Shown piece by piece: positions 1-64,000 of a stretch of DNA of 64,000 nucleotides. How positions within the stretch are numbered: the stretch's first letter is position 1; every line of letters begins with the position of its first letter. The notes beneath the pieces were generated by a model that was given only the letters and a program-made list of their open reading frames with translations, was not told where the DNA came from and ran no database searches. The DNA comes from Flavobacterium sp. 140616W15 (GTDB lineage: Bacteria; Bacteroidota; Bacteroidia; Flavobacteriales; Flavobacteriaceae): contig NZ_CP033068.1 of the NCBI RefSeq assembly GCF_003668995.1, positions 4,712,001 to 4,776,000 of the forward strand. Direction: 5' to 3'. The position numbers were made by a program, and so were the translations under genes.

Positions 1-3000
1 GTTACTGAAGCCAGATGGATACAGTTTAAAATCCCAGTATCACAGCCTCAAAATACAATAGGTACTATATCAGATTTTAGATCAATTCGTTTCATGAGAA
101 TGTTTATGACTGGATTTGAAAGCGATGTTACAGTTCGTTTTGGAGCATTAGATTTAGTAAGAGGTGAGTGGAGAAGATATACAAATACATTAGATCCAAC
201 AGATGTTAATGTAGATGATGACAATACTACTTTTGATGTTGCGGCAGTAAATATTGAAGAGAATGGTGCTAGATGTCCAGTGAACTATGTTTCGCCTCCA
301 GGAGTAGCACGTGAACAATTGTATAATAATAATACTATCATCAATCAAAATGAGCAGGCATTAGCATTGCGAGTTTCAGGAGGTGGATTGCAACCAAAAG
401 ATGCTAGAGCTGTATTTAAAAATGTAAGTGTTGATATGCGTCAATACAACAGATTAAAAATGTTTTTGCATGCGGAGTCATTGCCAGATGAAATAGTATT
501 AAGAGATGGACAAATGGTAGGTTTTATCCGTTTTGGAAATGACTTTACACAAAATTTTTACCAAATTGAGATTCCTTTAAAAGTAACAATTCCAACTTCT
601 TTGTCAGGTTCAGGTTCAGATTGTTCCCCTTTAAGCCCTGAAGTTGTTTGGCCAGCAGAAAATAATATTGATTTAGACCTGTCGCTATTAACGAAGATGA
701 AAATTGCGGCAATGAAAATTGATCCTAATACGCTTCCGTTAGACGGAATTTATTATCCAGATGATGATATATTAAATTCAGGTGGAGATGGAGACAATAA
801 TATGCGATTGGGTATAAAAGGAAATCCTAATTTTGGATTAGTTAGGAATTTAATGGTAGGTGTTAAAAATGCCGAGCTGCACCAAAATGTTAAAGGAGAA
901 GTGTGGTTTAATGAGTTGCGCCTTGCCGGAATGGATAATAAAGGAGGTATGGCAGCAATATTAAATATTGATACTAATTTTGCTGATTTTGCAACTGTTT
1001 CTGCAACAGGTCGAAAAAGCACTATAGGATTTGGCTCTCTAGAACAAGGACCAAATGAAAGAAGCAGAGAAGATATACAACAATATAATATTGTAACTAA
1101 TTTAAATTTAGGGAAATTATTGCCACCAAAGTGGGGAATTAACCTACCTTTTAATTATGCAGTAGGTGAAGAAACAATTACGCCAGAGTACGATCCGTTT
1201 AATGAAGATATTAAGCTAAAACAATTGTTGGATGTAACTAGTAATTCAGTCGAAAGAGAAAATATAAAAAATCGCGCTATAGATTATACAAAGCGTAGAA
1301 GTATCAATTTTATAGGAGTTAGAAAAGACAGAGCGCCAGAGCAAAAACAACATATTTACGATCCCGAAAACTTTACGTTTTCACAATCGTACAATGAGGT
1401 AGAGCGTCACGATTATGAGATAAAAAGTTATGAAGATAAACAATCGAGTACAACTGTAAATTATGCATACAGTTTTCAGCCAAAAACAGTTGAGCCATTC
1501 AAGAAAACTAAATATTTTAAGAAAAGTGATTATTGGAAAATGTTGAGTGATTTCAATTTTAATTATTTACCATCAAACATCACGTTCAATACTAATATTA
1601 TAAGACAATACAACCGTCAGGAGTTTAGACAAGTTGAGAATGTTGAGGGTCTTGGATTGGATCCTATGTATAGAAGGAATTTTGCTTTTAACTACCAGTA
1701 TGGATTTAATTTTAACCTTACAAAATCATTAAAGATAAATTATACAGCATCATCAAATAATATTGTTAAAAATTATTTGAATGCTGATAATGAGCCTATC
1801 GATAGCTTTAGTATTTGGGATAGTTACTGGGATATTGGTACGCCAAATCAGCATATGCAACAATTGGTTTTAAACTATGAAATTCCGTTATATAAAATAC
1901 CAGTATTAGGATTTTTAAAAGCGAGTTATTCTTATACTGGAGATTATTCTTGGCAACGCACATCAGAGGCATTATCAACTTTTGAAGATGATAAAGGAGG
2001 GGTGTATGATTTAGGAAATACAGTTCAAAACGCAAATTCGAATACATTTACTGCAGCGATGAATATGAATACGCTTTATAAGTATTTGGGACTTACAAAA
2101 GGAGGGGCCAAAATGACTAAAGTAAAACCAACTGTGCCAAAGCCAGGAGAAAAAGTAGTAAATACAAATCAAGCATTAGCAAAAAATAGTATGTTTCAAG
2201 ATGGTTTAATGGGGATCGTAACAAGTATAAAAAACATTCAGGTTAATTATACGGTTAATAGCGGAACTGTTTTACCAGGATATACACCAAGTGTTGGATT
2301 CTTAGGTTCGTCTCGACCATCATTAGGATTTATTTTTGGAAGTCAGGATGATGTGCGTTACGAGGCAGCTAAAAACGGATGGTTAACCAATTATCAGGAT
2401 TTTAATCAGAACTTTTCACAGGTAACAAATAAGATGCTAAAAGCTACGGCCAATATTGATTTATTACCAGATTTAAAAATTGATTTGAATTTTGATCGTT
2501 CTTATTCAGCTAATTTTTCAGAGCAATATGATGTTGATGCTACAGGACAGTATCATGCAAGATCGCCATACAATTATGGAATGTTTTCTATTTCGACAAT
2601 TTTAATAAAGACTGCATTTTCTACTAGCAATGAAATTTCTTCATCTGCATTTGATGATTTTAGATCTAACCGTTTAGAAATTGCAAATCGTTTGGCCGAA
2701 AGTCATTATGGTTCTGGAGCTGAGATTCCGAGATATGGAGACGTAAATAATCCGATTCCTGTACTCCCGACTGATCCTAATTATGCTAAGAGAGATATTT
2801 ATGTGTCAAACGAGGGTTATCCTATAGGGTATACAAAAAGTAATCAGGCAGTTTTACTTCCTTCATTCTTAGCTGCCTATTCAGGAAGTAGTGCATCAAG
2901 TAGTCCAACAGGTATTTTTAGGAATTTCCCACTTCCAAACTGGAGTATAAAGTATAATGGGTTGATGCGTTACCGATACTTTAAAGAAAACTTTAAACGT

Positions 3001-3618
3001 TTTTCATTACAACATAATTATAGAGCATCTTATACAATTAATCAGTATCGTTCTAATTTTAAATATGACCAAAATGTAGGGAAACAAGACCCAGATAACG
3101 ATAATTTTTATAATGCAACAATCATGTCTAATGTGAACTTAGTGGAACAATTTAGTCCATTAATCAGGATGGATTTTGAGTTAAAAAGTTCTTTGAAAGT
3201 GCTTACAGAAATTAAAAAAGATAGAGCATTGTCAATGAGTTTTGATAATAATTTATTGACAGAAGTTAAAGGGATGGAATATATAATAGGTCTTGGATAT
3301 CGTATTAAAGATGTGATTTTTTCGTCGACATTGGCAGATAGTCCTACAGGAATAATAAAAAGTGATATCAATATAAAAGGAGATTTGTCGTATAGAAATA
3401 ACCAAACAATGGTTCGTTACTTAGATTATGATAACAATCAACTAGCTGCAGGACAAAATATTTGGTCAGTAAAGATCACGGCAGATTATTCATTTAGTAA
3501 GAACTTAACAGCTATTTTTTATTACGATCATTCTTTCTCTAAAGCAGTTATTTCGACTTTATATCCTTTAACGAATATCCGATCAGGGTTTACCATTCGA
3601 TATAATTTTGGAAATTAA
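1..3618 (+). CDS. sprA: Cell-surface gliding / type IX secretion protein SprA, C-terminal part
   Basis: The reading frame is open from base 1, so the window begins inside the gene; about 1205 C-terminal residues are present. SprA is the very large (about 2400 residue) outer-membrane barrel that forms the type IX secretion translocon in gliding Bacteroidota. Seen here: long stretches of alternating amphipathic beta-strands rich in Asn, Tyr and Phe, recurring 'NYLPSNITFN'-like segments, and a C-terminus ending in aromatic barrel strands (RSGFTIRYNFGN). There is no stop or frameshift within the visible part. The neighbours gcvH, a VanZ-like gene, deoC and remB match the order I recall for the sprA region of Flavobacterium johnsoniae. 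The first in-frame ATG (position 91 or 94) is internal and is not the gene start. Confidence 0.93.
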   Translation, partial: VTEARWIQFKIPVSQPQNTIGTISDFRSIRFMRMFMTGFESDVTVRFGALDLVRGEWRRYTNTLDPTDVNVDDDNTTFDVAAVNIEENGARCPVNYVSPPGVAREQLYNNNTIINQNEQALALRVSGGGLQPKDARAVFKNVSVDMRQYNRLKMFLHAESLPDEIVLRDGQMVGFIRFGNDFTQNFYQIEIPLKVTIPTSLSGSGSDCSPLSPEVVWPAENNIDLDLSLLTKMKIAAMKIDPNTLPLDGIYYPDDDILNSGGDGDNNMRLGIKGNPNFGLVRNLMVGVKNAELHQNVKGEVWFNELRLAGMDNKGGMAAILNIDTNFADFATVSATGRKSTIGFGSLEQGPNERSREDIQQYNIVTNLNLGKLLPPKWGINLPFNYAVGEETITPEYDPFNEDIKLKQLLDVTSNSVERENIKNRAIDYTKRRSINFIGVRKDRAPEQKQHIYDPENFTFSQSYNEVERHDYEIKSYEDKQSSTTVNYAYSFQPKTVEPFKKTKYFKKSDYWKMLSDFNFNYLPSNITFNTNIIRQYNRQEFRQVENVEGLGLDPMYRRNFAFNYQYGFNFNLTKSLKINYTASSNNIVKNYLNADNEPIDSFSIWDSYWDIGTPNQHMQQLVLNYEIPLYKIPVLGFLKASYSYTGDYSWQRTSEALSTFEDDKGGVYDLGNTVQNANSNTFTAAMNMNTLYKYLGLTKGGAKMTKVKPTVPKPGEKVVNTNQALAKNSMFQDGLMGIVTSIKNIQVNYTVNSGTVLPGYTPSVGFLGSSRPSLGFIFGSQDDVRYEAAKNGWLTNYQDFNQNFSQVTNKMLKATANIDLLPDLKIDLNFDRSYSANFSEQYDVDATGQYHARSPYNYGMFSISTILIKTAFSTSNEISSSAFDDFRSNRLEIANRLAESHYGSGAEIPRYGDVNNPIPVLPTDPNYAKRDIYVSNEGYPIGYTKSNQAVLLPSFLAAYSGSSASSSPTGIFRNFPLPNWSIKYNGLMRYRYFKENFKRFSLQHNYRASYTINQYRSNFKYDQNVGKQDPDNDNFYNATIMSNVNLVEQFSPLIRMDFELKSSLKVLTEIKKDRALSMSFDNNLLTEVKGMEYIIGLGYRIKDVIFSSTLADSPTGIIKSDINIKGDLSYRNNQTMVRYLDYDNNQLAAGQNIWSVKITADYSFSKNLTAIFYYDHSFSKAVISTLYPLTNIRSGFTIRYNFGN

Positions 3619-3655
3619 ATTTCAGATTCAGAAGAGAATTTGATTAGAAGATTAT

Positions 3656-3663
3656 TACATTTG
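3656..3663 (+). promoter_or_regulatory. Putative -7 promoter element of gcvH
   Basis: TACATTTG matches the Bacteroidota -7 consensus TAnnTTTG exactly and ends 42 bases before the gcvH ATG. No TTG lies at the usual distance upstream, so the -33 half is not supported. Confidence 0.4.
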
Positions 3664-3705
3664 CCCTATTAGAATTCAATTATCAATTATCAATAAGTAT
3701 TTATT

Positions 3706-4086
3706 ATGAATATACCAACAAATTTAAAGTACACAAAGGATCACGAATGGGTTAGCATTGAAGGTGATGTTGCAACAGTAGGAATTACTCACTTTGCACA
3801 AAAAGAATTAGGAGACATCGTTTATGTTGAAGTAGAAACTTTAGATCAAACACTTGATAAAGATGAAGTTTTTGGAACAGTTGAAGCTGTAAAAACTGTT
3901 TCAGATTTGTTCTTGCCTTTGTCTGGAGAGATTATTGCTTTTAATGAAAACTTAGAAAGTGCTCCAGAAACAGTAAATTCTGATCCTTACGGAGATGGAT
4001 GGATGATTAAAATTAAAATTTCAAATACATCAGAATTAGATTCTTTATTATCTGATGAGGCTTATAAAGAATTAATAGGTGCTTAA
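3706..4086 (+). CDS. gcvH: Glycine cleavage system H protein
   Basis: This is the lipoyl-carrying shuttle protein of the glycine cleavage system, which moves the aminomethyl group between the P, T and L proteins in the cytoplasm. The 126-residue length is normal for the family. The lipoylation motif around [12 protein letters not shown] is clear, with Lys63 as the expected lipoyl-lysine, and the N-terminus has the typical 'KYTKDHEWV' strand. The ATG start is preceded by a TAnnTTTG promoter box. The 3' end overlaps the next gene by 8 bases, so the two are probably co-transcribed. None of the other glycine cleavage genes (gcvT, gcvP) is in the window. Confidence 0.97.
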
Positions 4087-4465
4087 AAAAATAATTTTTT
4101 TATGTTTGGCTTTATTCTGGACAGGAGTTATCATTTTTCTCTGTTTAACCGAATCAAGTAATATACCGGTTGTAAGTATTCCTCACATAGATAAATTAGT
4201 TCATTTTTGTTTTTATTTTGGTTTTAATTTTCTTTGGTTTTTGTATTTTAAAAAAGAATTTAAGAATGTAGATGATTTCAGACCATTATTACTCGCTTTT
4301 GTTTTTTCAACTTTTTTTGGAATTACAATTGAGATTTTACAAAGTGAATATACTTTAACAAGAAGTGCAGATATGATGGATTTTTTAGCAAATTCATTAG
4401 GAGCAACATCCGCAATAATAGCAGTGCTACTGTTTAATAAAATAGTCACTAAAATAGTAAATTAA
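4079..4465 (+). CDS. VanZ-like family membrane protein
   Basis: A 128-residue integral membrane protein with about four transmembrane helices (roughly residues 4-22, 35-55, 68-88, 98-120). The '[24 protein letters not shown]' region and the later '[29 protein letters not shown]' segment are the conserved core of the VanZ/PF04892 family. The family is named after a teicoplanin-resistance protein, but most members have no known function, so no resistance role is implied. The start is a GTG inside the gcvH 3' end (8-base overlap), which suggests translational coupling. A strong terminator follows 2 bases after the stop. Confidence 0.85.
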
Positions 4466-4467
4466 AT

Positions 4468-4495
4468 AAAATCCCACTTCAGTGGGATTTTTTGT
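4468..4495 (+). terminator. Rho-independent terminator after the gcvH-VanZ pair
   Basis: A 10-bp perfect stem (AAAATCCCAC / GTGGGATTTT) with a TTCA loop, followed by a T-run. It lies immediately after the VanZ-like stop codon. Confidence 0.85.
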
Positions 4496-4565
4496 TTTTA
4501 GGCTTTATTGATTGTTCGTTATAAAGATTTTGTTGTGTATAAACACGATTAAAAGTAGTTTTTAA

Positions 4566-4599
4566 TTGGAGACTTGTCTCAATATAAAGCGTATTTTTG
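4566..4599 (+). promoter_or_regulatory. Putative promoter of deoC
   Basis: TATTTTTG at 4592-4599 fits the -7 consensus TAnnTTTG. A TTG at 4566-4568 lies 23 bases upstream, slightly long but compatible with a -33 element. The deoC ATG is 37 bases downstream. Confidence 0.4.
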
Positions 4600-4635
4600 T
4601 TAATCAAGATTTAATGCAATTAATTTATTATTACT

Positions 4636-5379
4636 ATGAATATTAGACAATACTTAGACTCAACATATTTAAAAACTGCTACTCAAGCAAATTTGAGCGA
4701 AGCCGAAAACACACAAATAGTTAAGAATATAATTATAGAAGCAATAGCAGAACAATTTAAATTAATAATGATTCGTCCTGACAAAGTAAGTTTAGCTAAA
4801 CAAATAATTTCTGAGGCTAAATCGAATCTTTTAATAGGTACTGTAATTGATTTTCCTGAAGGAAAATCAAGTCTAGAAGAAAAGCTTGCAGAAGCAAGTA
4901 AAGCAATACAAGACGGAGCAAATGAATTGGATTTTGTGTGTAATTATGAGGCATTCAAAAATGGAGAAATTGATTTGGTTAAAAACGAAATTTTGCAGTG
5001 TACATTATTAGGACTAACTAATAATAAAGTTGTAAAATGGATTATCGAAGTTGCTGCACTCAATGATAAAGAAATTATACAATTATCAGCACTCATTAAA
5101 AATATAGTCATTCAGAATTTTGAAGAGAATGAATATTCTTCTGTTTTTGTAAAATCGTCGACAGGTTTTTATAAAACAGAAAACAACATGCCAAATGGCG
5201 CAACTATTCCGTCAATTCTTATGATGCTTGAAAATGCTTCACCGTTGCCTGTAAAAGCCGCAGGCGGGGTAAGAACATATGAAGAAGCTGTAGAAATGAT
5301 TAAGCTTGGTGTAAAACGTATAGGAACATCAAATGCTAAAGCAATAGCTGACAGAGAAATTTCGAAAAATGAGTACTAA
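4636..5379 (+). CDS. deoC: Deoxyribose-phosphate aldolase
   Basis: Catalyses reversible cleavage of 2-deoxy-D-ribose 5-phosphate to glyceraldehyde 3-phosphate and acetaldehyde in deoxynucleoside catabolism. The 247-residue length is normal for the class I aldolase. The Schiff-base lysine is Lys173 in FVKSSTGF, the second active-site lysine is Lys207 in PVKAAGGVRT, and the catalytic aspartate is Asp99 in ELDFVCN. It has its own promoter box and is preceded by a terminator. Its stop is 19 bases before the remB start, so remB may be transcribed with it. No other deo genes are nearby. Confidence 0.95.
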   Translation: MNIRQYLDSTYLKTATQANLSEAENTQIVKNIIIEAIAEQFKLIMIRPDKVSLAKQIISEAKSNLLIGTVIDFPEGKSSLEEKLAEASKAIQDGANELDFVCNYEAFKNGEIDLVKNEILQCTLLGLTNNKVVKWIIEVAALNDKEIIQLSALIKNIVIQNFEENEYSSVFVKSSTGFYKTENNMPNGATIPSILMMLENASPLPVKAAGGVRTYEEAVEMIKLGVKRIGTSNAKAIADREISKNEY

Positions 5380-5398
5380 TTTCACAACGTAAAACTAT

Positions 5399-7522
5399 AT
5401 GAATAAAGGATCCTTAACTTTTTTTATAGCATTATTCTCTCTATTAGGTTTTTCTCAGGTAACAAATAGTATAAAGGTAAACTCTAATTTTCCTTCGGAG
5501 GAGTTTCCGATTTTTCCAACTTGTGAAAGTTCAAAGGCGAAAGCCTTAGAAAAATGTTTTTATGATCAAGTTCAGGATCTAGTATTTAATAATTTTCAAG
5601 TTCCACCAACTTTAAGACAGAATAATTATTCTGGAGATGTTAAGGTGCTTTTTGAAGTTGATAAAAATGGTGAGTTCAAAGTAATTTATGTTAATGCAAA
5701 TAATGATGAATTAGTTAAGGAAACCAAGCGTTTATTTGCTACACTCCCTAAAATCAAGCCTGCTACTTATAATGGGAGAGCTACGTATTCAAAATATACA
5801 ATCGTAATTAATATACCATTAAAATCTACTGGTCAAATTTTGGAAGAGGCCCTCGCTAATGCTAAAATTATTAAACCTGCAGCTAAACCATTGACAGAGT
5901 TAGATAGCATTGTTTATAAAAAGTATACGAATCCTGAGTTTGAAAGTCAGTTAAATATTCCATTTTCTCATAGTTATTATGCTCAATTTGATGGCGCCTT
6001 GAATAAAGTAGGGAGTAATAATCATACAGGTTCAAAACCATATACTTATGCTGAAGTATCTAAGTATTATAATCTCAAAGCAGTAAATGAATCGCTTAAA
6101 AAGAATGTTTCAACTTGGTTTGGACGTAAACTTTGGAATGAAAGTTTAGTTGAAGTCGAGGGAGAAGGGTATTGGTTTACATTAAATGCTATAATGGACT
6201 TGCAATTAGGTAAAGATACAAAAAGTGATATTTCTCACACTTATGTAAATACCCGAGCATTAAATTTTAGAGGAGGATTGGGTAAACAACTTAATTTTAC
6301 TACAACTGTTTTTGAAAGTCAAGGAAGATTTGCAGATTATTATAATAGTTATGCGCAATCTATAAAGCCTTCAGGGGGAAATCCTGGGGTTGTTCCGGGA
6401 ATTGGAATAGGTAAGGAGTTTAAAACAAATGGTTTTGATTTTCCTTCAGCCGAAGCAAATTTGACTTATACACCAAGTAAGTTTTTTAATTTTCAATTGG
6501 GCTATGGAAGAAATTTTATAGGAGACGGATATCGTTCTTTATTAGAAAGTGATGGGGCAAGTCCATATCCGTATTTTAAAATGAATACAACCTTTTGGAA
6601 GATAAAATATACAAATACGTATATGTTTCTTAAAGATATCCGAGAAGAAGCAACAGTTGATAAAACATATGCCAGTAAATTCATGGCGAATCATTATTTA
6701 AGTTTGAATGTTACAAATAGACTAAACTTAGGCTTTTTCGAATCTGTAGTTTGGACCAATAGTAACGATAGGGGATTTGATGTGGCTTTCGCTAATCCAA
6801 TTATTTTTTATAGATCAGTAGAATTTGCTTCCTCGGCTAAAAGTGGTAATGCTTTACTTGGTTTAACGGCAAAATACAAATGGAATGATCAAATAAATTT
6901 CTATGGACAATTTCTTTTAGATGAATTCTCAGTTAGCGATATGAAAAGTGGAGAAAAAAGCTGGAAGAATAAATTTGGATATCAGTTAGGAGCTAAATAT
7001 TATAATGCTTTTCAAATTCCAAATTTATTAGTGCAGTTAGAGTATAATCATGTGCGTCCATATGTATATTCGCATAGTGCAGTTATTACAAATTATGGGC
7101 ATAATAATCAAAGTGTTGGACATCAGTGGGGTGGTAATTTCAGTGAGCTTATTGCAATAGCACGATATCATAAAGGAAGGTATTTTGCAGATGCAAAAAT
7201 TACTACAGGTAAGAGAGGTTTGGATTTTGATACAACAGAGGATTCATTTAACTATGGGGCGAATATCTATAAAAGCTATGATAGTAAAAGGCCTTATAAT
7301 ACTGGTGTGAAAGTTGGACAAGGAAATAAAACAGCAGTTTTTATTACTGATATACAGGCTGGGTATTTGGTAAATCCAGCAACTAATTTGAAATTATTCG
7401 GAAGTTTGATTTATAGAAGTTTCGATCCTACTAAAGACACTGAGGTTACTTTTAAGCAAAGTACAACTTGGTTTACTTTCGGATTAAGAGCAGATGTCTT
7501 TAATTGGTATTTTGATTATTGA
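5399..7522 (+). CDS. remB: Gliding motility protein RemB-like outer-membrane protein
   Basis: A 707-residue exported protein. Residues 1-20 form a signal peptide ending in FSQ. Residues about 50-142 resemble a TonB C-terminal-like domain (DVKVLFEVDKNGEFKVIYVN followed by KIKPATYNGRATYSKYTIVINIPL). From about residue 185 on it is a predicted outer-membrane beta-barrel related to capsule-assembly Wzi-type barrels, with the conserved 'LGYGRNFIGDGYRSL' segment. In F. johnsoniae the gene four loci downstream of sprA is remB, reported to be needed for normal movement on some surfaces. The assignment rests on this synteny plus the domain architecture. How the protein works in motility is not known to me. 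Confidence 0.78.
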   Translation: MNKGSLTFFIALFSLLGFSQVTNSIKVNSNFPSEEFPIFPTCESSKAKALEKCFYDQVQDLVFNNFQVPPTLRQNNYSGDVKVLFEVDKNGEFKVIYVNANNDELVKETKRLFATLPKIKPATYNGRATYSKYTIVINIPLKSTGQILEEALANAKIIKPAAKPLTELDSIVYKKYTNPEFESQLNIPFSHSYYAQFDGALNKVGSNNHTGSKPYTYAEVSKYYNLKAVNESLKKNVSTWFGRKLWNESLVEVEGEGYWFTLNAIMDLQLGKDTKSDISHTYVNTRALNFRGGLGKQLNFTTTVFESQGRFADYYNSYAQSIKPSGGNPGVVPGIGIGKEFKTNGFDFPSAEANLTYTPSKFFNFQLGYGRNFIGDGYRSLLESDGASPYPYFKMNTTFWKIKYTNTYMFLKDIREEATVDKTYASKFMANHYLSLNVTNRLNLGFFESVVWTNSNDRGFDVAFANPIIFYRSVEFASSAKSGNALLGLTAKYKWNDQINFYGQFLLDEFSVSDMKSGEKSWKNKFGYQLGAKYYNAFQIPNLLVQLEYNHVRPYVYSHSAVITNYGHNNQSVGHQWGGNFSELIAIARYHKGRYFADAKITTGKRGLDFDTTEDSFNYGANIYKSYDSKRPYNTGVKVGQGNKTAVFITDIQAGYLVNPATNLKLFGSLIYRSFDPTKDTEVTFKQSTTWFTFGLRADVFNWYFDY

Positions 7523-7638
7523 AATATTTAGTAAGATTTTTTGCAAATGATTCGCTTTTATGGTGAATTTGAGGTGTATTTGATTGCTCTATTTAAAAAA
7601 ATGTAATTTTATCATCCTAAATTCTGCAATCTAATTTG

Positions 7639-7646
7639 TACATTTG
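7639..7646 (+). promoter_or_regulatory. -7 promoter element of the cytochrome oxidase operon
   Basis: TACATTTG matches TAnnTTTG exactly. Its last three bases (TTG, 7644-7646) are also the first in-frame start candidate of the cyoE frame. This argues that the real cyoE start lies downstream, at the TTG at 7680. Confidence 0.5.
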
Positions 7647-7679
7647 CACCAGTTTTGGAAAAACAAAAATAACAACGCA

Positions 7680-8582
7680 TTGGACGCAACACAAAATTCA
7701 CTTTCACTCAAATCTATATTTAATGATTTCAAAGAAATCACAAAAGCAGGACTCGCTGTTAGTGTTTTGTTTTCTTCAATAGCAGGTTATTTACTTGGTT
7801 TTGATGATAAACATCCTTTTCAATGGACCGTACTTCTAGTTTTAGCAATTGGAGGATATTGTATGGTAGGAGCTTCAAACGCTTTTAATCAAGTTATTGA
7901 GAAAGATTTGGATGCCTTAATGGATAGAACAAAGAATCGACCAGTTCCTTCTGGGAGAATGTCTTCAAGAGTAGCTTTGATTGTAGCAAGTTTACTAACA
8001 ATTATAGGGTTAACTTTACTTTATACAATCAATCCTAAAACAGCAATGTTTGGTGCGATTTCTATATTTTTATATACCAGTGTTTATACACCTTTAAAAA
8101 CGGTAACATCATTGTCGGTTTTTGTTGGGGCTTTTCCTGGCGCAATACCATTTATGTTAGGATGGGTTGCTGCTACAGGAGAATTTGGTATAGAAGCAGG
8201 GACACTTTTTTTAATTCAGTTTTTCTGGCAGTTTCCTCATTTTTGGGCTATTGGCTGGTTTTTATATGAGGATTATGAAAAAGCAGGGTTTTTTATGCTT
8301 CCTACAGGGAAAAAAGATAAAGGAACTGCATTACAGGTTATTTTATACACAGTATGGCTTATAGTGGCTTCACTTTTACCAGCTTTAGGATATACAGGTA
8401 AATTGTTTATTACACCAATAGCGGCGGTTTTAGTGTTTCTGTTGGGGATTTGGATGTTGATTTATGCAGTTCGTTTGTATAAGTTAAGAACAGCCAAGGC
8501 AGCAAGGACATTGATGTTGGTAAGTGTTTCTTATATCACCTTGTTACAGTTGATTTATATATTTGATAAATTTTTGAGATAA
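7680..8582 (+). CDS. cyoE: Protoheme IX farnesyltransferase (heme O synthase)
   Basis: A polytopic UbiA-family prenyltransferase that converts heme B to heme O, a cofactor of heme-copper oxidases, in the inner membrane. The aspartate-rich prenyl-diphosphate motif is visible (NAFNQVIEKDLDALMDRTKNRP), as is the second conserved loop (YTPLKTVTSLSVFVGAFPGAIP); 8-9 transmembrane helices are likely. I place the start at the TTG at 7680 (protein begins LDATQNSLSLKSIF, 300 residues). The upstream TTG at 7644 overlaps the -7 promoter box, and the residues it would add are low-complexity. It is 2 bases upstream of an oxidase subunit III gene, in the same operon. Confidence 0.92.
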   Translation: MDATQNSLSLKSIFNDFKEITKAGLAVSVLFSSIAGYLLGFDDKHPFQWTVLLVLAIGGYCMVGASNAFNQVIEKDLDALMDRTKNRPVPSGRMSSRVALIVASLLTIIGLTLLYTINPKTAMFGAISIFLYTSVYTPLKTVTSLSVFVGAFPGAIPFMLGWVAATGEFGIEAGTLFLIQFFWQFPHFWAIGWFLYEDYEKAGFFMLPTGKKDKGTALQVILYTVWLIVASLLPALGYTGKLFITPIAAVLVFLLGIWMLIYAVRLYKLRTAKAARTLMLVSVSYITLLQLIYIFDKFLR

Positions 8583-8584
8583 TT

Positions 8585-9172
8585 ATGGAAATGACAATGA
8601 CAGCAGATGAATATAGAGCAAGGAGCGCTAAGTCATCTAAATTAATTTTATTGTTCGCAATGGTTAGTATGACCATGATGTTTGCAGGACTTACAAGTGC
8701 TTTTGTGGTTAGTAAGTCAAGAACCGATTGGTTGAAGGATTTTCAATTGCCACCAGCATTTTTTTATAGTACTTTGGTAATTATTGGGTGTAGTGTTACT
8801 TTTCACTTAGCCAAAAATGCAATGCAAAAGGATAATAGAAAAGCAACAACTAATTTACTTTTGACTACTTTAGCATTAGGAATCTTATTTGTGGTTTTAC
8901 AATTTGTAGGTTTTGGACAAATAGTAGCAAATGGCTATTATTTTACAGGAGCTGAGAGTACAATAACTACAACTTTCTTGTATGTTGTAACGGTTACACA
9001 CTTATTTCACTTAGCTGGAGGGATCATTTCTCTCTTAGTTATTATTTATAATCATTTTAAACAGAAATACAATTCGACTCAAACTCTTGGAATAGAACTA
9101 GGTGCAATGTACTGGCACTTTCTTGATTTCTTGTGGGTCTATTTATTTTTATTTTTATATTTCTTTAAATAA
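8585..9172 (+). CDS. Cytochrome c oxidase subunit III (short form)
   Basis: A 195-residue, five-helix membrane protein of the heme-copper oxidase subunit III family, which stabilises the catalytic subunit I and its proton uptake. The helix with 'VTVTHLFHLAGGIISLLVIIYNHFK' and the last helix 'GAMYWHFLDFLWVYLFLFLYFF' (motif YWHFLD.LW) are typical. It starts 2 bases after cyoE and is followed by a second, longer subunit III. The catalytic subunits I and II are not in this window, as I recall for Flavobacterium, where they sit with the Act complex genes. Confidence 0.92.
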   Translation: MEMTMTADEYRARSAKSSKLILLFAMVSMTMMFAGLTSAFVVSKSRTDWLKDFQLPPAFFYSTLVIIGCSVTFHLAKNAMQKDNRKATTNLLLTTLALGILFVVLQFVGFGQIVANGYYFTGAESTITTTFLYVVTVTHLFHLAGGIISLLVIIYNHFKQKYNSTQTLGIELGAMYWHFLDFLWVYLFLFLYFFK

Positions 9173-9182
9173 GAAAAAAACG

Positions 9183-9190
9183 TAAATTTG
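9183..9190 (+). promoter_or_regulatory. Possible internal promoter (-7 box) before the second subunit III
   Basis: TAAATTTG matches TAnnTTTG, 24 bases upstream of the ATG at 9215. No convincing -33 TTG was seen, so this is only a candidate internal promoter. Confidence 0.3.
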
Positions 9191-9214
9191 GGAACTTTTT
9201 AACGAATATCTTTT

Positions 9215-10195
9215 ATGGAAGCGACAGTTACTACTGCAAATAACGAAGAAAAAACTTGGGGAGGCGGCAATGAGCCATTAGGGGCAAGTTATGGTAAAAT
9301 GATGATGTGGTATTTTATCGTATCGGATGCCTTAACGTTCTCTGGATTTCTAGCAGCTTACGGTTTTTCTAGATTTAAATTTATTGAAACTTGGCCACTG
9401 GCTGATGAAGTGTTTAATCACTTCCCTTTTATGCATGGTGTATCTGCACCTATGTACTATGTCGCATTAATGACATTTATTTTGATTTTTTCATCTGTAA
9501 CAATGGTTTTGGCTGTTGATGCTGGACATCAAATGAAGAAAAACAAAGTTGCAGTATATATGTTTTTAACTATTATTGGAGGTTTGATTTTCGTTGGATC
9601 ACAAGCATGGGAGTGGAAAAACTTTATCAAAGGAGAATACGGAGCTATTGAAACAAAAGGAGGAAGTTTACTTCAGTTTGTAGATAAAGACGGAAAACGA
9701 GTTGCCCTTGCAGATTTTGCAGTAAAATTACCAGAAGGAAGAGAAGCATTGACTAGAGACAAAGGTAAATGGTTTATGAGCGATGCTGAAACATTGCCTT
9801 CATATTCAGTAGCCGAAGTACAAGCAGGTTTCAAAGCACATCCTGAATTGTTAATAAGAACGGAAAAGCTTACAGAGAAAAAGCAAAAAACTATTCTAAC
9901 TAGAGAAGAGTCAGAGTCAAGATTAAGCCAAGCGCATTATGTTGTAGAAGGTGCTAATTTGACAAGAAACGAATACGGAAATAAATTATTTGCAGATTTC
10001 TTCTTCTTTATTACAGGTTTTCACGGTTTTCACGTGATCTCAGGAATTATTATCAATATCATTATCTTTTTTAATGTATTGTTAGGTACTTATGAAAAAA
10101 GAAAAAGCTATGAAATGGTAGAGAAAGTTGGTTTATACTGGCACTTTGTCGATTTAGTTTGGGTATTTGTATTTACGGTTTTCTACTTAGTTTAA
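9215..10195 (+). CDS. Cytochrome c oxidase subunit III (long form with insertion)
   Basis: A 326-residue subunit III paralogue. The ends match the short form: an N-terminal helix 'MMMWYFIVSDALTFSGFLAAYG', a histidine-rich 'FITGFHGFHVISGIIINIIIFF' helix, and the last helix 'GLYWHFVDLVWVFVFTVFYLV'. Between helices, about residues 135-255 form a hydrophilic insertion (starting near KNFIKGEYGAIETKGG) that ordinary subunit III lacks and that should sit on one face of the membrane. I recall a similar long form in other Bacteroidota. It is 42 bases from the preceding gene and 18 from the next, in the same operon. Confidence 0.9.
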   Translation: MEATVTTANNEEKTWGGGNEPLGASYGKMMMWYFIVSDALTFSGFLAAYGFSRFKFIETWPLADEVFNHFPFMHGVSAPMYYVALMTFILIFSSVTMVLAVDAGHQMKKNKVAVYMFLTIIGGLIFVGSQAWEWKNFIKGEYGAIETKGGSLLQFVDKDGKRVALADFAVKLPEGREALTRDKGKWFMSDAETLPSYSVAEVQAGFKAHPELLIRTEKLTEKKQKTILTREESESRLSQAHYVVEGANLTRNEYGNKLFADFFFFITGFHGFHVISGIIINIIIFFNVLLGTYEKRKSYEMVEKVGLYWHFVDLVWVFVFTVFYLV

Positions 10196-10213
10196 TTTTA
10201 GATTTATATTATT

Positions 10214-10564
10214 ATGTCACACGAATATGTATCACATACAAAAAGAATCTGGTTTGTTTTTGCACTTTTATCAATTGTAACAACAGTGGAGGTTATCCTT
10301 GGTATTTACAAGCCGGGAGTATTAGAGTTTAATCATTTTATTGGTTTGAACTTATTAAATTGGATATTTTATATTCTAACAATATATAAAGCTTATTATA
10401 TAGTTTGGGCATTTATGCATATGGAAGGTGAATCAAGTGGCCTAAGATGGTCAGTTGTTTCAACGGTTATTTTCCTAGTTTTGTATTTATTGTTTATTCT
10501 TTTGACAGAAGGACATTATATTTTTGGGGTTTTTAAAGATTCTACCATTAAATGGAATTTTTAA
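10214..10564 (+). CDS. Cytochrome c oxidase subunit IV-like membrane protein
   Basis: A 116-residue protein with three transmembrane helices (about 12-30, 48-72, 80-105). It matches the prokaryotic cytochrome c oxidase subunit IV family, with conserved 'IWFVFALLSIVTTVEVILGIYKP' and 'YYIVWAFMHMEGE' segments. It probably caps the oxidase complex with the two subunit III proteins upstream. It is the last gene before a strong terminator. Confidence 0.85.
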   Translation: MSHEYVSHTKRIWFVFALLSIVTTVEVILGIYKPGVLEFNHFIGLNLLNWIFYILTIYKAYYIVWAFMHMEGESSGLRWSVVSTVIFLVLYLLFILLTEGHYIFGVFKDSTIKWNF

Positions 10565-10585
10565 CATGATATTAATTCAAAAAGA

Positions 10586-10610
10586 GGGTACGCATTGCGT
10601 ACCTTTTTTT
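10586..10610 (+). terminator. Rho-independent terminator of the oxidase operon
   Basis: Stem GGTACGC / GCGTACC with an ATT loop, extendable by one or two pairs, followed by seven Ts. It lies 22 bases after the subunit IV stop. The T-run runs directly into the -7 box of the next gene. Confidence 0.88.
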
Positions 10611-10617
10611 ATTTTTG
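10610..10617 (+). promoter_or_regulatory. -7 promoter element of the SCO operon
   Basis: TATTTTTG fits TAnnTTTG and begins in the terminator's T-run. It includes the TTG at 10615 that would otherwise be the first in-frame start. The real start is the ATG at 10642. Confidence 0.45.
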
Positions 10618-10641
10618 TACTTTAATTTTTTCCCTTGTATA

Positions 10642-11283
10642 ATGAAAAAAAATATAGTTCTTTTTGTTCTCTTCGTTTTGCCTATAGTTGCTTATCTTTT
10701 TTTTGCATCTGGCGTGAATGGCTTTACTAAACTGCCTGTTGTAACACCTAAAATTGCCAACTTAGGAGATTGGAAATCTTTAAGAGGTGAAAAAGTTGGT
10801 TTGGATAATAAAATTACAATACTCGGTTTTTCAGGATCAGAAATTTTAAAAAATCGTGGTAATTATTTTAATCTAAATGAAAAAGTTTATCAACGTTATC
10901 ATGGTTTCAAAGATTTACAATTTGTTGTAATTTGTCCATTAGGAACAGAAGAAGATACGCGTAAAGTTATAGATGCTTTAGCAGATTTTACTGATGTGTC
11001 ACAATGGCATTTTGTTTTTGCTTCACCATCAGAAATAACTGCTTATTATGATCAATTGCATTTGGTTGGAAAATTAGATCAGCATCTAGGAACACCTAAT
11101 GTATTTATCGTTGATAAAGAACGTAATTTAAGAGGGCGAAAAGACAAAGACAATTATAAAGAAGGATATAATACTTTTCATCCTTCTGAGTTAAGCAATG
11201 AAATGTTGGATGATTTTAAGATTATCCTATACGAATATCGTGCTGCTCTTAAGAAAAATCATAATGCAACAAAACAACTTTAA
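10642..11283 (+). CDS. Membrane-anchored thioredoxin-fold protein lacking cysteines (SCO-like)
   Basis: A 213-residue protein with an N-terminal membrane anchor (residues 3-22), then a soluble domain on the far side of the membrane. The order of motifs (NKITILGFSGSE, LQFVVICPLGTEED, WHFVFASPSEI, LGTPNVFIVDKERNLRGRKDKDNY) follows a thioredoxin/SCO fold, but the CxxxC copper or redox pair is missing. It lies 12 bases upstream of a true SCO1 gene, so a role in oxidase assembly is likely, perhaps as a structural partner. I chose ATG 10642 because the TTG at 10615 is part of the promoter box. Confidence 0.7.
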   Translation: MKKNIVLFVLFVLPIVAYLFFASGVNGFTKLPVVTPKIANLGDWKSLRGEKVGLDNKITILGFSGSEILKNRGNYFNLNEKVYQRYHGFKDLQFVVICPLGTEEDTRKVIDALADFTDVSQWHFVFASPSEITAYYDQLHLVGKLDQHLGTPNVFIVDKERNLRGRKDKDNYKEGYNTFHPSELSNEMLDDFKIILYEYRAALKKNHNATKQL

Positions 11284-11295
11284 AATTATATTATC

Positions 11296-11985
11296 ATGTT
11301 TAAGAACAAATCATATATCGGTATTTCATTTATAGTATTGATTTTTGGTATTTATGCGATACCTAAAATTATAGACAGGGTTAAAAATGATTCAGTCGTA
11401 AAAGGAAGCCGTTTAGATAGTGTTAATGGGAAAAACGTTAAGGACGATGGGAAATTAGTAAAAATTGGCCCAGCTCCTAAATTTGAATTAACCAATCAGG
11501 ATAATGTTACAATATCAAATGAAACTTATAAAGGAAAAGTTTATGTTTTAGAATTTTTCTTTACAACCTGTCCTTCTATTTGTCCTAAGATGAATTTAAG
11601 TATGTTAGAAATAGAAAAGAAGTTTTTTGGGAATCCAAATTTTGGGATTGTCTCAATAACAATTGATCCTGCTCACGATACGCCTCAGGTTTTAAAAGAT
11701 CATGCTAAAATGTTAGGAGTTAAGTCATCTAACTGGAACTTTTTGACTGGTGATAAAAATGTTATTTTAGATTTATCTAATAAAGGATTTAATTTGTACG
11801 CAGGTGCAAATAGTAAGGTAAGTGGTGGTTTTGAGCATTCTGGTTTATTTGCTTTAATAGATAAAAATGGAGACATTCGTTGTCGAAAAGATGAATTTGG
11901 AAACCCAATACTTTACTATGATGGATTGGATAAAAAAGGAGTTAGAGACATACAACAAGATATAAATATATTATTAGAAGAATAA
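11296..11985 (+). CDS. SCO1/SenC family copper chaperone for cytochrome c oxidase
   Basis: A 229-residue membrane-tethered thioredoxin-fold protein that delivers copper to the CuA centre of cytochrome oxidase. The N-terminal anchor is residues 8-24. The copper-binding cysteines are Cys92 and Cys96 in TTCPSICPKM and the histidine ligand is His181 in GGFEHSGLF. The family signature 'ITIDPAHDTP' is also present. It lies in an operon with a cysteine-less paralogue upstream and a DUF420 protein 2 bases downstream, a coherent oxidase maturation set. Confidence 0.93.
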   Translation: MFKNKSYIGISFIVLIFGIYAIPKIIDRVKNDSVVKGSRLDSVNGKNVKDDGKLVKIGPAPKFELTNQDNVTISNETYKGKVYVLEFFFTTCPSICPKMNLSMLEIEKKFFGNPNFGIVSITIDPAHDTPQVLKDHAKMLGVKSSNWNFLTGDKNVILDLSNKGFNLYAGANSKVSGGFEHSGLFALIDKNGDIRCRKDEFGNPILYYDGLDKKGVRDIQQDINILLEE

Positions 11986-11987
11986 AA

Positions 11988-12527
11988 ATGGAGGATAATT
12001 CATTAGAAAAAAAATACAACAAGTATATTGTGCTTGTTTCAATTGTAATTCCAGTTGTAGTAGCTATTTTGTTTGGGGTTAAATTAAAAGATTTTGGGTA
12101 TAATGTAGAACCACTTAATTTTTTGCCACCTATTTATGCTACAATAAATGGAATTACTGCTTTGGTTTTGATTATTGCAGTAATGGCTATTAAAAAAGGG
12201 AATCGAAAGCTACACGAGCGTTTGATGACTACAGCAATAGCTCTTTCGTTGGCTTTTCTTGTAATGTATATTGCGTATCACATGACGTCAGATTCCACTA
12301 AATTTGGTGGAGAAGGAGCAATTCGATATGTTTATTTTTTTATTTTAATCTCGCATATTTTATTGTCAATTGCAATCGTTCCTTTGGTTTTGATAACTTA
12401 TGTTCGTGCAATTGCGAAAAATTTTGAAAATCATAAAAAAATTGCAAGAATTACATTTCCGCTTTGGTTATACGTTGCTATAACTGGAGTGATTGTTTAT
12501 TTAATGATTTCCCCTTATTATGCTTAA
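11988..12527 (+). CDS. DUF420 family membrane protein (CtaM-like oxidase maturation factor)
   Basis: A 179-residue protein with five predicted helices (about 14-30, 48-66, 79-97, 110-135, 155-175) and the DUF420 pattern of conserved histidines: 'GNRKLHERLMTTAIALS', 'MYIAYHMTSDSTKFGG', 'ISHILLSIAIVPLV' and 'NHKKIARITFPLWLYVAITGVIVYLM'. DUF420 proteins such as CtaM of Staphylococcus are needed for maturation of heme-copper oxidases. Position directly after SCO1 supports the same role here. It overlaps the next gene by 8 bases. Confidence 0.85.
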   Translation: MEDNSLEKKYNKYIVLVSIVIPVVVAILFGVKLKDFGYNVEPLNFLPPIYATINGITALVLIIAVMAIKKGNRKLHERLMTTAIALSLAFLVMYIAYHMTSDSTKFGGEGAIRYVYFFILISHILLSIAIVPLVLITYVRAIAKNFENHKKIARITFPLWLYVAITGVIVYLMISPYYA

Positions 12528-12780
12528 TACAAACAACAAGAAACGTTCTGTTTCTAGGCTGACAAAGATTAGTTTCTTATTGGTTATTTTTTTCTTTAAT
12601 TTATCTGCTAGTGCACAATGTGCTATGTGTCGAGCTGCCTTAGGTGGTGATGAAAATACTAAGCAGGCCGAAGCAGTAAACGATGGAATTGTTTATCTAA
12701 TGGTAGTTCCTTATTTGCTAGTTGCTGTTATTGGTTACTTGATTTATAGAATGTATCAATCTAAAAAGAAAAGCGCGTAA
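12520..12780 (+). CDS. Small secreted or membrane protein with CxxC motif
   Basis: An 86-residue protein with a long signal peptide or anchor (about residues 15-32), then SAQCAMCRAALGG, a CxxC pair just after the likely cleavage site, and a C-terminal transmembrane helix (about 56-77) ending in lysines. It overlaps the DUF420 gene by 8 bases and closes the oxidase-assembly operon. A heme- or metal-handling role is plausible but is inference from context; I do not recognise a named family. The stop is only 7 bases from the convergent DUF4403 gene and no terminator is visible. Confidence 0.7.
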   Translation: MLNTNNKKRSVSRLTKISFLLVIFFFNLSASAQCAMCRAALGGDENTKQAEAVNDGIVYLMVVPYLLVAVIGYLIYRMYQSKKKSA

Positions 12781-12787
12781 GCTAGAT

Positions 12788-14196
12788 TTATTTCAATCCG
12801 TTTACGGAGACATTTACAGTTCCATTAACTTTTATAAAAGCAATAATGGCCTGATTTGTTAATTCTATCTTTTGAAATTCGATATCTTCCATTTTTCCAT
12901 TTACAAAAACACCAGGCATAGGAGAGTAGTTTTTAAGATAAGTTAGCATGCTTTTCTTACCTTCTTCTAAGTTTGGTTGTATCGAGTAACGGCAACTTTC
13001 TTCCATTTTCTTTAAGATGTAACCTTGCATAAGCCAGTTCGCAGTGCGGGTTAGTTTACTTTTTGTGTCAAGAACATAGTCAAGTTTGTCAAAATAAAGT
13101 TCTTTAGTTTGTTGATTATATTTCGGGAAACCGTTTAAATATAATGTTCCGTTTACTGCTCCTAAAACATCTAAAGCAATAATCATTTTCCCTTCTTTGT
13201 GCCAGATTTCAACGTTTTTTACGGTGATTTTTTTACTTCCAGAACCAAATTCTTGTCCAGCAAAATTTTTAGTCATGATTTTAGAAGCATCTTTATAGCT
13301 CGAAATGGCAGCGATATTAGCTGTGATTTGTTTAGGGATTTTTGTAACTGGTTTTAAAACAATTTTGGAAGCATTGAATTTACTCTCAGGTTGTTTACCA
13401 ACTATTGTTTCCATGTTGCATTTCATGCCCATTTCTAATAAAAAGAATCGTTTTTAAGTACCGCATCGGTAGAGTATATTTCTATAGGGACAATTCTAAG
13501 CCAGCTTTCATATTCTTCATTCATTTGAAAAGGAGTACATATTTTTTCTAAAGCAGCTAAAACATTAGGTTTGAAATCCATTGATTTTTCGATTGCTGCA
13601 TCGATACTTTTTTCTATTTTTGATTTGAAAATTGAAACAGCTGGATTTATAAGATAAGTTACAGGCATGTTTTTTCCAAAAACACTCATTGTTGGGCTCT
13701 CATTCCAATCTAATGATTTTAATTCCGTTTTAGTGTTAAGTTTCCAGTTGGTTAATCCTACTGAACTGTTTAATGTAATTACTCCATTTAAATTAAATTC
13801 TCTTGTGTCGTATAATTCAACACCTAGACGTTTAGTTCCTATTCGGTACTTTACGAGCGCTTTTAGTGGTAAAATGGTTTTTATTTTTTTTCCAGGATTA
13901 CTAGGATCAGTCTCGATTTTTATAGGAGCCAACTTCCATATTTTGATTTCGATATCGTCATCTTCAATGTTATTGTCTTCGTAAATTAAGCCATTAAGAA
14001 TAGTATTAGTTTGGTTTTCAATATCCTTTAGTTTTATAGTAATAGGTAAATTAATAAATGATGGAGCATTGTCATATAGTAATGGACTGGCATCATCGGG
14101 TTCAGGTTTTAGTGTTGCTAATTTTTGAGAAGAAGAGCAGCTTGTTATGAATAACGTAACCATTGAAAGTGCTAGAAACGAGAATAATTTCTTCAT
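12788..14196 (-). pseudogene. DUF4403 family lipoprotein, interrupted by a frameshift
   Basis: Two adjacent minus-strand frames (13435-14196, 253 residues; 12788-13432, 214 residues) together make one about 468-residue DUF4403 protein. The first begins with a lipoprotein signal (LFITSCSSS, Cys20) and stops at KNDSFY. The second lacks any signal peptide and continues with the conserved C-terminal half. Adding one T to the five-T run at 13440-13444 (minus strand) restores a continuous frame reading DSFLLEMGMKC. Either a one-base deletion broke the gene or the base was missed in sequencing. Intact homologues are predicted cell-envelope lipoproteins of unknown function with a tubular lipid-binding (TULIP/SMP-like) relationship. 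Confidence 0.82.
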
Positions 14197-14213
14197 TATT
14201 TTTTTTTAAGATA

Positions 14214-14221
14214 CAAAATTA
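14214..14221 (-). promoter_or_regulatory. Putative -7 element of the DUF4403 gene
   Basis: On the minus strand TAATTTTG fits TAnnTTTG, 17 bases upstream of the ATG. No matching -33 TTG was found. Confidence 0.3.
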
Positions 14222-14364
14222 AGAAAACAAATATATTTTAAGATTAAAGTGTAACATTTTGATGAGAATTTAGTCTTATTGATATAATAGGTTAAAGCTA
14301 TTAACATTTTATTGTAGTAAATTGCTAGGCGAAATAGGTATTATTGTTTTAAAATTAACAAACC

Positions 14365-15066
14365 ATGATTGAAATTAAAGACTTACATAAATCCTATAAA
14401 ATGGGAAAATCTGAATTGCATGTTTTAAAAGGGATTAATTTCAATATAAAAGAGGGAGAATTGGTTGCTATTATGGGGTCTTCTGGTTCTGGAAAATCAA
14501 CATTACTTAATATTTTAGGAATATTGGATGAAGCAGATTCTGGAGAATATATATTAGATAATGTACCGATTAAAAATTTGAATGAAACTATAGCGTCTAG
14601 ATATCGAAATAAGTTTTTAGGTTTTGTATTTCAATCTTTTAATTTGATTAATTATAAAACGGCTTTAGATAACGTCGCTATGCCTTTATATTATCAAGGA
14701 GTAAAAAGGAAAGAACGTTACGAGATTGCATTGAATTATTTAAAAAAAGTAGGTTTAGATTCGCATTCTCACCATTTGCCAAGTGAGCTTTCTGGTGGGC
14801 AAAAACAACGTGTAGCGATTGCTAGAGCATTAGCATCTAATCCAAAAGTTTTATTAGCAGATGAGCCTACGGGGGCCTTAGATACAAAGACTTCTTATGA
14901 AGTAATGGAATTGATTCAAGGAATTAACGACGAAGGAAAAACAATCTTGATCGTAACCCACGAACCAGATATTGCAGCAATGTGTAAGAGAAATGTAGTC
15001 TTAAAAGACGGACTAATTATCGATGATAAATACGTAGAACAAGTTAGAGCATCAGCTTATGTTTAA
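14365..15066 (+). CDS. ABC transporter ATP-binding protein, MacB/LolD type
   Basis: A 233-residue ATPase. Walker A is MGSSGSGKST (37-46), the signature LSGGQKQRVAIARAL starts at 142, and Walker B is VLLADEPTGALD (162-173). The 'SSGSGKSTLLNILGILD' and 'PTGALD' pattern is typical of the MacB/LolD/FtsE clade that energises export or lipoprotein release without moving substrate through the membrane itself. It overlaps the first permease by 8 bases and heads a six-gene operon (ATPase, two permeases, adaptor, TolC-like channel, second adaptor). Confidence 0.95.
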   Translation: MIEIKDLHKSYKMGKSELHVLKGINFNIKEGELVAIMGSSGSGKSTLLNILGILDEADSGEYILDNVPIKNLNETIASRYRNKFLGFVFQSFNLINYKTALDNVAMPLYYQGVKRKERYEIALNYLKKVGLDSHSHHLPSELSGGQKQRVAIARALASNPKVLLADEPTGALDTKTSYEVMELIQGINDEGKTILIVTHEPDIAAMCKRNVVLKDGLIIDDKYVEQVRASAYV

Positions 15067-16303
15067 TATTGAGCGTTGGCAAGAAATATTTGAGGCAATT
15101 GCTAAAAATAAATTAAGAACCTTTCTTACAGGTATCTCTGTGGCATCGGGGATATTTATATTAGTCATTCTTCTTGGAGCAGGTAAAGGCCTTCAAAACG
15201 GAATCGAAAAACAATTCGAGCGTGATGCCGAAGGTATTATAGAGGTTTGGTCTGGTACTACTACAAAACAATATAAAGGACTAAATCCTGGGAGACAAAT
15301 TCAGTTTAGAAATAGTGATTACTCACAATCAATTCAAAAATTTGAGGATAAATTAGATAAACGTGCATCAACTTATAACTTTTGGGGAGCTTCAGTGAGT
15401 TATGGAAAAGAATCTTCAACGTATCAATTTAGAGGAGTAGATCCTGACTATTTAGGGATTGAAAATGGTACAGTTGTTATGGGGAGATTCATAAATAACA
15501 AAGATTTAGCTAATTATGAAAAAGTAGCCGTTATCGGAATGAAAGTAAAAACGGACTTGTTTAAAGATAAAGATCCGCTTGGTGAACAAATAGCAATTAA
15601 TAATATCAATTTTAAAGTTGTTGGTGTTTTTACAGATCCAGCTGGCGAAAGAGAAGAGACAAGAGTTTATTTACCAATGACAACAACACAAAGAGCATAT
15701 GGAGTTGGAGATAAAGTGAGTAATTTGTTTTTTACTTTAAATAAAAAAGCTACTTATGAAGAAGCTTTGGCCGAATCTGAAAAATTTAGTGCAGACTTAA
15801 AAGCGCTTTTGAAGAGTAAAAATATTGTAGCTCCAGATGATGATAGTGGTATTGGTTTGTACAATTCAGTTAAAGATGCAAAACAGGTATATGATTTAAA
15901 TCTTTACATCAGATTGTTTTTTTGGTGGGTAGGAATTTGTACGATTATAGCAGGTGTTGTAGGAGTTAGTAATATTATGCTAATTATTGTAAAAGAAAGA
16001 ACTAAAGAAATTGGTATAAGAAAAGCACTTGGAGCTTCTCCAATTTCTATTATTGGAATGATATTACATGAATCTATTTTTATTACTACAATTGCAGGTT
16101 TTATTGGCTTGCTAGCAAGTTTGTTATTGCTAGAGGTAGTAGGTCCAATGATAAAAAGTGAATTCTTTTTAAATCCTGAAGTTGATTTTAGTGTGGCATT
16201 GACCACTCTTGTTTTACTTGTTTTTGCGGGAGCAATGGCTGGTTTTTTTCCAGCATACAGAGCAGCAAAAATAAAACCTATTGTAGCACTTAGAGACGAA
16301 TAA
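15059..16303 (+). CDS. MacB-like ABC transporter permease (first)
   Basis: A 414-residue FtsX/MacB-fold permease: one N-terminal helix (about 20-42), a large periplasmic domain (about 45-275), then three helices (about 282-305, 333-360, 375-398). The conserved 'GVVGVSNIMLIIVKERTKEIGIRKALGASP' coupling region and the C-terminal 'FPAYRAAKIKPIVALRDE' are clear. It lacks a fused ATPase, which is supplied by the preceding gene. It is followed after 2 bases by a paralogous permease, so the two probably form a heterodimer. Confidence 0.93.
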   Translation: MFNIERWQEIFEAIAKNKLRTFLTGISVASGIFILVILLGAGKGLQNGIEKQFERDAEGIIEVWSGTTTKQYKGLNPGRQIQFRNSDYSQSIQKFEDKLDKRASTYNFWGASVSYGKESSTYQFRGVDPDYLGIENGTVVMGRFINNKDLANYEKVAVIGMKVKTDLFKDKDPLGEQIAINNINFKVVGVFTDPAGEREETRVYLPMTTTQRAYGVGDKVSNLFFTLNKKATYEEALAESEKFSADLKALLKSKNIVAPDDDSGIGLYNSVKDAKQVYDLNLYIRLFFWWVGICTIIAGVVGVSNIMLIIVKERTKEIGIRKALGASPISIIGMILHESIFITTIAGFIGLLASLLLLEVVGPMIKSEFFLNPEVDFSVALTTLVLLVFAGAMAGFFPAYRAAKIKPIVALRDE

Positions 16304-16305
16304 TT

Positions 16306-17577
16306 ATGTTTGATAGAGATAATTGGGAAGAAATTTTAGAAGCTTTAACTGCTAATGTATTTAGAACAGTACTTACAGCCTTTGGTGTGTTTTGGGGGAT
16401 ATTTATTTTAGTAATATTGCTCGCAGCAGGAAATGGTTTGGAGAATGGAGTTAAAAAAGGATTTGATGGAATCGCAACGAATACAATGTTTATGTGGAGT
16501 CAAACCACATCAAAAGCATATAAAGGATTGCCTAAAACCCGTCGTTATGATTTTAAGAATAGTGATGTAATGGCTTTAAAAGAAGCTTTGCCTGATTTGC
16601 TATATGTTTCACCTCGAAATCAATTAGGAGATTCTAATAATGGGACTAATAATGTGGTTCGTGGTACCAAAACATCTGCTTTTACTGTATATGGAGATTA
16701 TCCAGAGCTTATTAAGCAACAACCAATGGATATCATAAAAGGGCGTTTCGTAAACCAACAAGATATTAAGCATAATAGAAAGGTTGCTGTTATCGGAAAA
16801 GGAGTTATAAGTGGACTTTATGATAAAAATGAAGATCCTATTGGAACTTACATTAAAGTAAACGGGATAAATTTTATGGTTGTTGGGGTGTATTATTCCA
16901 AGAATCAAAATAATGGAGGGGCAGAAGCAGAGCAAAAGAACATATTTGTTCCTTTTACAACATTTCAGCAAGTGTTTAATTATGGAGACAAGGTGGGTTG
17001 GATGGCAATTACAGCAAATGATAAAACTTCTATAACAGATTTAAAACCTAAAATTATAGAGATAATAAAGGAAAGACATTCAGTTAATCCTAAAGATGAT
17101 AGAGCAGTAGGGAATTTTGATTTGTTTGAACGATTTAACCAAGTACAAGGATTGTTCACAATCTTAACATTTATTGCTTATTTCGTGGGGACATTGGTTT
17201 TGATTTCTGGAGTTATTGGAATTTCTAATATTATGCTTATTGTAGTGAAGGAGAGAACTAAAGAAATAGGAATTCGAAGAGCGTTGGGAGCGACTCCTGG
17301 GGCAATACGAAGACAGATACTTTCAGAATCAATATTCTTAACAATTATTTCGGGTATGTTAGGTATTGCAGTTGCTACAGGAGTTATAGCAATACTCAAT
17401 ATGGTGCTGGCTTCGATGCCTGCAGATGGTGATACAATGTTTGCTAATCCGACTGTAGATTTAGGAGTCGTATTTGTAGCGTTATTAATTTTAGTAGGAT
17501 CAGGTTTGCTGGCAGGATTTATTCCGGCTCAAACAGCAATAAACGTAAAGCCTGTAGATGCCTTACGAGCAGAATAA
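16306..17577 (+). CDS. MacB-like ABC transporter permease (second)
   Basis: A 423-residue paralogue of the preceding permease with the same four-helix layout and large periplasmic domain. The coupling segment 'GVIGISNIMLIVVKERTKEIGIRRALGATPGAIRRQILSES' is nearly identical, and the end 'GFIPAQTAINVKPVDALRAE' matches. Divergence in the periplasmic domain (sequence around 60-270) suggests the two subunits are not interchangeable. It is 41 bases upstream of an adaptor gene. Confidence 0.93.
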   Translation: MFDRDNWEEILEALTANVFRTVLTAFGVFWGIFILVILLAAGNGLENGVKKGFDGIATNTMFMWSQTTSKAYKGLPKTRRYDFKNSDVMALKEALPDLLYVSPRNQLGDSNNGTNNVVRGTKTSAFTVYGDYPELIKQQPMDIIKGRFVNQQDIKHNRKVAVIGKGVISGLYDKNEDPIGTYIKVNGINFMVVGVYYSKNQNNGGAEAEQKNIFVPFTTFQQVFNYGDKVGWMAITANDKTSITDLKPKIIEIIKERHSVNPKDDRAVGNFDLFERFNQVQGLFTILTFIAYFVGTLVLISGVIGISNIMLIVVKERTKEIGIRRALGATPGAIRRQILSESIFLTIISGMLGIAVATGVIAILNMVLASMPADGDTMFANPTVDLGVVFVALLILVGSGLLAGFIPAQTAINVKPVDALRAE

Positions 17578-17618
17578 ATTATCAATCAATAAAATAATCG
17601 ATTAAACAAAAAAACAAA

Positions 17619-18737
17619 ATGAAAAAAGGAGTAACCATAACCATTTTAATTTTTATTGCAGTAGTCTTCTTTGGTGCTTTGTATTATTTGTATGCAAAAA
17701 ATCAAGAGTCGCCAATTGTCTATCAAACGGAGAAAGCGGAAATAAAAACGATAGTTAAAAATACAATCGCAACGGGTAATATTCAGCCTGATGAAGAGGT
17801 TCTTATCAAGCCAAATATTTCAGGTATTATTGAAGCTGTTTACATTAAAGCAGGAGAAAGTATTAAAGCAGGAGATATGATTGCAAAGATAAAAGTTGTT
17901 GCAAACGTTTCGAATGTAAGTAATACTCAGAATCAGGTTCAAACAGCAAAGATTGCATTGGATAACCAAGAAAAATTATACCAGAGACAAAAAACATTGT
18001 TTGATAAAGGAGTGATTTCTGCAAACGATTTTGATGCAACACAACTAGCTTACAAACAGGCAAAACAAACTTATTTGTCATCAAAACAAAGTTTTGATAT
18101 TGTAAAAACAGGAACTACTTCAGGATTAGGAAATTATGCTAACACCTTAATCCGATCTACAGTAACTGGAATGGTACTAGATGTGCCTGTGAAAGTAGGA
18201 AATCAGGTTATTGAGAGTAATAATTTTAACGAAGGAACAACAATTGCTAGTGTAGCTGATGTTGGAAAGATGATTTTTGTTGGAAAAATTGATGAATCAG
18301 AAGTTGGTAAAATCAAAGAAAAAATGCCAATCGAAATTACAATTGGTGCTATCGAGAATAAAAAATTTGATGCAGTTTTACGTTATATTGCTCCAAAAGG
18401 AGTAGTGGAAAATGGAGCAATTCAATTTCAGATTAAAGCATCACTAGAAAACAGAGATGATACATTTATTAGAGCAGGTTTAAGTGCTAATGCATCAATT
18501 ATATTAGAGAAAGCAGAAAAAGTTTTGGCTATAAAAGAATCATTAGTTCAATTTGATAAAAAAACTCAAAAGCCATATGTTGAAGTAGAAACAGCACCAC
18601 AAAAATTTCAAAGAAAAGATGTTGTTTTAGGAGTTAGTGATGGAATTTTTGTACAGGTAATAAAAGGGATTACAGCCACAGACAAGATAAAAATCTGGAA
18701 TCAGGGCTTGATAAAAGAAGAAGAAAAAAATAAGTAA
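17619..18737 (+). CDS. Periplasmic adaptor subunit (MacA/HlyD family), first
   Basis: A 372-residue membrane-fusion protein. Residues 5-27 are an uncleaved membrane anchor. A lipoyl-like half motif (SGIIEAVYIKAGESIKAGDMIAKIKV) is followed by a coiled-coil hairpin (about 100-165) with the typical 'LFDKGVISANDFDATQLAYKQAK', then the second lipoyl half (STVTGMVLDVPVKVGNQV) and beta-barrel domains. It bridges the MacB-like permeases and a TolC-type channel. It ends before a separate promoter box for the outer-membrane component. Confidence 0.92.
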   Translation: MKKGVTITILIFIAVVFFGALYYLYAKNQESPIVYQTEKAEIKTIVKNTIATGNIQPDEEVLIKPNISGIIEAVYIKAGESIKAGDMIAKIKVVANVSNVSNTQNQVQTAKIALDNQEKLYQRQKTLFDKGVISANDFDATQLAYKQAKQTYLSSKQSFDIVKTGTTSGLGNYANTLIRSTVTGMVLDVPVKVGNQVIESNNFNEGTTIASVADVGKMIFVGKIDESEVGKIKEKMPIEITIGAIENKKFDAVLRYIAPKGVVENGAIQFQIKASLENRDDTFIRAGLSANASIILEKAEKVLAIKESLVQFDKKTQKPYVEVETAPQKFQRKDVVLGVSDGIFVQVIKGITATDKIKIWNQGLIKEEEKNK

Positions 18738-18790
18738 AAGTTAAAAAATAAAAGAATTTTTGGTTTTTAGAGAATGTTAAATTTGTATAG

Positions 18791-18798
18791 TATCTTTG
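18791..18798 (+). promoter_or_regulatory. Putative -7 element upstream of the TolC-like gene
   Basis: TATCTTTG fits TAnnTTTG and lies 22 bases upstream of the ATG at 18820. It may be an internal promoter of the efflux operon, because 82 bases separate this gene from the adaptor upstream. Confidence 0.4.
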
Positions 18799-18819
18799 CT
18801 ATGCTTTGATTCAAAGTTT

Positions 18820-20265
18820 ATGAAAAATAATAAATATATTTATCTTGTTTTTGTCTTATTATTAGGAGCGTCAATGCAGGCGCAATCTAAGAAATGGACT
18901 CTAGAAGAATGTGTACGATATGCGTTAGAAAACAATATCTCGATAAAACAATCGGAATTGGATGCACAAAGTATTTCTATTGATAAAAAAGATGCTTTTG
19001 GTAGATTTCTACCTACTGCTAATGCACAAGTTTCACATTCATGGAATATCGGTTTAAATCAGAATATCACTACAGGGTTATTAGAAAATCAAACAACTCA
19101 ATATTCAGCTATAGGTGCATCAGTTGCAGTTGATATATATAAAGGATTACAAAATCAGAATGCATTACGAAAAGCTAATTTATCTATAGTAGCTTCCAAA
19201 TATCAATTGTTAAAAATGCAAGAAGATATTTCGCTTAACGTTGCGAATGCTTTTTTACAAGTGTTGTTTAATAAAGAAAATTTAAAAGTACAACAAGAAC
19301 AATTAGCAATTAGTGAAAAACAATATACTCGTTCTGATGAATTGGTGAAAGCAGGAACGATTCCTAGAGGAGACTTACTCGACATTAAAGCAACTGTAGC
19401 TACAGGTAAACAAAATGTTGTTATTGCTGAAAATACGTTATTAATATCAAAACTTAGCTTAGCGCAGTTATTACAATTAAAAGAATTTAATGATTTTGAT
19501 GTAGTAGATGATACAAATATTGATGCTGGAGAAACTATTTTGGCACAGACACCAACAGCAATTTATGAAAAAGCTAAAGAAACGAGGACAGAATTAAAAA
19601 TAGCTAAAACCAATCTTGAAATTGCTGAGAAGAACGTTTCTATCGCCAAAGGAGCTTATCAGCCAACTTTAAGTGCTTTTTATAATTTTAATACAAGAGC
19701 AAGTTATTCAGATATTGTTAAAGGTGCAATCCCAGATGCTGCAAATCCTACTAAACAAATTGGTTACGTACAAGGAACCAATCAATCGGTTTTGCAAGAT
19801 AATTATGCTCCAGTTTTAGGAAGTGCAGCGCCAATTTTTGATCAGTTTAGTGATAATAAAGGACAGTCTTTTGGGGTTCAATTAAGCATACCAATATTTA
19901 ATGGGTTCTCAACAAGAAATAATGTAGAACGTAACAAAGTAAGTTTAGAGAAATCTAAAATTGATTTAGAACAAAAAAACTTAGATTTGCAACGTAATGT
20001 TTATACTGCTTTTACTGATACTAAAGGAGCATTAAATGCACATGAAGCTGCGGTTGTGGCTTTGGAAGCAAGACAAGGAGCTTATGATTATGCAAAAGAA
20101 AAATTTGCAGTAGGTTTAATGAATGCTTTCGATTTTAACCAATCGCAAACACTACTTACCAATGCGCAATCAGAAGTAATTAGAACAAAATACGATTATA
20201 TCTTTAAAACAAAAATATTAGAATTCTATTTTGGAATTCCTATTGTTCCGATAGTTAAAAACTAG
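18820..20265 (+). CDS. TolC family outer-membrane channel protein
   Basis: A 481-residue outer-membrane efflux protein with a signal peptide (MKNNKYIYLVFVLLLGASMQAQ). It has two OEP repeats: 'WTLEECVRYALENNISIKQSELD' begins the first, and 'SIPIFNGFSTRNNVERNKVSLEKSKIDLEQKNLDLQRNVYTAF' lies in the second. The helical tunnel segments are rich in Gln, Lys and Ala. I use the ATG at 18820 rather than an in-frame ATG 24 bases upstream because the signal peptide starts cleanly here. It is 6 bases upstream of the second adaptor gene and completes a tripartite MacAB-TolC-like pump. Confidence 0.93.
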   Translation: MKNNKYIYLVFVLLLGASMQAQSKKWTLEECVRYALENNISIKQSELDAQSISIDKKDAFGRFLPTANAQVSHSWNIGLNQNITTGLLENQTTQYSAIGASVAVDIYKGLQNQNALRKANLSIVASKYQLLKMQEDISLNVANAFLQVLFNKENLKVQQEQLAISEKQYTRSDELVKAGTIPRGDLLDIKATVATGKQNVVIAENTLLISKLSLAQLLQLKEFNDFDVVDDTNIDAGETILAQTPTAIYEKAKETRTELKIAKTNLEIAEKNVSIAKGAYQPTLSAFYNFNTRASYSDIVKGAIPDAANPTKQIGYVQGTNQSVLQDNYAPVLGSAAPIFDQFSDNKGQSFGVQLSIPIFNGFSTRNNVERNKVSLEKSKIDLEQKNLDLQRNVYTAFTDTKGALNAHEAAVVALEARQGAYDYAKEKFAVGLMNAFDFNQSQTLLTNAQSEVIRTKYDYIFKTKILEFYFGIPIVPIVKN

Positions 20266-20271
20266 TTTATT

Positions 20272-21558
20272 ATGTCAAAAAAAACAATTTATCTTTTATT
20301 AGGAGGTGTCGTTATTGTTATTGTAGCCTTAATTGGATTTTCGAAAGCAGGTGTAATAGGAAATAAAGATGCAGGCACTGAAGTAGAAGTTGCAAAAGTA
20401 GTAGCGTCGACTATTGTAGAAACTGTTTCGGCAACAGGAAAAATTCAGCCAGAAATAGAAGTGAAAATCTCATCAGAAGTTTCGGGGGAAATTATTGCAC
20501 TTAATGTAAAAGAAGGACAAGTTGTTAAGAAAGGAGATTTATTGGTAAAAATAAATCCTGATTTATATACATCTAGTTATAATCGTACAGTTTCTAATTT
20601 GTCAGGAACTAAAGCTAGTTTGAGTCAAGCAGATGCCTCTTTTAAGGAAGCAAAAGCGAATTATGAAAGAAATAAAAAGTTATTTGAGAAGGGAATAATT
20701 TCTAAGTCTGATTGGGATAAAGCAGTTGCTTCTTTTGAAGTAGCAAAAGCGACCAAACAAAATGCTTATTTTGCAGTACAAAGTGCTTCGGCATCTGTAA
20801 TTGAAGCCAAGGATAATTTGGGACGTACGACTATTTATGCTCCTGCAGATGGAACAATTTCAGTACTTAATGTTGAGCTTGGAGAGCGCGTTTTAGGAAC
20901 ACAGCAAATGGCAGGAACCGAAATTTTACGAGTAGCTAACTTAAACAACATGGAAGTTGAAGTAGATGTAAACGAAAATGATATTGTAAAAATTAAAGTT
21001 GGAGACGAAGCAAATGTAGAAGTAGATGCTTATCTAAAAAAGCAATTTAAAGGTATAGTAACTAGTATTTCTAACTCAGCAAGTAGTACTTTAACAGCAG
21101 ATCAGGTAACTAATTTTAAAGTTAAAGTTAGAATTTTAAAAGAGTCTTATAAAGATTTAATCGAAGGAAAACCAGAAGCATATTCTCCTTTTAGACCAGG
21201 AATGACCGCTACGGTTGATATTATAACAAATACAAAAAAGAATGTTTTGGCAGTGCCAATAAGTTCAGTAGTTGTAAAATCAGATACAACAGCAGTAAAA
21301 GAAATTAAAGTTGAAGACCCAAATGATAAAAAAATAGCTCCTAAAAATGACAAAAAATTTGAATGCGTTTTTGTTAAAGAAGGGGATAAAGCTAAAATTA
21401 GAATTATAAAAACAGGAATTCAAGACGACACAAATATCGAAGTGATGTCGGGACTTAAGGCTGGTGATATGGTAATTACAGGACCATACACAACAGTTTC
21501 AAAAGATTTGAACTCAGGTGATAAGGTTAGCCTCAAATCTGAAAAAGTAAAAAAATAA
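20272..21558 (+). CDS. Periplasmic adaptor subunit (MacA/HlyD family), second
   Basis: A 428-residue membrane-fusion protein with an N-terminal anchor (6-26). Lipoyl half motif 1 is 'SGEIIALNVKEGQVVKKGDLLVKI', followed by a hairpin with 'LFEKGIISKSDWDKAVASFEVAK', then half motif 2 'APADGTISVLNVELGERVLGT'. The C-terminal membrane-proximal domain is longer than in the first adaptor and contains a Lys/Asp-rich insert (about 345-365). Two different adaptors in one operon suggest either a mixed hexamer or two pump assemblies that share the channel. A terminator follows. Confidence 0.92.
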   Translation: MSKKTIYLLLGGVVIVIVALIGFSKAGVIGNKDAGTEVEVAKVVASTIVETVSATGKIQPEIEVKISSEVSGEIIALNVKEGQVVKKGDLLVKINPDLYTSSYNRTVSNLSGTKASLSQADASFKEAKANYERNKKLFEKGIISKSDWDKAVASFEVAKATKQNAYFAVQSASASVIEAKDNLGRTTIYAPADGTISVLNVELGERVLGTQQMAGTEILRVANLNNMEVEVDVNENDIVKIKVGDEANVEVDAYLKKQFKGIVTSISNSASSTLTADQVTNFKVKVRILKESYKDLIEGKPEAYSPFRPGMTATVDIITNTKKNVLAVPISSVVVKSDTTAVKEIKVEDPNDKKIAPKNDKKFECVFVKEGDKAKIRIIKTGIQDDTNIEVMSGLKAGDMVITGPYTTVSKDLNSGDKVSLKSEKVKK

Positions 21559-21568
21559 CAATGACAAG

Positions 21569-21604
21569 ACAATCTAGTTCTGTGATAGGATTAGATTGTT
21601 TTTT
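21569..21604 (+). terminator. Rho-independent terminator of the efflux operon
   Basis: Arms ACAATCTA (21569-21576) and TAGATTGT (21592-21599) with a 15-base loop that can pair further, followed by a T-run. It lies 10 bases after the second adaptor's stop. Confidence 0.7.
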
Positions 21605-21628
21605 GTTCTCATAAAATATAAAATTAGT

Positions 21629-22234
21629 TTGGCTTATATTCTTAATATTGAAACTGCTACAAAGAACTGTTCTGTTGCTTTAGCAAAAGAAGGGAAAATA
21701 ATTTTGTGTAAAGAAATCTCTGAAGAGGGGTACTCTCACGCCGAAAGATTACATGTGTTTATCGAAGAATGTGTTCGTGAAGCTGGAATTTCTTTTCAAG
21801 ATTTAGTTGCAATTGCGGTTAGTCAAGGTCCTGGTTCTTATACAGGATTACGTATCGGAGTTTCGGCGGCAAAAGGATTGTGTTTTGCATTAGAGATTCC
21901 ATTAATTGCTGTTGATACATTACAATCGTTAGCTTCACAAGCAAAGATTAGCAATGGTTTAATCGTTCCGATGTTAGATGCCAGACGTATGGAAGTGTAT
22001 AGTGCAGTATTTGACTCAAAGTTTGAAAAGCAAAGAGAGATTTTAGCTGAAATAATTACCGAAAATTCTTTTGAAGAATGTAGCGAAACACTTTATTTCG
22101 TTGGAGATTGTGCTGAAAAATGTAAAGCAGTTTTAACAAAAGAAAATTTTATTTTTCTGGAAGATATTAAATATCCTTCAGCAAAAGAAATGAGTGTTAT
22201 AAGTTATGATAAATACAAAAAAGCGACACTGTAG
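21629..22234 (+). CDS. tsaB: tRNA threonylcarbamoyladenosine biosynthesis protein TsaB, C-terminus altered by a frameshift
   Basis: TsaB is the non-catalytic partner of TsaD in making t6A37 on ANN-decoding tRNAs. The ASKHA-fold N-terminus is clear (YILNIETATKNCSVALAKEG, then AIAVSQGPGSYTGLRIGVSAAKGLC). I place the start at the TTG at 21629; residues before it are not family-like. The frame as read stops at 22234 after KKATL. Adding one A to the six-A run at 22217-22222 extends it to 22299 with the C-terminus SDTVDVAYFEPYYLKDF, which is the family-typical ending (223 residues in total). So the 3' end is probably wrong here by one base, or recently mutated. Confidence 0.88.
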   Translation: MAYILNIETATKNCSVALAKEGKIILCKEISEEGYSHAERLHVFIEECVREAGISFQDLVAIAVSQGPGSYTGLRIGVSAAKGLCFALEIPLIAVDTLQSLASQAKISNGLIVPMLDARRMEVYSAVFDSKFEKQREILAEIITENSFEECSETLYFVGDCAEKCKAVLTKENFIFLEDIKYPSAKEMSVISYDKYKKATL

Positions 22235-22310
22235 ATGTCGCTTATTTTGAACCTTATTATTTGAAAGACTTTATGGTTACAACTTCAAAAAAACAATAAA
22301 ATACACACTC

Positions 22311-23123
22311 TTATTTTTGTAATGTGTAAGGTTGAATAGCAATTCCAGCTTCGTCTAAAGCAATTTTGCAATCTTCTAGTGTCTGAGAAAAAACAGTTCC
22401 GTAATTTTCGTTTTTTGCCCAAGGGCGTACTGCAAATTCTACAGAGCTACTTGTTAAGTTTTTCACGAAAACTTCAGGTGCAGGATTCTTAAGCACATTT
22501 GGATTGTCCTTTAAAATTTTCTCAAGAATATCTTTGGCTTTTTTAATATCGGCATCATAGGCAATTGCAAACGTCAAGTCGGCTCTACGTTGTCCTTGCA
22601 TTGAGTAATTAATAATTGTGTTATTAGATAAAGCCCCGTTTGGTATAAATACAGTTTGATTGTTTGCAGTATATAATTTAGTTACAAATATCTGTATTTC
22701 AGCTACAGTTGCAACTATGCCTTGTGCTTCAATAGTATCACCAACTTTAAAAGGTTTGAAAAGAATAATAAGCATGCCTCCTGCAAAATTAGAAAGAGAT
22801 CCCTGAAGTGATAATCCAACAGCAAGACCCATTGCTCCTAAGATGGCAACAAATGAGGATGTTTCTATTCCTAGTTTAGAAATGAATGATACAAATAGTA
22901 ATATTCTTAAAGCCCATAATAAAATATCAGCAAGAAACTTAGTTAAGGTAGGGTCTAAGTTCCTTTTTTCCATAATACGACGTATTAATCTATTGACAAC
23001 GCGAATAATATAAAGCCCCACAAATAGAATAAGAAAGGCAGATATTAGTTTAGGGGAATAATCAACTAGTACTTGGATAAATTGGTTAACGTAACCGCTA
23101 ATTTGATCGGGATTTAGATTCAT
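22311..23123 (-). CDS. Small-conductance mechanosensitive channel (MscS family)
   Basis: A 270-residue channel protein that releases osmolytes on hypo-osmotic shock. Three helices (about 22-44, 62-82, 90-118) include the Gly/Ala-rich pore helix 'VAILGAMGLAVGLSLQGSLSNFAGGMLIILFKPFKVGD', followed by the cytoplasmic MscS beta and alpha/beta domains. The length matches the E. coli MscS type. It is convergent with tsaB, only 11 bases from the restored tsaB end. A terminator separates it from the upstream repeat-protein gene. Confidence 0.93.
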   Translation of the reverse strand: MNLNPDQISGYVNQFIQVLVDYSPKLISAFLILFVGLYIIRVVNRLIRRIMEKRNLDPTLTKFLADILLWALRILLFVSFISKLGIETSSFVAILGAMGLAVGLSLQGSLSNFAGGMLIILFKPFKVGDTIEAQGIVATVAEIQIFVTKLYTANNQTVFIPNGALSNNTIINYSMQGQRRADLTFAIAYDADIKKAKDILEKILKDNPNVLKNPAPEVFVKNLTSSSVEFAVRPWAKNENYGTVFSQTLEDCKIALDEAGIAIQPYTLQK

Positions 23124-23133
23124 TTTTTTAGTA

Positions 23134-23160
23134 TAAAAAAACCCTCTCTATGAGAAGGTT
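23134..23160 (-). terminator. Terminator of the helical-repeat protein gene
   Basis: Minus-strand stem ACCTTCTC / GAGAGGGT (one G-U pair), loop ATA, then a run of Ts. It lies between the repeat-protein stop (23224) and the mscS start (23123). Confidence 0.65.
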
Positions 23161-23223
23161 TGAATTAGTTAAGCAAAGATAAAAATTAATTAATTTATTA
23201 ATAAATATTGCTGTTATCTTTAA

Positions 23224-23871
23224 CTATTTATTTAATGCTTCATCAGAAGTTTTATCGAGAGCATCTGTAGCAAGTGATTTAGTTTCTTCAACAATAGCAT
23301 CTGTAGTTTCTGCAGCTTTCTCTTTAATTGAATCAACCACTTTGATTAAATCATCTGATACTTTTTCAGTATGATCAGTAGCTACATCTTTTGCTTGATG
23401 AAGATGATTTTCAGTACTATCTAATATTGGGTTAGCTATTTCTTTAACTTTCTCTATTGTTTCTCCGGTTGATGTTTCCGCTTTTTCAAGATATGGAGCA
23501 GTTACTTCCTTAACTTTTTCAATAGTCTCTTCTGCAAATGTTTCGGCTTTTTCGAGATATGGTGCTGATACTTCTTTAACTTTTTCTATCGTTTCTCCAG
23601 CTAGTGTTTCTGCTTTTTCAATATATGGAGCAGATACTTCTTTAGCTTTGGCAATGGTCTCTTCAGCAAATGTTTCTGCTTTCTCGAGATATGGAGTAGA
23701 TACCTCCTTAACTTTTTCTATTGTTTCTTCAGCAAATGTTTCTGCTTTTTCAATATACGGAGTTGCAGCTTCTTTAGCTTGCTCAAACGTGTTTTCGGCT
23801 TGGGTTGCTAATTCAGTAGCAGAATCCTTAGCAGTGCCAAATAAATTCTTAAAAAATGATGATAATCCCAT
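23224..23871 (-). CDS. Helical 22-residue repeat protein (apolipoprotein/YtxH-like)
   Basis: A 215-residue acidic protein, almost entirely predicted amphipathic helix. The N-terminus GLSSFFKNLFGTAKDSA is followed by five near-identical 22-residue repeats at residues 37-146 (unit of the form TPYIEKAETFAEETIEKVKEVS), then a diverged helical tail. It has no signal peptide and no cysteine. A proline at position 2 of each unit should place a kink every two 11-mers, as in exchangeable apolipoproteins. Similar small repeat proteins are often annotated as YtxH or apolipoprotein-like stress proteins. The true function is unknown; a membrane-surface or lipid-binding role is inference. Confidence 0.75.
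   Translation of the reverse strand: MGLSSFFKNLFGTAKDSATELATQAENTFEQAKEAATPYIEKAETFAEETIEKVKEVSTPYLEKAETFAEETIAKAKEVSAPYIEKAETLAGETIEKVKEVSAPYLEKAETFAEETIEKVKEVTAPYLEKAETSTGETIEKVKEIANPILDSTENHLHQAKDVATDHTEKVSDDLIKVVDSIKEKAAETTDAIVEETKSLATDALDKTSDEALNK
23434..23763 (-). repeat. Five tandem 66-bp coding repeats
   Basis: These bases encode five 22-residue units in phase (residues 37-58, 59-80, 81-102, 103-124, 125-146 of the helical repeat protein). The third and fifth units carry changes to Gly in the middle, and the last unit is the most diverged. Such arrays can change copy number by slippage. Confidence 0.9.
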
Positions 23872-23991
23872 AATAGTTCTTGTTAGTTAATATAGATTAC
23901 AATATTAATCTTTTTTTAAGAATTAAGCTAACTGTGTAGTTATAATTTATTGATAATAAGTAATTTGTGATTGTTTTTTTATTTCTTAGAT

Positions 23992-24022
23992 AATAAAAAA
24001 GCGCTTCGTACGAAGCGCTTTT
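23992..24022 (-). terminator. Palindromic terminator after the NifU-like gene
   Basis: GCGCTTCGTACGAAGCGC (24001-24018) is a perfect palindrome extended by AAAA/TTTT. On the minus strand it is followed by a T-run, consistent with termination of the NifU-like gene. Confidence 0.85.
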
Positions 24023-24046
24023 ATTTGATTTGTTTATAAAAGTTGT

Positions 24047-24946
24047 TTAAGCATTTACAGCTTCTACCTTGATGTTTTCATCATTTAACATACTTTTTAG
24101 CATGTTCTCTATACCACTTTTAAGAGTAAATGTCGACGAAGGGCAACCGCTACATGCTCCTTGTAAAATTACTTTTACAGTTTTGTCAGTATCATTGTAA
24201 GAATCAAAAGCTATGTTTCCACCATCTGCAGCTACAGCAGGTTTCACATATTCTTCTAATATATTAATAATTTGTTGCGATGTAGTGTCTAATTTATCAA
24301 AAGCTTCATCTTTAGTAACATCATTTTTAGTTGCCACTTCGATTAAACTTTCGTCTAGAACAGTTCCTCCATTTTCAATATATTGTTTAATGAAAGTTCT
24401 TAGTTCAAGAGTGATTTCTTGCCAATCGTTAATTTCGTATTTAGTTACCGAGATATAATTTTCATCGATAAAAATCTCTTTAACGTAAGGAAATCTGAAT
24501 AATTCTTTAGCTAGTGGAGAAGATGCAGTTTGATCAATGTTTTTGTATTCAATTGCATTTTTTGTCAACATTCTGCTAACAACAAATTTTAATGCTGCTG
24601 GGTTTGGTGTTGATTCACCATAAACAGTTATAGGTTGTTTTTTAGGTTTGTTCTCATCAATAGAAATGATAACGCCACCATCGTTTACAAATGATTCGAT
24701 TTGCTCTACTACAGCATCTTTCACATCGTCCCATTCAACAATGTTATATCTTTCGATAGCAACAAAATTCCCCGAAATATATACTGTTTTTACGAACGGT
24801 AAATAAAACAGCTTTTGTGCTAGTGGAGAGTTTTTAGCTTCATCAATATTTTTAAATTCAAAGCTCTCATTCTTAGTAATAAAGTCAGGAAATTCAAATT
24901 TTAATATGCTTGGGTTTTGCGTTTCTTTTATAGTGAGTTTTGTCAT
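24047..24946 (-). CDS. NifU-type Fe-S scaffold with duplicated Nfu N-terminal domain
   Basis: A 299-residue Fe-S cluster carrier. Residues about 1-95 and 105-200 are two copies of the Nfu N-terminal domain (compare ETQNPSILKFEF with ESTPNPAALKFVV, and SPLAQKLFYLPFVKTVYISGNFVAI with SPLAKELFRFPYVKEIFIDENYISV). Residues about 222-299 are the NifU C-terminal domain with the cluster-binding CSGCPSS motif. The protein hands Fe-S clusters to target apoproteins in the cytoplasm. The duplicated N domain is longer than in simple Nfu proteins. It is a single gene with its own terminator. Confidence 0.9.
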   Translation of the reverse strand: MTKLTIKETQNPSILKFEFPDFITKNESFEFKNIDEAKNSPLAQKLFYLPFVKTVYISGNFVAIERYNIVEWDDVKDAVVEQIESFVNDGGVIISIDENKPKKQPITVYGESTPNPAALKFVVSRMLTKNAIEYKNIDQTASSPLAKELFRFPYVKEIFIDENYISVTKYEINDWQEITLELRTFIKQYIENGGTVLDESLIEVATKNDVTKDEAFDKLDTTSQQIINILEEYVKPAVAADGGNIAFDSYNDTDKTVKVILQGACSGCPSSTFTLKSGIENMLKSMLNDENIKVEAVNA

Positions 24947-25109
24947 GATTTAGTAATTTTTTACAAATTTACTAAAGTTATTTTCTACTAATAGTTATAT
25001 TTGATTTTTAATATAAAAATAACGTATTATTTTCTGTATCGTAGTAATATTTACCAAAGTATATTACTGATATACGTTTTTAACATCTATTTAAACAAAG
25101 CTACCTTTA

Positions 25110-26096
25110 ATGTATTCCAAAATTAAATATTCAGTTTTTTTATTATTTATATTTTCGTACTCTTATGCTCAAGAAGGTATTCCAGTTTATTCAGATTATT
25201 TGTCTGATAATTATTATTTGATTCATCCTTCAATGGCAGGCGCTGCAAATTGTGCAAAATTAAGATTAACAGCACGCAAGCAATGGTTTGGTCAGGATGA
25301 TGCACCAGCACTTCAGACTTTAAGTTTTAACGGCCGTATTGGTGATAGATCAGGGGCAGGAGTTATACTTTTTAATGATAAAAACGGGTATCATTCTCAA
25401 AAAGGAATTAAACTTACTTATGCTTATCATATTCTTTTTTCGAGAGATGAAATAGATTTGAATCAGCTGTCATTTGGTATTAATGCAGGAGTAATTCAGA
25501 ACCAGTTAGACGAAACTTCATTTGGTGAATTTGACCCAATTGTTTTTGGTAACATACAGAAGGATTCCTATTTTAATGTGGATTTTGGGGCTTCATATAA
25601 TTTTTTAAATTTTTATGCTCACGCTACAGTTCAAGGAGCAGTAGAAACAAGAAGGCAAATTTATACAGATTTTGAAAGTGATAATCTCAGGAAATATCTT
25701 TTGAGTGCAGGATATGTTTTCGGAAATAAGAGAAAATTATTATGGGAGCCTTCAGTGCTTTTTCAATTGTTTGATAAGACAAAAGAGAAGTTGGTTGATT
25801 TTAATTTAAAAGCGTATAAAAATATGGATTTTGGTAGCCTTTGGGCTGGATTATCTTATAGAAGAAGTTTTGATGGCGCTCAATATTATAATGGTTCAGG
25901 AATTTCTACTCAAAAATTACAATACATAACACCTATTTTAGGGGTTAATTATAAAAACTTTATGTTTGCTTACACTTATTCTCAAGTTACAGGTAACGTG
26001 AAATTTGATAATGGCGCATACCATCAAATTACTTTGGGAATCAACTTATTTTGTAAGCGTGAAAAATACGATTGTGATTGTCCTGCAGTAAACTAA
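25110..26096 (+). CDS. Type IX secretion system PorP/SprF family outer-membrane protein
   Basis: A 328-residue outer-membrane barrel with a signal peptide (FIFSYSYAQ). The family-typical N-terminus 'PVYSDYLSDNYYLIHPSMAGAANCAKLRLTARKQWFG' is followed by barrel strands and a Cys-rich C-terminus (CKREKYDCDCPAVN). PorP/SprF proteins anchor type B C-terminal-domain adhesins such as SprB on the cell surface. Usually a large adhesin gene lies next to them; here none does, so the partner must be elsewhere or the gene is an orphan paralogue. TACCTTTA just before the ATG is a weak -7-like box. Confidence 0.9.
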   Translation: MYSKIKYSVFLLFIFSYSYAQEGIPVYSDYLSDNYYLIHPSMAGAANCAKLRLTARKQWFGQDDAPALQTLSFNGRIGDRSGAGVILFNDKNGYHSQKGIKLTYAYHILFSRDEIDLNQLSFGINAGVIQNQLDETSFGEFDPIVFGNIQKDSYFNVDFGASYNFLNFYAHATVQGAVETRRQIYTDFESDNLRKYLLSAGYVFGNKRKLLWEPSVLFQLFDKTKEKLVDFNLKAYKNMDFGSLWAGLSYRRSFDGAQYYNGSGISTQKLQYITPILGVNYKNFMFAYTYSQVTGNVKFDNGAYHQITLGINLFCKREKYDCDCPAVN

Positions 26097-26127
26097 TTAG
26101 AATTCATTTTAAAAAATAAATAAACTC

Positions 26128-26649
26128 ATGTTGATAAAATCTGTAAACGGAAAAACACCTAATATTCCAAATGATTGCTACGTAGCCGAAAATGCTACAA
26201 TTGTAGGAGAAGTTTCTTTTGGAGATTCATGTAGTGTTTGGTTTAATGCTGTAATTAGAGGAGATGTTAATTTTATTAAGATAGGGAATAAGGTTAATAT
26301 CCAAGATGGTGCTGTAATTCATTGTACTTATCAGAAACACCCAACGATAATAGGGAATAATGTTTCTATAGGACATAATGCAATTGTTCATGGTTGTACA
26401 ATTCATGATAATGTATTGATAGGAATGGGAGCGATTGTAATGGATAATTGTATTGTCGAAAGTAATGCTATTGTCGCTGCAGGTGCTGTGGTAACTCAAA
26501 ATACAATAGTAACTTCAGGAAGTATATATGCGGGAGTGCCTGCTAAGAAAGTAAAGGATATCGATCAATCTGATTTTGCTGGCGAAATCGAACGCATTTC
26601 TAATAATTATGTAATGTATTCGAGTTGGTTTAAAGAAGAGGAGGAGTAG
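26128..26649 (+). CDS. Gamma-carbonic anhydrase family protein
   Basis: A 173-residue left-handed beta-helix protein built from hexapeptide repeats ([LIV]-G-x4). Histidines that correspond to the metal-binding site of gamma-carbonic anhydrases are present in 'VIHCTYQKHP' and 'SIGHNAIVHGC'. It may be a true carbonic anhydrase or a YrdA/PaaY-type relative with little activity. It is 31 bases after the PorP/SprF gene, but no functional link is evident. Confidence 0.88.
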   Translation: MLIKSVNGKTPNIPNDCYVAENATIVGEVSFGDSCSVWFNAVIRGDVNFIKIGNKVNIQDGAVIHCTYQKHPTIIGNNVSIGHNAIVHGCTIHDNVLIGMGAIVMDNCIVESNAIVAAGAVVTQNTIVTSGSIYAGVPAKKVKDIDQSDFAGEIERISNNYVMYSSWFKEEEE

Positions 26650-26977
26650 TTATAATGCATTTTATAGCTTCGCTATAGGAATTCTTTTATCTCCAATCAA
26701 GGCTTTGTTTCTTTTTGGATGGATTTTACATGTTTTATATTAGTAATCGATTGGTGAATTCTTGAAGGCGATAATCAGTGAGTTAGCGATATGCCTTTCT
26801 CGTTAGGACTAAGCCTTCTTCTGGAGTGTAATACTTTTTCAGCTTTGAATATTTTTTACTCTTATGGGTCAAAAAGGTAAAATTGGTGATGGTCTTATGA
26901 AAGAAAATTATCATAAATTATCACTCAATTTATCATTAGATAAAATATAGTTTGTTAGGAGGGAATTTGAATAATTA
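26650..26977. other. 328-bp intergenic region without a recognised gene
   Basis: No ORF of family-like composition is visible on either strand. There is a small hairpin (TATAGC ttc GCTATA, 26663-26677) near the gamma-carbonic anhydrase stop without an adjacent T-run, and three loosely spaced copies of AATTATCA-like sequence near 26908-26936. I see no promoter or RNA gene I can support. Confidence 0.5.
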
Positions 26978-27754
26978 CTAGAAATCTTTTTCAGAAACGT
27001 TGTATTTGTTTCCTAGTATGTCAGACAAAACTTTTGGATTGCTATTGCTATAAAACACAGGTTCATTTGCAGGTTTATTATTAAAGCCGACTTTCTCACG
27101 TAGTATGTTTTGAGTTTGCTTAGCAACAGCTTCTCCTGAGTCAATAATATGAATGTGTTCTGGAAGGATTTTTTTTATCTGCGGAATCAGATAAGGATAA
27201 TGACTGCATCCTAGTACTAAATAATCAATATTAGCCTCAATCATTGGTCTGAGATAAGATTCCAGAAGTTGTGTCATCTCAGGAGAGTTTAGATCTCCAT
27301 TTTCAATTAATTGTACTAAGCCATGACCAACCTGTTCAATGATTTTAGTGTCTTGATATATTTCAGTTGCTTTATTAAATAATTCACTATTTAGAGTGCC
27401 TTGAGTAGCGAGTATTCCAATAGTGTGCGTGTTCGATTTTATTGCTGCAGGTTTTATTGCAGGTTCTATTCCTATAAATGGAATAGAATATTGTTCTCTT
27501 AATTCTTTAATTGCATTTGTGGTTGCGGTATTGCATGCAACAACAATCAATTTACAATCCATGCCTAGTAAAAAATCTACATTCTTTTTGCTTAAAACTA
27601 CTATTTCCTCTTTGGTTTTTTGACCATAAGGGGCATTTTTACTGTCTGCTAAATAGATAGTTTTTTCATTTGGAAGTAATTGATGAATAGCGCTCCAAAT
27701 AGAAGTACCACCAATGCCAGAATCGAAAACGCCTATTGGATTATTATTTGTCAT
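26978..27754 (-). CDS. murI: Glutamate racemase
   Basis: Interconverts L- and D-glutamate to supply peptidoglycan precursors. The 258-residue length is normal. The two active-site cysteines lie in VVACNTATTNA and LGCSHYPYL, and the N-terminal DSGIGG loop is present. It is the last gene of the minus-strand envelope cluster, but a terminator upstream (27820-27860) separates it from the Skp genes, so it may have its own promoter. Confidence 0.96.
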   Translation of the reverse strand: MTNNNPIGVFDSGIGGTSIWSAIHQLLPNEKTIYLADSKNAPYGQKTKEEIVVLSKKNVDFLLGMDCKLIVVACNTATTNAIKELREQYSIPFIGIEPAIKPAAIKSNTHTIGILATQGTLNSELFNKATEIYQDTKIIEQVGHGLVQLIENGDLNSPEMTQLLESYLRPMIEANIDYLVLGCSHYPYLIPQIKKILPEHIHIIDSGEAVAKQTQNILREKVGFNNKPANEPVFYSNSNPKVLSDILGNKYNVSEKDF

Positions 27755-27819
27755 AAAAACAAAGTTAAGTATTTTTTAGAATCAAAAAAAAGACTTTATT
27801 TAAGATTTTTGAGTATAAA

Positions 27820-27860
27820 AAAAAACTGCTCGAACCATTTTATAGGTGAGCAGTTTTTTT
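27820..27860 (-). terminator. Terminator of the bamA-skp operon
   Basis: Stem AAAAACTGCTC (27821-27831) / GAGCAGTTTTT (27848-27858) with a 16-base loop and A/T tails on both sides. On the minus strand it follows the second skp gene by about 20 bases. Confidence 0.8.
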
Positions 27861-27881
27861 AAACTTTATTAAGACAGTTTT

Positions 27882-28385
27882 TTAGAAACCTAAATCTTTT
27901 TTCACATCAGCAGTAACGTTTGGACCATCAGCTAATAAAAGAGTAGAACCATCTAATACATATTGGTATCCTTTTGCTTTACCAACTTTTTGGATAGAAG
28001 CTCTCACTTTTTCCATTAATGGTTTTACAATATCAGATTCTTTTTGTTGTAATTCTTTTTGAGCATTGTCTCTATAGTCTACAATTCTTTTTTGCATATC
28101 TTGAACTTCTTTAGAACGTTCTCCATTAACTGCATCTGTTACTGTAGCTGATTCAGCTTCGTATTTTTTTAATTTTGCTTGGTATTCTTCAACCATTTTT
28201 TTGTAATCGGCATCATATGTACCGCTTAGTTTTTCAAGCTGTTTTTGTGCTTCTATCATTGCTGGCATTTTAGACATAATTTCGCTTACATCAACGTGAG
28301 CTACTTTAGCTTGAGCATTCATTTGGTTTGCTCCTAAAACTAGTATTGCAGCAATTAGTAAAGTTTTGATTTGTTTCATCATCAT
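27882..28385 (-). CDS. OmpH/Skp family periplasmic chaperone (short)
   Basis: A 167-residue periplasmic protein with a signal peptide (about residues 1-24, ending NQMNAQA) and a central coiled coil (about 40-130), matching Skp/OmpH. The family holds unfolded outer-membrane proteins during transit to BamA. The conserved C-terminus 'KGYQYVLDGSTLLLADGPNVTADVKKDLGF' is present. It lies 29 bases downstream of a longer paralogue, in the bamA operon. Confidence 0.92.
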   Translation of the reverse strand: MMMKQIKTLLIAAILVLGANQMNAQAKVAHVDVSEIMSKMPAMIEAQKQLEKLSGTYDADYKKMVEEYQAKLKKYEAESATVTDAVNGERSKEVQDMQKRIVDYRDNAQKELQQKESDIVKPLMEKVRASIQKVGKAKGYQYVLDGSTLLLADGPNVTADVKKDLGF

Positions 28386-28414
28386 TTTAAAATATTAATT
28401 AATTATTGGTCGTA

Positions 28415-29413
28415 TTATCCTTGTTTTTCTTTCTCTTCTTTTGCCTTTTGCTCTCTTGCTTTTTTGGCAGCTTCTCTTTCTTCTAAAATTTTATTTCTTC
28501 TTTCCTCTAAAGCTTTTTTGCGTTCGTCGTAAAGCTTTTGTCTTTCTTCAGCTTGTTTGGCTCTCGCATCGTCAGTTACAGTTGTTTTAGCTGTTTCTGT
28601 AGTTGGAGTAGTTACTGATGGTGTGCTTTCCTTTTTTACTGTTTCAGAAACCGTGCCATTTTTTTTAGCTTCCCTTGCATCACGAATTGCTTTTTTGTTT
28701 TCTTCGTATGCTCTTATCTTTTCTTCTTGAGCTGCTTTTCTATCTTCTAGTATTTTATCCCTTGCTGCTTTTCTATCATTTAGGATTTTTTGCCTTTCCT
28801 GTAAAGCAGGACTTTCGTCAATCGCAGTTTCTTTATTTTCTTTTTCTTCTTCTATAGCAAGTTGTTTCTTTGTGAGTTGCTCTCTCTTGTCGGTTCTGGT
28901 TATAATTCGTAAAACCTGATCGCTTACGTCAAATCTTTTTGCGGCAAAAAGCATCGTTAAATCAGATGATCTATCAAATATGAAATCATATTTTCTAGCT
29001 TCTGCAATATCTTGAACAGCAGTAAAAACCTGATCTTGTATTGGTTTTGCTAAAGCAGATTTTTGCCTAATTAAATCGCCATTAACACCAAAACGTTGTT
29101 GTTGGTAATCTAATGTTTCTTTTTCAAGGAACTTGATTTCTGTTTCTCTTTCATCGATTAACTCATTCGTTAATAACGCTTTTTCAGCTTTCAAAGCGTC
29201 TTTAAGTTTATTGATGTCTAATTTCTTAGTTTCAATTTCTTGTTTCCACTTTTCGGCCTTCTGTTCTAATTGCGTCTGAGCCTCTTTATAGTCAGGAACA
29301 TTTTGTAGGATATACTCCATATCGATGTATCCTATTCTTGTCGATTTGGTTTGCGCTTGACTTGTATTTACTACTATCAAAGCCAAAATTATAAATAAAA
29401 ATTGTTTTCTCAT
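28415..29413 (-). CDS. OmpH/Skp family protein with long charged C-terminal extension
   Basis: A 332-residue paralogue of the short Skp. The signal peptide begins MRKQFLFIILALIVVNTSQAQ; I start at this ATG (29413) because the 11 residues upstream are not signal-like. Residues about 30-175 are the Skp core ('RIGYIDMEYILQNVPDYKEAQTQLEQKAEKWKQEIETKK' and 'EARKYDFIFDRSSDLTMLFA'). About 150 C-terminal residues form a very highly charged Glu/Lys/Arg coiled coil with a Thr/Ser-rich linker that ordinary Skp lacks. It is followed by the short skp gene. Confidence 0.9.
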   Translation of the reverse strand: MRKQFLFIILALIVVNTSQAQTKSTRIGYIDMEYILQNVPDYKEAQTQLEQKAEKWKQEIETKKLDINKLKDALKAEKALLTNELIDERETEIKFLEKETLDYQQQRFGVNGDLIRQKSALAKPIQDQVFTAVQDIAEARKYDFIFDRSSDLTMLFAAKRFDVSDQVLRIITRTDKREQLTKKQLAIEEEKENKETAIDESPALQERQKILNDRKAARDKILEDRKAAQEEKIRAYEENKKAIRDAREAKKNGTVSETVKKESTPSVTTPTTETAKTTVTDDARAKQAEERQKLYDERKKALEERRNKILEEREAAKKAREQKAKEEKEKQG

Positions 29414-29451
29414 AACATTAATTTTATTTGAAATTTTTTTTACCAATACGA

Positions 29452-32106
29452 TTAAAATTGTTGACCAATAATAAAATGCGTTTTAAAACCGCTTGGTTTT
29501 GATTGTCCTGGTAATGTATCAAATCCGTAACCAAAATCGATACCTAATAGTCCAAATGCAGGCATGAATACACGTAAACCAGCACCAGCTGAACGATTTA
29601 AATCGAAAGGATTATAGTTTTTGAAATTTGCATAAGATGAACCTGCTTCAGCAAATGTAAGTACATAAATCGAAGCTGATTGTTTTAATGTAATTGGATA
29701 ACGTAATTCTAACGAGAATTTGTTGTAAATCGTAGCTCCAATTTGTTCACCATTATTATTTACTGGCGTTAATGAGTTATTTTCGTATCCTCTTAATGCT
29801 ATTGTTTCTCTACCATCCATAGAATAATTTGCCATACCATCTCCTCCTAAATAAAATCTTTCGAAAGGAACTACGCCTCTTGATTGATCATAAGCACCTA
29901 AGAAACCGAATTCAGTTAACGTTCGGAGTACTAATTTACCATAAACTTTGGTATACCAATCAGCTTTGAACTTAATTTTATAGTATTCTAACCAATTAAA
30001 TTTCTTTTGATCAACTTTTCCTTGATCTGTAGCTGCAAGAGTATAGTCATCAACCTTGTTTCCTTTTGCATCAACATAGTCTCCAATCTTTACTATATTA
30101 TCATTATCATCCAGCTGATTTGATCTGTCAACCGTATTCTTTAATTTGTACTCTTTTTGATTTGCTAAATCTCCATAGTTAATTCCATTGAATAATGAAT
30201 AAGGAGGAGTAAGTTTAGCTGAAAGACTAAATTCTGAACCGTATGTTGGGAATATTGGATTTATACCTTTGTTGCTTCTTGTTAATCCTATAGTATAGGC
30301 TAAGTTTCTAGATGTACCGTTTCCAAAAGTAAATAATCCTGTATTGTAATTATGTAGGTCATAGTGTTGGTAACTAACTGATTGAGATAATACGAAGTAA
30401 TCATCTGGCACAGATAATCTTTTGGCTAAACCAACAGATAATGTTAAGATATTAAAGCTTTTGCTTTTGTCTACTCTTTGTGTAATGTAGTTATTTAAAA
30501 ACTGTGTACTATATGATATAGAAGAACTGAATTGTACTGGTTTTTTTCCTCCAAACCAAGGTTCTGAGAATGATACACTATAAGTTTGAAAATAAGTACT
30601 TCCTTGTAAACGAAGAGCTACCTTTTGTCCATCACCCATTGGTAAAGGTTTGTATGCTTTTTTGTTAAACATATTTCGAGCAGAGAAGTTGTTAAACGAA
30701 AGCCCTAAGGTTCCGATGAAACCACCACCTCCATAACCACCTTGAAGTTCTATCTGGCTAGATCCTTTTTCTACAAGATTGTATTCTATATCTACAGTTC
30801 CTGCACCAGCATCGACATTTTTAAATTTAGGATCAATTGCTTCTGGATCAAAGAATCCTAATTGTCCGATCTCACGAATTGTTCTGACTAGTAAATCTTT
30901 GCTATATTTTTCACCTGGTTTAGTTCTTAACTCACGGTAAATTACTTTGTCATTTGTTTTATCATTACCTACAACTGATATTTTGTTAAAATATGCAATT
31001 GGACCTTCGGTAACTCTAATTTCAAAATCAATAGTGTCATTTACAGTTTTTACCTCTACAGCATTAATGTTAGAGAATAAATAACCATTATTTTGATATA
31101 AATTGGTGATGTCTTCTGCATCAGGTTTCGTCTTATCGGAAATCCTTTTCTCTAAAAGTACACCATTATAAGTTTCTCCTTTTTTAATGCCTAAAAAACC
31201 ATTTAATTGTTGGTCAGAGTATACCGTATTCCCTAAGAATTTGATATCACCAAAGTAGTACTTGTTACCTTCTTCAACATCTACTTTTATAGCTAGTGTA
31301 TTTTTCTTTTTATCGTACGTAATAGAGTCATGCAATATTCTTGCATCTCTATATCCTTTTTCTTTGTAGCTAGCAATAACTTTTTCTAAATCGGCTTTGT
31401 ATTTGTCTTTAATGAATTTTGAAGCTTTAAAAATACGAATAGGATTTTTTTGCTTAGTGTCTTTCATTGCACCTCTTAATGAAGCATCAGATAGGGCTTT
31501 ATTGCCTTCAAATTCGATTTTGCTAATTTTTACCTTATCTCCTTTATCTACACGAACCAGCATGTTTACTTGGTTTGTAGATGTGGTGTCTGCAGTAGTG
31601 GTGATGGTTACTTTGGTATTATAGTAGCCTTCTTTCTTATATTTGTTTTCGATATAATTTTTAGTAGTCGTAATTAAATTTTCGTTTACAATTTTGTTTT
31701 TTGTTAAACTATTGTCTTTAATTAGTCCTTCAACTTTACTCTTCTTAACGCCAACAATTTTAACATCATTTAGTTTAGGAAGTTCAATGATATCTAGGTC
31801 TAAATATATGCTATCATTTTCAATTCTATTTACGTAGAATGTAATCTCGTCAAAAAGACCAAGCTTTCCAAGTTTTTTTATAGCTCCACTTATTTCTTCA
31901 CCAGGAACTGTTATTTCTTGTCCTTTTTGTAGGCCTGAAAAAGTGACAACAGTTTGCTCGTTGAAGCTTATTTTACCAACAACAGATACGTCGGCAAGAA
32001 TATATTTTTTCCCTTGGTCAAATGGAATTCTTTCTTGCGCTTTTATTTGTGAAAAACTACTAAAAACCAATAAAGTAAGTACTATTTTTATTCTTTTTTG
32101 TAACAC
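29452..32106 (-). CDS. bamA: Outer-membrane protein assembly factor BamA
   Basis: The 884-residue core of the BAM complex, which inserts beta-barrel proteins into the outer membrane. The signal peptide is KIVLTLLVFSSFSQIKAQ. Five POTRA domains span about residues 25-440, each with the typical 'GNKALSDASLRGAM' or 'GNDKTNDKVIYRELRTKPGEKY' pattern, followed by the Omp85 barrel with 'FERFYLGGDGMANYSMDGRETIALRGYEN'. I chose the GTG start at 32106, 7 bases after the uppS stop; the longer in-frame extension overlaps uppS and lacks signal character. Confidence 0.94.
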   Translation of the reverse strand: MLQKRIKIVLTLLVFSSFSQIKAQERIPFDQGKKYILADVSVVGKISFNEQTVVTFSGLQKGQEITVPGEEISGAIKKLGKLGLFDEITFYVNRIENDSIYLDLDIIELPKLNDVKIVGVKKSKVEGLIKDNSLTKNKIVNENLITTTKNYIENKYKKEGYYNTKVTITTTADTTSTNQVNMLVRVDKGDKVKISKIEFEGNKALSDASLRGAMKDTKQKNPIRIFKASKFIKDKYKADLEKVIASYKEKGYRDARILHDSITYDKKKNTLAIKVDVEEGNKYYFGDIKFLGNTVYSDQQLNGFLGIKKGETYNGVLLEKRISDKTKPDAEDITNLYQNNGYLFSNINAVEVKTVNDTIDFEIRVTEGPIAYFNKISVVGNDKTNDKVIYRELRTKPGEKYSKDLLVRTIREIGQLGFFDPEAIDPKFKNVDAGAGTVDIEYNLVEKGSSQIELQGGYGGGGFIGTLGLSFNNFSARNMFNKKAYKPLPMGDGQKVALRLQGSTYFQTYSVSFSEPWFGGKKPVQFSSSISYSTQFLNNYITQRVDKSKSFNILTLSVGLAKRLSVPDDYFVLSQSVSYQHYDLHNYNTGLFTFGNGTSRNLAYTIGLTRSNKGINPIFPTYGSEFSLSAKLTPPYSLFNGINYGDLANQKEYKLKNTVDRSNQLDDNDNIVKIGDYVDAKGNKVDDYTLAATDQGKVDQKKFNWLEYYKIKFKADWYTKVYGKLVLRTLTEFGFLGAYDQSRGVVPFERFYLGGDGMANYSMDGRETIALRGYENNSLTPVNNNGEQIGATIYNKFSLELRYPITLKQSASIYVLTFAEAGSSYANFKNYNPFDLNRSAGAGLRVFMPAFGLLGIDFGYGFDTLPGQSKPSGFKTHFIIGQQF

Positions 32107-32113
32107 TAAAAAA

Positions 32114-32851
32114 TTATTTAATTTGTTCACTTGTTTTTCCAAATCTACGTTCTCTTTTTTGATAACTAATGATAGCCTCATATAAATCCTTTTCTTTAAA
32201 GTCTGGCCATAACACATTAGTAAAATATAGCTCTGCATAGGCAATTTGCCATAACAAAAAATTACTTATTCTATGTTCTCCACTTGTTCGTATTAATAAA
32301 TCTACGTCGGGTAAATTTTGCGTGTAAAGATGCTCATTTATAATTGAATCGTCAATAGTGTCTATTGAAATTATATTATTTTTAACTTTATTACTGATGA
32401 TTCTAACAGCGTTTATAAGTTCTTCTCTTGAGCCATAACTTAAAGCTAATGTGAGCGTAAGCCTTGTGTTATTTTTTGTTTTTTCAATAACATCCAAAAG
32501 CTCTTTTTGAGCAGATTTAGGTAGTTTCTCTAAATTGCCAATTGCATTAAGTTTGATATTGTTTTTCTGTAATGTACCGAGTTCTTTTTTTAATGAATTG
32601 ATGAGTATCTTCATTAAAGTTTCAATCTCTAATTTAGGTCTATTCCAGTTTTCTGTAGAAAAGGCGTATAATGTTAAATACTCGATTCCTATTTTGGCAC
32701 AGGATTCGATGGTTTCTTTAACAGATTTTGTTCCGTTTTCATGACCAAAAGCTCTAAGAAACCCTTGTTGTTTAGCCCAGCGTCCATTTCCATCCATTAT
32801 GATGGCTAAATGTCTTGGCAAGTTTGTTTTATCTATTGTGTCTAAATTCAT
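32114..32851 (-). CDS. uppS: Isoprenyl transferase (undecaprenyl diphosphate synthase)
   Basis: Makes the C55 lipid carrier for peptidoglycan and polysaccharide synthesis by adding isopentenyl units in cis. It has 245 residues with the catalytic 'LAIIMDGNGRWAKQQG' motif (Asp-Gly-Asn-Gly-Arg-Trp), 'LTLYAFSTENWNRP', and the C-terminal 'DLLIRTSGEHRISNFLLWQIAYAELYF' signature. The start is ATG 32851, which puts the gene 4 bases after the DUF6089 stop. It is co-transcribed with bamA. Confidence 0.96.
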   Translation of the reverse strand: MNLDTIDKTNLPRHLAIIMDGNGRWAKQQGFLRAFGHENGTKSVKETIESCAKIGIEYLTLYAFSTENWNRPKLEIETLMKILINSLKKELGTLQKNNIKLNAIGNLEKLPKSAQKELLDVIEKTKNNTRLTLTLALSYGSREELINAVRIISNKVKNNIISIDTIDDSIINEHLYTQNLPDVDLLIRTSGEHRISNFLLWQIAYAELYFTNVLWPDFKEKDLYEAIISYQKRERRFGKTSEQIK

Positions 32852-32855
32852 TTTT

Positions 32856-33539
32856 TTAATATGGGCAATAGCAAGGTTTGTTTCCAAAGGTATACGTTAA
32901 AGTTATTCCTGAGAAGACATACCAGTCATTATTATTTAAATCTCCAAAACGCAATGATTTTAAATTATCATTATCCGGATTGCTACCATCAAGATTATCT
33001 GTAAAGGTATATCGTGCACCTACTTCTAGTCCTAAAACAAAATTAGTAGTTAAATTTGTTTTTACGCCAACTATCATCGGAATTGCAATTGAACCTGTCT
33101 TTTTTTCTTTTTCTGTTTCTCCAGATTGAATGTATAATGAATCATATCTGAAATAACTTAGTCCTGAAAATACATAAGGTGTGACTTTTCTTTTGGATTC
33201 ATGTAAATTGAAGTCAAAAAAATTGAATTCAAGTCCAGCAGAAAGCTCTCTTATTGTGTTGTCAAAACGATACCCTCTTAGTTTTCTTCCTCCTTCTTTC
33301 GAATCTAAATCATTTGCAGTGATTGTCGATTGAGTATATGAAAATCGATAGGCGTGTCTCGGACTTTTATTCCATCGGTATAATAGCCCAAAAGCAGGCT
33401 TGTCTGGTGAAATGTAAGTTGTACTTCCAACATCTCCAATATAATTGCTCCCTCCTAAAAAAACACCAACCTCATGTATCTGAGCATTCATGCTTGTAAA
33501 GAAAAAGAAACATAACAATAAATTAAAAATTTTGTTCAT
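32856..33539 (-). CDS. DUF6089 family outer-membrane beta-barrel protein
   Basis: A 227-residue exported protein with a signal peptide (LLLCFFFFTSMNAQ) and an eight- to ten-strand barrel pattern. The N-terminus 'HEVGVFLGGSNYIGDVGSTTYISPDKPAFGLLYRWN' matches the DUF6089/PorG-like family. PorG is a type IX secretion component in some Bacteroidota, so a link to that system is possible, but position in the bamA operon fits general envelope biogenesis equally well. The C-terminus ends with Cys residues (GNKPCYCPY). It is 4 bases upstream of uppS. Confidence 0.82.
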   Translation of the reverse strand: MNKIFNLLLCFFFFTSMNAQIHEVGVFLGGSNYIGDVGSTTYISPDKPAFGLLYRWNKSPRHAYRFSYTQSTITANDLDSKEGGRKLRGYRFDNTIRELSAGLEFNFFDFNLHESKRKVTPYVFSGLSYFRYDSLYIQSGETEKEKKTGSIAIPMIVGVKTNLTTNFVLGLEVGARYTFTDNLDGSNPDNDNLKSLRFGDLNNNDWYVFSGITLTYTFGNKPCYCPY

Positions 33540-33712
33540 TTAATTAAAAATTGCGTGCAAATATAATAATAATCAATACGAATCAATGCTCATTAAGTTA
33601 AAACTGTCATTTTTTGAATTATAGATGATATATCTCAACAATTACTGAATATTCGACACTTGCAAAACGAGAAAAACATTACAAATAGTATAAAGGATAC
33701 TTAAAAAAGTGA

Positions 33713-34597
33713 TTAATTTCTTTTGTCTTCTCCCCAAAGTAGTTTATTACGTAAGGTTTTTAAGAATGTTTCTCCGGGAATTTCAACCATATTTATTTTG
33801 AAATCGGTTTTCTTTATTGTTAAAATAGATTCGTTTTTTATTGAAGCTATCCTCGAATCTAAAGAGACAAGATAATGATCTTCTCTTCCTGATACTCGAA
33901 GTTTAATCTCTGTATCATCTGGTATTATAAGTGGTCTTGCTGTTAAATTATGCGGTGCAATAGGTGTAATAACAAGACTATTTACATCAGGAGTTAATAT
34001 TGGGCCACCACAGCTTAATGAATATCCTGTTGAGCCTGTAGGAGTTGATATTATTAATCCATCTGCCCAATATGAATTTAAGTACTCGCCATTTAAATAA
34101 GTGTCTACTGTTATCATCGATGTAGTGTCTTTTCGGCTGACCGTAACTTCATTCATAGCAAAATTAAGTTCTTCTATGGCTTCATTTTTTGGTTCTGTAG
34201 TTAAGCTTAATAATGATCTTTGTGATACGGTATATTTTTTGTCAATTACAAATTGCATAAATGCTGCTATGTTTTCTTTTTGAACTGTAGCAAGAAATCC
34301 CAATCTTCCTGCATTGATGCCTAAAATGGGTACACCGGAATTACGGATTAAAGTTGCAGCTCTTAATATGGTTCCGTCTCCACCGATACTTATCAACATT
34401 TCAAAGCTACTGTCTAATTCAGTATGAGTTGAGAAAGTTTTGTATTCTTTTTCGATTATCTTTTTTTCATGGAGCATCTTCAAGAAATTGGCTTCGATAA
34501 CCATTTCGACATTATTCGAGGTAAAAAAAACAAATATGTCTTTAATAATTGGGTCTGTACTATTTAGATAGTATTGTCCGTAGATAGCTACTTTCAT
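33713..34597 (-). CDS. nadK: NAD kinase
   Basis: Phosphorylates NAD to NADP. It has 294 residues, the GGDGT motif (SIGGDGTILRA), the following 'GINAGRLGFLATV', and the conserved 'ISTPTGSTGYSLSCGGPIL' active-site loop. It lies between a CBS-domain gene and the DUF6089-uppS-bamA genes, the order I recall for Flavobacteriia. Confidence 0.96.
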   Translation of the reverse strand: MKVAIYGQYYLNSTDPIIKDIFVFFTSNNVEMVIEANFLKMLHEKKIIEKEYKTFSTHTELDSSFEMLISIGGDGTILRAATLIRNSGVPILGINAGRLGFLATVQKENIAAFMQFVIDKKYTVSQRSLLSLTTEPKNEAIEELNFAMNEVTVSRKDTTSMITVDTYLNGEYLNSYWADGLIISTPTGSTGYSLSCGGPILTPDVNSLVITPIAPHNLTARPLIIPDDTEIKLRVSGREDHYLVSLDSRIASIKNESILTIKKTDFKINMVEIPGETFLKTLRNKLLWGEDKRN

Positions 34598-34614
34598 TCT
34601 TTTTGATTAAATAA

Positions 34615-34670
34615 TGTGTCAATTAGATAATTTGTCAATTGCATAATGTGAAAATTATCTAATTGACACA
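34615..34670. repeat. Large perfect inverted repeat between the CBS gene and nadK
   Basis: Two 19-base arms (34615-34633 and 34652-34670) are perfect reverse complements, separated by 18 bases. Parts of the arm (GTCAATT followed by GATAATTT or GCATAATG) also recur as a direct repeat in the spacer. There is no T-run, so it does not look like a simple terminator. It resembles a small palindromic intergenic repeat. Confidence 0.8.
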
Positions 34671-34682
34671 CCGCCTAATTTT

Positions 34683-35342
34683 TTATATATTAAGGTATTT
34701 GTCTAAATAATCAGAGCGTTCCTTTAAATTGTTAATGTATGTGTCTTCTTGGTGTTCTGATATGATTTCGTAATTGTATCTTCGGAAGGTTTGAATGATT
34801 TCGTTCATCGCTCCTAAGCTAATTTTAATGGTTATTTCAATACTATCTGAGTTGGCATCAGAAACAAATGCGCCTAGAATTTTACCATTGTTGCTTTCTA
34901 CAATTTGAGTGATCTGACTCATAGAATAATCTAGAAGCCCTTTTTTTACGATTATTACTCCGCCCGGTTCTTTTAAAAAAGGGGTTTCGTGAAAGAATTT
35001 AATGATATCGCCTATTTCATAAAAGCCAAGATAAATATTGTTTTCGTCTAAAACTGGGATTAAATTGGTATGGTTTTTAGCAAAAACTTCCAATACATCA
35101 AGCCAGATCATATTGCTTCTAGCAAAAAAATGTTCGAGAGTATATTTATAATCAATTACTTTTTTGTCGCTATCAAAAGTTTCAATGTCATCGGAAGCTA
35201 TGCAACCAATATAGACTCCATCTTCCAGAACTGGAAAATGCGAATAGCTTAAATCAGTAAAGAAGTCCTGTGCTGAAGCAATGGTTTCTTGACTGTTTAT
35301 AGCTCTATAGTCATTGGTAATATAATTAGTAATATCTGTCAT
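34683..35342 (-). CDS. CBS domain protein with C-terminal ACT-like domain
   Basis: A 219-residue cytoplasmic protein. Two CBS motifs cover about residues 1-125 (DFFTDLSYSHFPVLEDGVYIGCIASDD, and NLIPVLDENNIYLGFYEIGDIIKFF). A C-terminal ACT-like domain follows (about 135-205: 'GGVIIVKKGLLDYSMSQITQIVESNNGKILGAF'). CBS/ACT proteins sense adenylates or small metabolites; the ligand here is unknown. The start is ATG 35342; 15 upstream in-frame residues are not conserved-looking. It is first in the nadK-bamA cluster. Confidence 0.85.
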   Translation of the reverse strand: MTDITNYITNDYRAINSQETIASAQDFFTDLSYSHFPVLEDGVYIGCIASDDIETFDSDKKVIDYKYTLEHFFARSNMIWLDVLEVFAKNHTNLIPVLDENNIYLGFYEIGDIIKFFHETPFLKEPGGVIIVKKGLLDYSMSQITQIVESNNGKILGAFVSDANSDSIEITIKISLGAMNEIIQTFRRYNYEIISEHQEDTYINNLKERSDYLDKYLNI

Positions 35343-35408
35343 AATACAATTAGCAATATTTGATGCAAAATAATCAAAAAATAGCAAAAACTCCTAAGTT
35401 TTACTTTG

Positions 35409-35416
35409 TATTTTTG
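35409..35416 (+). promoter_or_regulatory. -7 promoter element of pdxJ
   Basis: TATTTTTG matches TAnnTTTG, 42 bases before the pdxJ ATG. No -33 TTG at the right distance was seen. Confidence 0.4.
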
Positions 35417-35457
35417 TCGTAACAAATATAGTGTTACTAGAATTAATATCCATTTAT

Positions 35458-36171
35458 ATGACAAAGTTAAGTGTAAATATCAATAAAATTGCAACGTTAC
35501 GTAATGCACGTGGCGGAAATGTGCCAGATTTATTAAAAGTTGCAACCGATATTCAAAAATTTGGAGGGCAAGGAATAACGATACATCCACGTCCAGATGA
35601 GCGCCATATTCGTTATCAAGATGCGCGAGATTTAAAAGCAATTGTATATACCGAATATAATATTGAAGGAAATCCGCAACACAATTTTATTGATTTGGTT
35701 TTGGAATGCAAGCCAGATCAGGTAACATTGGTTCCAGATGCAGTTGGAGCTATTACCTCTTCAGCAGGTTGGGATACTATAAAAAATCAATCGTATTTGA
35801 CAGAAGTGATACAGGAGTTTCAGCGTAACGGAATAAGAACTTCGATTTTTGTAGATCCAGTTCTTGAAATTATTGAAGGAGCTAAAAAAACAGGAACAGA
35901 TAGAATCGAATTATATACAGAGGCTTTTGCGCATCAATATAGTTTAGGAAACGAAAAAGGAATCGATTCTTATGTAGAAGCTGCTAAATTGGCCAACGAA
36001 CTTCATTTAGGGATAAATGCTGGTCACGATTTGAGTTTGGATAACATTGAGTTTTTTAAACAAAATATCCCAGGATTATTAGAAGTTTCTATTGGTCATG
36101 CCTTAATTTCGGAAGCACTTTATCTTGGATTAGACAATGTGGTTAATATGTACTTACGTAAACTAAAATAA
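35458..36171 (+). CDS. pdxJ: Pyridoxine 5'-phosphate synthase
   Basis: Condenses 1-deoxyxylulose 5-phosphate with 3-amino-2-oxopropyl phosphate to make pyridoxine 5'-phosphate. It is a 237-residue TIM barrel with the family N-terminus 'LSVNINKIATLRNARGGNVPD' and active-site 'GITIHPRPDERHI' and 'LGINAGHDLSL' segments. The ATG at 35458 gives the conserved N-terminus; a GTG at 35431 would add nine non-conserved residues. It is divergent from the CBS gene. Confidence 0.96.
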   Translation: MTKLSVNINKIATLRNARGGNVPDLLKVATDIQKFGGQGITIHPRPDERHIRYQDARDLKAIVYTEYNIEGNPQHNFIDLVLECKPDQVTLVPDAVGAITSSAGWDTIKNQSYLTEVIQEFQRNGIRTSIFVDPVLEIIEGAKKTGTDRIELYTEAFAHQYSLGNEKGIDSYVEAAKLANELHLGINAGHDLSLDNIEFFKQNIPGLLEVSIGHALISEALYLGLDNVVNMYLRKLK

Positions 36172-36182
36172 CAAAGTAATTA

Positions 36183-36221
36183 AAACAATTATAACCTGAT
36201 GTAATTGGGTTATAATTGTTT
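36183..36221 (+). terminator. Terminator-like inverted repeat after pdxJ, abutting the next promoter
   Basis: Perfect 14-base arms AAACAATTATAACC (36183-36196) and GGTTATAATTGTTT (36208-36221) with an 11-base loop. It lies 11 bases after the pdxJ stop and ends in Ts, so it could terminate pdxJ. Its last base is the first base of the -7 box TACTTTCG. Confidence 0.6.
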
Positions 36222-36228
36222 ACTTTCG
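36221..36228 (+). promoter_or_regulatory. Putative -7 element of the TonB receptor / DUF4249 pair
   Basis: TACTTTCG is a one-mismatch match to TAnnTTTG, 21 bases before the GTG start at 36250. It abuts the inverted repeat of the upstream terminator. Confidence 0.35.
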
Positions 36229-36249
36229 CACTTTTCTTATTAAAATTAA

Positions 36250-38526
36250 GTGTTGAGACTAATTATTTTATTTTGTTTACTCTGTTTTTCTAACCTATTT
36301 GCACAGTCTAGAGCTACAATAGCAGGAACTGTGAGAACAGTAGAGAATGAAAGCCTAATTGGAGTAAACATTTCTTTTGAAACGAATAATAAATACTATT
36401 ATTCTACAAGTGATACTTTGAGTCACTTTGTCCAAAATCTTCCGGTGGGATTAGTAAAAATTACCGTTAACCATTTTGGGTATATAGAAAAATCTATCAG
36501 TTTTGATTGTAGAAGAGACACAATAATCACTATTGAGCTAGAAAATGACAGCTCACTTTTAAAAGAAGTTCTGATAGCTAATAATAAAAAGACTGTAATA
36601 ACAAATCTTTCAGGAAGTAAATTATCTTTTAATCCTAAGGAGCTATCTACAGTTCCAACTATTTTAGGGACAACCGACATAGTCAAGATTTTACAGCTTA
36701 CACCTGGAGTGCAGAATTCTGGAGATGCAAATGGATATCTGTATGTAAGAGGGGGTGATCCTGGGCATAACTCTATGTTATACGATGGAACTCCTATTTA
36801 TGGAATGTCACATTTATTAGGCGTTTTCCCTTTTTATAATACAGATCATATACAAGATGTTGAATTTGATAAATCAAGTTCGAACTCTAAATATGGAGGA
36901 CGTTTAAGTTCAACAACTTTATTAATTCCTAATAAAAAAATCCCTTCAGAACTTACAGTTGATGGAAATATTGGTTTGCTGGCGTCACAGGTTACATTAG
37001 GTATCCCGATTAGTGAAAAAACAGGAATTAGGATATCAGGAAGAAAAACATATATAGATGAAATAGTTGCTCCATTATTAAAATCAGATCCCAATAACGA
37101 GGATGTTCAGGATATGAAATACGGGTTTTCGGATGCTAACTTAACTTTTATTACTGAAATTTCTAAAAATAATTTATTGACCGTTTCAGCTTTTTCTAGT
37201 GCTGATAAATTGAAAATAAAAGACTCCGATTTGGCTTTGAATGCAAATTTAAAATGGAGTAATTTTAATGTTTCGCCTACTTTAGTCTCTAAGTTGTCTC
37301 CAGATGTAACAATGACTAATGCTATCTATTATACAAGATACACAAATGAATTAAAAATGGAGCAATCGACAATACAAATGGGGGTTTCTTCATTTGTCGA
37401 GGATTTTGGCTTTACAAATTCAATAACTCATTCAATAAAAGGAATTCCATTTGAATCGGGACTGCAATATGTTTATCACAATTTGCAACCACAAAAAATA
37501 GAAATAGAAAACTTTAGTGGTGTCAATAATTCAAGACAAAACGGATTAATTACTGCTAATGAACTGGCGATTTTCACAACAACTAAGCCAAAATTAGGAG
37601 ATAATTTAATTGCAGAATTAGGTTTGAGAGTCAATTATTATAATTCAGGTTCAAAATCTTTTTTGCATTTTCAGCCACGTGCAATTCTTAATTACTATAT
37701 GCACAAGAATCTTTCATTTTACGCTTCTTATAACAGGCAAAATCAATATTTGAATTTAATAACAACTTCGAGTGTAGGTATTCCTACCGATTTTTGGATC
37801 GCAAGCACAGATGGAATTCCAGCGCAATCTTCAAACGAGTTTGCTTTAGGTTCGAATCAAACTATTTCTAAAAATTTCACTTCTTCATTTGGGGCATTTT
37901 ATCGTTCTATGAAGCATTTGCTTGAATATCCTTATGGAGTTACACAGTTTAATGAGATTTCGATGTTAAAAAATGATTTATTAGAAGGGAATGGGAAAGC
38001 ATATGGATTAGAGTTTATGTTGAAAAAAAGCAGTGGCAAGTTTAAAGGTTGGATAAGTTATACTTTGAGTTGGTCAGATAGAAGTTTTGATAAACTTAAT
38101 AATGGAAATACCTATTATGCTAAATATGACAGACGCCATAATCTAGCTTTGGTTGGAACCTATGATTTAAACTCTAAATGGAATTTTGGAGTTACTCAAA
38201 TTTTTAGTTCAGGGAATCGTTTTACAATGCCAACATCTTGGTATTTTGTAAATAACAATCCAGTAAAGGAATATTCGGAGTATAATAATGCGCAAATGCC
38301 AAATTATATCCGAACAGATTTTTCGGTTAATTATTATTTTGTAAAAACGGCAAAAAAAGAAAGTGCTCTTAATTTTTCCATTTATAATACTTTCAATGTT
38401 GAGAATCCTATCTATGTGGTGATAAATGTACTAATGAATGACGATAAAAGTAATGTAATTGTTAAACCAGAAAAAAAAGTTTTGTATCGAATACTTCCTT
38501 CTATAAGTTGGAGGTTTAAATTTTAG
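36250..38526 (+). CDS. TonB-dependent receptor with carboxypeptidase-like N-terminal domain
   Basis: A 758-residue outer-membrane receptor. Signal peptide at the N-terminus (LIILFCLLCFSNLFAQS), a CarboxypepD regulatory-like domain (about 22-100: 'AGTVRTVENESLIGVNISFE'), a plug domain (about 115-225, with 'VRGGDPGHNSMLYDGTPIYGMSHLLGVF'), then the barrel. The start is GTG. The stop directly abuts the start of the DUF4249 lipoprotein gene, so the pair is co-translated. Such FecA-type receptor/DUF4249 pairs occur widely in Bacteroidota; the substrate is unknown. Confidence 0.9.
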   Translation: MLRLIILFCLLCFSNLFAQSRATIAGTVRTVENESLIGVNISFETNNKYYYSTSDTLSHFVQNLPVGLVKITVNHFGYIEKSISFDCRRDTIITIELENDSSLLKEVLIANNKKTVITNLSGSKLSFNPKELSTVPTILGTTDIVKILQLTPGVQNSGDANGYLYVRGGDPGHNSMLYDGTPIYGMSHLLGVFPFYNTDHIQDVEFDKSSSNSKYGGRLSSTTLLIPNKKIPSELTVDGNIGLLASQVTLGIPISEKTGIRISGRKTYIDEIVAPLLKSDPNNEDVQDMKYGFSDANLTFITEISKNNLLTVSAFSSADKLKIKDSDLALNANLKWSNFNVSPTLVSKLSPDVTMTNAIYYTRYTNELKMEQSTIQMGVSSFVEDFGFTNSITHSIKGIPFESGLQYVYHNLQPQKIEIENFSGVNNSRQNGLITANELAIFTTTKPKLGDNLIAELGLRVNYYNSGSKSFLHFQPRAILNYYMHKNLSFYASYNRQNQYLNLITTSSVGIPTDFWIASTDGIPAQSSNEFALGSNQTISKNFTSSFGAFYRSMKHLLEYPYGVTQFNEISMLKNDLLEGNGKAYGLEFMLKKSSGKFKGWISYTLSWSDRSFDKLNNGNTYYAKYDRRHNLALVGTYDLNSKWNFGVTQIFSSGNRFTMPTSWYFVNNNPVKEYSEYNNAQMPNYIRTDFSVNYYFVKTAKKESALNFSIYNTFNVENPIYVVINVLMNDDKSNVIVKPEKKVLYRILPSISWRFKF

Positions 38527-39384
38527 ATGATGAAAAAATACATTTTATTTCTTTTGATGATTGTGGTGTGGAGCTGTAATGATGATATTTTTAGCGACGG
38601 AATTAAATTGGAATCAAAGCTGGCTGTCGAAGGTTGGATTGAAGAAGGAGATGGCCCGCAAGTAATATTATCGAGGACGATACCAATAAATGACGTTGTT
38701 GATTCGACCAATGTCCTAAATCATGTGATACGTTCAGCAAAGATAACAGTGTCAGATGGGGAAACAACAGAAGTTTTAAGAGTTAAAAAGGATAATGATA
38801 GAATTCCTCCATTTATATACTTTGGTAGCGAAATCATAGGAAAAGCAGGAAAGACTTATACATTAAAAATTGAATATTTAAATAGAATAGTAGAAGCTAC
38901 TACAAGTATTCCTAATACGGTACCAATTGCAAGTGCTATCTACGAAAAGAAGAATGTAGCTGATACTACTGGATATATTTTTATAAAGTTTGACGATCCT
39001 GTAAATGAAAAGAATTATTATCAAATAGCTACGAAAGTAGATAAGAAGGAACCGATTTTTGTTCCTGCTTTTTATGGAAATCTAGATGATGATAATTTTG
39101 ATTCGCATTCGGTTTCTATGCAAGTAAATAGGGGAAGATTGTTTTTTCCAAAATCTAAATTTACACCTTATTTTACGGATGGTGATTTAATTTTTGTGAA
39201 ATTGAGAACAATGAATAAAGAAGTATTTAATTTTTGGAATAGTTGGCAAAACGAAATTGTAAACAGTAAAAATCCAATCTATCCCTCTAATACAAGTTTA
39301 AAATCGAATATTAAAGGAGGTGTGGGTATTTGGGCTGGTTACGGACAAAGTACTGTTCAGGTCAAAACGGTTCCAAAAAAATAA
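38527..39384 (+). CDS. DUF4249 family lipoprotein
   Basis: A 285-residue predicted lipoprotein (signal ending VVWSC, lipidated Cys17, followed by acidic NDD that could act as a surface export signal). The N-terminal 'LAVEGWIEEGDGPQVILSRTIPIND' is the DUF4249 hallmark. It begins immediately after the TonB receptor stop, and DUF4249 proteins are usually paired this way, by analogy with SusD-type partners. It ends 2 bases inside the following terminator region. Confidence 0.88.
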   Translation: MMKKYILFLLMIVVWSCNDDIFSDGIKLESKLAVEGWIEEGDGPQVILSRTIPINDVVDSTNVLNHVIRSAKITVSDGETTEVLRVKKDNDRIPPFIYFGSEIIGKAGKTYTLKIEYLNRIVEATTSIPNTVPIASAIYEKKNVADTTGYIFIKFDDPVNEKNYYQIATKVDKKEPIFVPAFYGNLDDDNFDSHSVSMQVNRGRLFFPKSKFTPYFTDGDLIFVKLRTMNKEVFNFWNSWQNEIVNSKNPIYPSNTSLKSNIKGGVGIWAGYGQSTVQVKTVPKK

Positions 39385-39415
39385 AGCCGATTTGAATTAT
39401 TTTCAAATCGGCTTT
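39383..39415. terminator. Bidirectional terminator between convergent lipoprotein genes
   Basis: Perfect 14-base arms AAAGCCGATTTGAA (39383-39396) and TTCAAATCGGCTTT (39402-39415) with a 5-base loop and A/T-rich tails on both sides. It serves the plus-strand DUF4249 gene and the minus-strand lipoprotein gene ending at 39425. Confidence 0.88.
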
Positions 39416-39424
39416 AAATTATTT

Positions 39425-40822
39425 TTATTTTTTATCTGTAAAAGACTTTACGAAATCGTTGAATTTAGTTTCAAGTTTTTCAAAATCTTTTGAGAAATAA
39501 ACACTCATTTCTACTTCGGTTTTGTCATTAAATCTTAAGTAATATATTTCTTCAAGGTATGGTTGTGAAAATGATTCACCTTCATCATTACCCCATGACC
39601 AATATTTATATTGAGAATCCCAAACAGGTAATTTAAAAACATAATCAGCTCCTCTTTTTTCTGATTGTTGAATAATGTCTGCGATTTTAGTTCCGTCTTT
39701 TTTAGATACTAAAATTAATTTCATATTTTTATTAAAGTTGGCAGCAGACCCTTCAGAATACTTTTTTTCGTATGCATTCAATGCAGTAAAATATGCTTTG
39801 TAGTTATTATTAGGATTGTTGTATTCAAGATCAGCAGGTCTTGTTTTTTCTAAAGTTGCGTTATCAGCTGCCTCAGTTGCTAAGTCCATATCGGCAATAA
39901 TAATAAAGTTGTCCATTATTTTTGCTAATCCATTCGCTTTACCTTTGTATTGAGCAAGCGGTTCTTCTTTTAGTAAACCATCAATATCTGCGGTGCTTCC
40001 TGCAGTAAATTCTACTAAATTCTTTCCGTTATAGGTAAATGAACCTTTAGTTGTATTGTCTGTAGCTTTCTTATTACCGCTAATTTCAAGAGTATAGCCA
40101 TCGTTTAATACCATTTTGTAACTGGCTTGATCTGGAGAAATACTTCCGTTAGAGTATTTAGCATTGGAAATAATAGTTGCTGCTTGAGCACCACCAATTG
40201 TTAAAGTAGCGTTAGCTGATGTTGGTAAAAAGTAGTAGTCATTTATGGTTGGACTTTGTACGTATTCTTCATTTATAGGGTCATATGACCAGCTTCCGTA
40301 AGTGTCTGTAAGTTCTACTTTTATGTCAGAAGAAACACTTTTAGCAGAAAATGTTGCGTTGTTTTCTTTTCCATTTGTTTTAGCAGGGAAAACAAATTTT
40401 AAATCTGTACTTGAAGGTGCTTTAGTCCAAATTTTTTCAGCATCGTTCCAAGTATAAATACCGTAAACATCAGCTACTTTTAAAATGTCTTCTGCTTCAT
40501 TGCCATTTTTTCCGCCAAAAATATCAGTTGGACTAAGACTTAGTAAACTTCTTAAATTTTGGATAGCTTCGATTGCACCAGATGTTTTGGTTTTTTCCAT
40601 TTGCAGAAGCATTTCATTTGCTTCAACCTCTAGTTTAACTTTTTGGTCAGCAGGAGTTAAAGAAGAGTAAGGAAGTTTGCTAATTCTTGCAATTTGTTCT
40701 TGTAATGTTTCTTCTTTTGGAGTAGTTGTAGTGGGTTCATTAGCAGGTTCGTCGTCATTATTTGAGCACGAAATAGCCAATTGTGAAATAATCACAGAAG
40801 CCATAATGATTTTTTTAATCAT
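39425..40822 (-). CDS. Predicted surface lipoprotein of unknown function
   Basis: A 465-residue lipoprotein: signal MIKKIIMASVIISQLAISC with lipidated Cys19, followed by SNNDDE, an acidic stretch like Bacteroidota surface-export signals, and then a low-complexity Pro/Thr linker. The body is rich in Asp, Asn, Lys and Thr and repeats 'GSF', 'NATL' beta-sheet elements, but I do not recognise a family. The start is ATG 40822; the frame extends further upstream but without signal character. A minus-strand -7 box lies 58 bases upstream. It is a single gene. Confidence 0.75.
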   Translation of the reverse strand: MIKKIIMASVIISQLAISCSNNDDEPANEPTTTTPKEETLQEQIARISKLPYSSLTPADQKVKLEVEANEMLLQMEKTKTSGAIEAIQNLRSLLSLSPTDIFGGKNGNEAEDILKVADVYGIYTWNDAEKIWTKAPSSTDLKFVFPAKTNGKENNATFSAKSVSSDIKVELTDTYGSWSYDPINEEYVQSPTINDYYFLPTSANATLTIGGAQAATIISNAKYSNGSISPDQASYKMVLNDGYTLEISGNKKATDNTTKGSFTYNGKNLVEFTAGSTADIDGLLKEEPLAQYKGKANGLAKIMDNFIIIADMDLATEAADNATLEKTRPADLEYNNPNNNYKAYFTALNAYEKKYSEGSAANFNKNMKLILVSKKDGTKIADIIQQSEKRGADYVFKLPVWDSQYKYWSWGNDEGESFSQPYLEEIYYLRFNDKTEVEMSVYFSKDFEKLETKFNDFVKSFTDKK

Positions 40823-40879
40823 AGTAAAAGAGTTAAGGGTTAGTTTAGTTTTTATAAGAAAAGAACTAATATTTTTTGC

Positions 40880-40887
40880 GAAAATAG
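40880..40887 (-). promoter_or_regulatory. Putative -7 element of the unknown lipoprotein gene
   Basis: TATTTTCG on the minus strand is one mismatch from TAnnTTTG, 57 bases upstream of the ATG. Confidence 0.3.
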
Positions 40888-40951
40888 TCTTTATTAATTG
40901 GATATACAATACCTGTTTTTGATGATTTTTCGTTTGCTTAAATTAGTTTTT

Positions 40952-40959
40952 TACCTTTG
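40952..40959 (+). promoter_or_regulatory. Putative -7 element of the hydrolase gene
   Basis: TACCTTTG fits TAnnTTTG, 38 bases before the ATG at 40998. The nearest upstream TTG is only 15 bases away, shorter than usual. Confidence 0.4.
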
Positions 40960-40997
40960 TAAGGTGATTTAGTCAATTAAAATAAAATTATTATTAA

Positions 40998-41762
40998 ATG
41001 TTATACTCAAAAATAGAAGGGGAGGGCAAGCCATTGCTAATTCTTCATGGATTCTTAGGAATGTCTGATAATTGGAAAACACTTGGGACTCAATTTGCTG
41101 CTGATGGTTTTCAGGTTCATATTTTAGATTTACGTAATCACGGACGTAGTTTTCATTCGGATGTATTTACTTATGAGGCGATGGTGCAGGATGTTTTCGA
41201 ATATTGTCAAGCGAATAACTTGGATAAAGTCGATGTCATAGGACATTCGATGGGTGGTAAAACGGCTATGTTTTTTGCCGCAACACATCCTGAAAAAGTT
41301 AATAAACTAATTGTAGCCGATATTGCTCCTAAATATTATCCGCAACATCATCAAGATATTTTGGCTGGATTAAATGCAGTTGATTTTTCGGTAAAACCAA
41401 GTCGTAATGATGTCGAAGCTATTTTGGCGACGTATATATCTGATTTTGGAACAAGACAATTCTTAATGAAGAATCTATATTGGCATGAACCAGGGCAATT
41501 AGCATTTAGATTTAATTTACCAGTCTTTAATACTAATTTAGAGGCTATTGGTAAAGAGCTAGACTCTGATTTAGTTTTTAATAACCCTACATTATTTATT
41601 AGAGGAGGTGCATCGAGATATATTTTAGATTCAGATTTTGAGAACATCAAACAGCATTTTCCAAATTCAAATATTGAGACGATTCCAAACGTTGGGCATT
41701 GGTTACATGCCGAAAATCCTAAGATGTTTTACGAGTTAGCTATCGATTTTTTGAAGAAATAA
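40998..41762 (+). CDS. Alpha/beta hydrolase (YbfF-type esterase family)
   Basis: A 254-residue cytoplasmic alpha/beta-fold hydrolase. The oxyanion region is 'LLILHGFLGMSDNW', the nucleophile elbow is GHSMGG (serine nucleophile), and the C-terminal catalytic histidine is in 'NVGHWLHAENP'. The pattern 'ILDLRNHGRSFHSDVFTYEAM' is typical of YbfF-like esterases with broad acyl-ester specificity. The natural substrate cannot be told from the sequence. It is upstream of a small membrane protein. Confidence 0.88.
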   Translation: MLYSKIEGEGKPLLILHGFLGMSDNWKTLGTQFAADGFQVHILDLRNHGRSFHSDVFTYEAMVQDVFEYCQANNLDKVDVIGHSMGGKTAMFFAATHPEKVNKLIVADIAPKYYPQHHQDILAGLNAVDFSVKPSRNDVEAILATYISDFGTRQFLMKNLYWHEPGQLAFRFNLPVFNTNLEAIGKELDSDLVFNNPTLFIRGGASRYILDSDFENIKQHFPNSNIETIPNVGHWLHAENPKMFYELAIDFLKK

Positions 41763-41818
41763 TTACTTTGTTTAATGAAAATTTTATTACTTTTAAATAA
41801 ATTTTAAAACAAAAAAAT

Positions 41819-42163
41819 ATGAAATTACTACTCAGAATATTGATTACCGCAGGCTTAGTATTGCTAATAGCTCATTTTATGCCAGGCGTTCATGTAGCTA
41901 GTTTTACTATTGCTTTAATTGTTGCTGTGGTGCTAGGATTACTTAATGTTTTTATTAAGCCGTTGTTAGTATTGTTCACATTGCCAGTTACTTTGATTAC
42001 GTTTGGATTGTTTTTGTTGGCTATTAATGCTATAATTATTTTGTTATGTACCAAAATTGTTGGTGGGTTTACTGTCGATTCGTTTTGGACAGCGCTAATA
42101 TTTAGTATTGTTCTGTCTATTCTACAGTCTATTACGTATAAAATATTAGGAGAAGATAGATAA
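41819..42163 (+). CDS. Phage-holin-family / DUF360 small membrane protein
   Basis: A 114-residue protein with four closely packed helices, matching the PF04020 (DUF360, formerly 'phage holin 4_2') family: 'MPGVHVASFTIALIVAVVLGLLNVFIKPLLVLFTLPVTLITFGLFLLAINAIII'. Despite the name, family members are chromosomal membrane proteins of unknown role and no phage genes are nearby. Confidence 0.85.
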   Translation: MKLLLRILITAGLVLLIAHFMPGVHVASFTIALIVAVVLGLLNVFIKPLLVLFTLPVTLITFGLFLLAINAIIILLCTKIVGGFTVDSFWTALIFSIVLSILQSITYKILGEDR

Positions 42164-42217
42164 AATAGTAAGGAGGAAGAGTCTTAAAAAGCACTTCTTA
42201 TCAATATATTAAAAAGC

Positions 42218-42248
42218 TTGGTTGGGTTGCAAAAATTTTATAATTTTG
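42218..42248 (+). promoter_or_regulatory. Promoter of tig
   Basis: TTG at 42218-42220, a 20-base spacer and TAATTTTG at 42241-42248 together match the Bacteroidota promoter layout. The tig ATG is 34 bases downstream. The promoter lies inside a perfect inverted repeat. Confidence 0.6.
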
Positions 42249-42256
42249 CAACCCAA
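42222..42256. repeat. Inverted repeat spanning the tig promoter
   Basis: Perfect 13-base arms TTGGGTTGCAAAA (42222-42234) and TTTTGCAACCCAA (42244-42256), separated by nine bases. The right arm contains most of the -7 box. It could be an operator, a 5' leader hairpin, or a terminator for the upstream membrane-protein gene (it is followed by TTTTATT). Confidence 0.75.
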
Positions 42257-42282
42257 TTTTATTATGTAAATTAAAGAAGAAG

Positions 42283-43607
42283 ATGGATATTAAAAGAGTA
42301 GCAATAAACGCAGTAAATGAGACAATTGTATTGAACGTTGTTCATATGGATTACAAAGGTCAAGTTCAAAAAAGATTAAACGAAAAAATGCCTTTGGCAA
42401 CTGTAAAAGGTTTTAGAAAAGGTCAAGTTCCTAAAGATCTTGTTGAAAAACAATACGGAAAAGGAATAAAACAAGAAGAAGTTAAAAAGTAGTTGATTTG
42501 GCTTTGGAGCGTTATGTACAATCTGAAAGATTAAATCTTCTTGGGACTCCTCTTGCTAAAGAAAACGAAAATTTTGATTGGGATGCTGAAGAATTAGTAT
42601 TCGAATATGAAATTGGTTTAGTACCAAACTTCGAAATTGATCTTGAAGCTAAAAATGATATCGTAAAATATATCGTTACTGCTGATGATAAATTAATCGA
42701 TGGTCAAGTAGAGCGTATCCAAAAACAATTTGGGAAAGCAATTCCTCAAGATGTAGTTGTAGCTGATTCTGATATTACAGGAACTTTTACAAACGAAGAA
42801 AAAGGAATTAACAATACTACAACAATCTCACTTTCTATCTTTAAAGATAAAAAAACTGCTGATAAATTTATCGGTAAAAAAGTTGGAGATGTTGTAACTG
42901 TAAATACTAAAGGTTTATTCGAAGATGATCACCAATTAATGGATTACTTAAAAGTAAGTCATGATGATGTTCACGGTTTAGATGTAGATGTTAACTTTAC
43001 CATCGAAGCTATCAATGGTGCTGAATTGGCAGAATTAAACCAAGAATTGTTTGATAAACTTTTCGGTGAAGGTAAAGTAGCTTCATTAGAAGATTTGAAA
43101 GCAAAAATTAAAGAAGATGCAGAGCTTCAATTTGCACAACAAGCAGATCAAAAATTATTAGCAGATGTTCAAGATTTCTTAATTGAGAGCACTAAATTTG
43201 AATTGCCAGCTGAATTCCTAAAAAAATGGTTGCAAACTGTAGGTGAGAAAAAATTATCTCCAGAAGAAGCAGAAGTTGAATACGCAAGATCAGAAAAAGG
43301 ATTACGTTTTCAATTAATTGAAGGAAAAGCAATGGCTCAAAGTAATATCCAAATTACATTTGAAGATTTGAAAGCATTCACAACAGCTGCTATCAAACAA
43401 CAAATGGCTCAATTTGGACAAACAAATCCAACAGACGAAGAAGTTCAAGGAATTGTTGCAAGAGTATTGTCAAACCAAGAAGAAGTAAAAAGACTTTCTG
43501 AGCAAGTTGTAGCTGAGAAGTTATTGGAGTTGTTTAAAGAAAAAGCAAATCCAACAACTAAAGAAGTAACTTACGGAGAATTTATTGCAGCTTCTTACGG
43601 AGAATAA
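42283..43607 (+). pseudogene. tig: Trigger factor, interrupted by a frameshift
   Basis: Ribosome-associated chaperone and peptidyl-prolyl isomerase. The first frame (42283-42492) has the ribosome-binding loop region 'VKGFRKGQVPKDLVEKQYGKG' and stops after EEVKK. The second frame (42498-43607, 369 residues) carries the rest of the N-domain, the PPIase domain and the C-terminal arms. Restoring one A in the five-A run at 42484-42488 joins them as VKKVVDLALERY, giving a normal full-length protein of about 441 residues. All other parts look intact, so this is either a very recent mutation or a missing base in the sequence. It is upstream of clpP and clpX, the usual order. Confidence 0.92.
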
Positions 43608-43630
43608 TTTCTAAAAAAATAAGTATATTT

Positions 43631-43667
43631 GAGCGTCAAAAGAATTTATTCTTTGACGCTCTTTTTT
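43631..43667 (+). terminator. Rho-independent terminator of tig
   Basis: Stem GAGCGTCAAA (43631-43640) / TTTGACGCTC (43652-43661) followed by seven Ts. It lies 24 bases after the tig stop. Confidence 0.88.
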
Positions 43668-43775
43668 TAGGTTTCAAATTTAAAATAAGACATATTGGCA
43701 TTGTTTATAAAGAGGTATGACCTTTGATTAAATAAAATATATAATATAGTAACGTACAACTTAGAACAAAAAAAT

Positions 43776-44450
43776 ATGAACTACGGTAAAGAATTTAAAA
43801 AATTTGCTACAAAGCACCAAGGAGTAAATGCTATGTATTACGATAAAATCGTAAGTGCAATGACTCCAACTAATATGACTCCATATATTATAGAAGAACG
43901 TCAGTTGAATATTTCACAGTTAGACGTTTTTTCAAGATTAATGATGGATAGAATTATTTTCCTTGGAACAGGAATTGATGATCAAATTGCAAATATTGTT
44001 CAAGCGCAATTGTTGTTCTTAGAAAGTGCAGATGCATCTAAAGACATTCAGATTTATCTAAATTCTCCAGGAGGAAGTGTTTATGCAGGATTAGGAATCT
44101 ATGATACAATGCAATATATTAAACCAGATGTAGCTACAATTTGTACAGGAATGGCTGCTTCAATGGGAGCTGTTTTATTATGTGCAGGAGCAGCAGGAAA
44201 ACGTTCAGCATTGCCACATTCAAGAGTAATGATTCACCAGCCATCTGGAGGAGCACAAGGAGTTGCTACAGATATGGAAATTAATCTACGTGAAATGTTG
44301 AAACTGAAAGATGAATTATACAACATCATTTCTCAGCATTCAGGACAAACTTTTGATAAAGTACATAAAGATAGCGAACGCGATTACTGGATGATTGCCG
44401 ATGAAGCTAAAGAGTACGGAATGATTGATGAAGTTTTGAGAAGAGGATAA
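43776..44450 (+). CDS. clpP: ATP-dependent Clp protease proteolytic subunit
   Basis: The serine protease of the ClpXP complex. It has 224 residues with the catalytic triad visible: Ser in GMAASMGAVLL, His in RVMIHQPSGG, and Asp in the 'HKDSERDYWM' region. The start codon is ATG. About 20-30 residues precede the usual mature N-terminus and are probably a propeptide. It is 175 bases upstream of clpX, with a repeat-bearing spacer between them. Confidence 0.96.
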   Translation: MNYGKEFKKFATKHQGVNAMYYDKIVSAMTPTNMTPYIIEERQLNISQLDVFSRLMMDRIIFLGTGIDDQIANIVQAQLLFLESADASKDIQIYLNSPGGSVYAGLGIYDTMQYIKPDVATICTGMAASMGAVLLCAGAAGKRSALPHSRVMIHQPSGGAQGVATDMEINLREMLKLKDELYNIISQHSGQTFDKVHKDSERDYWMIADEAKEYGMIDEVLRRG

Positions 44451-44462
44451 ATTTTGAAGGTT

Positions 44463-44612
44463 CAAAGTTACAAAGGCACAAAGTTTTAAAGTACATTGCT
44501 TTGTGATTTTGAAAAGAAGAAATTTAGGTTAAAATAAAATGAAGTTATAGGTTGATTTAGTTATGAGCTTTCGATATTGGAAACTCAGAGCCTTAGAACC
44601 TTTGTAACTTTG
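44463..44612. repeat. Intergenic element with inverted-repeat ends between clpP and clpX
   Basis: Ends CAAAGTTACAAAGG (44463-44476) and CCTTTGTAACTTTG (44599-44612) are perfect 14-base inverted repeats about 120 bases apart. The right end contains TAACTTTG, a match to the -7 consensus, 14 bases before the clpX ATG. A related sequence is at 47897-47985. Confidence 0.65.
44605..44612 (+). promoter_or_regulatory. -7 promoter element of clpX, inside the repeat
   Basis: TAACTTTG fits TAnnTTTG and is 13 bases upstream of the clpX ATG, so the transcript would be nearly leaderless. A TTG at 44577-44579 is 25 bases further upstream. Confidence 0.4.
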
Positions 44613-44625
44613 CAACTAAAAATAG

Positions 44626-45858
44626 ATGGCAAAAGAAGTATTAGAGTGTTCGTTTTGTGGAAGAAAAAAGCCAGAGACCAATTTATTAATTGCTGGTATT
44701 AATGCACATATCTGTGATAAGTGTATCGAACAAGCACACGGAATTGTTTTAGAAGAGTTAAAATCAAGCGGAAGTTCAAAATTAGTTGGTGATTTAATAT
44801 TAAAGAAACCAAAAGAAATTAGAGCATTTTTAGATCAATATGTAATAGGTCAGGATCAAACTAAAAAAGTGATGTCGGTTGCTGTTTACAATCATTACAA
44901 ACGTTTAATGCAACAACAGTTGGATGACGAAGTAGAGATTGAAAAAAGTAACATTATTATGGTTGGACAAACCGGAACAGGAAAAACATTAGTAGCAAAA
45001 ACTATTGCAAAAATGTTAGATGTTCCTTTGGCAATTGTTGATGCTACTGTTTTAACAGAAGCTGGATATGTTGGAGAAGACGTAGAGAGTATTTTGACAC
45101 GTTTGCTTCAAGCTGCCGATTATGATGTGGCCAAAGCCGAAAGAGGAATCGTTTTTATTGATGAAATAGATAAAATTGCCCGTAAGAGCGATAATCCATC
45201 AATTACACGTGATGTTTCGGGAGAAGGTGTGCAACAAGCATTATTAAAATTGTTAGAAGGAACAGTTGTAAACGTACCACCAAAAGGAGGACGTAAGCAT
45301 CCAGACCAAAAATTTGTTGAGGTAAACACCCAAAATATTTTGTTTATCGCTGGTGGAGCTTTTGATGGAGTAGAACGTATTATTTCAAAACGTTTAAATC
45401 GTCAGGCTGTTGGTTATAGTACATCAAAAAATGTGGATAATATCGATAAAGACAATTTATTGCAATACATCATTCCAAAAGATATTAAAGATTTTGGATT
45501 GATTCCTGAAATTATCGGTCGTTTACCAGTTTTGACACATATGGATCCTTTAGATAGAGAAACATTACGTGCTATCCTTACCCAGCCTAAAAATGCATTA
45601 ATTAAGCAATATCAAAAATTGTTTTTAATGGATGAAGTAGCGTTTACAATTACTGATGAAGCATTAGATTTTATTGTTGATAAAGCATTAGAATATAAAT
45701 TAGGAGCACGTGGATTACGTTCGTTATGCGAAGCAATCTTAACAGATGCTATGTACGATTTGCCAAGTTCAGATGTTAAAACATTAGAGATTGATAGAGA
45801 GTACGCTAAAGAAACATTGAATAAAAATTTATTGAAACGATTAGAAATCGCTTCGTAA
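44626..45858 (+). CDS. clpX: ATP-dependent Clp protease ATP-binding subunit ClpX
   Basis: The AAA+ unfoldase that feeds ClpP. It has 410 residues: an N-terminal zinc-binding domain (Cys8, Cys11, Cys30, Cys33 in [12 protein letters not shown] and HICDKC), Walker A GQTGTGKT, Walker B '[12 protein letters not shown]', the pore loop '[11 protein letters not shown]', and the IGF loop region '[23 protein letters not shown]' that docks ClpP. The length is normal. A terminator follows. Confidence 0.97.
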
Positions 45859-45909
45859 TGTTTTTGAAATAACTTTGACAAGTATAAAACTTTGGCAAAG
45901 ATTCATCTT

Positions 45910-45941
45910 AACCTGCTCATTTAGTTGAGCAGGTTTTTTTT
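45910..45941 (+). terminator. Rho-independent terminator of clpX
   Basis: Stem AACCTGCTCA (45910-45919) / TGAGCAGGTT (45926-45935) with a 6-base loop and eight Ts. It overlaps the end of the convergent regulator gene by 2 bases. Confidence 0.88.
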
Positions 45942-46905
45942 ATCTTACTCTAAATCTTTCTCGATATTCTATCGGTTTCATTCCAACCATTTTGTAAAAA
46001 ACTTTTCTAAAAGATTTAGGGTCGTTATACCCCGTTTTTTCAATAATCTCTGATATAGAAAGTTGTGTCTGCTCTAGATACTTTTTAGAACTTTCTACAC
46101 GAATGTTCTGCAAATATTCTATAGGAGGAATGCCAACTACTTGTTTGAATCTCCGAGTCATATTACGATTACTAGTCGGAATGTCTTTAGTGATCTCCTC
46201 CAGTTTTTCTATTGTACTGTATTCATTTTCTATCTTGTGTTGTAATTGAGCAACAAGAGAATCATTGTGTAAATGATTAGGACGAAAAGTGCTAAAATAA
46301 CTTTGTTTATGGCGATTTAAATCAATGGAAAAAATCTTAGCAATTTGTACAGCAACTTCATTTCCACAATATTTCTGAATCAAAAGAATCAGTAAATGAA
46401 AAGAAGAAGTTGATCCGCCACTAGTATATAGAGTTCCGTCGGCGGTTAATGTTTCTTCGGGTTTTAAATTTACTAAAGGAAACGATTGGTTAAAAGCACT
46501 ACAGGCATCAACATGAGTTGTAGCTGATTTTTCATCTAGTAATCCCGAAGCACCAAGCAAGAAAGCTCCTGTACAGAAACTAGCTATTTCTGCCCCAAAC
46601 AAATGTTGTTTTTTTAGCCAAGGAAGGAAATTGCTGTTTTTTGCAATCATTCCTCTCATATCATCTGTGGTAAACGCAGGAATTAAGATCAATTCGAGTT
46701 TTTCCTCAGAAGATTGGATAGAATTAACTTTATAGTTAAATAATTTTTCTTGCTCTATTTGTTCGGACGATTGAAAAACGAATATTTCAAATGGTTTTTC
46801 ATTTTCAGAATGTAGCTTATTAGCAGTTTCAAAAACTTCAAGAATAGCTGCAATACTCAATAATTTATAGTCATGCGGAACGATTAACCCAACTTTTTTA
46901 CTCAT
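45940..46905 (-). CDS. GlxA-type transcriptional regulator (DJ-1/PfpI plus AraC HTH)
   Basis: A 321-residue regulator. Residues about 3-175 are a DJ-1/PfpI-like amidase-fold domain (nucleophile-elbow cysteine in AEIASFCTGAFLLG), and residues about 215-315 are an AraC-type double helix-turn-helix ('NRNMTRRFKQVVGIPPIEYLQNIRVESSKKYLEQTQLSISEIIEKTGYNDPKSFRKVFYKMVG'). It is divergent from the VOC/SRPBCC array (140-base spacer), so it may control those genes, but no operator is visible. The ligand is unknown. Confidence 0.9.
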   Translation of the reverse strand: MSKKVGLIVPHDYKLLSIAAILEVFETANKLHSENEKPFEIFVFQSSEQIEQEKLFNYKVNSIQSSEEKLELILIPAFTTDDMRGMIAKNSNFLPWLKKQHLFGAEIASFCTGAFLLGASGLLDEKSATTHVDACSAFNQSFPLVNLKPEETLTADGTLYTSGGSTSSFHLLILLIQKYCGNEVAVQIAKIFSIDLNRHKQSYFSTFRPNHLHNDSLVAQLQHKIENEYSTIEKLEEITKDIPTSNRNMTRRFKQVVGIPPIEYLQNIRVESSKKYLEQTQLSISEIIEKTGYNDPKSFRKVFYKMVGMKPIEYRERFRVR

Positions 46906-47046
46906 TATTTCTCTTTTTTAATGAAAATGGCTTATACAAAAATAGTTTTTTTGTCTTAAATGACCCTAAAAATGACTTTTATTGTAGCCTAAAGACTAGG
47001 TGATTAGTATAAATTTACTTTAAATAATTTGTAAATTTATATAAAA

Positions 47047-47454
47047 ATGAAAACAGAAATTTTCTTAAATCTTCCAGTAAAAGATTTAAAACGTAGTATG
47101 GCTTTTTTTACGGAATTAGGTTTTACATTTAATTTAAATTTCACAGATGATAAAGCAGCTTGTTTAGAAATCGGAGAAAATATATTTGCAATGCTTTTGT
47201 TAGAAGAGTTTTTTAAAACATTTACACAAAAACAAATTTGCAATACAGCAACCACAACCGAAATCTTAATGGCGTTATCTGTTGATAGTCGGGAAAAAGT
47301 AGATGAAATAATTGCAGCAGTAGTAAAAGCTGGTGGAATCGAATATATGGAAGCTAAAGATTATGGTTGGATGTATCAAAAAGCTTTTTTGGATTTAGAT
47401 GGGCATCATTGGGAGGTATTTTTCATGGATGAAAGTCAGGCACCAAAAAATTAA
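47047..47454 (+). CDS. VOC family protein (glyoxalase-like), first of the array
   Basis: A 135-residue metal-dependent-fold protein with two beta-alpha-beta-beta-beta modules ('IFLNLPVKDLKRSMAFFTELGFTFNLNF' and 'MYQKAFLDLDGHHWEVFFMDES'). The family includes glyoxalases, dioxygenases and antibiotic-binding proteins, so function cannot be set from sequence. It is similar to the VOC gene at 48051, and the two alternate with SRPBCC genes. A C-terminal histidine pair (DGHHWEVF) matches one metal site. Confidence 0.82.
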   Translation: MKTEIFLNLPVKDLKRSMAFFTELGFTFNLNFTDDKAACLEIGENIFAMLLLEEFFKTFTQKQICNTATTTEILMALSVDSREKVDEIIAAVVKAGGIEYMEAKDYGWMYQKAFLDLDGHHWEVFFMDESQAPKN

Positions 47455-47492
47455 AAGTCAATTTAGAAAATACAATTATTAAACGATTCAAT

Positions 47493-47897
47493 ATGATAAC
47501 AATTAAAAGTACAATAAAAGCGCCAATAGCTAAAGTTTGGGAGATATGGACAGATCCAAAACACATACAAGAATGGAATAGCCCATCTCCAGAATGGCAT
47601 ACACCATACGCTGAGAATGATTTAAAAACAGGAGGAAAATTTAAATCTACAATGGCGGCCAGAGACGGAAGTATGAGTTTTGATTTTGAAGGAGAATATA
47701 CCTTAGTAAAAGAAAACGAAATTATTGAATATGTAATTGGAGATGGGAGAAAGGTGGAAATTACTTTTAGAGAAACTCCAAACGGAGTAGAAATAATAGA
47801 AAGTTTTGATCCAGAGACAGAAAATTCAGAAGAGATGCAACGTGGTGGATGGCAGGCGATTATAGATAATTTTAAAAGTTATGTAGAGAGTAATTAA
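47493..47897 (+). CDS. SRPBCC/AHSA1 family protein, first of the array
   Basis: A 134-residue START-like (Bet v 1 fold) protein with the AHSA1 pattern ('IKSTIKAPIAKVWEIWTDPKHIQEWNSPSPEWHTP' at the N-terminus, 'GGWQAIIDNFKSYVE' at the end). The fold binds hydrophobic ligands or assists a partner; the ligand is unknown. It is 39 bases after the first VOC gene and alternates with it in a repeated block. Confidence 0.82.
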   Translation: MITIKSTIKAPIAKVWEIWTDPKHIQEWNSPSPEWHTPYAENDLKTGGKFKSTMAARDGSMSFDFEGEYTLVKENEIIEYVIGDGRKVEITFRETPNGVEIIESFDPETENSEEMQRGGWQAIIDNFKSYVESN

Positions 47898-47985
47898 AGA
47901 AGAGACAAAGGTTCAAAGAGATAAAGGCTCTAGGGCTTCTCTCAAATATGAATAAAAAAACTTTGTGACTTAATGTCTTGGCGAT
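47897..47985. repeat. Second copy-like intergenic element
   Basis: The left part (AAAGGTTCAAAGAGATAAAGG, about 47907-47927) and the right part (AACTTTGTGACTTAATGTC, about 47959-47977) resemble the ends of the clpP-clpX element (GGTTCAAAG...ACAAAGGC, then ...TTTGTAACTTTG). Identity is partial; an actual alignment is needed. Confidence 0.4.
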
Positions 47986-48050
47986 AAGTATATAACCATA
48001 GTTTAAATTATCTTCTATGGTTTAAAAATAATAACTTAAAATATCAAAAA

Positions 48051-48458
48051 ATGGCAAAACAAATATGGCTTAATCTGCCAGTAAAAGATGTGGCAAAATC
48101 GAAAGTCTTTTTCTCGAAAATAGGTTTTTCATTTAATGAAGAGCACGATACGTCAAAATCAACTTGTATGCTAGTTGGAGAAGGTAAATTTGTAATAATG
48201 CTTTTTGAAGAGAATATGTTTACAGATTTCTCTCAAAACAAGTTGACAGATACAAAAACAAGCTCGGAGGTATTAATTTCTATAGATGCTGAAAGTAAAG
48301 ATGAGGTAGATACACTTGCTAAAAAAGTTCAGGAAGCAGGAGGAAATGTTTTTGCAGCTCCAAGTTTGAATCAAGGTTGGATGTACGGTTGTGGTTTTGC
48401 AGATTTAGATGGACACCGTTGGAATTCTTTATTTATGGATTTTAGTAAATTATCATAA
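48051..48458 (+). CDS. VOC family protein, second of the array
   Basis: A 135-residue paralogue of the VOC gene at 47047 ('IWLNLPVKDVAKSKVFFSKIGFSFNEEHDT', 'MYGCGFADLDGHRWNSLFMDFSK'). Both share the opening NLPVKD and the ending D-L-D-G-H. It is in a run with the SRPBCC gene that follows after 10 bases. No substrate can be named. Confidence 0.82.
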   Translation: MAKQIWLNLPVKDVAKSKVFFSKIGFSFNEEHDTSKSTCMLVGEGKFVIMLFEENMFTDFSQNKLTDTKTSSEVLISIDAESKDEVDTLAKKVQEAGGNVFAAPSLNQGWMYGCGFADLDGHRWNSLFMDFSKLS

Positions 48459-48468
48459 AAAACAGATT

Positions 48469-48912
48469 ATGGAAACATTAGAATTTAAGATCAACATTAA
48501 AGCACCGAGAGAAACAGTTTGGAATATTTTATGGACAGACGAAACATATAGAAAATGGACAAGTGTTTTCTGTGAAGGGACTTATGTGGTAAGCAATTGG
48601 AACGAAGGAGATAAAATCCATTTTTTAGATCCAAATGGAGAAGGAATGAACAGCATTATCGAAAAGAAAATACCAAGCGAATATATGGCATTCAGGCATA
48701 TAAGTGCATTGAAAAATTTTAAAGAAATGCCAATCGATGAAGAAACAAAAACATGGACTGGCGCAATGGAAACGTATCGATTGACTCTAGAGAATGGTTA
48801 TACTATTCTTGATGCTAAAGTTGATACGCTCGAAAAATATATAGATTATTTTAAAGATGTTTTTCCGAAAGGATTAGAAAAGGTAAAAGAATTATCAGAA
48901 GAAAAAGAATAA
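48469..48912 (+). CDS. SRPBCC family protein, second of the array
   Basis: A 147-residue START-like protein starting at METLEFKINIKAPRETVWNI; an upstream in-frame extension overlapping the VOC gene is not protein-like. It shares 'KAPRETVWNILWTDETYRKWTS' with the first SRPBCC gene and has a 'KYIDYFKDVFPKGLEKVKEL' C-terminal helix. The ligand is unknown. It is followed after 26 bases by a PhnB-type VOC gene. Confidence 0.82.
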   Translation: METLEFKINIKAPRETVWNILWTDETYRKWTSVFCEGTYVVSNWNEGDKIHFLDPNGEGMNSIIEKKIPSEYMAFRHISALKNFKEMPIDEETKTWTGAMETYRLTLENGYTILDAKVDTLEKYIDYFKDVFPKGLEKVKELSEEKE

Positions 48913-48938
48913 AAACACTAACAATAAAAAAAAATATC

Positions 48939-49382
48939 ATGGCAGCAGTAAATCCTTATTTAATTTTTAATGGAAATTGCGAAGAAGCATTTCTATTTTA
49001 CAAATCAGTTTTTGGAGGCGAATTTGCATACATTGGAAAATTCAAAGATATGCCTGCAGACGAAAATTGTTCTCAAGTATCAAGCGACAGCGAAGAAGCA
49101 GAAAAAATTATGCATGTTAGTTTGCCTATCGGACAAACCATTTTAATGGGAAGTGATAGTACCGAACAATCAGGTGCGGTAACTTTTGGAGGAAATTTTT
49201 CTGTTTCAATTAATGTCGAAAGCGCAAAAGAAGGAGATAGAATCTTTAACGGACTCTCAGCAGGAGGAAATCCATTTATGCCAATGGGTAAAACCTTTTG
49301 GGGAGCTTATTTCGGAATGTTTACCGATAAGTTTGGAGTAAACTGGATGGTGAATTTTGATGAAAATATGCCAAGCAGCTAA
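48939..49382 (+). CDS. VOC family protein, PhnB-like
   Basis: A 147-residue protein of the PhnB / 3-demethylubiquinone methyltransferase-like VOC subfamily. It opens with 'NPYLIFNGNCEEAFLFYKSVFGGEFAYIGKFKDMP' and ends with 'MGKTFWGAYFGMFTDKFGVNWMVNFD'. The subfamily is more distant from the two VOC proteins upstream. It is the last gene of the VOC/SRPBCC run. No methyltransferase activity should be assumed. Confidence 0.85.
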   Translation: MAAVNPYLIFNGNCEEAFLFYKSVFGGEFAYIGKFKDMPADENCSQVSSDSEEAEKIMHVSLPIGQTILMGSDSTEQSGAVTFGGNFSVSINVESAKEGDRIFNGLSAGGNPFMPMGKTFWGAYFGMFTDKFGVNWMVNFDENMPSS

Positions 49383-49416
49383 ATTAAAATAATTACTAAA
49401 AGCTAATTAATTCAGG

Positions 49417-49484
49417 AGATTATTTAGGGTGATTTTAGAACAAGACTTATTTGTTTCTTCAGTTATTCTAAATAATCTTTTTTT
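49417..49484 (+). terminator. Possible terminator after the VOC/SRPBCC run
   Basis: Arms AGATTATTTAG (49417-49427) and CTAAATAATCT (49468-49478) with a 40-base loop that can fold further, followed by a T-run. The long loop makes it less certain than the others. Confidence 0.45.
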
Positions 49485-49652
49485 ATTAAAAGTTGTCCCA
49501 ATACAAGTTATATTAAGCATTAGAACAGAACATTAAATTATTTAAATAAATCATATCGATTTGTGTTTTTTCTTTATAAGAAAACAAAGCATATTCTTTT
49601 TTATCAACAATAGATTGCCGATTTTTGTCACTTCTAAATCAATAAAGATAAA

Positions 49653-50882
49653 ATGACAACAGAAGATAAAGAGATTATTTTATTAAAAGTTTCAGGTCAT
49701 GATAAACCAGGAGTTACAGCAGGATTAACAGCAGTATTGGCTACTTATGATGCCGTTATTTTAGACATTGGGCAAGCTGATATTCATGATACGCTTTCTC
49801 TGGGGATTTTGTTCGAAATCCAAGCCGGTTCAACTTCAGGACCAGTTCTAAAAGACTTATTGTTTAAAGCTTATGAATTAGAAGTAAAGGTAAAGTTTAT
49901 CCCAATTTCTATTGAAGATTATGAAAAGTGGGTAAAAACACAATCCAAGCAACGTTACATAGTTAATATTCTAGGAGAAAAATTAGCAGCTTCACAATTA
50001 GCAGCAGTTGCCAAATTATTATCCGATCAAAATTTAAATATTGTATCTATAATACGATTAACAGGAAGAACATCTGTTGTTGAAACAGAAGAATATCCAC
50101 GTTCATGCATACAATTATCCCTAACAGGAGATGTTGTAGATAAGATTGCAATGACAGCAAGTTTTATGGAAATTTCCAGAACCCTAAATGTAGATATCTC
50201 ATTTCAGGAAGATAATATTTATAGAAGAAACCGACGCTTAGTTTGTTTCGATATGGACTCAACACTAATTCAAACGGAAGTAATAGACGAATTGGCAGAG
50301 CTGAATGGAGTAGGAGAGCAAGTAAGAGCAATTACAGAATCGGCTATGAATGGCGAAATAGATTTCAACGAAAGTTTCAAACAACGTATGGCATTGTTAG
50401 AAGGTTTGAGCGAAGACGTTTTGCAATCGGTTGCTGAAAAGTTACCAATAACCAAAGGAGCACATCGTTTAATGAAAGCCTTAAAATATTACGGATATAA
50501 AACCGCTATATTATCGGGAGGATTCACTTATTTTGGAGAATATTTGCAAAAAGAGCTAGGCATCGACTACGTGCATGCCAACCAATTAGAAATTAAAGAT
50601 GGGAAATTAACTGGTAAATATTTAGGTGACATCGTCGATGGCCAGAAGAAAGCCGAATACTTAAAAGCAATTGCCGAAAAGGAAGGAATTCACATCAATC
50701 AAACTATAGCAGTAGGAGATGGGGCCAACGATCTGCCAATGCTAAATTTAGCAGGTCTAGGAATCGCCTTTCACGCAAAACCTACCGTAAAAGAAAATGC
50801 ATCAACCTCGATTTCAAGTCTAGGACTCGACGGTGTTTTATACCTATTAGGATATCATGACCGATATATCGACATGATGTAG
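49653..50882 (+). CDS. serB: Phosphoserine phosphatase SerB with two ACT domains
   Basis: The last step of serine synthesis. It has 409 residues: ACT-like regulatory domains at about 8-80 and 100-185, then a HAD domain with catalytic DMDST (Asp200 and Asp202 in FDMDSTLIQTEVIDE), motif II 'TAILSGGF', and motif III 'VGDGANDLPML'. The long form with duplicated ACT domains is known in other bacteria. The 270-base spacer upstream holds a possible terminator, and I see no promoter I can support. Confidence 0.93.
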   Translation: MTTEDKEIILLKVSGHDKPGVTAGLTAVLATYDAVILDIGQADIHDTLSLGILFEIQAGSTSGPVLKDLLFKAYELEVKVKFIPISIEDYEKWVKTQSKQRYIVNILGEKLAASQLAAVAKLLSDQNLNIVSIIRLTGRTSVVETEEYPRSCIQLSLTGDVVDKIAMTASFMEISRTLNVDISFQEDNIYRRNRRLVCFDMDSTLIQTEVIDELAELNGVGEQVRAITESAMNGEIDFNESFKQRMALLEGLSEDVLQSVAEKLPITKGAHRLMKALKYYGYKTAILSGGFTYFGEYLQKELGIDYVHANQLEIKDGKLTGKYLGDIVDGQKKAEYLKAIAEKEGIHINQTIAVGDGANDLPMLNLAGLGIAFHAKPTVKENASTSISSLGLDGVLYLLGYHDRYIDMM

Positions 50883-50897
50883 TTTATTTACAATAAT

Positions 50898-50952
50898 GTC
50901 AGGCTGAGCGGAGTCGAAGGATATACGGGGCTTCGACTCCGCTCAGCCTGAC
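50898..50952. repeat. Palindromic intergenic repeat downstream of serB
   Basis: Two 22-base arms (50898-50919 and 50931-50952) are perfect reverse complements, with an 11-base loop. GC-richness far exceeds the surroundings (arm core GGCTGAGCGGAGTCGAAG). It looks like a REP/BIME-type dispersed palindrome of Bacteroidota genomes. It lacks a T-run, so it is not an obvious terminator. Confidence 0.85.
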
Positions 50953-51005
50953 AAAATCGCGTAAACAAGTAGGATGTTTACGCTAACCCTAGAAATTAAA
51001 CAAAA

Positions 51006-51033
51006 AAACCTCGATTTTTTAAAATCGAGGTTT
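51006..51033. terminator. Bidirectional terminator
   Basis: AAACCTCGATTTT (51006-51018) and AAAATCGAGGTTT (51021-51033) form a 13-bp stem with a TT loop. A-rich sequence to the left and TAATAAAAA to the right suit both directions. It serves serB (plus) and the small gene at 51057 (minus). Confidence 0.75.
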
Positions 51034-51056
51034 AATAAAAATATGCGAATTAAAAC

Positions 51057-51296
51057 TTATTCTACATTCAAATAAGGATTTAAAGCTTCGGCTAATTCAT
51101 TGAGCCAATAAAAGCTGTTTTCGAAGTTGATCATTTCGTTCTGAAGGCATTGATTTTCCCTAATAGCACTTATAGCAAGAAGATAATTTGCTTGCCTAAT
51201 TATCTTAGCCATATCTTTTGGTTCTATCATATGGCTGAAAAAATTCATAAGCCTTGTTTTGGCTTCTTCTGAAAGGTTGTTTGTGTTTGTAATCAT
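51057..51296 (-). CDS. Small hypothetical protein, 79 residues
   Basis: An all-helical-looking, cytoplasmic 79-residue protein (from MITNTNNLSEEAKTR to AEALNPYLNVE) with no signal peptide or membrane segment. The sequence is protein-like: balanced charges and amphipathic helix around 'IIRQANYLLAISAIRENQCLQNEMINFENSFYWLNELAEAL'. Its ATG overlaps the stop of a 41-codon upstream ORF by ATGA, suggesting translational coupling. It is followed by a terminator. I do not recognise a family. Confidence 0.65.
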   Translation of the reverse strand: MITNTNNLSEEAKTRLMNFFSHMIEPKDMAKIIRQANYLLAISAIRENQCLQNEMINFENSFYWLNELAEALNPYLNVE

Positions 51297-51418
51297 AACT
51301 CTGTAATTTTAGGAAATATAAAACCCGTGTAGCTAAGGTGTCCTACACTTACAGAAGTGTTACGGTTGTTTCCAATACCGTCACCATACCGCACGGGCAA
51401 AAGTTTTTTAGATGTCAT
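51293..51418 (-). CDS. Putative 41-residue upstream ORF overlapping a structured element
   Basis: ATG at 51418 and TGA at 51295-51293, in frame for 41 codons; it would begin MTSKKLLPVRYGDGIGNNRN and end with GFIFPKITEL. Its stop overlaps the next start (ATGA). Most of it falls inside a stretch that folds into a three-way junction (51324-51397), so the coding potential may be incidental to an RNA or DNA structure. It is too short for codon statistics to decide. Confidence 0.4.
   Translation of the reverse strand: MTSKKLLPVRYGDGIGNNRNTSVSVGHLSYTGFIFPKITEL
51324..51397. other. Predicted three-way-junction structure
   Basis: Nested pairings: P1 CCCGTG (51324-51329) / CACGGG (51392-51397), P2 GGTG (51337-51340) / CACC (51382-51385), hairpin P3 ACACTT (51345-51350) / AAGTGT (51355-51360), hairpin P4 ACGGT (51362-51366) / ACCGT (51377-51381). 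P3 and P4 lie side by side inside P2. The same pairings hold on both strands. Confidence 0.5.
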
Positions 51419-51521
51419 GATTTTGTAATTTAGGAAAAGCAAACATAGCAAAAAACCGTTGTAATCAAAGGGTTTTCCCTTTCAATAAAAAAGTAGTTAA
51501 TTTTGATTTTTCCTCCTAGTG

Positions 51522-51536
51522 CGAGTGTCTCACTCG
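51522..51536. repeat. Short palindromic hairpin
   Basis: CGAGTG (51522-51527) and CACTCG (51531-51536) around TCT. It probably belongs to a dispersed repeat type, but on its own could be chance. Confidence 0.4.
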
Positions 51537-51607
51537 TGCATGTAGCGATATGTTTTGGTAGATTATCTTAAAAATAGAGTAAATACTCAATCTGTTTTTT
51601 CGCAAAC

Positions 51608-51708
51608 TTGTCATTCTGAAGAATGAGGAATCTCCACAAGAAACTTACGTAAAATATTTCTAGATTGTCGAGCAACTAATGGAGATTCCTCATTCTTCGG
51701 AATGACAA
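51608..51708. repeat. Long imperfect inverted repeat upstream of the GH3 gene end
   Basis: 28-base arms at 51608-51635 and 51681-51708 are reverse complements apart from one position (A opposite G, a G-U pair in RNA), with a 45-base loop. The arm core is GTCATTCTGAAGAATGAGG. It is a different family from the 50898 palindrome and is also REP-like. Confidence 0.85.
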
Positions 51709-51754
51709 ATAGTGGTTATTTTTCGACAAAATCTATGGTTAAATTAAACGATAT

Positions 51755-53269
51755 TTAAACCTGCATCCTCTTCAACTGCTCCAAATAATCTCTTTGGTTT
51801 GAAAGTCTAGGTATTTTATGCTGACCGCCTAATTTGTCTTTTTCTTTTAACCAATCATAAAATAAATTCTCTCTGGCAACATTAATCACCAAAGGATTTA
51901 GCGTCATATTATTATAACGTTTGGCTTCGTAATCGGAGTTTAGGAATTGTAAGGTTTCATCAAGAGCTTTTTGGAAAAGTCCTATATCAGCAGGTTTTTT
52001 CTTAAACTCAATCATCCATTCGTGAGCGCCTTTTTCTTTGTCTTGCATAAATATCGGAGCTACAGTGTAATCTATAACTTCAGTATTTGTTAACTGACAT
52101 GCTTTGGCAATAGCCTGATCCGTATTTTCAACCATAAGCTCTTCACCAAAAACATTAATATGATGTTTGGTTCTTCCTGTAACTCGAATTCGGTATGGAT
52201 TTAAAGAAGTAAAACGAACCGTATCACCAATTAAATAACGCCATAAACCAGAATTGGTAGTAATAACGATAGCATAATTTTTATTCAATTCCACATCTGC
52301 CAAACGGATTACTTTTTGTTCCGGTTTCCCGAAAGTCTCCATCGGAATAAATTCGTAGAAAATTCCGTAATCTAACATTAGTAATAGATCACTAGAATTA
52401 TTTAAATCCTGAATGGCAAAGAAACCTTCAGAAGCATTGTATATTTCGTAGTATTTAAAATCTTTTTTAGGCAATATGTTTTTGTATTGTTCTCTGTAAG
52501 GAGAAAAACTCACGCCACCATGAAAATAAACTTCAAGGTTGGGCCATATTTCAAATAAATTTCCTTTTCCAGAATCTTCAAGAACACGATTCATTAAAAC
52601 CAACATCCACGAAGGGACACCAGCAAAACTGGTTACATTTTCATTTTTTGTTTCATTAATAATAGCAGCAATTTTCGTTTCCCATTCGCTCATAAGCGAA
52701 GTTTTATTACTTGGCGTACTACTAAATTCAGCCCAGATAGGCATGTTTTCAATTAATATAGCCGATAAATCTCCGAAGAACGTATTGTTGTTTTCATAAA
52801 TCTGTGAACTTCCGCCTAAGCGAAGGCTCTTACCCAGAAACAATTCTGAATCTTCATTATTATTCAGATACAAACACAATAAATCTTTACTTCCTTTATA
52901 ATGACAATCTTCTAAAGCTTCATTACTTACAGGAATAAATTTACTTTTAGCGTTGGTAGTTCCGCTAGATTTTGCAAACCATTTTATCGGAGTTTCCCAA
53001 AAAACATTTTGCTCGCCTTGGCGTGTACGCTCAATCAAAGGTTGCAATTCTTCGTAAGTAGCAATAGGTAATCTTTCAGAAAAAGTCTTATAAGAATTTA
53101 TCGAGGCAAAATCGTATTGCTTTCCAACAATAGTATTTTCGGCAGCCAATATTAAATTATGAAGAAGCTCTTCCTGAACTTCATTTGGATATTTAAGAAA
53201 AAGCTCTATTTGATGAATTCTTTGTTTGAGAACCCAAGAGGCAAATGAATTGATTATTGATAGAGGCAT
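51755..53269 (-). CDS. GH3 family protein (auxin-promoter-type acyl-adenylate enzyme)
   Basis: A 504-residue protein of the GH3 superfamily, homologous to plant amido synthetases that join amino acids to hormones through an acyl-adenylate. The ATP-binding 'KWFAKSSGTTNAKSKFIPVS', 'EIYNASEGFFAIQD' and 'LIGDTVRFTSLNPYRIRVTGRTKHHINVFGEELMVENTDQAI' motifs are all present. GH3 proteins are widespread in Bacteroidota, but the acyl substrate is unknown. It is a single gene; a possible promoter is at 53372-53400. Confidence 0.9.
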   Translation of the reverse strand: MPLSIINSFASWVLKQRIHQIELFLKYPNEVQEELLHNLILAAENTIVGKQYDFASINSYKTFSERLPIATYEELQPLIERTRQGEQNVFWETPIKWFAKSSGTTNAKSKFIPVSNEALEDCHYKGSKDLLCLYLNNNEDSELFLGKSLRLGGSSQIYENNNTFFGDLSAILIENMPIWAEFSSTPSNKTSLMSEWETKIAAIINETKNENVTSFAGVPSWMLVLMNRVLEDSGKGNLFEIWPNLEVYFHGGVSFSPYREQYKNILPKKDFKYYEIYNASEGFFAIQDLNNSSDLLLMLDYGIFYEFIPMETFGKPEQKVIRLADVELNKNYAIVITTNSGLWRYLIGDTVRFTSLNPYRIRVTGRTKHHINVFGEELMVENTDQAIAKACQLTNTEVIDYTVAPIFMQDKEKGAHEWMIEFKKKPADIGLFQKALDETLQFLNSDYEAKRYNNMTLNPLVINVARENLFYDWLKEKDKLGGQHKIPRLSNQRDYLEQLKRMQV

Positions 53270-53332
53270 GAATGAATTTAGATTTTAGATTACTGATTTT
53301 CTTACTAACATAAAAAGTCAGGAATTTAAGAT

Positions 53333-53362
53333 TTGAATATCGATAGACAAATACTAACTTTG
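53333..53362 (+). promoter_or_regulatory. Putative promoter of the DUF2797 gene
   Basis: TTG at 53333-53335, 19-base spacer, TAACTTTG at 53355-53362; both halves match the Bacteroidota consensus. It would give a leader of about 165 bases before the ATG at 53537. Confidence 0.4.
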
Positions 53363-53371
53363 TCGTTGTAT

Positions 53372-53400
53372 CAAAAATAGTGTTTTTTTATAAATGACAA
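53372..53400 (-). promoter_or_regulatory. Putative promoter of the GH3 gene
   Basis: On the minus strand, TTG (53400-53398), 18-base spacer, TATTTTTG (53379-53372). It faces the plus-strand promoter at 53333-53362, so the two would transcribe through each other. Confidence 0.4.
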
Positions 53401-53503
53401 TTCTATTTATGGCAAAGATTCCAATTCAAAAATAGAGTTTTAACAGTATCGAGACTTAAAATCTTAAGAACGAATCTAAAATCAAAAAAAATAAAATCAG
53501 CTT

Positions 53504-53517
53504 CCGATAGCTATCGG
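53504..53517. repeat. Perfect 14-base palindrome
   Basis: CCGATAGCTATCGG is a perfect self-complementary sequence, 20 bases before the DUF2797 ATG. It resembles a palindrome frequent in Bacteroidota intergenic DNA. Confidence 0.75.
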
Positions 53518-53536
53518 GACTAAAAAATAAAATCTA

Positions 53537-54331
53537 ATGCAATATCAAGGCGTACTTACAAAGATGCAAACCGAAATAGGGAATCCAATTCAATATTATT
53601 TGGTTTTTGAAGACAGTTTTATAAATGTCAATCAATTATTGAATAAAGAAATTGAGCTTAATTTTGTAGGGTATCAATGTTTGAATTGTGGTAAAAAGAA
53701 AAAAATATTCCGTCAGGGATTTTGCTATGATTGTTTTTACTCAAGTCCAGCTGTTGGAGATTGGATTATGAAACCAGAATTAAGTACGGCACATTTAGGA
53801 ATTCAGGATCGAGATTTGGTATATGAAGAAAAAGTTCAATTACAACCACATATAGTATATCTGGCTTTATCCAGCGAAGTAAAAGTAGGGGTGACCAGAA
53901 AGACACAAGTACCTACACGTTGGATAGATCAAGGAGCAACACAAGCATTGGCAATCGTAGAAGTTCCGAATCGTTATTTGGCAGGAATTACCGAGGTGGC
54001 ATTAAAGAGCCATTATGCTGACAAAACAAATTGGAGAAAAATGCTTCAGAATAATATCGAAAGTGTTGATTTGATTCTAGAGAAAGCTAAAGTCGAAAAC
54101 TTGATTCCAGATGAAGTTCGTGATTATTTCTATGCAGAGAAAAATGATTTGTACGAACTGCATTATCCAGTTCTTGAATATCCAAAGAAAGTAGCAAGTT
54201 TAAGTCTGGATAAAACGCCAACTTTTCAAGGAAAGCTTACAGGAATAAAAGGACAGTATTTATTGTTTGAAGATGGAACAGTTTTTAATATCCGTGGTTC
54301 CGAAGGTTATGTAGTAACAATAAATGTATAA
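53537..54331 (+). CDS. DUF2797 family protein with a zinc-ribbon
   Basis: A 264-residue cytoplasmic protein with a zinc-ribbon (CLNCGKKKKIFRQGFCYDC) and conserved 'YLALSSEVKVGVTRKTQVPTRWIDQGATQALAIVEVPNRYLAGITEVALKSHYADKTNWRKML', the DUF2797 core. This core resembles a GIY-YIG-like fold, though nuclease activity is not shown. Function unknown. It is convergent with the LacI gene (stops 6 bases apart). Confidence 0.85.
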   Translation: MQYQGVLTKMQTEIGNPIQYYLVFEDSFINVNQLLNKEIELNFVGYQCLNCGKKKKIFRQGFCYDCFYSSPAVGDWIMKPELSTAHLGIQDRDLVYEEKVQLQPHIVYLALSSEVKVGVTRKTQVPTRWIDQGATQALAIVEVPNRYLAGITEVALKSHYADKTNWRKMLQNNIESVDLILEKAKVENLIPDEVRDYFYAEKNDLYELHYPVLEYPKKVASLSLDKTPTFQGKLTGIKGQYLLFEDGTVFNIRGSEGYVVTINV

Positions 54332-54337
54332 GAAATA

Positions 54338-55366
54338 TTAATTTCTTATCGTTGATTCCCTCTCTATAATGAGTGTTGGGAGTTCGATAGTTTGATGAAT
54401 AACCGGAAGATGTTCTTTAATTTGAGCAATTTCATTTATTAATATAGAAGCAGCACGTTGACCAATATCATAACCAGGTTGGTCAATCGTGGTAAGCTTT
54501 GGCGAAATTACGGTAGACATAAACCAATTGCTAAAACCAAAAACGGCAATTTGCTCTGGAATCTTAATATTCATATCGTTGAGGTATTTTATAATGCCAA
54601 TAGCTACCAAATCAGTGATGGCAAAAACAGCATCAACGTCTTTATGCTCAGCAACTAGTTTTTGTGCATTGGCATAACCATCTTCAAAATCGGAGTTGTG
54701 ATCACATAAATAAACCAGTGTAGGATCATAAGGAATATTATGATCTTCCAGCGCTTTTTTATATCCGAGAAAACGATCAATAGAATTTTGAGGAGTATAA
54801 GAACCTCTAAAATGAGCAATCTTTTTATATCCCTTATTTATTAAATATGTTACAGCATCGTAAGCTGCTTTTCGGTCATTAATAACAACTTTAGAGCAAT
54901 CTACCAATTTGGCAATTTTATCAAACAATACTACAGGAGTATTCTTTTTTATGGCATCGTTTATATGGGAGAAATCATCCGTTTCATTGGATAACGAAAT
55001 CAAAATTCCATCCACTCTTTTTTGCTGTAACAAAGCAATCTGCTTTTTCTCCAGCTCATACTTTTCATTAGATTGCAAAATGATTACGAGGTACCCTCTA
55101 TTTTCGGCTTCGTCTATAATTCCGTTTAAAACACTCGAAAAGAAATGATGTACCATAGTGGGAATAACAACGCCAAGAGTTTTGGTTTCGTTAGTTCTTA
55201 GATTTACTGCATTGGCATTGGGTTTGTAATTCATAGTAGCGACCATTTCAAGAACTCTTGCTCTGGTAGTATCGCTAATATCAGTGTACCCTTTTAATGC
55301 TTTTGAAACTGTAGTAACAGAAATTCCTAAAGCAACGGCAATGTCTATAAGTCTGGTATCATTCAT
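54338..55366 (-). CDS. LacI-family transcriptional repressor of the trehalose-type locus
   Basis: A 342-residue LacI/GalR protein: helix-turn-helix 'LIDIAVALGISVTTVSKALKGYTDIS' (residues about 5-30), hinge, then a sugar-binding periplasmic-type domain (from about 60, 'TKTLGVVIPTMVHHFFSSVLNGIIDEAENRGYLVIILQ'). Its start faces the TonB receptor gene across a 157-base spacer with two identical CGAAAACGTTTTCG palindromes, of the type LacI proteins bind. The effector is unknown but is probably a disaccharide or its phosphate, given the trehalase downstream. Confidence 0.92.
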   Translation of the reverse strand: MNDTRLIDIAVALGISVTTVSKALKGYTDISDTTRARVLEMVATMNYKPNANAVNLRTNETKTLGVVIPTMVHHFFSSVLNGIIDEAENRGYLVIILQSNEKYELEKKQIALLQQKRVDGILISLSNETDDFSHINDAIKKNTPVVLFDKIAKLVDCSKVVINDRKAAYDAVTYLINKGYKKIAHFRGSYTPQNSIDRFLGYKKALEDHNIPYDPTLVYLCDHNSDFEDGYANAQKLVAEHKDVDAVFAITDLVAIGIIKYLNDMNIKIPEQIAVFGFSNWFMSTVISPKLTTIDQPGYDIGQRAASILINEIAQIKEHLPVIHQTIELPTLIIERESTIRN

Positions 55367-55414
55367 AGAATAAATGTAATAAAACTAATTGATAATTAAT
55401 TAAATTTATTGAAT

Positions 55415-55449
55415 CGAAAACGTTTTCGGTTAAATCGAAAACGTTTTCG
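55415..55449. promoter_or_regulatory. Twin LacI-type operators
   Basis: CGAAAACGTTTTCG occurs at 55415-55428 and again at 55436-55449. Both are perfect palindromes and their centres are 21 bases apart, two helical turns, so two dimers could bind on one face. The sites lie 49 bases from the LacI start and 75 from the TonB receptor start. They probably control both directions. Confidence 0.85.
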
Positions 55450-55523
55450 ATAAAATTCTTCATTGATATAAATAAATAGGCAATAGTTTTACCCTAACTA
55501 ATAACCTAACCAAATAATAAATC

Positions 55524-58169
55524 ATGAAAAAGTTTAATTCTAGCACAATAACCTCATTCTGGATGTTATTGCTATTCATTCTTCCGGCAATGGTTTTTTC
55601 ACAAGAAAAAAGCAGTATTTCTGGACAAGTATTCGATGAAAACGGGCAAACAGCACCGGGAGTAAATGTTGTTATTCAAGGAACTTCACAAGGAGTGAGT
55701 ACAGATGCAGATGGAGGATATACATTTCTTAATCTTTCAGGAGGAACTTACATTATTCTAGTTACAAACGTAGGATATAAATCAACTCAAAAAAGTATTA
55801 CGATTAAGGACGGAGAAAATTCAAAAAACGACTTTCATTTAGAAGCCGAATCACAAAGTTTGAAAGAGGTAGTTGTTACAGGATCGTCAAATCCAAGGTC
55901 AAAACTAGAATCGAGTATTGCAATTACGACATTAGGAGCAAAAGCAATCGAAAATAGAGCGCCAATAAGTACAGCAGATATTCTGCAGACTATTCCGGGA
56001 TTTGTTGTAGAAACATCGGGAGGAGAAGTAGGGAATAACCTTTTTGCAAGAGGGATTCCGTCGGCAGGAGCCTATGAATATGTACAAATACAGGAAGATG
56101 GTTTAGCCGTTTTTGAAGATGGAGCTTTGCAATTTGCCAATGCAGATAACTGGTACAGACTAGATGAAACAGTAAGCAAAATGGAAGCCGTTCGAGGAGG
56201 TTCAGCATCGATTTTTGCATCGAATGCACCAGGAGGAATTGTCAATTTTATTTCGAAAACAGGACAAAATGAATTTCAGGGAAGAGCTAAACTCACTGTA
56301 GGAGATTATGGATTGTTTCGTACCGATCTTAATTTAGGAGGTGCATTGGTAAAAGATAAATTGTTTTTTAATGTTGGAGGGTTTTATAGAGCCGATGACG
56401 GAATAAGAAAAACGGGTTTTACTGCAAACAAAGGAGGACAAGTAAAAATGAACCTTACCTATAAGTTTGATGACGGAGGTTATTTGAGATTAAATTACAA
56501 AAAACTAGATGACAGAAATACGTTCTATTTACCAATTCCATTAAAAAGCAATAACGGAAAAGTAGAAGGTGTAGCTGGATTTAATCCAAATTATGGAACG
56601 TTGACTTCAGCAAATTTTTCACATTTAAGTGTACCCCAATATGGAGGAGGAACTTTTAAAGCTGATTTAGAAGATGGAGTTCATCCAGTTGTAGACGCTA
56701 TTGGAGCGGAATTTAAAAAGAAAATAGCCGACAAAGTCACTTTAAAAAATGCATTCAGAAATACTAAAATCGATTTGAATTATAATGCGATTTATAGTAG
56801 TGGAGGGCCTTGGACACAGGATGGTTATGCAACAGATGTACAAAAATTAGCTTCAGCAAATACGGGAGATTTAAGTTATACATACGTAGATAATAATACA
56901 GCATTAGATCCAAATGCATTAATAATGAGAGCAGATCATTGGTATATTCACAAACAAATGGAAAATTTCGCCAATAACCTGTCTTTTAATTTCGATTTAA
57001 AACCTGTTAATCTTACAGTTGGATATTATTATTCAAATTGGAAATCTAAGCAATACTGGAACTGGAGTAATTACCTAGTAGATGTTACTGATAACCCAAG
57101 ATTGGTAAATGTAAATAATACTGCAAGCGGAATTGCGCATACCTGGAACGGAATTGAAAGAATTACTTGGCTTGAAAGAGATGCAGAAACAAAAGGAAAA
57201 TTAAATGATTTTTATGTTGATGCCGAAATTCAAGCTACAGAGAACCTAACATTTAATGCTGGCGTGAGATACGATAAAAATGTATATTCTGGATATAGAG
57301 ATAATGCGCGTTTTGGAGCCGAAAACCTAGGAGTTTTGGATAATAATACAGCAGATGATGCAGTAACTACAATACAAGGCAATCCATATACGTATTGGAG
57401 ATATGATGTGGGTGAACTCTCTTATACAGCAGCAGGGAATTATAAGTTTAACGAAAACATGGCTTCTTATATAAGATACAGCCACGGTTTTAGATCACCA
57501 ATCGAAGAGTCATTTTATGACAATGCCAAAGATTTGAGCAAACTAGAAAATACTTTTGTAAATCAATTAGAGTTGGGGTATAAATATGCGAATTCATTCC
57601 TTTCGGTAAACGCCAATTTATTTCATATGAATTTAAAAAACGTTGCCTTTACAGATATATTGGCTGACGGAACATCTGAAAATAAATTTGCTGATGTAAA
57701 CAATTTAGGGTTAGAAGTAGAAACTAATCTAAGATATAGTATTGCTAGGTTGAATTTTAATTTTACAGTTCAAAATCCAGAATATGATAATTTTACTGGT
57801 AAAAATGCGGATGGAAGTACATTTAACTTTAACGGAAACACAGCTCGTAGAATCCCTAAATTTTTCTGTGTTATCAGACCAGAAGTAGATATAACTAAAA
57901 GATTATCAGGATATGTTCAGTATTCTTATTTTGATAAAAAATATACAAATCAGGATAACAAACAAGTTTTACCAGCCTTTAAAGAAGTTGGAGCTGGTTT
58001 AAGCTACACTGTTAATAATTTACGATTTGCTGTAGATGGAACTAATTTGTTCAATGAGATTGGTTTAACAGAAGGTAATCCTAGACAATCAACATCAGAT
58101 ACAGATGTGTTTTTGGCAAGACCGATTTTAGGACGCGCTTTCAGATTTTCTGTAGCAATTAACTTTTAG
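55524..58169 (+). CDS. TonB-dependent receptor, sugar-uptake type
   Basis: An 881-residue receptor: signal peptide (LLLFILPAMVFSQ), CarboxypepD regulatory-like domain (about 30-105, 'ISGQVFDENGQTAPGVNVVIQGTSQGVSTDADGGYTF'), a TonB-box-like LKEVVVTGSSN at about 115-125, a plug (about 130-240, 'ARGIPSAGAYEYVQIQEDGLAVFEDGALQF') and a barrel ending RAFRFSVAINF. There is no SusD-like gene next to it. It is the first gene of an operon with an MFS transporter and a trehalase, controlled by LacI-type operators. Trehalose or a related sugar is the likely substrate, by context. Confidence 0.9.
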   Translation: MKKFNSSTITSFWMLLLFILPAMVFSQEKSSISGQVFDENGQTAPGVNVVIQGTSQGVSTDADGGYTFLNLSGGTYIILVTNVGYKSTQKSITIKDGENSKNDFHLEAESQSLKEVVVTGSSNPRSKLESSIAITTLGAKAIENRAPISTADILQTIPGFVVETSGGEVGNNLFARGIPSAGAYEYVQIQEDGLAVFEDGALQFANADNWYRLDETVSKMEAVRGGSASIFASNAPGGIVNFISKTGQNEFQGRAKLTVGDYGLFRTDLNLGGALVKDKLFFNVGGFYRADDGIRKTGFTANKGGQVKMNLTYKFDDGGYLRLNYKKLDDRNTFYLPIPLKSNNGKVEGVAGFNPNYGTLTSANFSHLSVPQYGGGTFKADLEDGVHPVVDAIGAEFKKKIADKVTLKNAFRNTKIDLNYNAIYSSGGPWTQDGYATDVQKLASANTGDLSYTYVDNNTALDPNALIMRADHWYIHKQMENFANNLSFNFDLKPVNLTVGYYYSNWKSKQYWNWSNYLVDVTDNPRLVNVNNTASGIAHTWNGIERITWLERDAETKGKLNDFYVDAEIQATENLTFNAGVRYDKNVYSGYRDNARFGAENLGVLDNNTADDAVTTIQGNPYTYWRYDVGELSYTAAGNYKFNENMASYIRYSHGFRSPIEESFYDNAKDLSKLENTFVNQLELGYKYANSFLSVNANLFHMNLKNVAFTDILADGTSENKFADVNNLGLEVETNLRYSIARLNFNFTVQNPEYDNFTGKNADGSTFNFNGNTARRIPKFFCVIRPEVDITKRLSGYVQYSYFDKKYTNQDNKQVLPAFKEVGAGLSYTVNNLRFAVDGTNLFNEIGLTEGNPRQSTSDTDVFLARPILGRAFRFSVAINF

Positions 58170-58191
58170 ATTTTTATATTAATTAGTTCGG

Positions 58192-58226
58192 CCAAATGCT
58201 GTTTAAATAACGGCATTTGGTTTTTT
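58192..58226 (+). terminator. Terminator between the TonB receptor and the MFS gene
   Basis: Arms CCAAATGCTG (58192-58201) and CGGCATTTGG (58211-58220) pair with one G-U, loop TTTAAATAA, followed by six Ts. It may attenuate rather than end the operon, so that the receptor is made in excess. Confidence 0.75.
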
Positions 58227-58257
58227 GTTACATTCGTTAGTAAATCAATATGTTAAG

Positions 58258-59478
58258 ATGAAAAAAGCAGGAATAACAGCAGTATTATATCTCAATTACT
58301 TTGTATTTGCAATATTACTGAACAGCGTTGGGATAGTAATTTTAAAAGCGCAAAAAAATTATGGCGTAAACGAATTACAAGCTAGTATTCTAGAAGCTTT
58401 TAAGGATTTACCAATCGCAATTGTTTCATTTTTAATAGCTTCATTTTTACCAAGAATAGGCTATAAAAAAGCAATGCTTATTGGATTAGGATTGGTAACT
58501 TTTGCCTGTATTGCGATGTATTATGGCAACTCTTTTAATTATGCCAAATTGCTTTTTGCAACCGTTGGAGTTTCTTTTGCCTTGATAAAAGTATCTGTTT
58601 ACTCCCTTATTGGTACAGTAACTAATAATCAGAAAGAACACAATGCTTTGATGAGTAGTGTCGAAGGCGTTTTTATGATAGGAATTGCGCTGGCCTATTT
58701 TTTATTTCCAGCTTTTAATACTGATACTAATCCCGATTCATGGCTTAATGTATATTGGTTTTTAGCTTTATTGACCTTATTATCATTTGGTTTTTTGTTT
58801 TTTATAAAAATAGAAAAACCCGTAGAAATTCCGGGAGCCAACCTTGCTGATGATTTTGTGCAAATGATAAAACTGATGGGAAAGTTGCTTGTAATAGTTT
58901 TTGTAATAAGTGCCTTTTTGTTTGTAATGATTGAGCAAGGAATCATGTCTTGGTTACCAACATTTAATGATAAAGTACTTCATCTATCAGAAAACAATAG
59001 TATAATGATGGCAAGTATTCTGGCTATTTCATTGGCAATAGGAAGAATTTTGGCGGGAGAAATTACCAAAAAGATAAACTGGATTTGGGTATTGAGTTGC
59101 TGTATTATATGCGCTATGCTTATTGTGATTTTTGTATTGCCAAAAGCAGTAGGGCTAGAGGTAAAAACGATCCATTCCTTTAGTGAAATTCCATTAATAG
59201 GTTTTGCATTCCCGCTAGTAGGATTATTTATTGCACCTATTTATCCGTTGCTCAATTCGGTTATATTAAGTGCTTTGCCTAAAAAACTGCATAGCTCCAT
59301 GACAGGATTAATCGTAGTGTTTTCGGCACTGGGAGGAACAATAGGCTCAAGAATAATTGGATGGTTATTCCAAAATCAAGGGCCACAAAATGCATTTTAT
59401 TACACATTGATTCCGATGTCATTATTATTGGTGTCATTCTTTATATTAAAAAAAATAACGACTAAAAATGAAATTTAA
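58258..59478 (+). CDS. MFS transporter, sugar uptake
   Basis: A 406-residue, 12-helix major facilitator. The central 'FVMIEQGIMSWLPTFNDKVL' and paired helices resemble sugar:H+ symporters such as FucP. I start at ATG 58258 (MKKAGITAVLYLNYF) rather than at 58225, because the upstream 11 residues overlap the T-run region of the terminator. The 3' end overlaps the trehalase start by 11 bases, so the two are co-translated. A disaccharide substrate is inferred. Confidence 0.9.
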   Translation: MKKAGITAVLYLNYFVFAILLNSVGIVILKAQKNYGVNELQASILEAFKDLPIAIVSFLIASFLPRIGYKKAMLIGLGLVTFACIAMYYGNSFNYAKLLFATVGVSFALIKVSVYSLIGTVTNNQKEHNALMSSVEGVFMIGIALAYFLFPAFNTDTNPDSWLNVYWFLALLTLLSFGFLFFIKIEKPVEIPGANLADDFVQMIKLMGKLLVIVFVISAFLFVMIEQGIMSWLPTFNDKVLHLSENNSIMMASILAISLAIGRILAGEITKKINWIWVLSCCIICAMLIVIFVLPKAVGLEVKTIHSFSEIPLIGFAFPLVGLFIAPIYPLLNSVILSALPKKLHSSMTGLIVVFSALGGTIGSRIIGWLFQNQGPQNAFYYTLIPMSLLLVSFFILKKITTKNEI

Positions 59479-61333
59479 ACTAAACATAAATCAGACGCTA
59501 CAACGGTTATTGGCACAAGAAGATACAGATGGAGATAAAAAAATTACGATAGACGATAAAGGGCCTAAAAGTTTTTTATTGGAAGACGAAAAAGGAAATT
59601 CTCTAAATGTTGAAGGAACTTATTATCTGTCTAATTTATTACAGGAATTGGCATTGTCTAAGAAAAGCAATTCAGAATTTGCAGAAATAAATAGTTCCGA
59701 AATAATAGAGAATCCTGTAAGCCGTATTTCGAGAAAAATAAAAGATTTGTATTGGAACGGATTAACGAGAACTATTGATGCAAAAGGCGTGGCAAAAATT
59801 GTAGAAGACGAAAAGATAGAAAACGCAATTTCGTATTTATATGTTCCCGCAACAGATGCTGTAGCTTTTGAATATTTTAAAGAGTTAGAGAAAACGATTC
59901 CTAAATTAAAAGTGGTTCAGCTAGCCGAGGATATTTCATCAGAATACGTATTGACTTTAAATAAAAAGCCAGGGATTTTGGCTCTGGCATTGCAACAAGA
60001 TAATAACGAGATAAAAGGGATTCCGTTTGTAGTTCCGGGCGGTAGGTTTAACGAGATGTACGGTTGGGATAGCTACTTTATCGCTATAGGACTTTTACTA
60101 GATAATAAACCAGAGCTTGCTGTAGGGATTGCTGAGAATTTTAAATATCAAATCGATCATTATGGCAAGATACTTAATGCAAATAGAAGTTATTATTTAA
60201 CACGAACACAACCCCCATTATATACTTCTTTAATTGTCGCCATTACCGAAAATTCTAAGCCAGAAAGAGACTGGATTGCAAAACATCTTCATACGGCGAT
60301 AAAAGAATATCAAACTGTTTGGATGCAAGAAGGGAAGAGGCTTACGTCAAATGGACTAAACCGATATAAAGCAGAAGGAATTGGACTACCGTTTGAAGTT
60401 GAGGTAGGGCATTTTGATGATGTTTTGGAGAAGTACGCGTTGTTGTATAATTTACCTTTAAGAGAATTTGAGAAAAAATATCTTGATAGAGAAATCACCG
60501 ATGCTAGCCTAGACGCTTATTTTGTTCACGATCGCAGTATGCGAGAAAGTGGTCATGATACAACAAATCGATTTGTAGATGTTTGTGCCGATTTAAACAC
60601 TATAGATTTAAATAGTTTGCTCTATAAGTATGAAATTGATATTGCTTTCTTGATTGAAACAGAGTTTGATAATCATTTTGTAGATGAAAAACACACAACA
60701 TATTCTAGTGAATATTGGAAAGAAAAAGCAGCTTTAAGAAAAGAAAAAATTAATGAATTGCTTTGGGATAAGGATGCAGGGATTTATTACGATTATAATT
60801 TTATAAAGAATGAATCACACCAATTTGATGCAGCAGCAACATTTTATCCGCTTTGGGCAAAATTATGCAGCAAAGAACAAGCAGAAGTTTTAGTTAAAAA
60901 TGCATTGCCGAAATTTAAATTAAAAGGAGGAATTGCAGGAAGTACCAAAGAAGCAATAGATGATCTAGATGTAAACTCGCCGCAACGACAATGGGATTAC
61001 CCTTTTGGATGGGCGCCACATCAAATGTTTTTATGGGAAGGATTACTGAACTATAATTATGTAAATGAAGCTCAGGAAATGATTTATCGATGGTTATGGC
61101 TTATTACTCGCAATGCAGTAGATTATAACGGGACTATTCCGGAGAAATTTAATTTAGAAACCAGTTCCCTAAAAATATTTGCTGAATACGGAAATGTAGG
61201 TACAGCATTCGATTATATTACTGAAGAAGGTTTTGGATGGATGAATGCTTCCTATCAGGTTGGATTGAGTATTTTAAAAGCAGAACTAAAAGCAGAATTA
61301 GAAAAACTAACAGATCCTGATACATTGTTTTAG
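59468..61333 (+). CDS. Cytoplasmic trehalase (GH37) with an N-terminal EF-hand-like loop
   Basis: A 621-residue enzyme that hydrolyses trehalose to two glucose. Both family signatures are present: PGGRFNEMYGWDSYF (190-204) and QWDYPFGWAPHQ (508-519). The acid catalyst is probably Asp364 in RESGHDTTNRF. There is no signal peptide, so it acts in the cytoplasm on trehalose taken up by the upstream MFS transporter. Residues 19-30 (DTDGDKKITIDD) match an EF-hand calcium loop in spacing. It lies in an operon with a TonB receptor and MFS, under LacI-type control. Confidence 0.94.
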   Translation: MKFKLNINQTLQRLLAQEDTDGDKKITIDDKGPKSFLLEDEKGNSLNVEGTYYLSNLLQELALSKKSNSEFAEINSSEIIENPVSRISRKIKDLYWNGLTRTIDAKGVAKIVEDEKIENAISYLYVPATDAVAFEYFKELEKTIPKLKVVQLAEDISSEYVLTLNKKPGILALALQQDNNEIKGIPFVVPGGRFNEMYGWDSYFIAIGLLLDNKPELAVGIAENFKYQIDHYGKILNANRSYYLTRTQPPLYTSLIVAITENSKPERDWIAKHLHTAIKEYQTVWMQEGKRLTSNGLNRYKAEGIGLPFEVEVGHFDDVLEKYALLYNLPLREFEKKYLDREITDASLDAYFVHDRSMRESGHDTTNRFVDVCADLNTIDLNSLLYKYEIDIAFLIETEFDNHFVDEKHTTYSSEYWKEKAALRKEKINELLWDKDAGIYYDYNFIKNESHQFDAAATFYPLWAKLCSKEQAEVLVKNALPKFKLKGGIAGSTKEAIDDLDVNSPQRQWDYPFGWAPHQMFLWEGLLNYNYVNEAQEMIYRWLWLITRNAVDYNGTIPEKFNLETSSLKIFAEYGNVGTAFDYITEEGFGWMNASYQVGLSILKAELKAELEKLTDPDTLF

Positions 61334-61360
61334 AAAGAAAAATTTAATAGCCATCAATAA

Positions 61361-61395
61361 AAAAGCCTAAGAATTAATATTCTTAGGCTTTTTTT
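61361..61395. terminator. Bidirectional terminator after trehalase and the AsmA gene
   Basis: AAAAGCCTAAGAAT (61361-61374) and ATTCTTAGGCTTTT (61379-61392) form a 14-bp stem with a TAAT loop and T or A tracts on both flanks. It lies between the trehalase stop and the convergent AsmA stop. Confidence 0.88.
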
Positions 61396-61410
61396 AAACG
61401 TAATGATGAT

Positions 61411-64000
61411 TTATGGAGTCGTTGTAGGCTCTTCTTTTTTCTTTTTCTTAAACAAACCATTTAATAATTCACTCGCTTTATTAGTTACCTCCTGAGTGGT
61501 TTTTTCTTTATTTGCAGCACCCGCTTTTGTAGTATCTTTTGATTTGGTGTTTTTATTAATCAAATCAGTTAAAGCACTTGTTCCTTGTTTAGTAAGTTTA
61601 TCTTTTTGTTGATTAACCAATTGTGTGGTTAAACTTGTAACAGCACTTTTCATATCTGTAGAAATTTTTGGGTTAGAGAAATTTCCAGTGATTAATGCAT
61701 TAATCGGAATATTATCTAATTTGGCAGCATCTGCAGGAGATAATTTAGCAATAAAAGCATTGGCTTCAGATCCAAGATATTTAGCAGGAACATCAAGTTT
61801 TAGGTTGTAGTTCATCGTTTGGTCAAAACCATGTGTTCCGCCCACAGTAATTTTAATGTCTTGATATTTAATGTCAAACGGTTTTACGTTAACCTTTCCG
61901 TTGTCAAAAGTTAAGGCTGCTTTAATATCGTTCAAATTTACTTTATTCATATCAATGAATTTAATGTTTGAAGTCAAAGCATTTAATACCGTCGAATTTT
62001 TAGCATTTACAGTAGTTGAAAGTAATTGACCTATCAAATCTCCTGAAATTGATTTTAAATCAGGAGTTAGTTCAGTGGCATTTAGATTTCCGTTAAGTTT
62101 TATAGTCGAATTTAATTTACCATTGATGATTCCCGCAATAGGAGCAATTTTTTTCATCATGTCTAATTGCGTAAAAGTTTGCGCAATATCAACCTGATTA
62201 AAGCCTAAATTCATATTAAAAGTAGGGACTTTTTCTTTTGTAGAAACAGCTCCATTTAGCCCAATAGTTCCACCAAAAATAGATGTTTTAAAGTTCTCTA
62301 AAGTTGCTTTTTCATCTTTTACAATTATCTTTCCAGCAACATTGGTTAGTTTTAAATTGTCATACAAAACCGTATTTGCTTTTGCAGTCAAAGTACAATT
62401 TAGGAAAGCGGGAATTTTCATTGCCTCGGCTGGTTTAGCTTTGGCTTTACTATCTGTTTCGGTTTTAGCAGGAGCAGGTTCTCCTGTAGTCATAAAGTCA
62501 TCAACAGCTAATTGGTTTGAACTCATATTGAAATTTCCTCTTAACTCTTGTTTTTTAAACATAAAACCATAGAAGTTTTCAAGAACACCATTAATGCTAA
62601 TATCACTTTTTCCAGTGGTAGCATCAAATTGTTTTAAGTTGATTGTACTTGGATTAAATTGAACCAAAGCAGTGCTAATATTCATTGATTTATTGTTCTC
62701 ATCTGTATATTTAAATCCAGATAAGCTCATTGTACCAGCATTTTTTATGTTTTGATATTGGCTTTTTTCAACTGAAGCCATATCAAAATTAGTAGTTACA
62801 TCAGCTTTTAAAATTCCAGCTAAGGGTTTGTCCATTTTTATTGGATATGCTTTAGAAAGATTAGCTAAGTTAATCGTTCCTTTTAAGGCAGCATCTACAA
62901 TAGGGTTAACAGTAATGTTTTTGATATTTGCTTTAGCATTAAAAACATCTTGATCAATCTTGAACGAAAGTTTATCTAAATTTACATAAGTGTCATTTAA
63001 AATTCCAGTTTCGTTTATGATTTTAGTATCGATTACAATGTTCTGAACTGATTTAGGTAAGTTTGGATATTTAAATGAAGCATTGTTGGATGCAATTTCA
63101 ATATTGAATTTAGGAACAGTAGTGTCCGAAAATAAGCCTTTGGCAAATCCAGCAACAGAAAAATCTCCTGTAGTTTTTACACCATCCAATCCAGAAGAAT
63201 AGGCAGATGGAATTAACCCCAAAAAGTTAGTAAACGATGAGGTAGGAGTTTTAAACTTTAAATCATATTGTTGACCACCTTCAACCATTTGAATAAAACC
63301 ATCAAATTCTAATGGTAACTGATTAATCAACGCTTTGTTTTCTTTAAAGGTGTATTTGCTTTTTTCTAAATCAATACCTAAAACAGCATCAAGAGTTAGT
63401 GATACATTTTTCATGTAATTTATCTTGTCCATATCCAAAGATACTTTGGCAGTCGATTTTGTAGTTAAGTCCAGCTTCGAAGCTGTAAAATCACCTTTTC
63501 CTTCATGGTTCAAGCTATCAATAACCATTTTTATTTTGGAACCTTGGTCAAAATATCTAAAAGTAAAATTTTCAATTTTGTACCCTTGGATTTTTAAAGA
63601 AAGTGGTTTGCTAGCAGTTTCGTCTTTTTTAGATTCGTCTTTTTTTAGTGCAATGTCAAAATTTCCAACACCATTTTTATCGAATATAATATTGATTAAT
63701 CCATTTTTAGTATCAATTCCTTGAATGCTCAGAGGTTCATCTTTTCCTTTGAAAAGTTCTTTAATACTCATTTTTAAATTCAATTCTCCTAATGAAACTA
63801 AAGTATCACCTTCAAAAGGAGCTTTGTTTATAATCACTAGTTTTTCTATAGAAACATTGGCATTCGGGAAGTTTTTAAATAAACTCAAATCGGCATCGAC
63901 AAAACTAACTTTGGCATCAACGCTCTCATTGATGGCTTCGGATATTTTGGTTTTAATTTGGTCTTTAAAAAAAAACGGAATGGCAAATAAAGAAGCAATC
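61411..64000 (-). CDS. AsmA family protein, cut by the window end
   Basis: The minus-strand frame is open to the window edge; the first visible residues (IASLFAIPFFFKDQIKTKISEAINESVDAKVSFVDADLSLFKNFPN) are the end of an N-terminal membrane anchor and the start of the AsmA domain. About 863 residues are visible: repeated beta-rich AsmA/DUF748-type modules ('VSIEKLVIINKAPFEGDTLVSLGELNLKM' and 'TFKTSIFGGTIGLNGAVS'-like), and a C-terminal Lys/Thr-rich tail. AsmA-like proteins bridge the two membranes and move phospholipids. Only a short N-terminal piece should be missing. Confidence 0.9.
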   Translation of the reverse strand, partial: IASLFAIPFFFKDQIKTKISEAINESVDAKVSFVDADLSLFKNFPNANVSIEKLVIINKAPFEGDTLVSLGELNLKMSIKELFKGKDEPLSIQGIDTKNGLINIIFDKNGVGNFDIALKKDESKKDETASKPLSLKIQGYKIENFTFRYFDQGSKIKMVIDSLNHEGKGDFTASKLDLTTKSTAKVSLDMDKINYMKNVSLTLDAVLGIDLEKSKYTFKENKALINQLPLEFDGFIQMVEGGQQYDLKFKTPTSSFTNFLGLIPSAYSSGLDGVKTTGDFSVAGFAKGLFSDTTVPKFNIEIASNNASFKYPNLPKSVQNIVIDTKIINETGILNDTYVNLDKLSFKIDQDVFNAKANIKNITVNPIVDAALKGTINLANLSKAYPIKMDKPLAGILKADVTTNFDMASVEKSQYQNIKNAGTMSLSGFKYTDENNKSMNISTALVQFNPSTINLKQFDATTGKSDISINGVLENFYGFMFKKQELRGNFNMSSNQLAVDDFMTTGEPAPAKTETDSKAKAKPAEAMKIPAFLNCTLTAKANTVLYDNLKLTNVAGKIIVKDEKATLENFKTSIFGGTIGLNGAVSTKEKVPTFNMNLGFNQVDIAQTFTQLDMMKKIAPIAGIINGKLNSTIKLNGNLNATELTPDLKSISGDLIGQLLSTTVNAKNSTVLNALTSNIKFIDMNKVNLNDIKAALTFDNGKVNVKPFDIKYQDIKITVGGTHGFDQTMNYNLKLDVPAKYLGSEANAFIAKLSPADAAKLDNIPINALITGNFSNPKISTDMKSAVTSLTTQLVNQQKDKLTKQGTSALTDLINKNTKSKDTTKAGAANKEKTTQEVTNKASELLNGLFKKKKKEEPTTTP

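Follow-up and report, generated by a model that had tools for sequence, protein, structure and literature searches.

Two short open reading frames lie in tandem on the minus strand of the Flavobacterium sp. 140616W15 genome, with a sequence able to fold into a three-way junction inside the first and nearly identical start regions before both, and the question raised by this locus is what such an arrangement does. A preliminary description, made from the sequence, had offered three options: a regulatory leader of the second product, a small mobile element, or a coupled pair of small proteins.

Here, we analyze the locus within a stretch of 64,000 nucleotides (the window; all coordinates are positions in this stretch) and compare it with relatives from Flavobacterium and from the phylum at large. 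The locus encodes a folded RNA akin to a phage antisense RNA, which probably guards the small gene located 3′ of the RNA. Our main reading, to which we assign a probability of about 0.8, is that the unit is a C4-type antisense RNA module repressing translation of a protein of 79 amino acids (aa), both in cis and in trans, and most likely a self-limiting one.

Layout of the unit

As read from the sequence, the minus strand carries, in this order, a promoter-like motif, a first repeat, a c4-2 RNA, a second repeat, the gene for the 79-aa protein and a terminator; all these features are on the minus strand. The predicted promoter, TTTG-N18-TATGTTTG (51440..51469), was located by pattern match, and we take TTTG-N18-TATGTTTG to be the Bacteroidota-type promoter. 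Across the window, the pattern is not above chance (3 found vs 4.9 expected). Among relatives, an exact TAnnTTTG occurs at positions −75 to −30 of c4-2 in 78 of 110 loci, compared with 89 of 2970 background windows, and its end is separated from the first repeat by 3 nt in 45 of the 55 loci with a measured distance.

The first repeat (51415..51437), denoted target 1 and a1b1-like, coincides with the predicted 5′ end of the transcript and consists of TCCTA (51435-51431) and the variable part TTACAAA (51428-51422). The c4-2 RNA, a three-way junction of 78 nt (51321..51398), contains a variable, b′-like guide, UUCUGUAA, in hairpin 2 (51349..51356), recognized by its complementarity to target 2, and a conserved, a′-like junction segment, UAGGA (51341..51345), that pairs with UCCUA of both repeats. 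The second repeat (51299..51314), target 2 or a2b2-like, lies just 5′ of the ATG that opens the 79-aa gene and comprises TCCTA (51314-51310) and TTACAGAG (51306-51299); its assignment relies on the duplex with the guide and on the comparison within and between loci described below. The 79-aa gene (51057..51296), identified through its homologues and their dN/dS, is followed by a predicted intrinsic terminator at the end of the unit (51006..51033).

The unit is bordered by a GH3 gene on one side and, on the other, by a gene with ACT and HAD domains that by our own reading we call serB-like. A perfect 23-nt inverted repeat surrounds TGAGCGGAGTCGAAG (50897-50953); the genome contains 29 copies of this 15-mer and 0 of the backward control, indicating a dispersed REP-like palindrome. 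Another inverted repeat, of 29 nt (97% complementary, arms 43 nt apart), surrounds TGAGGAATCTCC (51608-51708) beyond the opposite end of the unit, which is thus flanked by such repeats at each end.

The RNA belongs to the c4-2 family

All four stems of the three-way junction noted in the preliminary description are present, and cmscan assigned the element to the Rfam family c4-2 (RF02944), its score of 71.7 bits exceeding the gathering score of 41. The c4-2 RNA and C4 antisense RNA share the Rfam clan CL00128, and the element has the C4-type three-way junction (~77 nt); of the overlapping matches from one clan, the best alone is shown, so a weaker match to RF01695 would stay hidden. Weinberg et al. 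2017 is the likely source of c4-2. In the parts of the literature available to us, RF02944 figures as an entry in a table of structure improvements, and a description of c4-2 function was not found in the literature searched, with subscription journals mostly outside its scope.

The folding energy is mildly unusual over 150 bases (z = −1.7, with 8 of 200 shuffles as good), which alone is no proof of structure. Comparison with relatives is decisive. In an alignment of 34 copies, hand-picked from 67 loci with type B (see below) excluded, 98.5% of the cells pair, compared with 27-42% in slid controls, and two-sided changes affect 16 of the 25 pairs, in 59 cells vs a shuffled mean of 12.3. Because the structure counted was taken from the Rfam model, the slid control somewhat favours the structure, and the two-sided changes are the stronger part of this evidence. 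The pairings first proposed from a single sequence are conserved in this alignment, with compensatory changes. Past the closing stem, 107 of 110 loci have a U-rich tract.

The same region bears on the proposal of a coupled small-protein pair, in which the RNA structure would be a by-product of coding. The 41-codon leader ORF (51293..51418) does end, as previously described, in a TGA that overlaps the ATG of the 79-aa gene as ATGA, and its reading frame stays open across the RNA at 52 of 110 loci. Those 52 are distributed over different frames (28, 23 and 1), and the rest have no ATG (40) or an internal stop (18). With neither presence nor frame conserved among the 110 loci, we reject a coding role for this ORF, which looks incidental, being often absent, out of frame or interrupted in the sequences of relatives; the RNA, for its part, covaries strongly. 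Of the initial interpretation, the regulatory leader of the 79-residue protein is supported, with its RNA now assigned to c4-2 and the C4 clan, and the coupled pair drops to a negligible probability.

The direct repeats match the guide of the RNA

The near-identical start contexts 122 bases apart that had drawn attention to the locus are there, plain in the sequence, even though a direct-repeat scan with default settings did not report them as a family. They are explained by their common complementarity to the hairpin-2 loop and to the UAGGA that follows hairpin 2. The first repeat is at the predicted transcript start and the second covers the start region of the small gene; at most loci, both consist of a conserved TCCTA and 7-8 variable nt, and the variable part complements the hairpin-2 loop of the same locus. 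In the copy studied here, guide and target 2 form a duplex of 8 bp and 5 bp (−15.5 kcal/mol); pairing with target 1 reaches −9.3 kcal/mol, one base weaker than in the relatives L003 and L035. According to the unpaired probabilities, the outer bases of this guide are predicted to pair inside hairpin 2 and the middle CUGU is open.

Matching is specific to the locus. Among 32 distinct hairpins, a guide match of at least 7 nt was found within loci in 25 of 32 cases upstream and 26 of 32 downstream, compared with 55 of 992 and 53 of 992, respectively, between loci, and in 0 of 2000 permutations were the observed match sums reached. These hairpins come from 60 type A loci, that is, the 67 fetched minus 6 of type B and the weak L050, and include the partial tandem copies L047, L064 and L066. 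In a sample selected by the protein, which overlaps the RNA-selected one, c4-2 lies directly upstream in 63 of 79 loci, 16-32 nt before the start codon (59 of them at no less than 30 bits). For the RNAs of at least 50 bits in this sample, with 28 distinct loops, matches of at least 7 nt number 21 upstream and 20 downstream; after swapping, there are 72 of 756 and 95 of 756, with 0 of 5000 permutations on either side. The loci are kin by descent and not independent, so these permutation counts are not probabilities, and the swap among distinct loops is the fair control.

The repeats also decay together with the RNA. In the protein-selected sample, a match of at least 6 nt to target 2 is retained in 47 of 53 loci with an RNA of at least 50 bits, vs 1 of 10 below that score, and to target 1 in 49 of 53 vs 4 of 10; one of the 10 weak RNAs (L132) is too short for a loop and was scored as a miss. 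The 16 protein-selected loci without an RNA match carry, by eye, apparent remnants in most cases. The conserved half of the guide covaries as well: of the 110 loci, 62 combine UAGGA with CCTA in both repeats and 13 combine UAAGA with CTTA in both. The exceptions are UAGGA with CTTA in both (4) or with one of each (16); of the remainder, 14 are not fully assignable and a single locus combines UAAGA with one of each.

A two-part guide with upstream and downstream sites, as in P1/P7 C4, is thus present in type A loci, and type B loci have a weak downstream site. When additional targets of the guide were sought in its own genome, 5 pattern matches were obtained, including target 2 and the complement of the guide itself, equal to the number for the backward control. 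The matching of guide and repeats, the regulated genes and the codes of individual copies appear to be new, as judged from the literature searched, subscription journals being mostly outside it.

The small proteins behind the RNA

The 79-aa protein represents a conserved Flavobacterium family, with 79 homologues from a single search; a profile search yielded 973, of which the best 120 were listed. Across 1387 pairs drawn from 76 sequences, its median dN/dS, the check suggested in the preliminary description, is 0.206, with no pair above 1, and we take this ORF for a real gene. The median is 0.193 at the 26 loci where the RNA is decayed or undetected vs 0.204 at the other 53; equal conservation at loci that lack an intact RNA speaks against strong toxicity of the protein.

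Comparison of the family, as a 34-member alignment, with profile databases gave no assignment in Pfam (best E 0.022) or NCBIfam (best E 0.02), the matches in both being scattered over single or few members, nor in PHROGs (best E 0.0029, 2 members). The name DUF1844, borne by one homologue among the matches listed, was not confirmed by Pfam. The structure model is a three-helix one with a mean pLDDT of 76.9; a sequence search of PDB had a best E of 0.037, and a fold search with the model returned none at E 0.001 in PDB or BFVD.

A second small protein family, type B, is located behind c4-2-like RNAs in 6 loci (L006, L012-L015 and L067). Type B proteins are mostly ~91 aa in length, with 2 of the 6 shorter, and start with MTKENQ, MQKENQ or MTRENQ, their first codons partly following the guide sequence. 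Similarity between the type A and type B proteins was rejected (hhalign probability 1.7%). Paralogues of the small protein within the window's own genome comprise L071, with a decayed RNA (18 bits), and L073 and L076, which lack a detectable RNA.

Copies in one genome carry different codes

For the 32 distinct guides, the mean duplex energy with target 2 is −13.1 kcal/mol for cognate and −6.9 kcal/mol for non-cognate pairs, and with target 1, −14.9 and −9.3 kcal/mol, respectively. Across all genomes, the cognate is the single strongest partner for only 15 of 32 guides at target 2 and 13 of 32 at target 1, because similar guides recur in other genomes. Among copies of the same genome, the own target 2 is the strongest for 30 of 30 guides (12 genomes, 2-3 copies compared in each). 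In 4 genomes, of which we took five of the 6-7 copies each, the own target 2 is the strongest in 17 of 20 cases and the own target 1 in 16 of 20. The three failures at target 2 are L221, whose gene is truncated and whose target is altered; L230, which cross-reacts with L229; and L234, which was scored with a shortened target and reaches −14.3 kcal/mol in its own pairing with the full one. The copies in one genome thus most likely use mostly different codes.

Codes differ even between copies with the same protein. Two loci of one genome, L231 (which coincides with L032) and L233, have identical proteins but unlike guides, and among pairs of proteins at least 93% identical, the loops differ in 48 and are the same in 19, after removal of 4 identical stretches (69 usable loci; the pairs are not independent). 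Identical or near-identical proteins under different guides suggest that distinct codes are selected for, much as in phage heteroimmunity, although leaders may instead have been exchanged between copies with no such selection at work.

Selection for distinct codes leads to a more speculative proposal, which we consider unlikely, namely, that every c4-2 RNA forms with its small protein a minute, self-limiting element of a separate immunity type, amounting to a phage-free, chromosomal heteroimmunity. A resident antisense RNA would silence copies with the same guide, and units with a new guide would escape, express the protein and persist; the protein might be an Icd-like growth inhibitor or a factor favouring the unit, and escape would drive the diversification of guides even among identical proteins.

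Distribution and genomic setting

At E ≤ 0.001, c4-2 was detected in 73 of 398 Flavobacterium genomes (70 above the cut-off) with up to 8 copies per genome, in a search with stricter filters that lose weak matches. The protein is present in 78 of the same genomes, and both are present in 62, vs ~14 expected if they were independent, an expectation that ignores relatedness. By the same E value and filters, 16 of the 78 protein-bearing genomes have no RNA match. Conversely, 11 genomes have the RNA and lack the 79-aa family; two of these (L023 and L033) have another small protein 3′ of the RNA. This protein is of a third kind (81 aa, beginning MSTKPQP). In a sample of 395 genomes from the phylum, c4-2 occurs in 11, of which 10 belong to Flavobacterium, and the single match outside the genus (L050) scores a weak 36 bits.

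The unit is multicopy. By rough single-linkage, its 79 sampled loci and that of the window form about 32 neighbourhood groups; the largest group (30 loci) probably lumps several sites, and no neighbour is common to all 80 loci. The 79-aa family was not found in IMG/VR viral contigs with a profile, nor with a single member as the query in phage or plasmid records; within these collections, we reject residence on phages or plasmids. At the site occupied in the window, GH3 and serB-like genes within 1.5 kb were recovered in 8 of 29 loci fetched from relatives, and both the small gene and the RNA are missing from all 8. The stretch separating the GH3 gene from the serB-like one is too divergent for boundaries of the empty site to be drawn.

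Direct repeats bounding an element that is absent from 8 relatives with visible synteny would also fit target-site duplications or recombination scars, left by a small mobile element that put the RNA before the gene. Insertion scars do not predict the match between repeats and loop locus by locus, its loss in most cases where the RNA decays, or the similar distance kept between the RNA and the gene it precedes across many neighbourhoods, and we rate this origin of the repeats as very improbable.

Proposed mode of action

Taken as a C4-type module, the unit would work as follows. One transcript would start at target 1, continue across the c4-2 RNA to target 2 and finally encode a single small protein. 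Processing, or termination at the U-tract behind the closing stem, would free the c4-2 RNA. Its hairpin-2 loop and the UAGGA that follows would pair with target 2, covering the ribosome-binding site and start region, and so keep the 79-aa protein from being translated, in cis as well as in trans; since the RNA loop matches the start of the small gene, the RNA probably switches this gene off. Pairing with target 1 at the 5′ end of the RNA would provide a probable second control, through premature termination or C4 maturation.

Several observations count against this antisense model, among them the 15 and 13 of 32 guides, noted above, for which the cognate target is the single strongest across all genomes, and the 16 protein-bearing genomes with no RNA match. 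The copy in the window has a weakened target 1 and a guide partly predicted to pair within its own hairpin, the protein is conserved in 26 of 79 loci where c4-2 is decayed or undetected, and in type B, pairing with target 2 is weak and unspecific (−6.6 to −10.1 kcal/mol), that with target 1 being strong (−21.7 to −23.3 kcal/mol).

The main alternative is that the leader acts only in cis, its guide pairing with its own target 1 or target 2 as alternative pseudoknots in an attenuator-like switch, not as a diffusible RNA. All three pairing partners are on one predicted transcript, and the U-rich tract after the closing stem resembles that of an attenuator. Against a switch confined to cis, the parts and their order match those of P1, in which C4 is, in the portions of the source available, a separate antisense RNA, and the preference for the own target among paralogues makes most sense if the RNA diffuses and cross-talk is avoided. 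An exclusively cis-acting leader, which overlaps the preferred explanation in that the latter includes action in cis, appears to us possible, if rather unlikely.

If the antisense module is correct, it supplies a mechanism and a target for an Rfam family otherwise given as a structure and a clan, and extends C4-type control from proteobacterial phages to Bacteroidota chromosomes. Natural antisense pairs that share a scaffold but differ in code would open a view on the evolution of antisense specificity and might serve as regulatory parts. Two dissimilar small-protein families, types A and B, without an assigned function, are found under the same kind of RNA.

Comparison with known systems

In type I toxin-antitoxin systems, an antisense RNA represses a small toxic, usually membrane, protein. 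The Flavobacterium unit has the antisense architecture; its protein is modelled as a helical bundle and is conserved where the RNA has decayed. Type III systems (ToxIN) consist of a tandem-repeat RNA antitoxin and an endoribonuclease toxin; we rejected this assignment, as the direct-repeat scan of 49500-53000 disclosed no tandem array and the protein has no Pfam or NCBIfam match.

The closest counterpart is the C4 / icd-ant operon of phages P1 and P7 (RF01695, RF03163), from the same Rfam clan as c4-2. The P1 record annotates a promoter, a1, b1, the 77-nt C4, a2, b2 and icd, in the same order as in the Flavobacterium unit, and in the P1 sequence b′ is in the hairpin-2 loop and a′ in the strand after it, the places where the two halves of the Flavobacterium guide are found. 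The first gene of this operon likewise encodes a small protein, Icd (73 aa), which, according to the accessible part of the source, is an inhibitor of host cell division (PMC8198154); similarity of the 79-aa protein to Icd was rejected, as there is no alignment. Unlike those of P1/P7, the Flavobacterium units are chromosomal and consist of a single gene followed by a terminator, with no antirepressor; in the window, the single-gene unit between the serB-like and GH3 genes is not a phage immunity region. The halves of each target are 3 nt apart in Flavobacterium, whereas in P1 the gap is 22 nt between a2 and b2 and 7 nt between a1 and b1, and, unlike P1, Flavobacterium has the U-rich tract after the RNA and several paralogues per genome. 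In the available text of PMC5320573, C4 is described as processed by RNase P and as occluding the ribosome-binding site, and P1/P7 specificity is ascribed to a′, whereas the variable half of the Flavobacterium guide is the one that pairs next to the start codon.

The same text describes a C4-like RNA family with varying loops in Acinetobacter; the Group 1 sRNAs of Acinetobacter baumannii resemble the Flavobacterium RNAs in occurring many times per genome with variable specificity loops (PMC5320573). For Group 1, the portions available describe no adjacent targets of their own (PMC5320573), whereas most Flavobacterium copies keep their own target and gene. The CI RNA of phage P4 (seqA-cI-seqC) pairs both upstream and downstream of itself, at one site on each side, like Flavobacterium c4-2 (PMC4825925); P4, as characterized in the part of that source available, is a satellite phage with control by transcription termination, and the likeness is one of described layout. 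Structure and targets together place the Flavobacterium RNA, which lacks the phage setting and the antirepressor, with the C4 clan and suggest that it works like C4.
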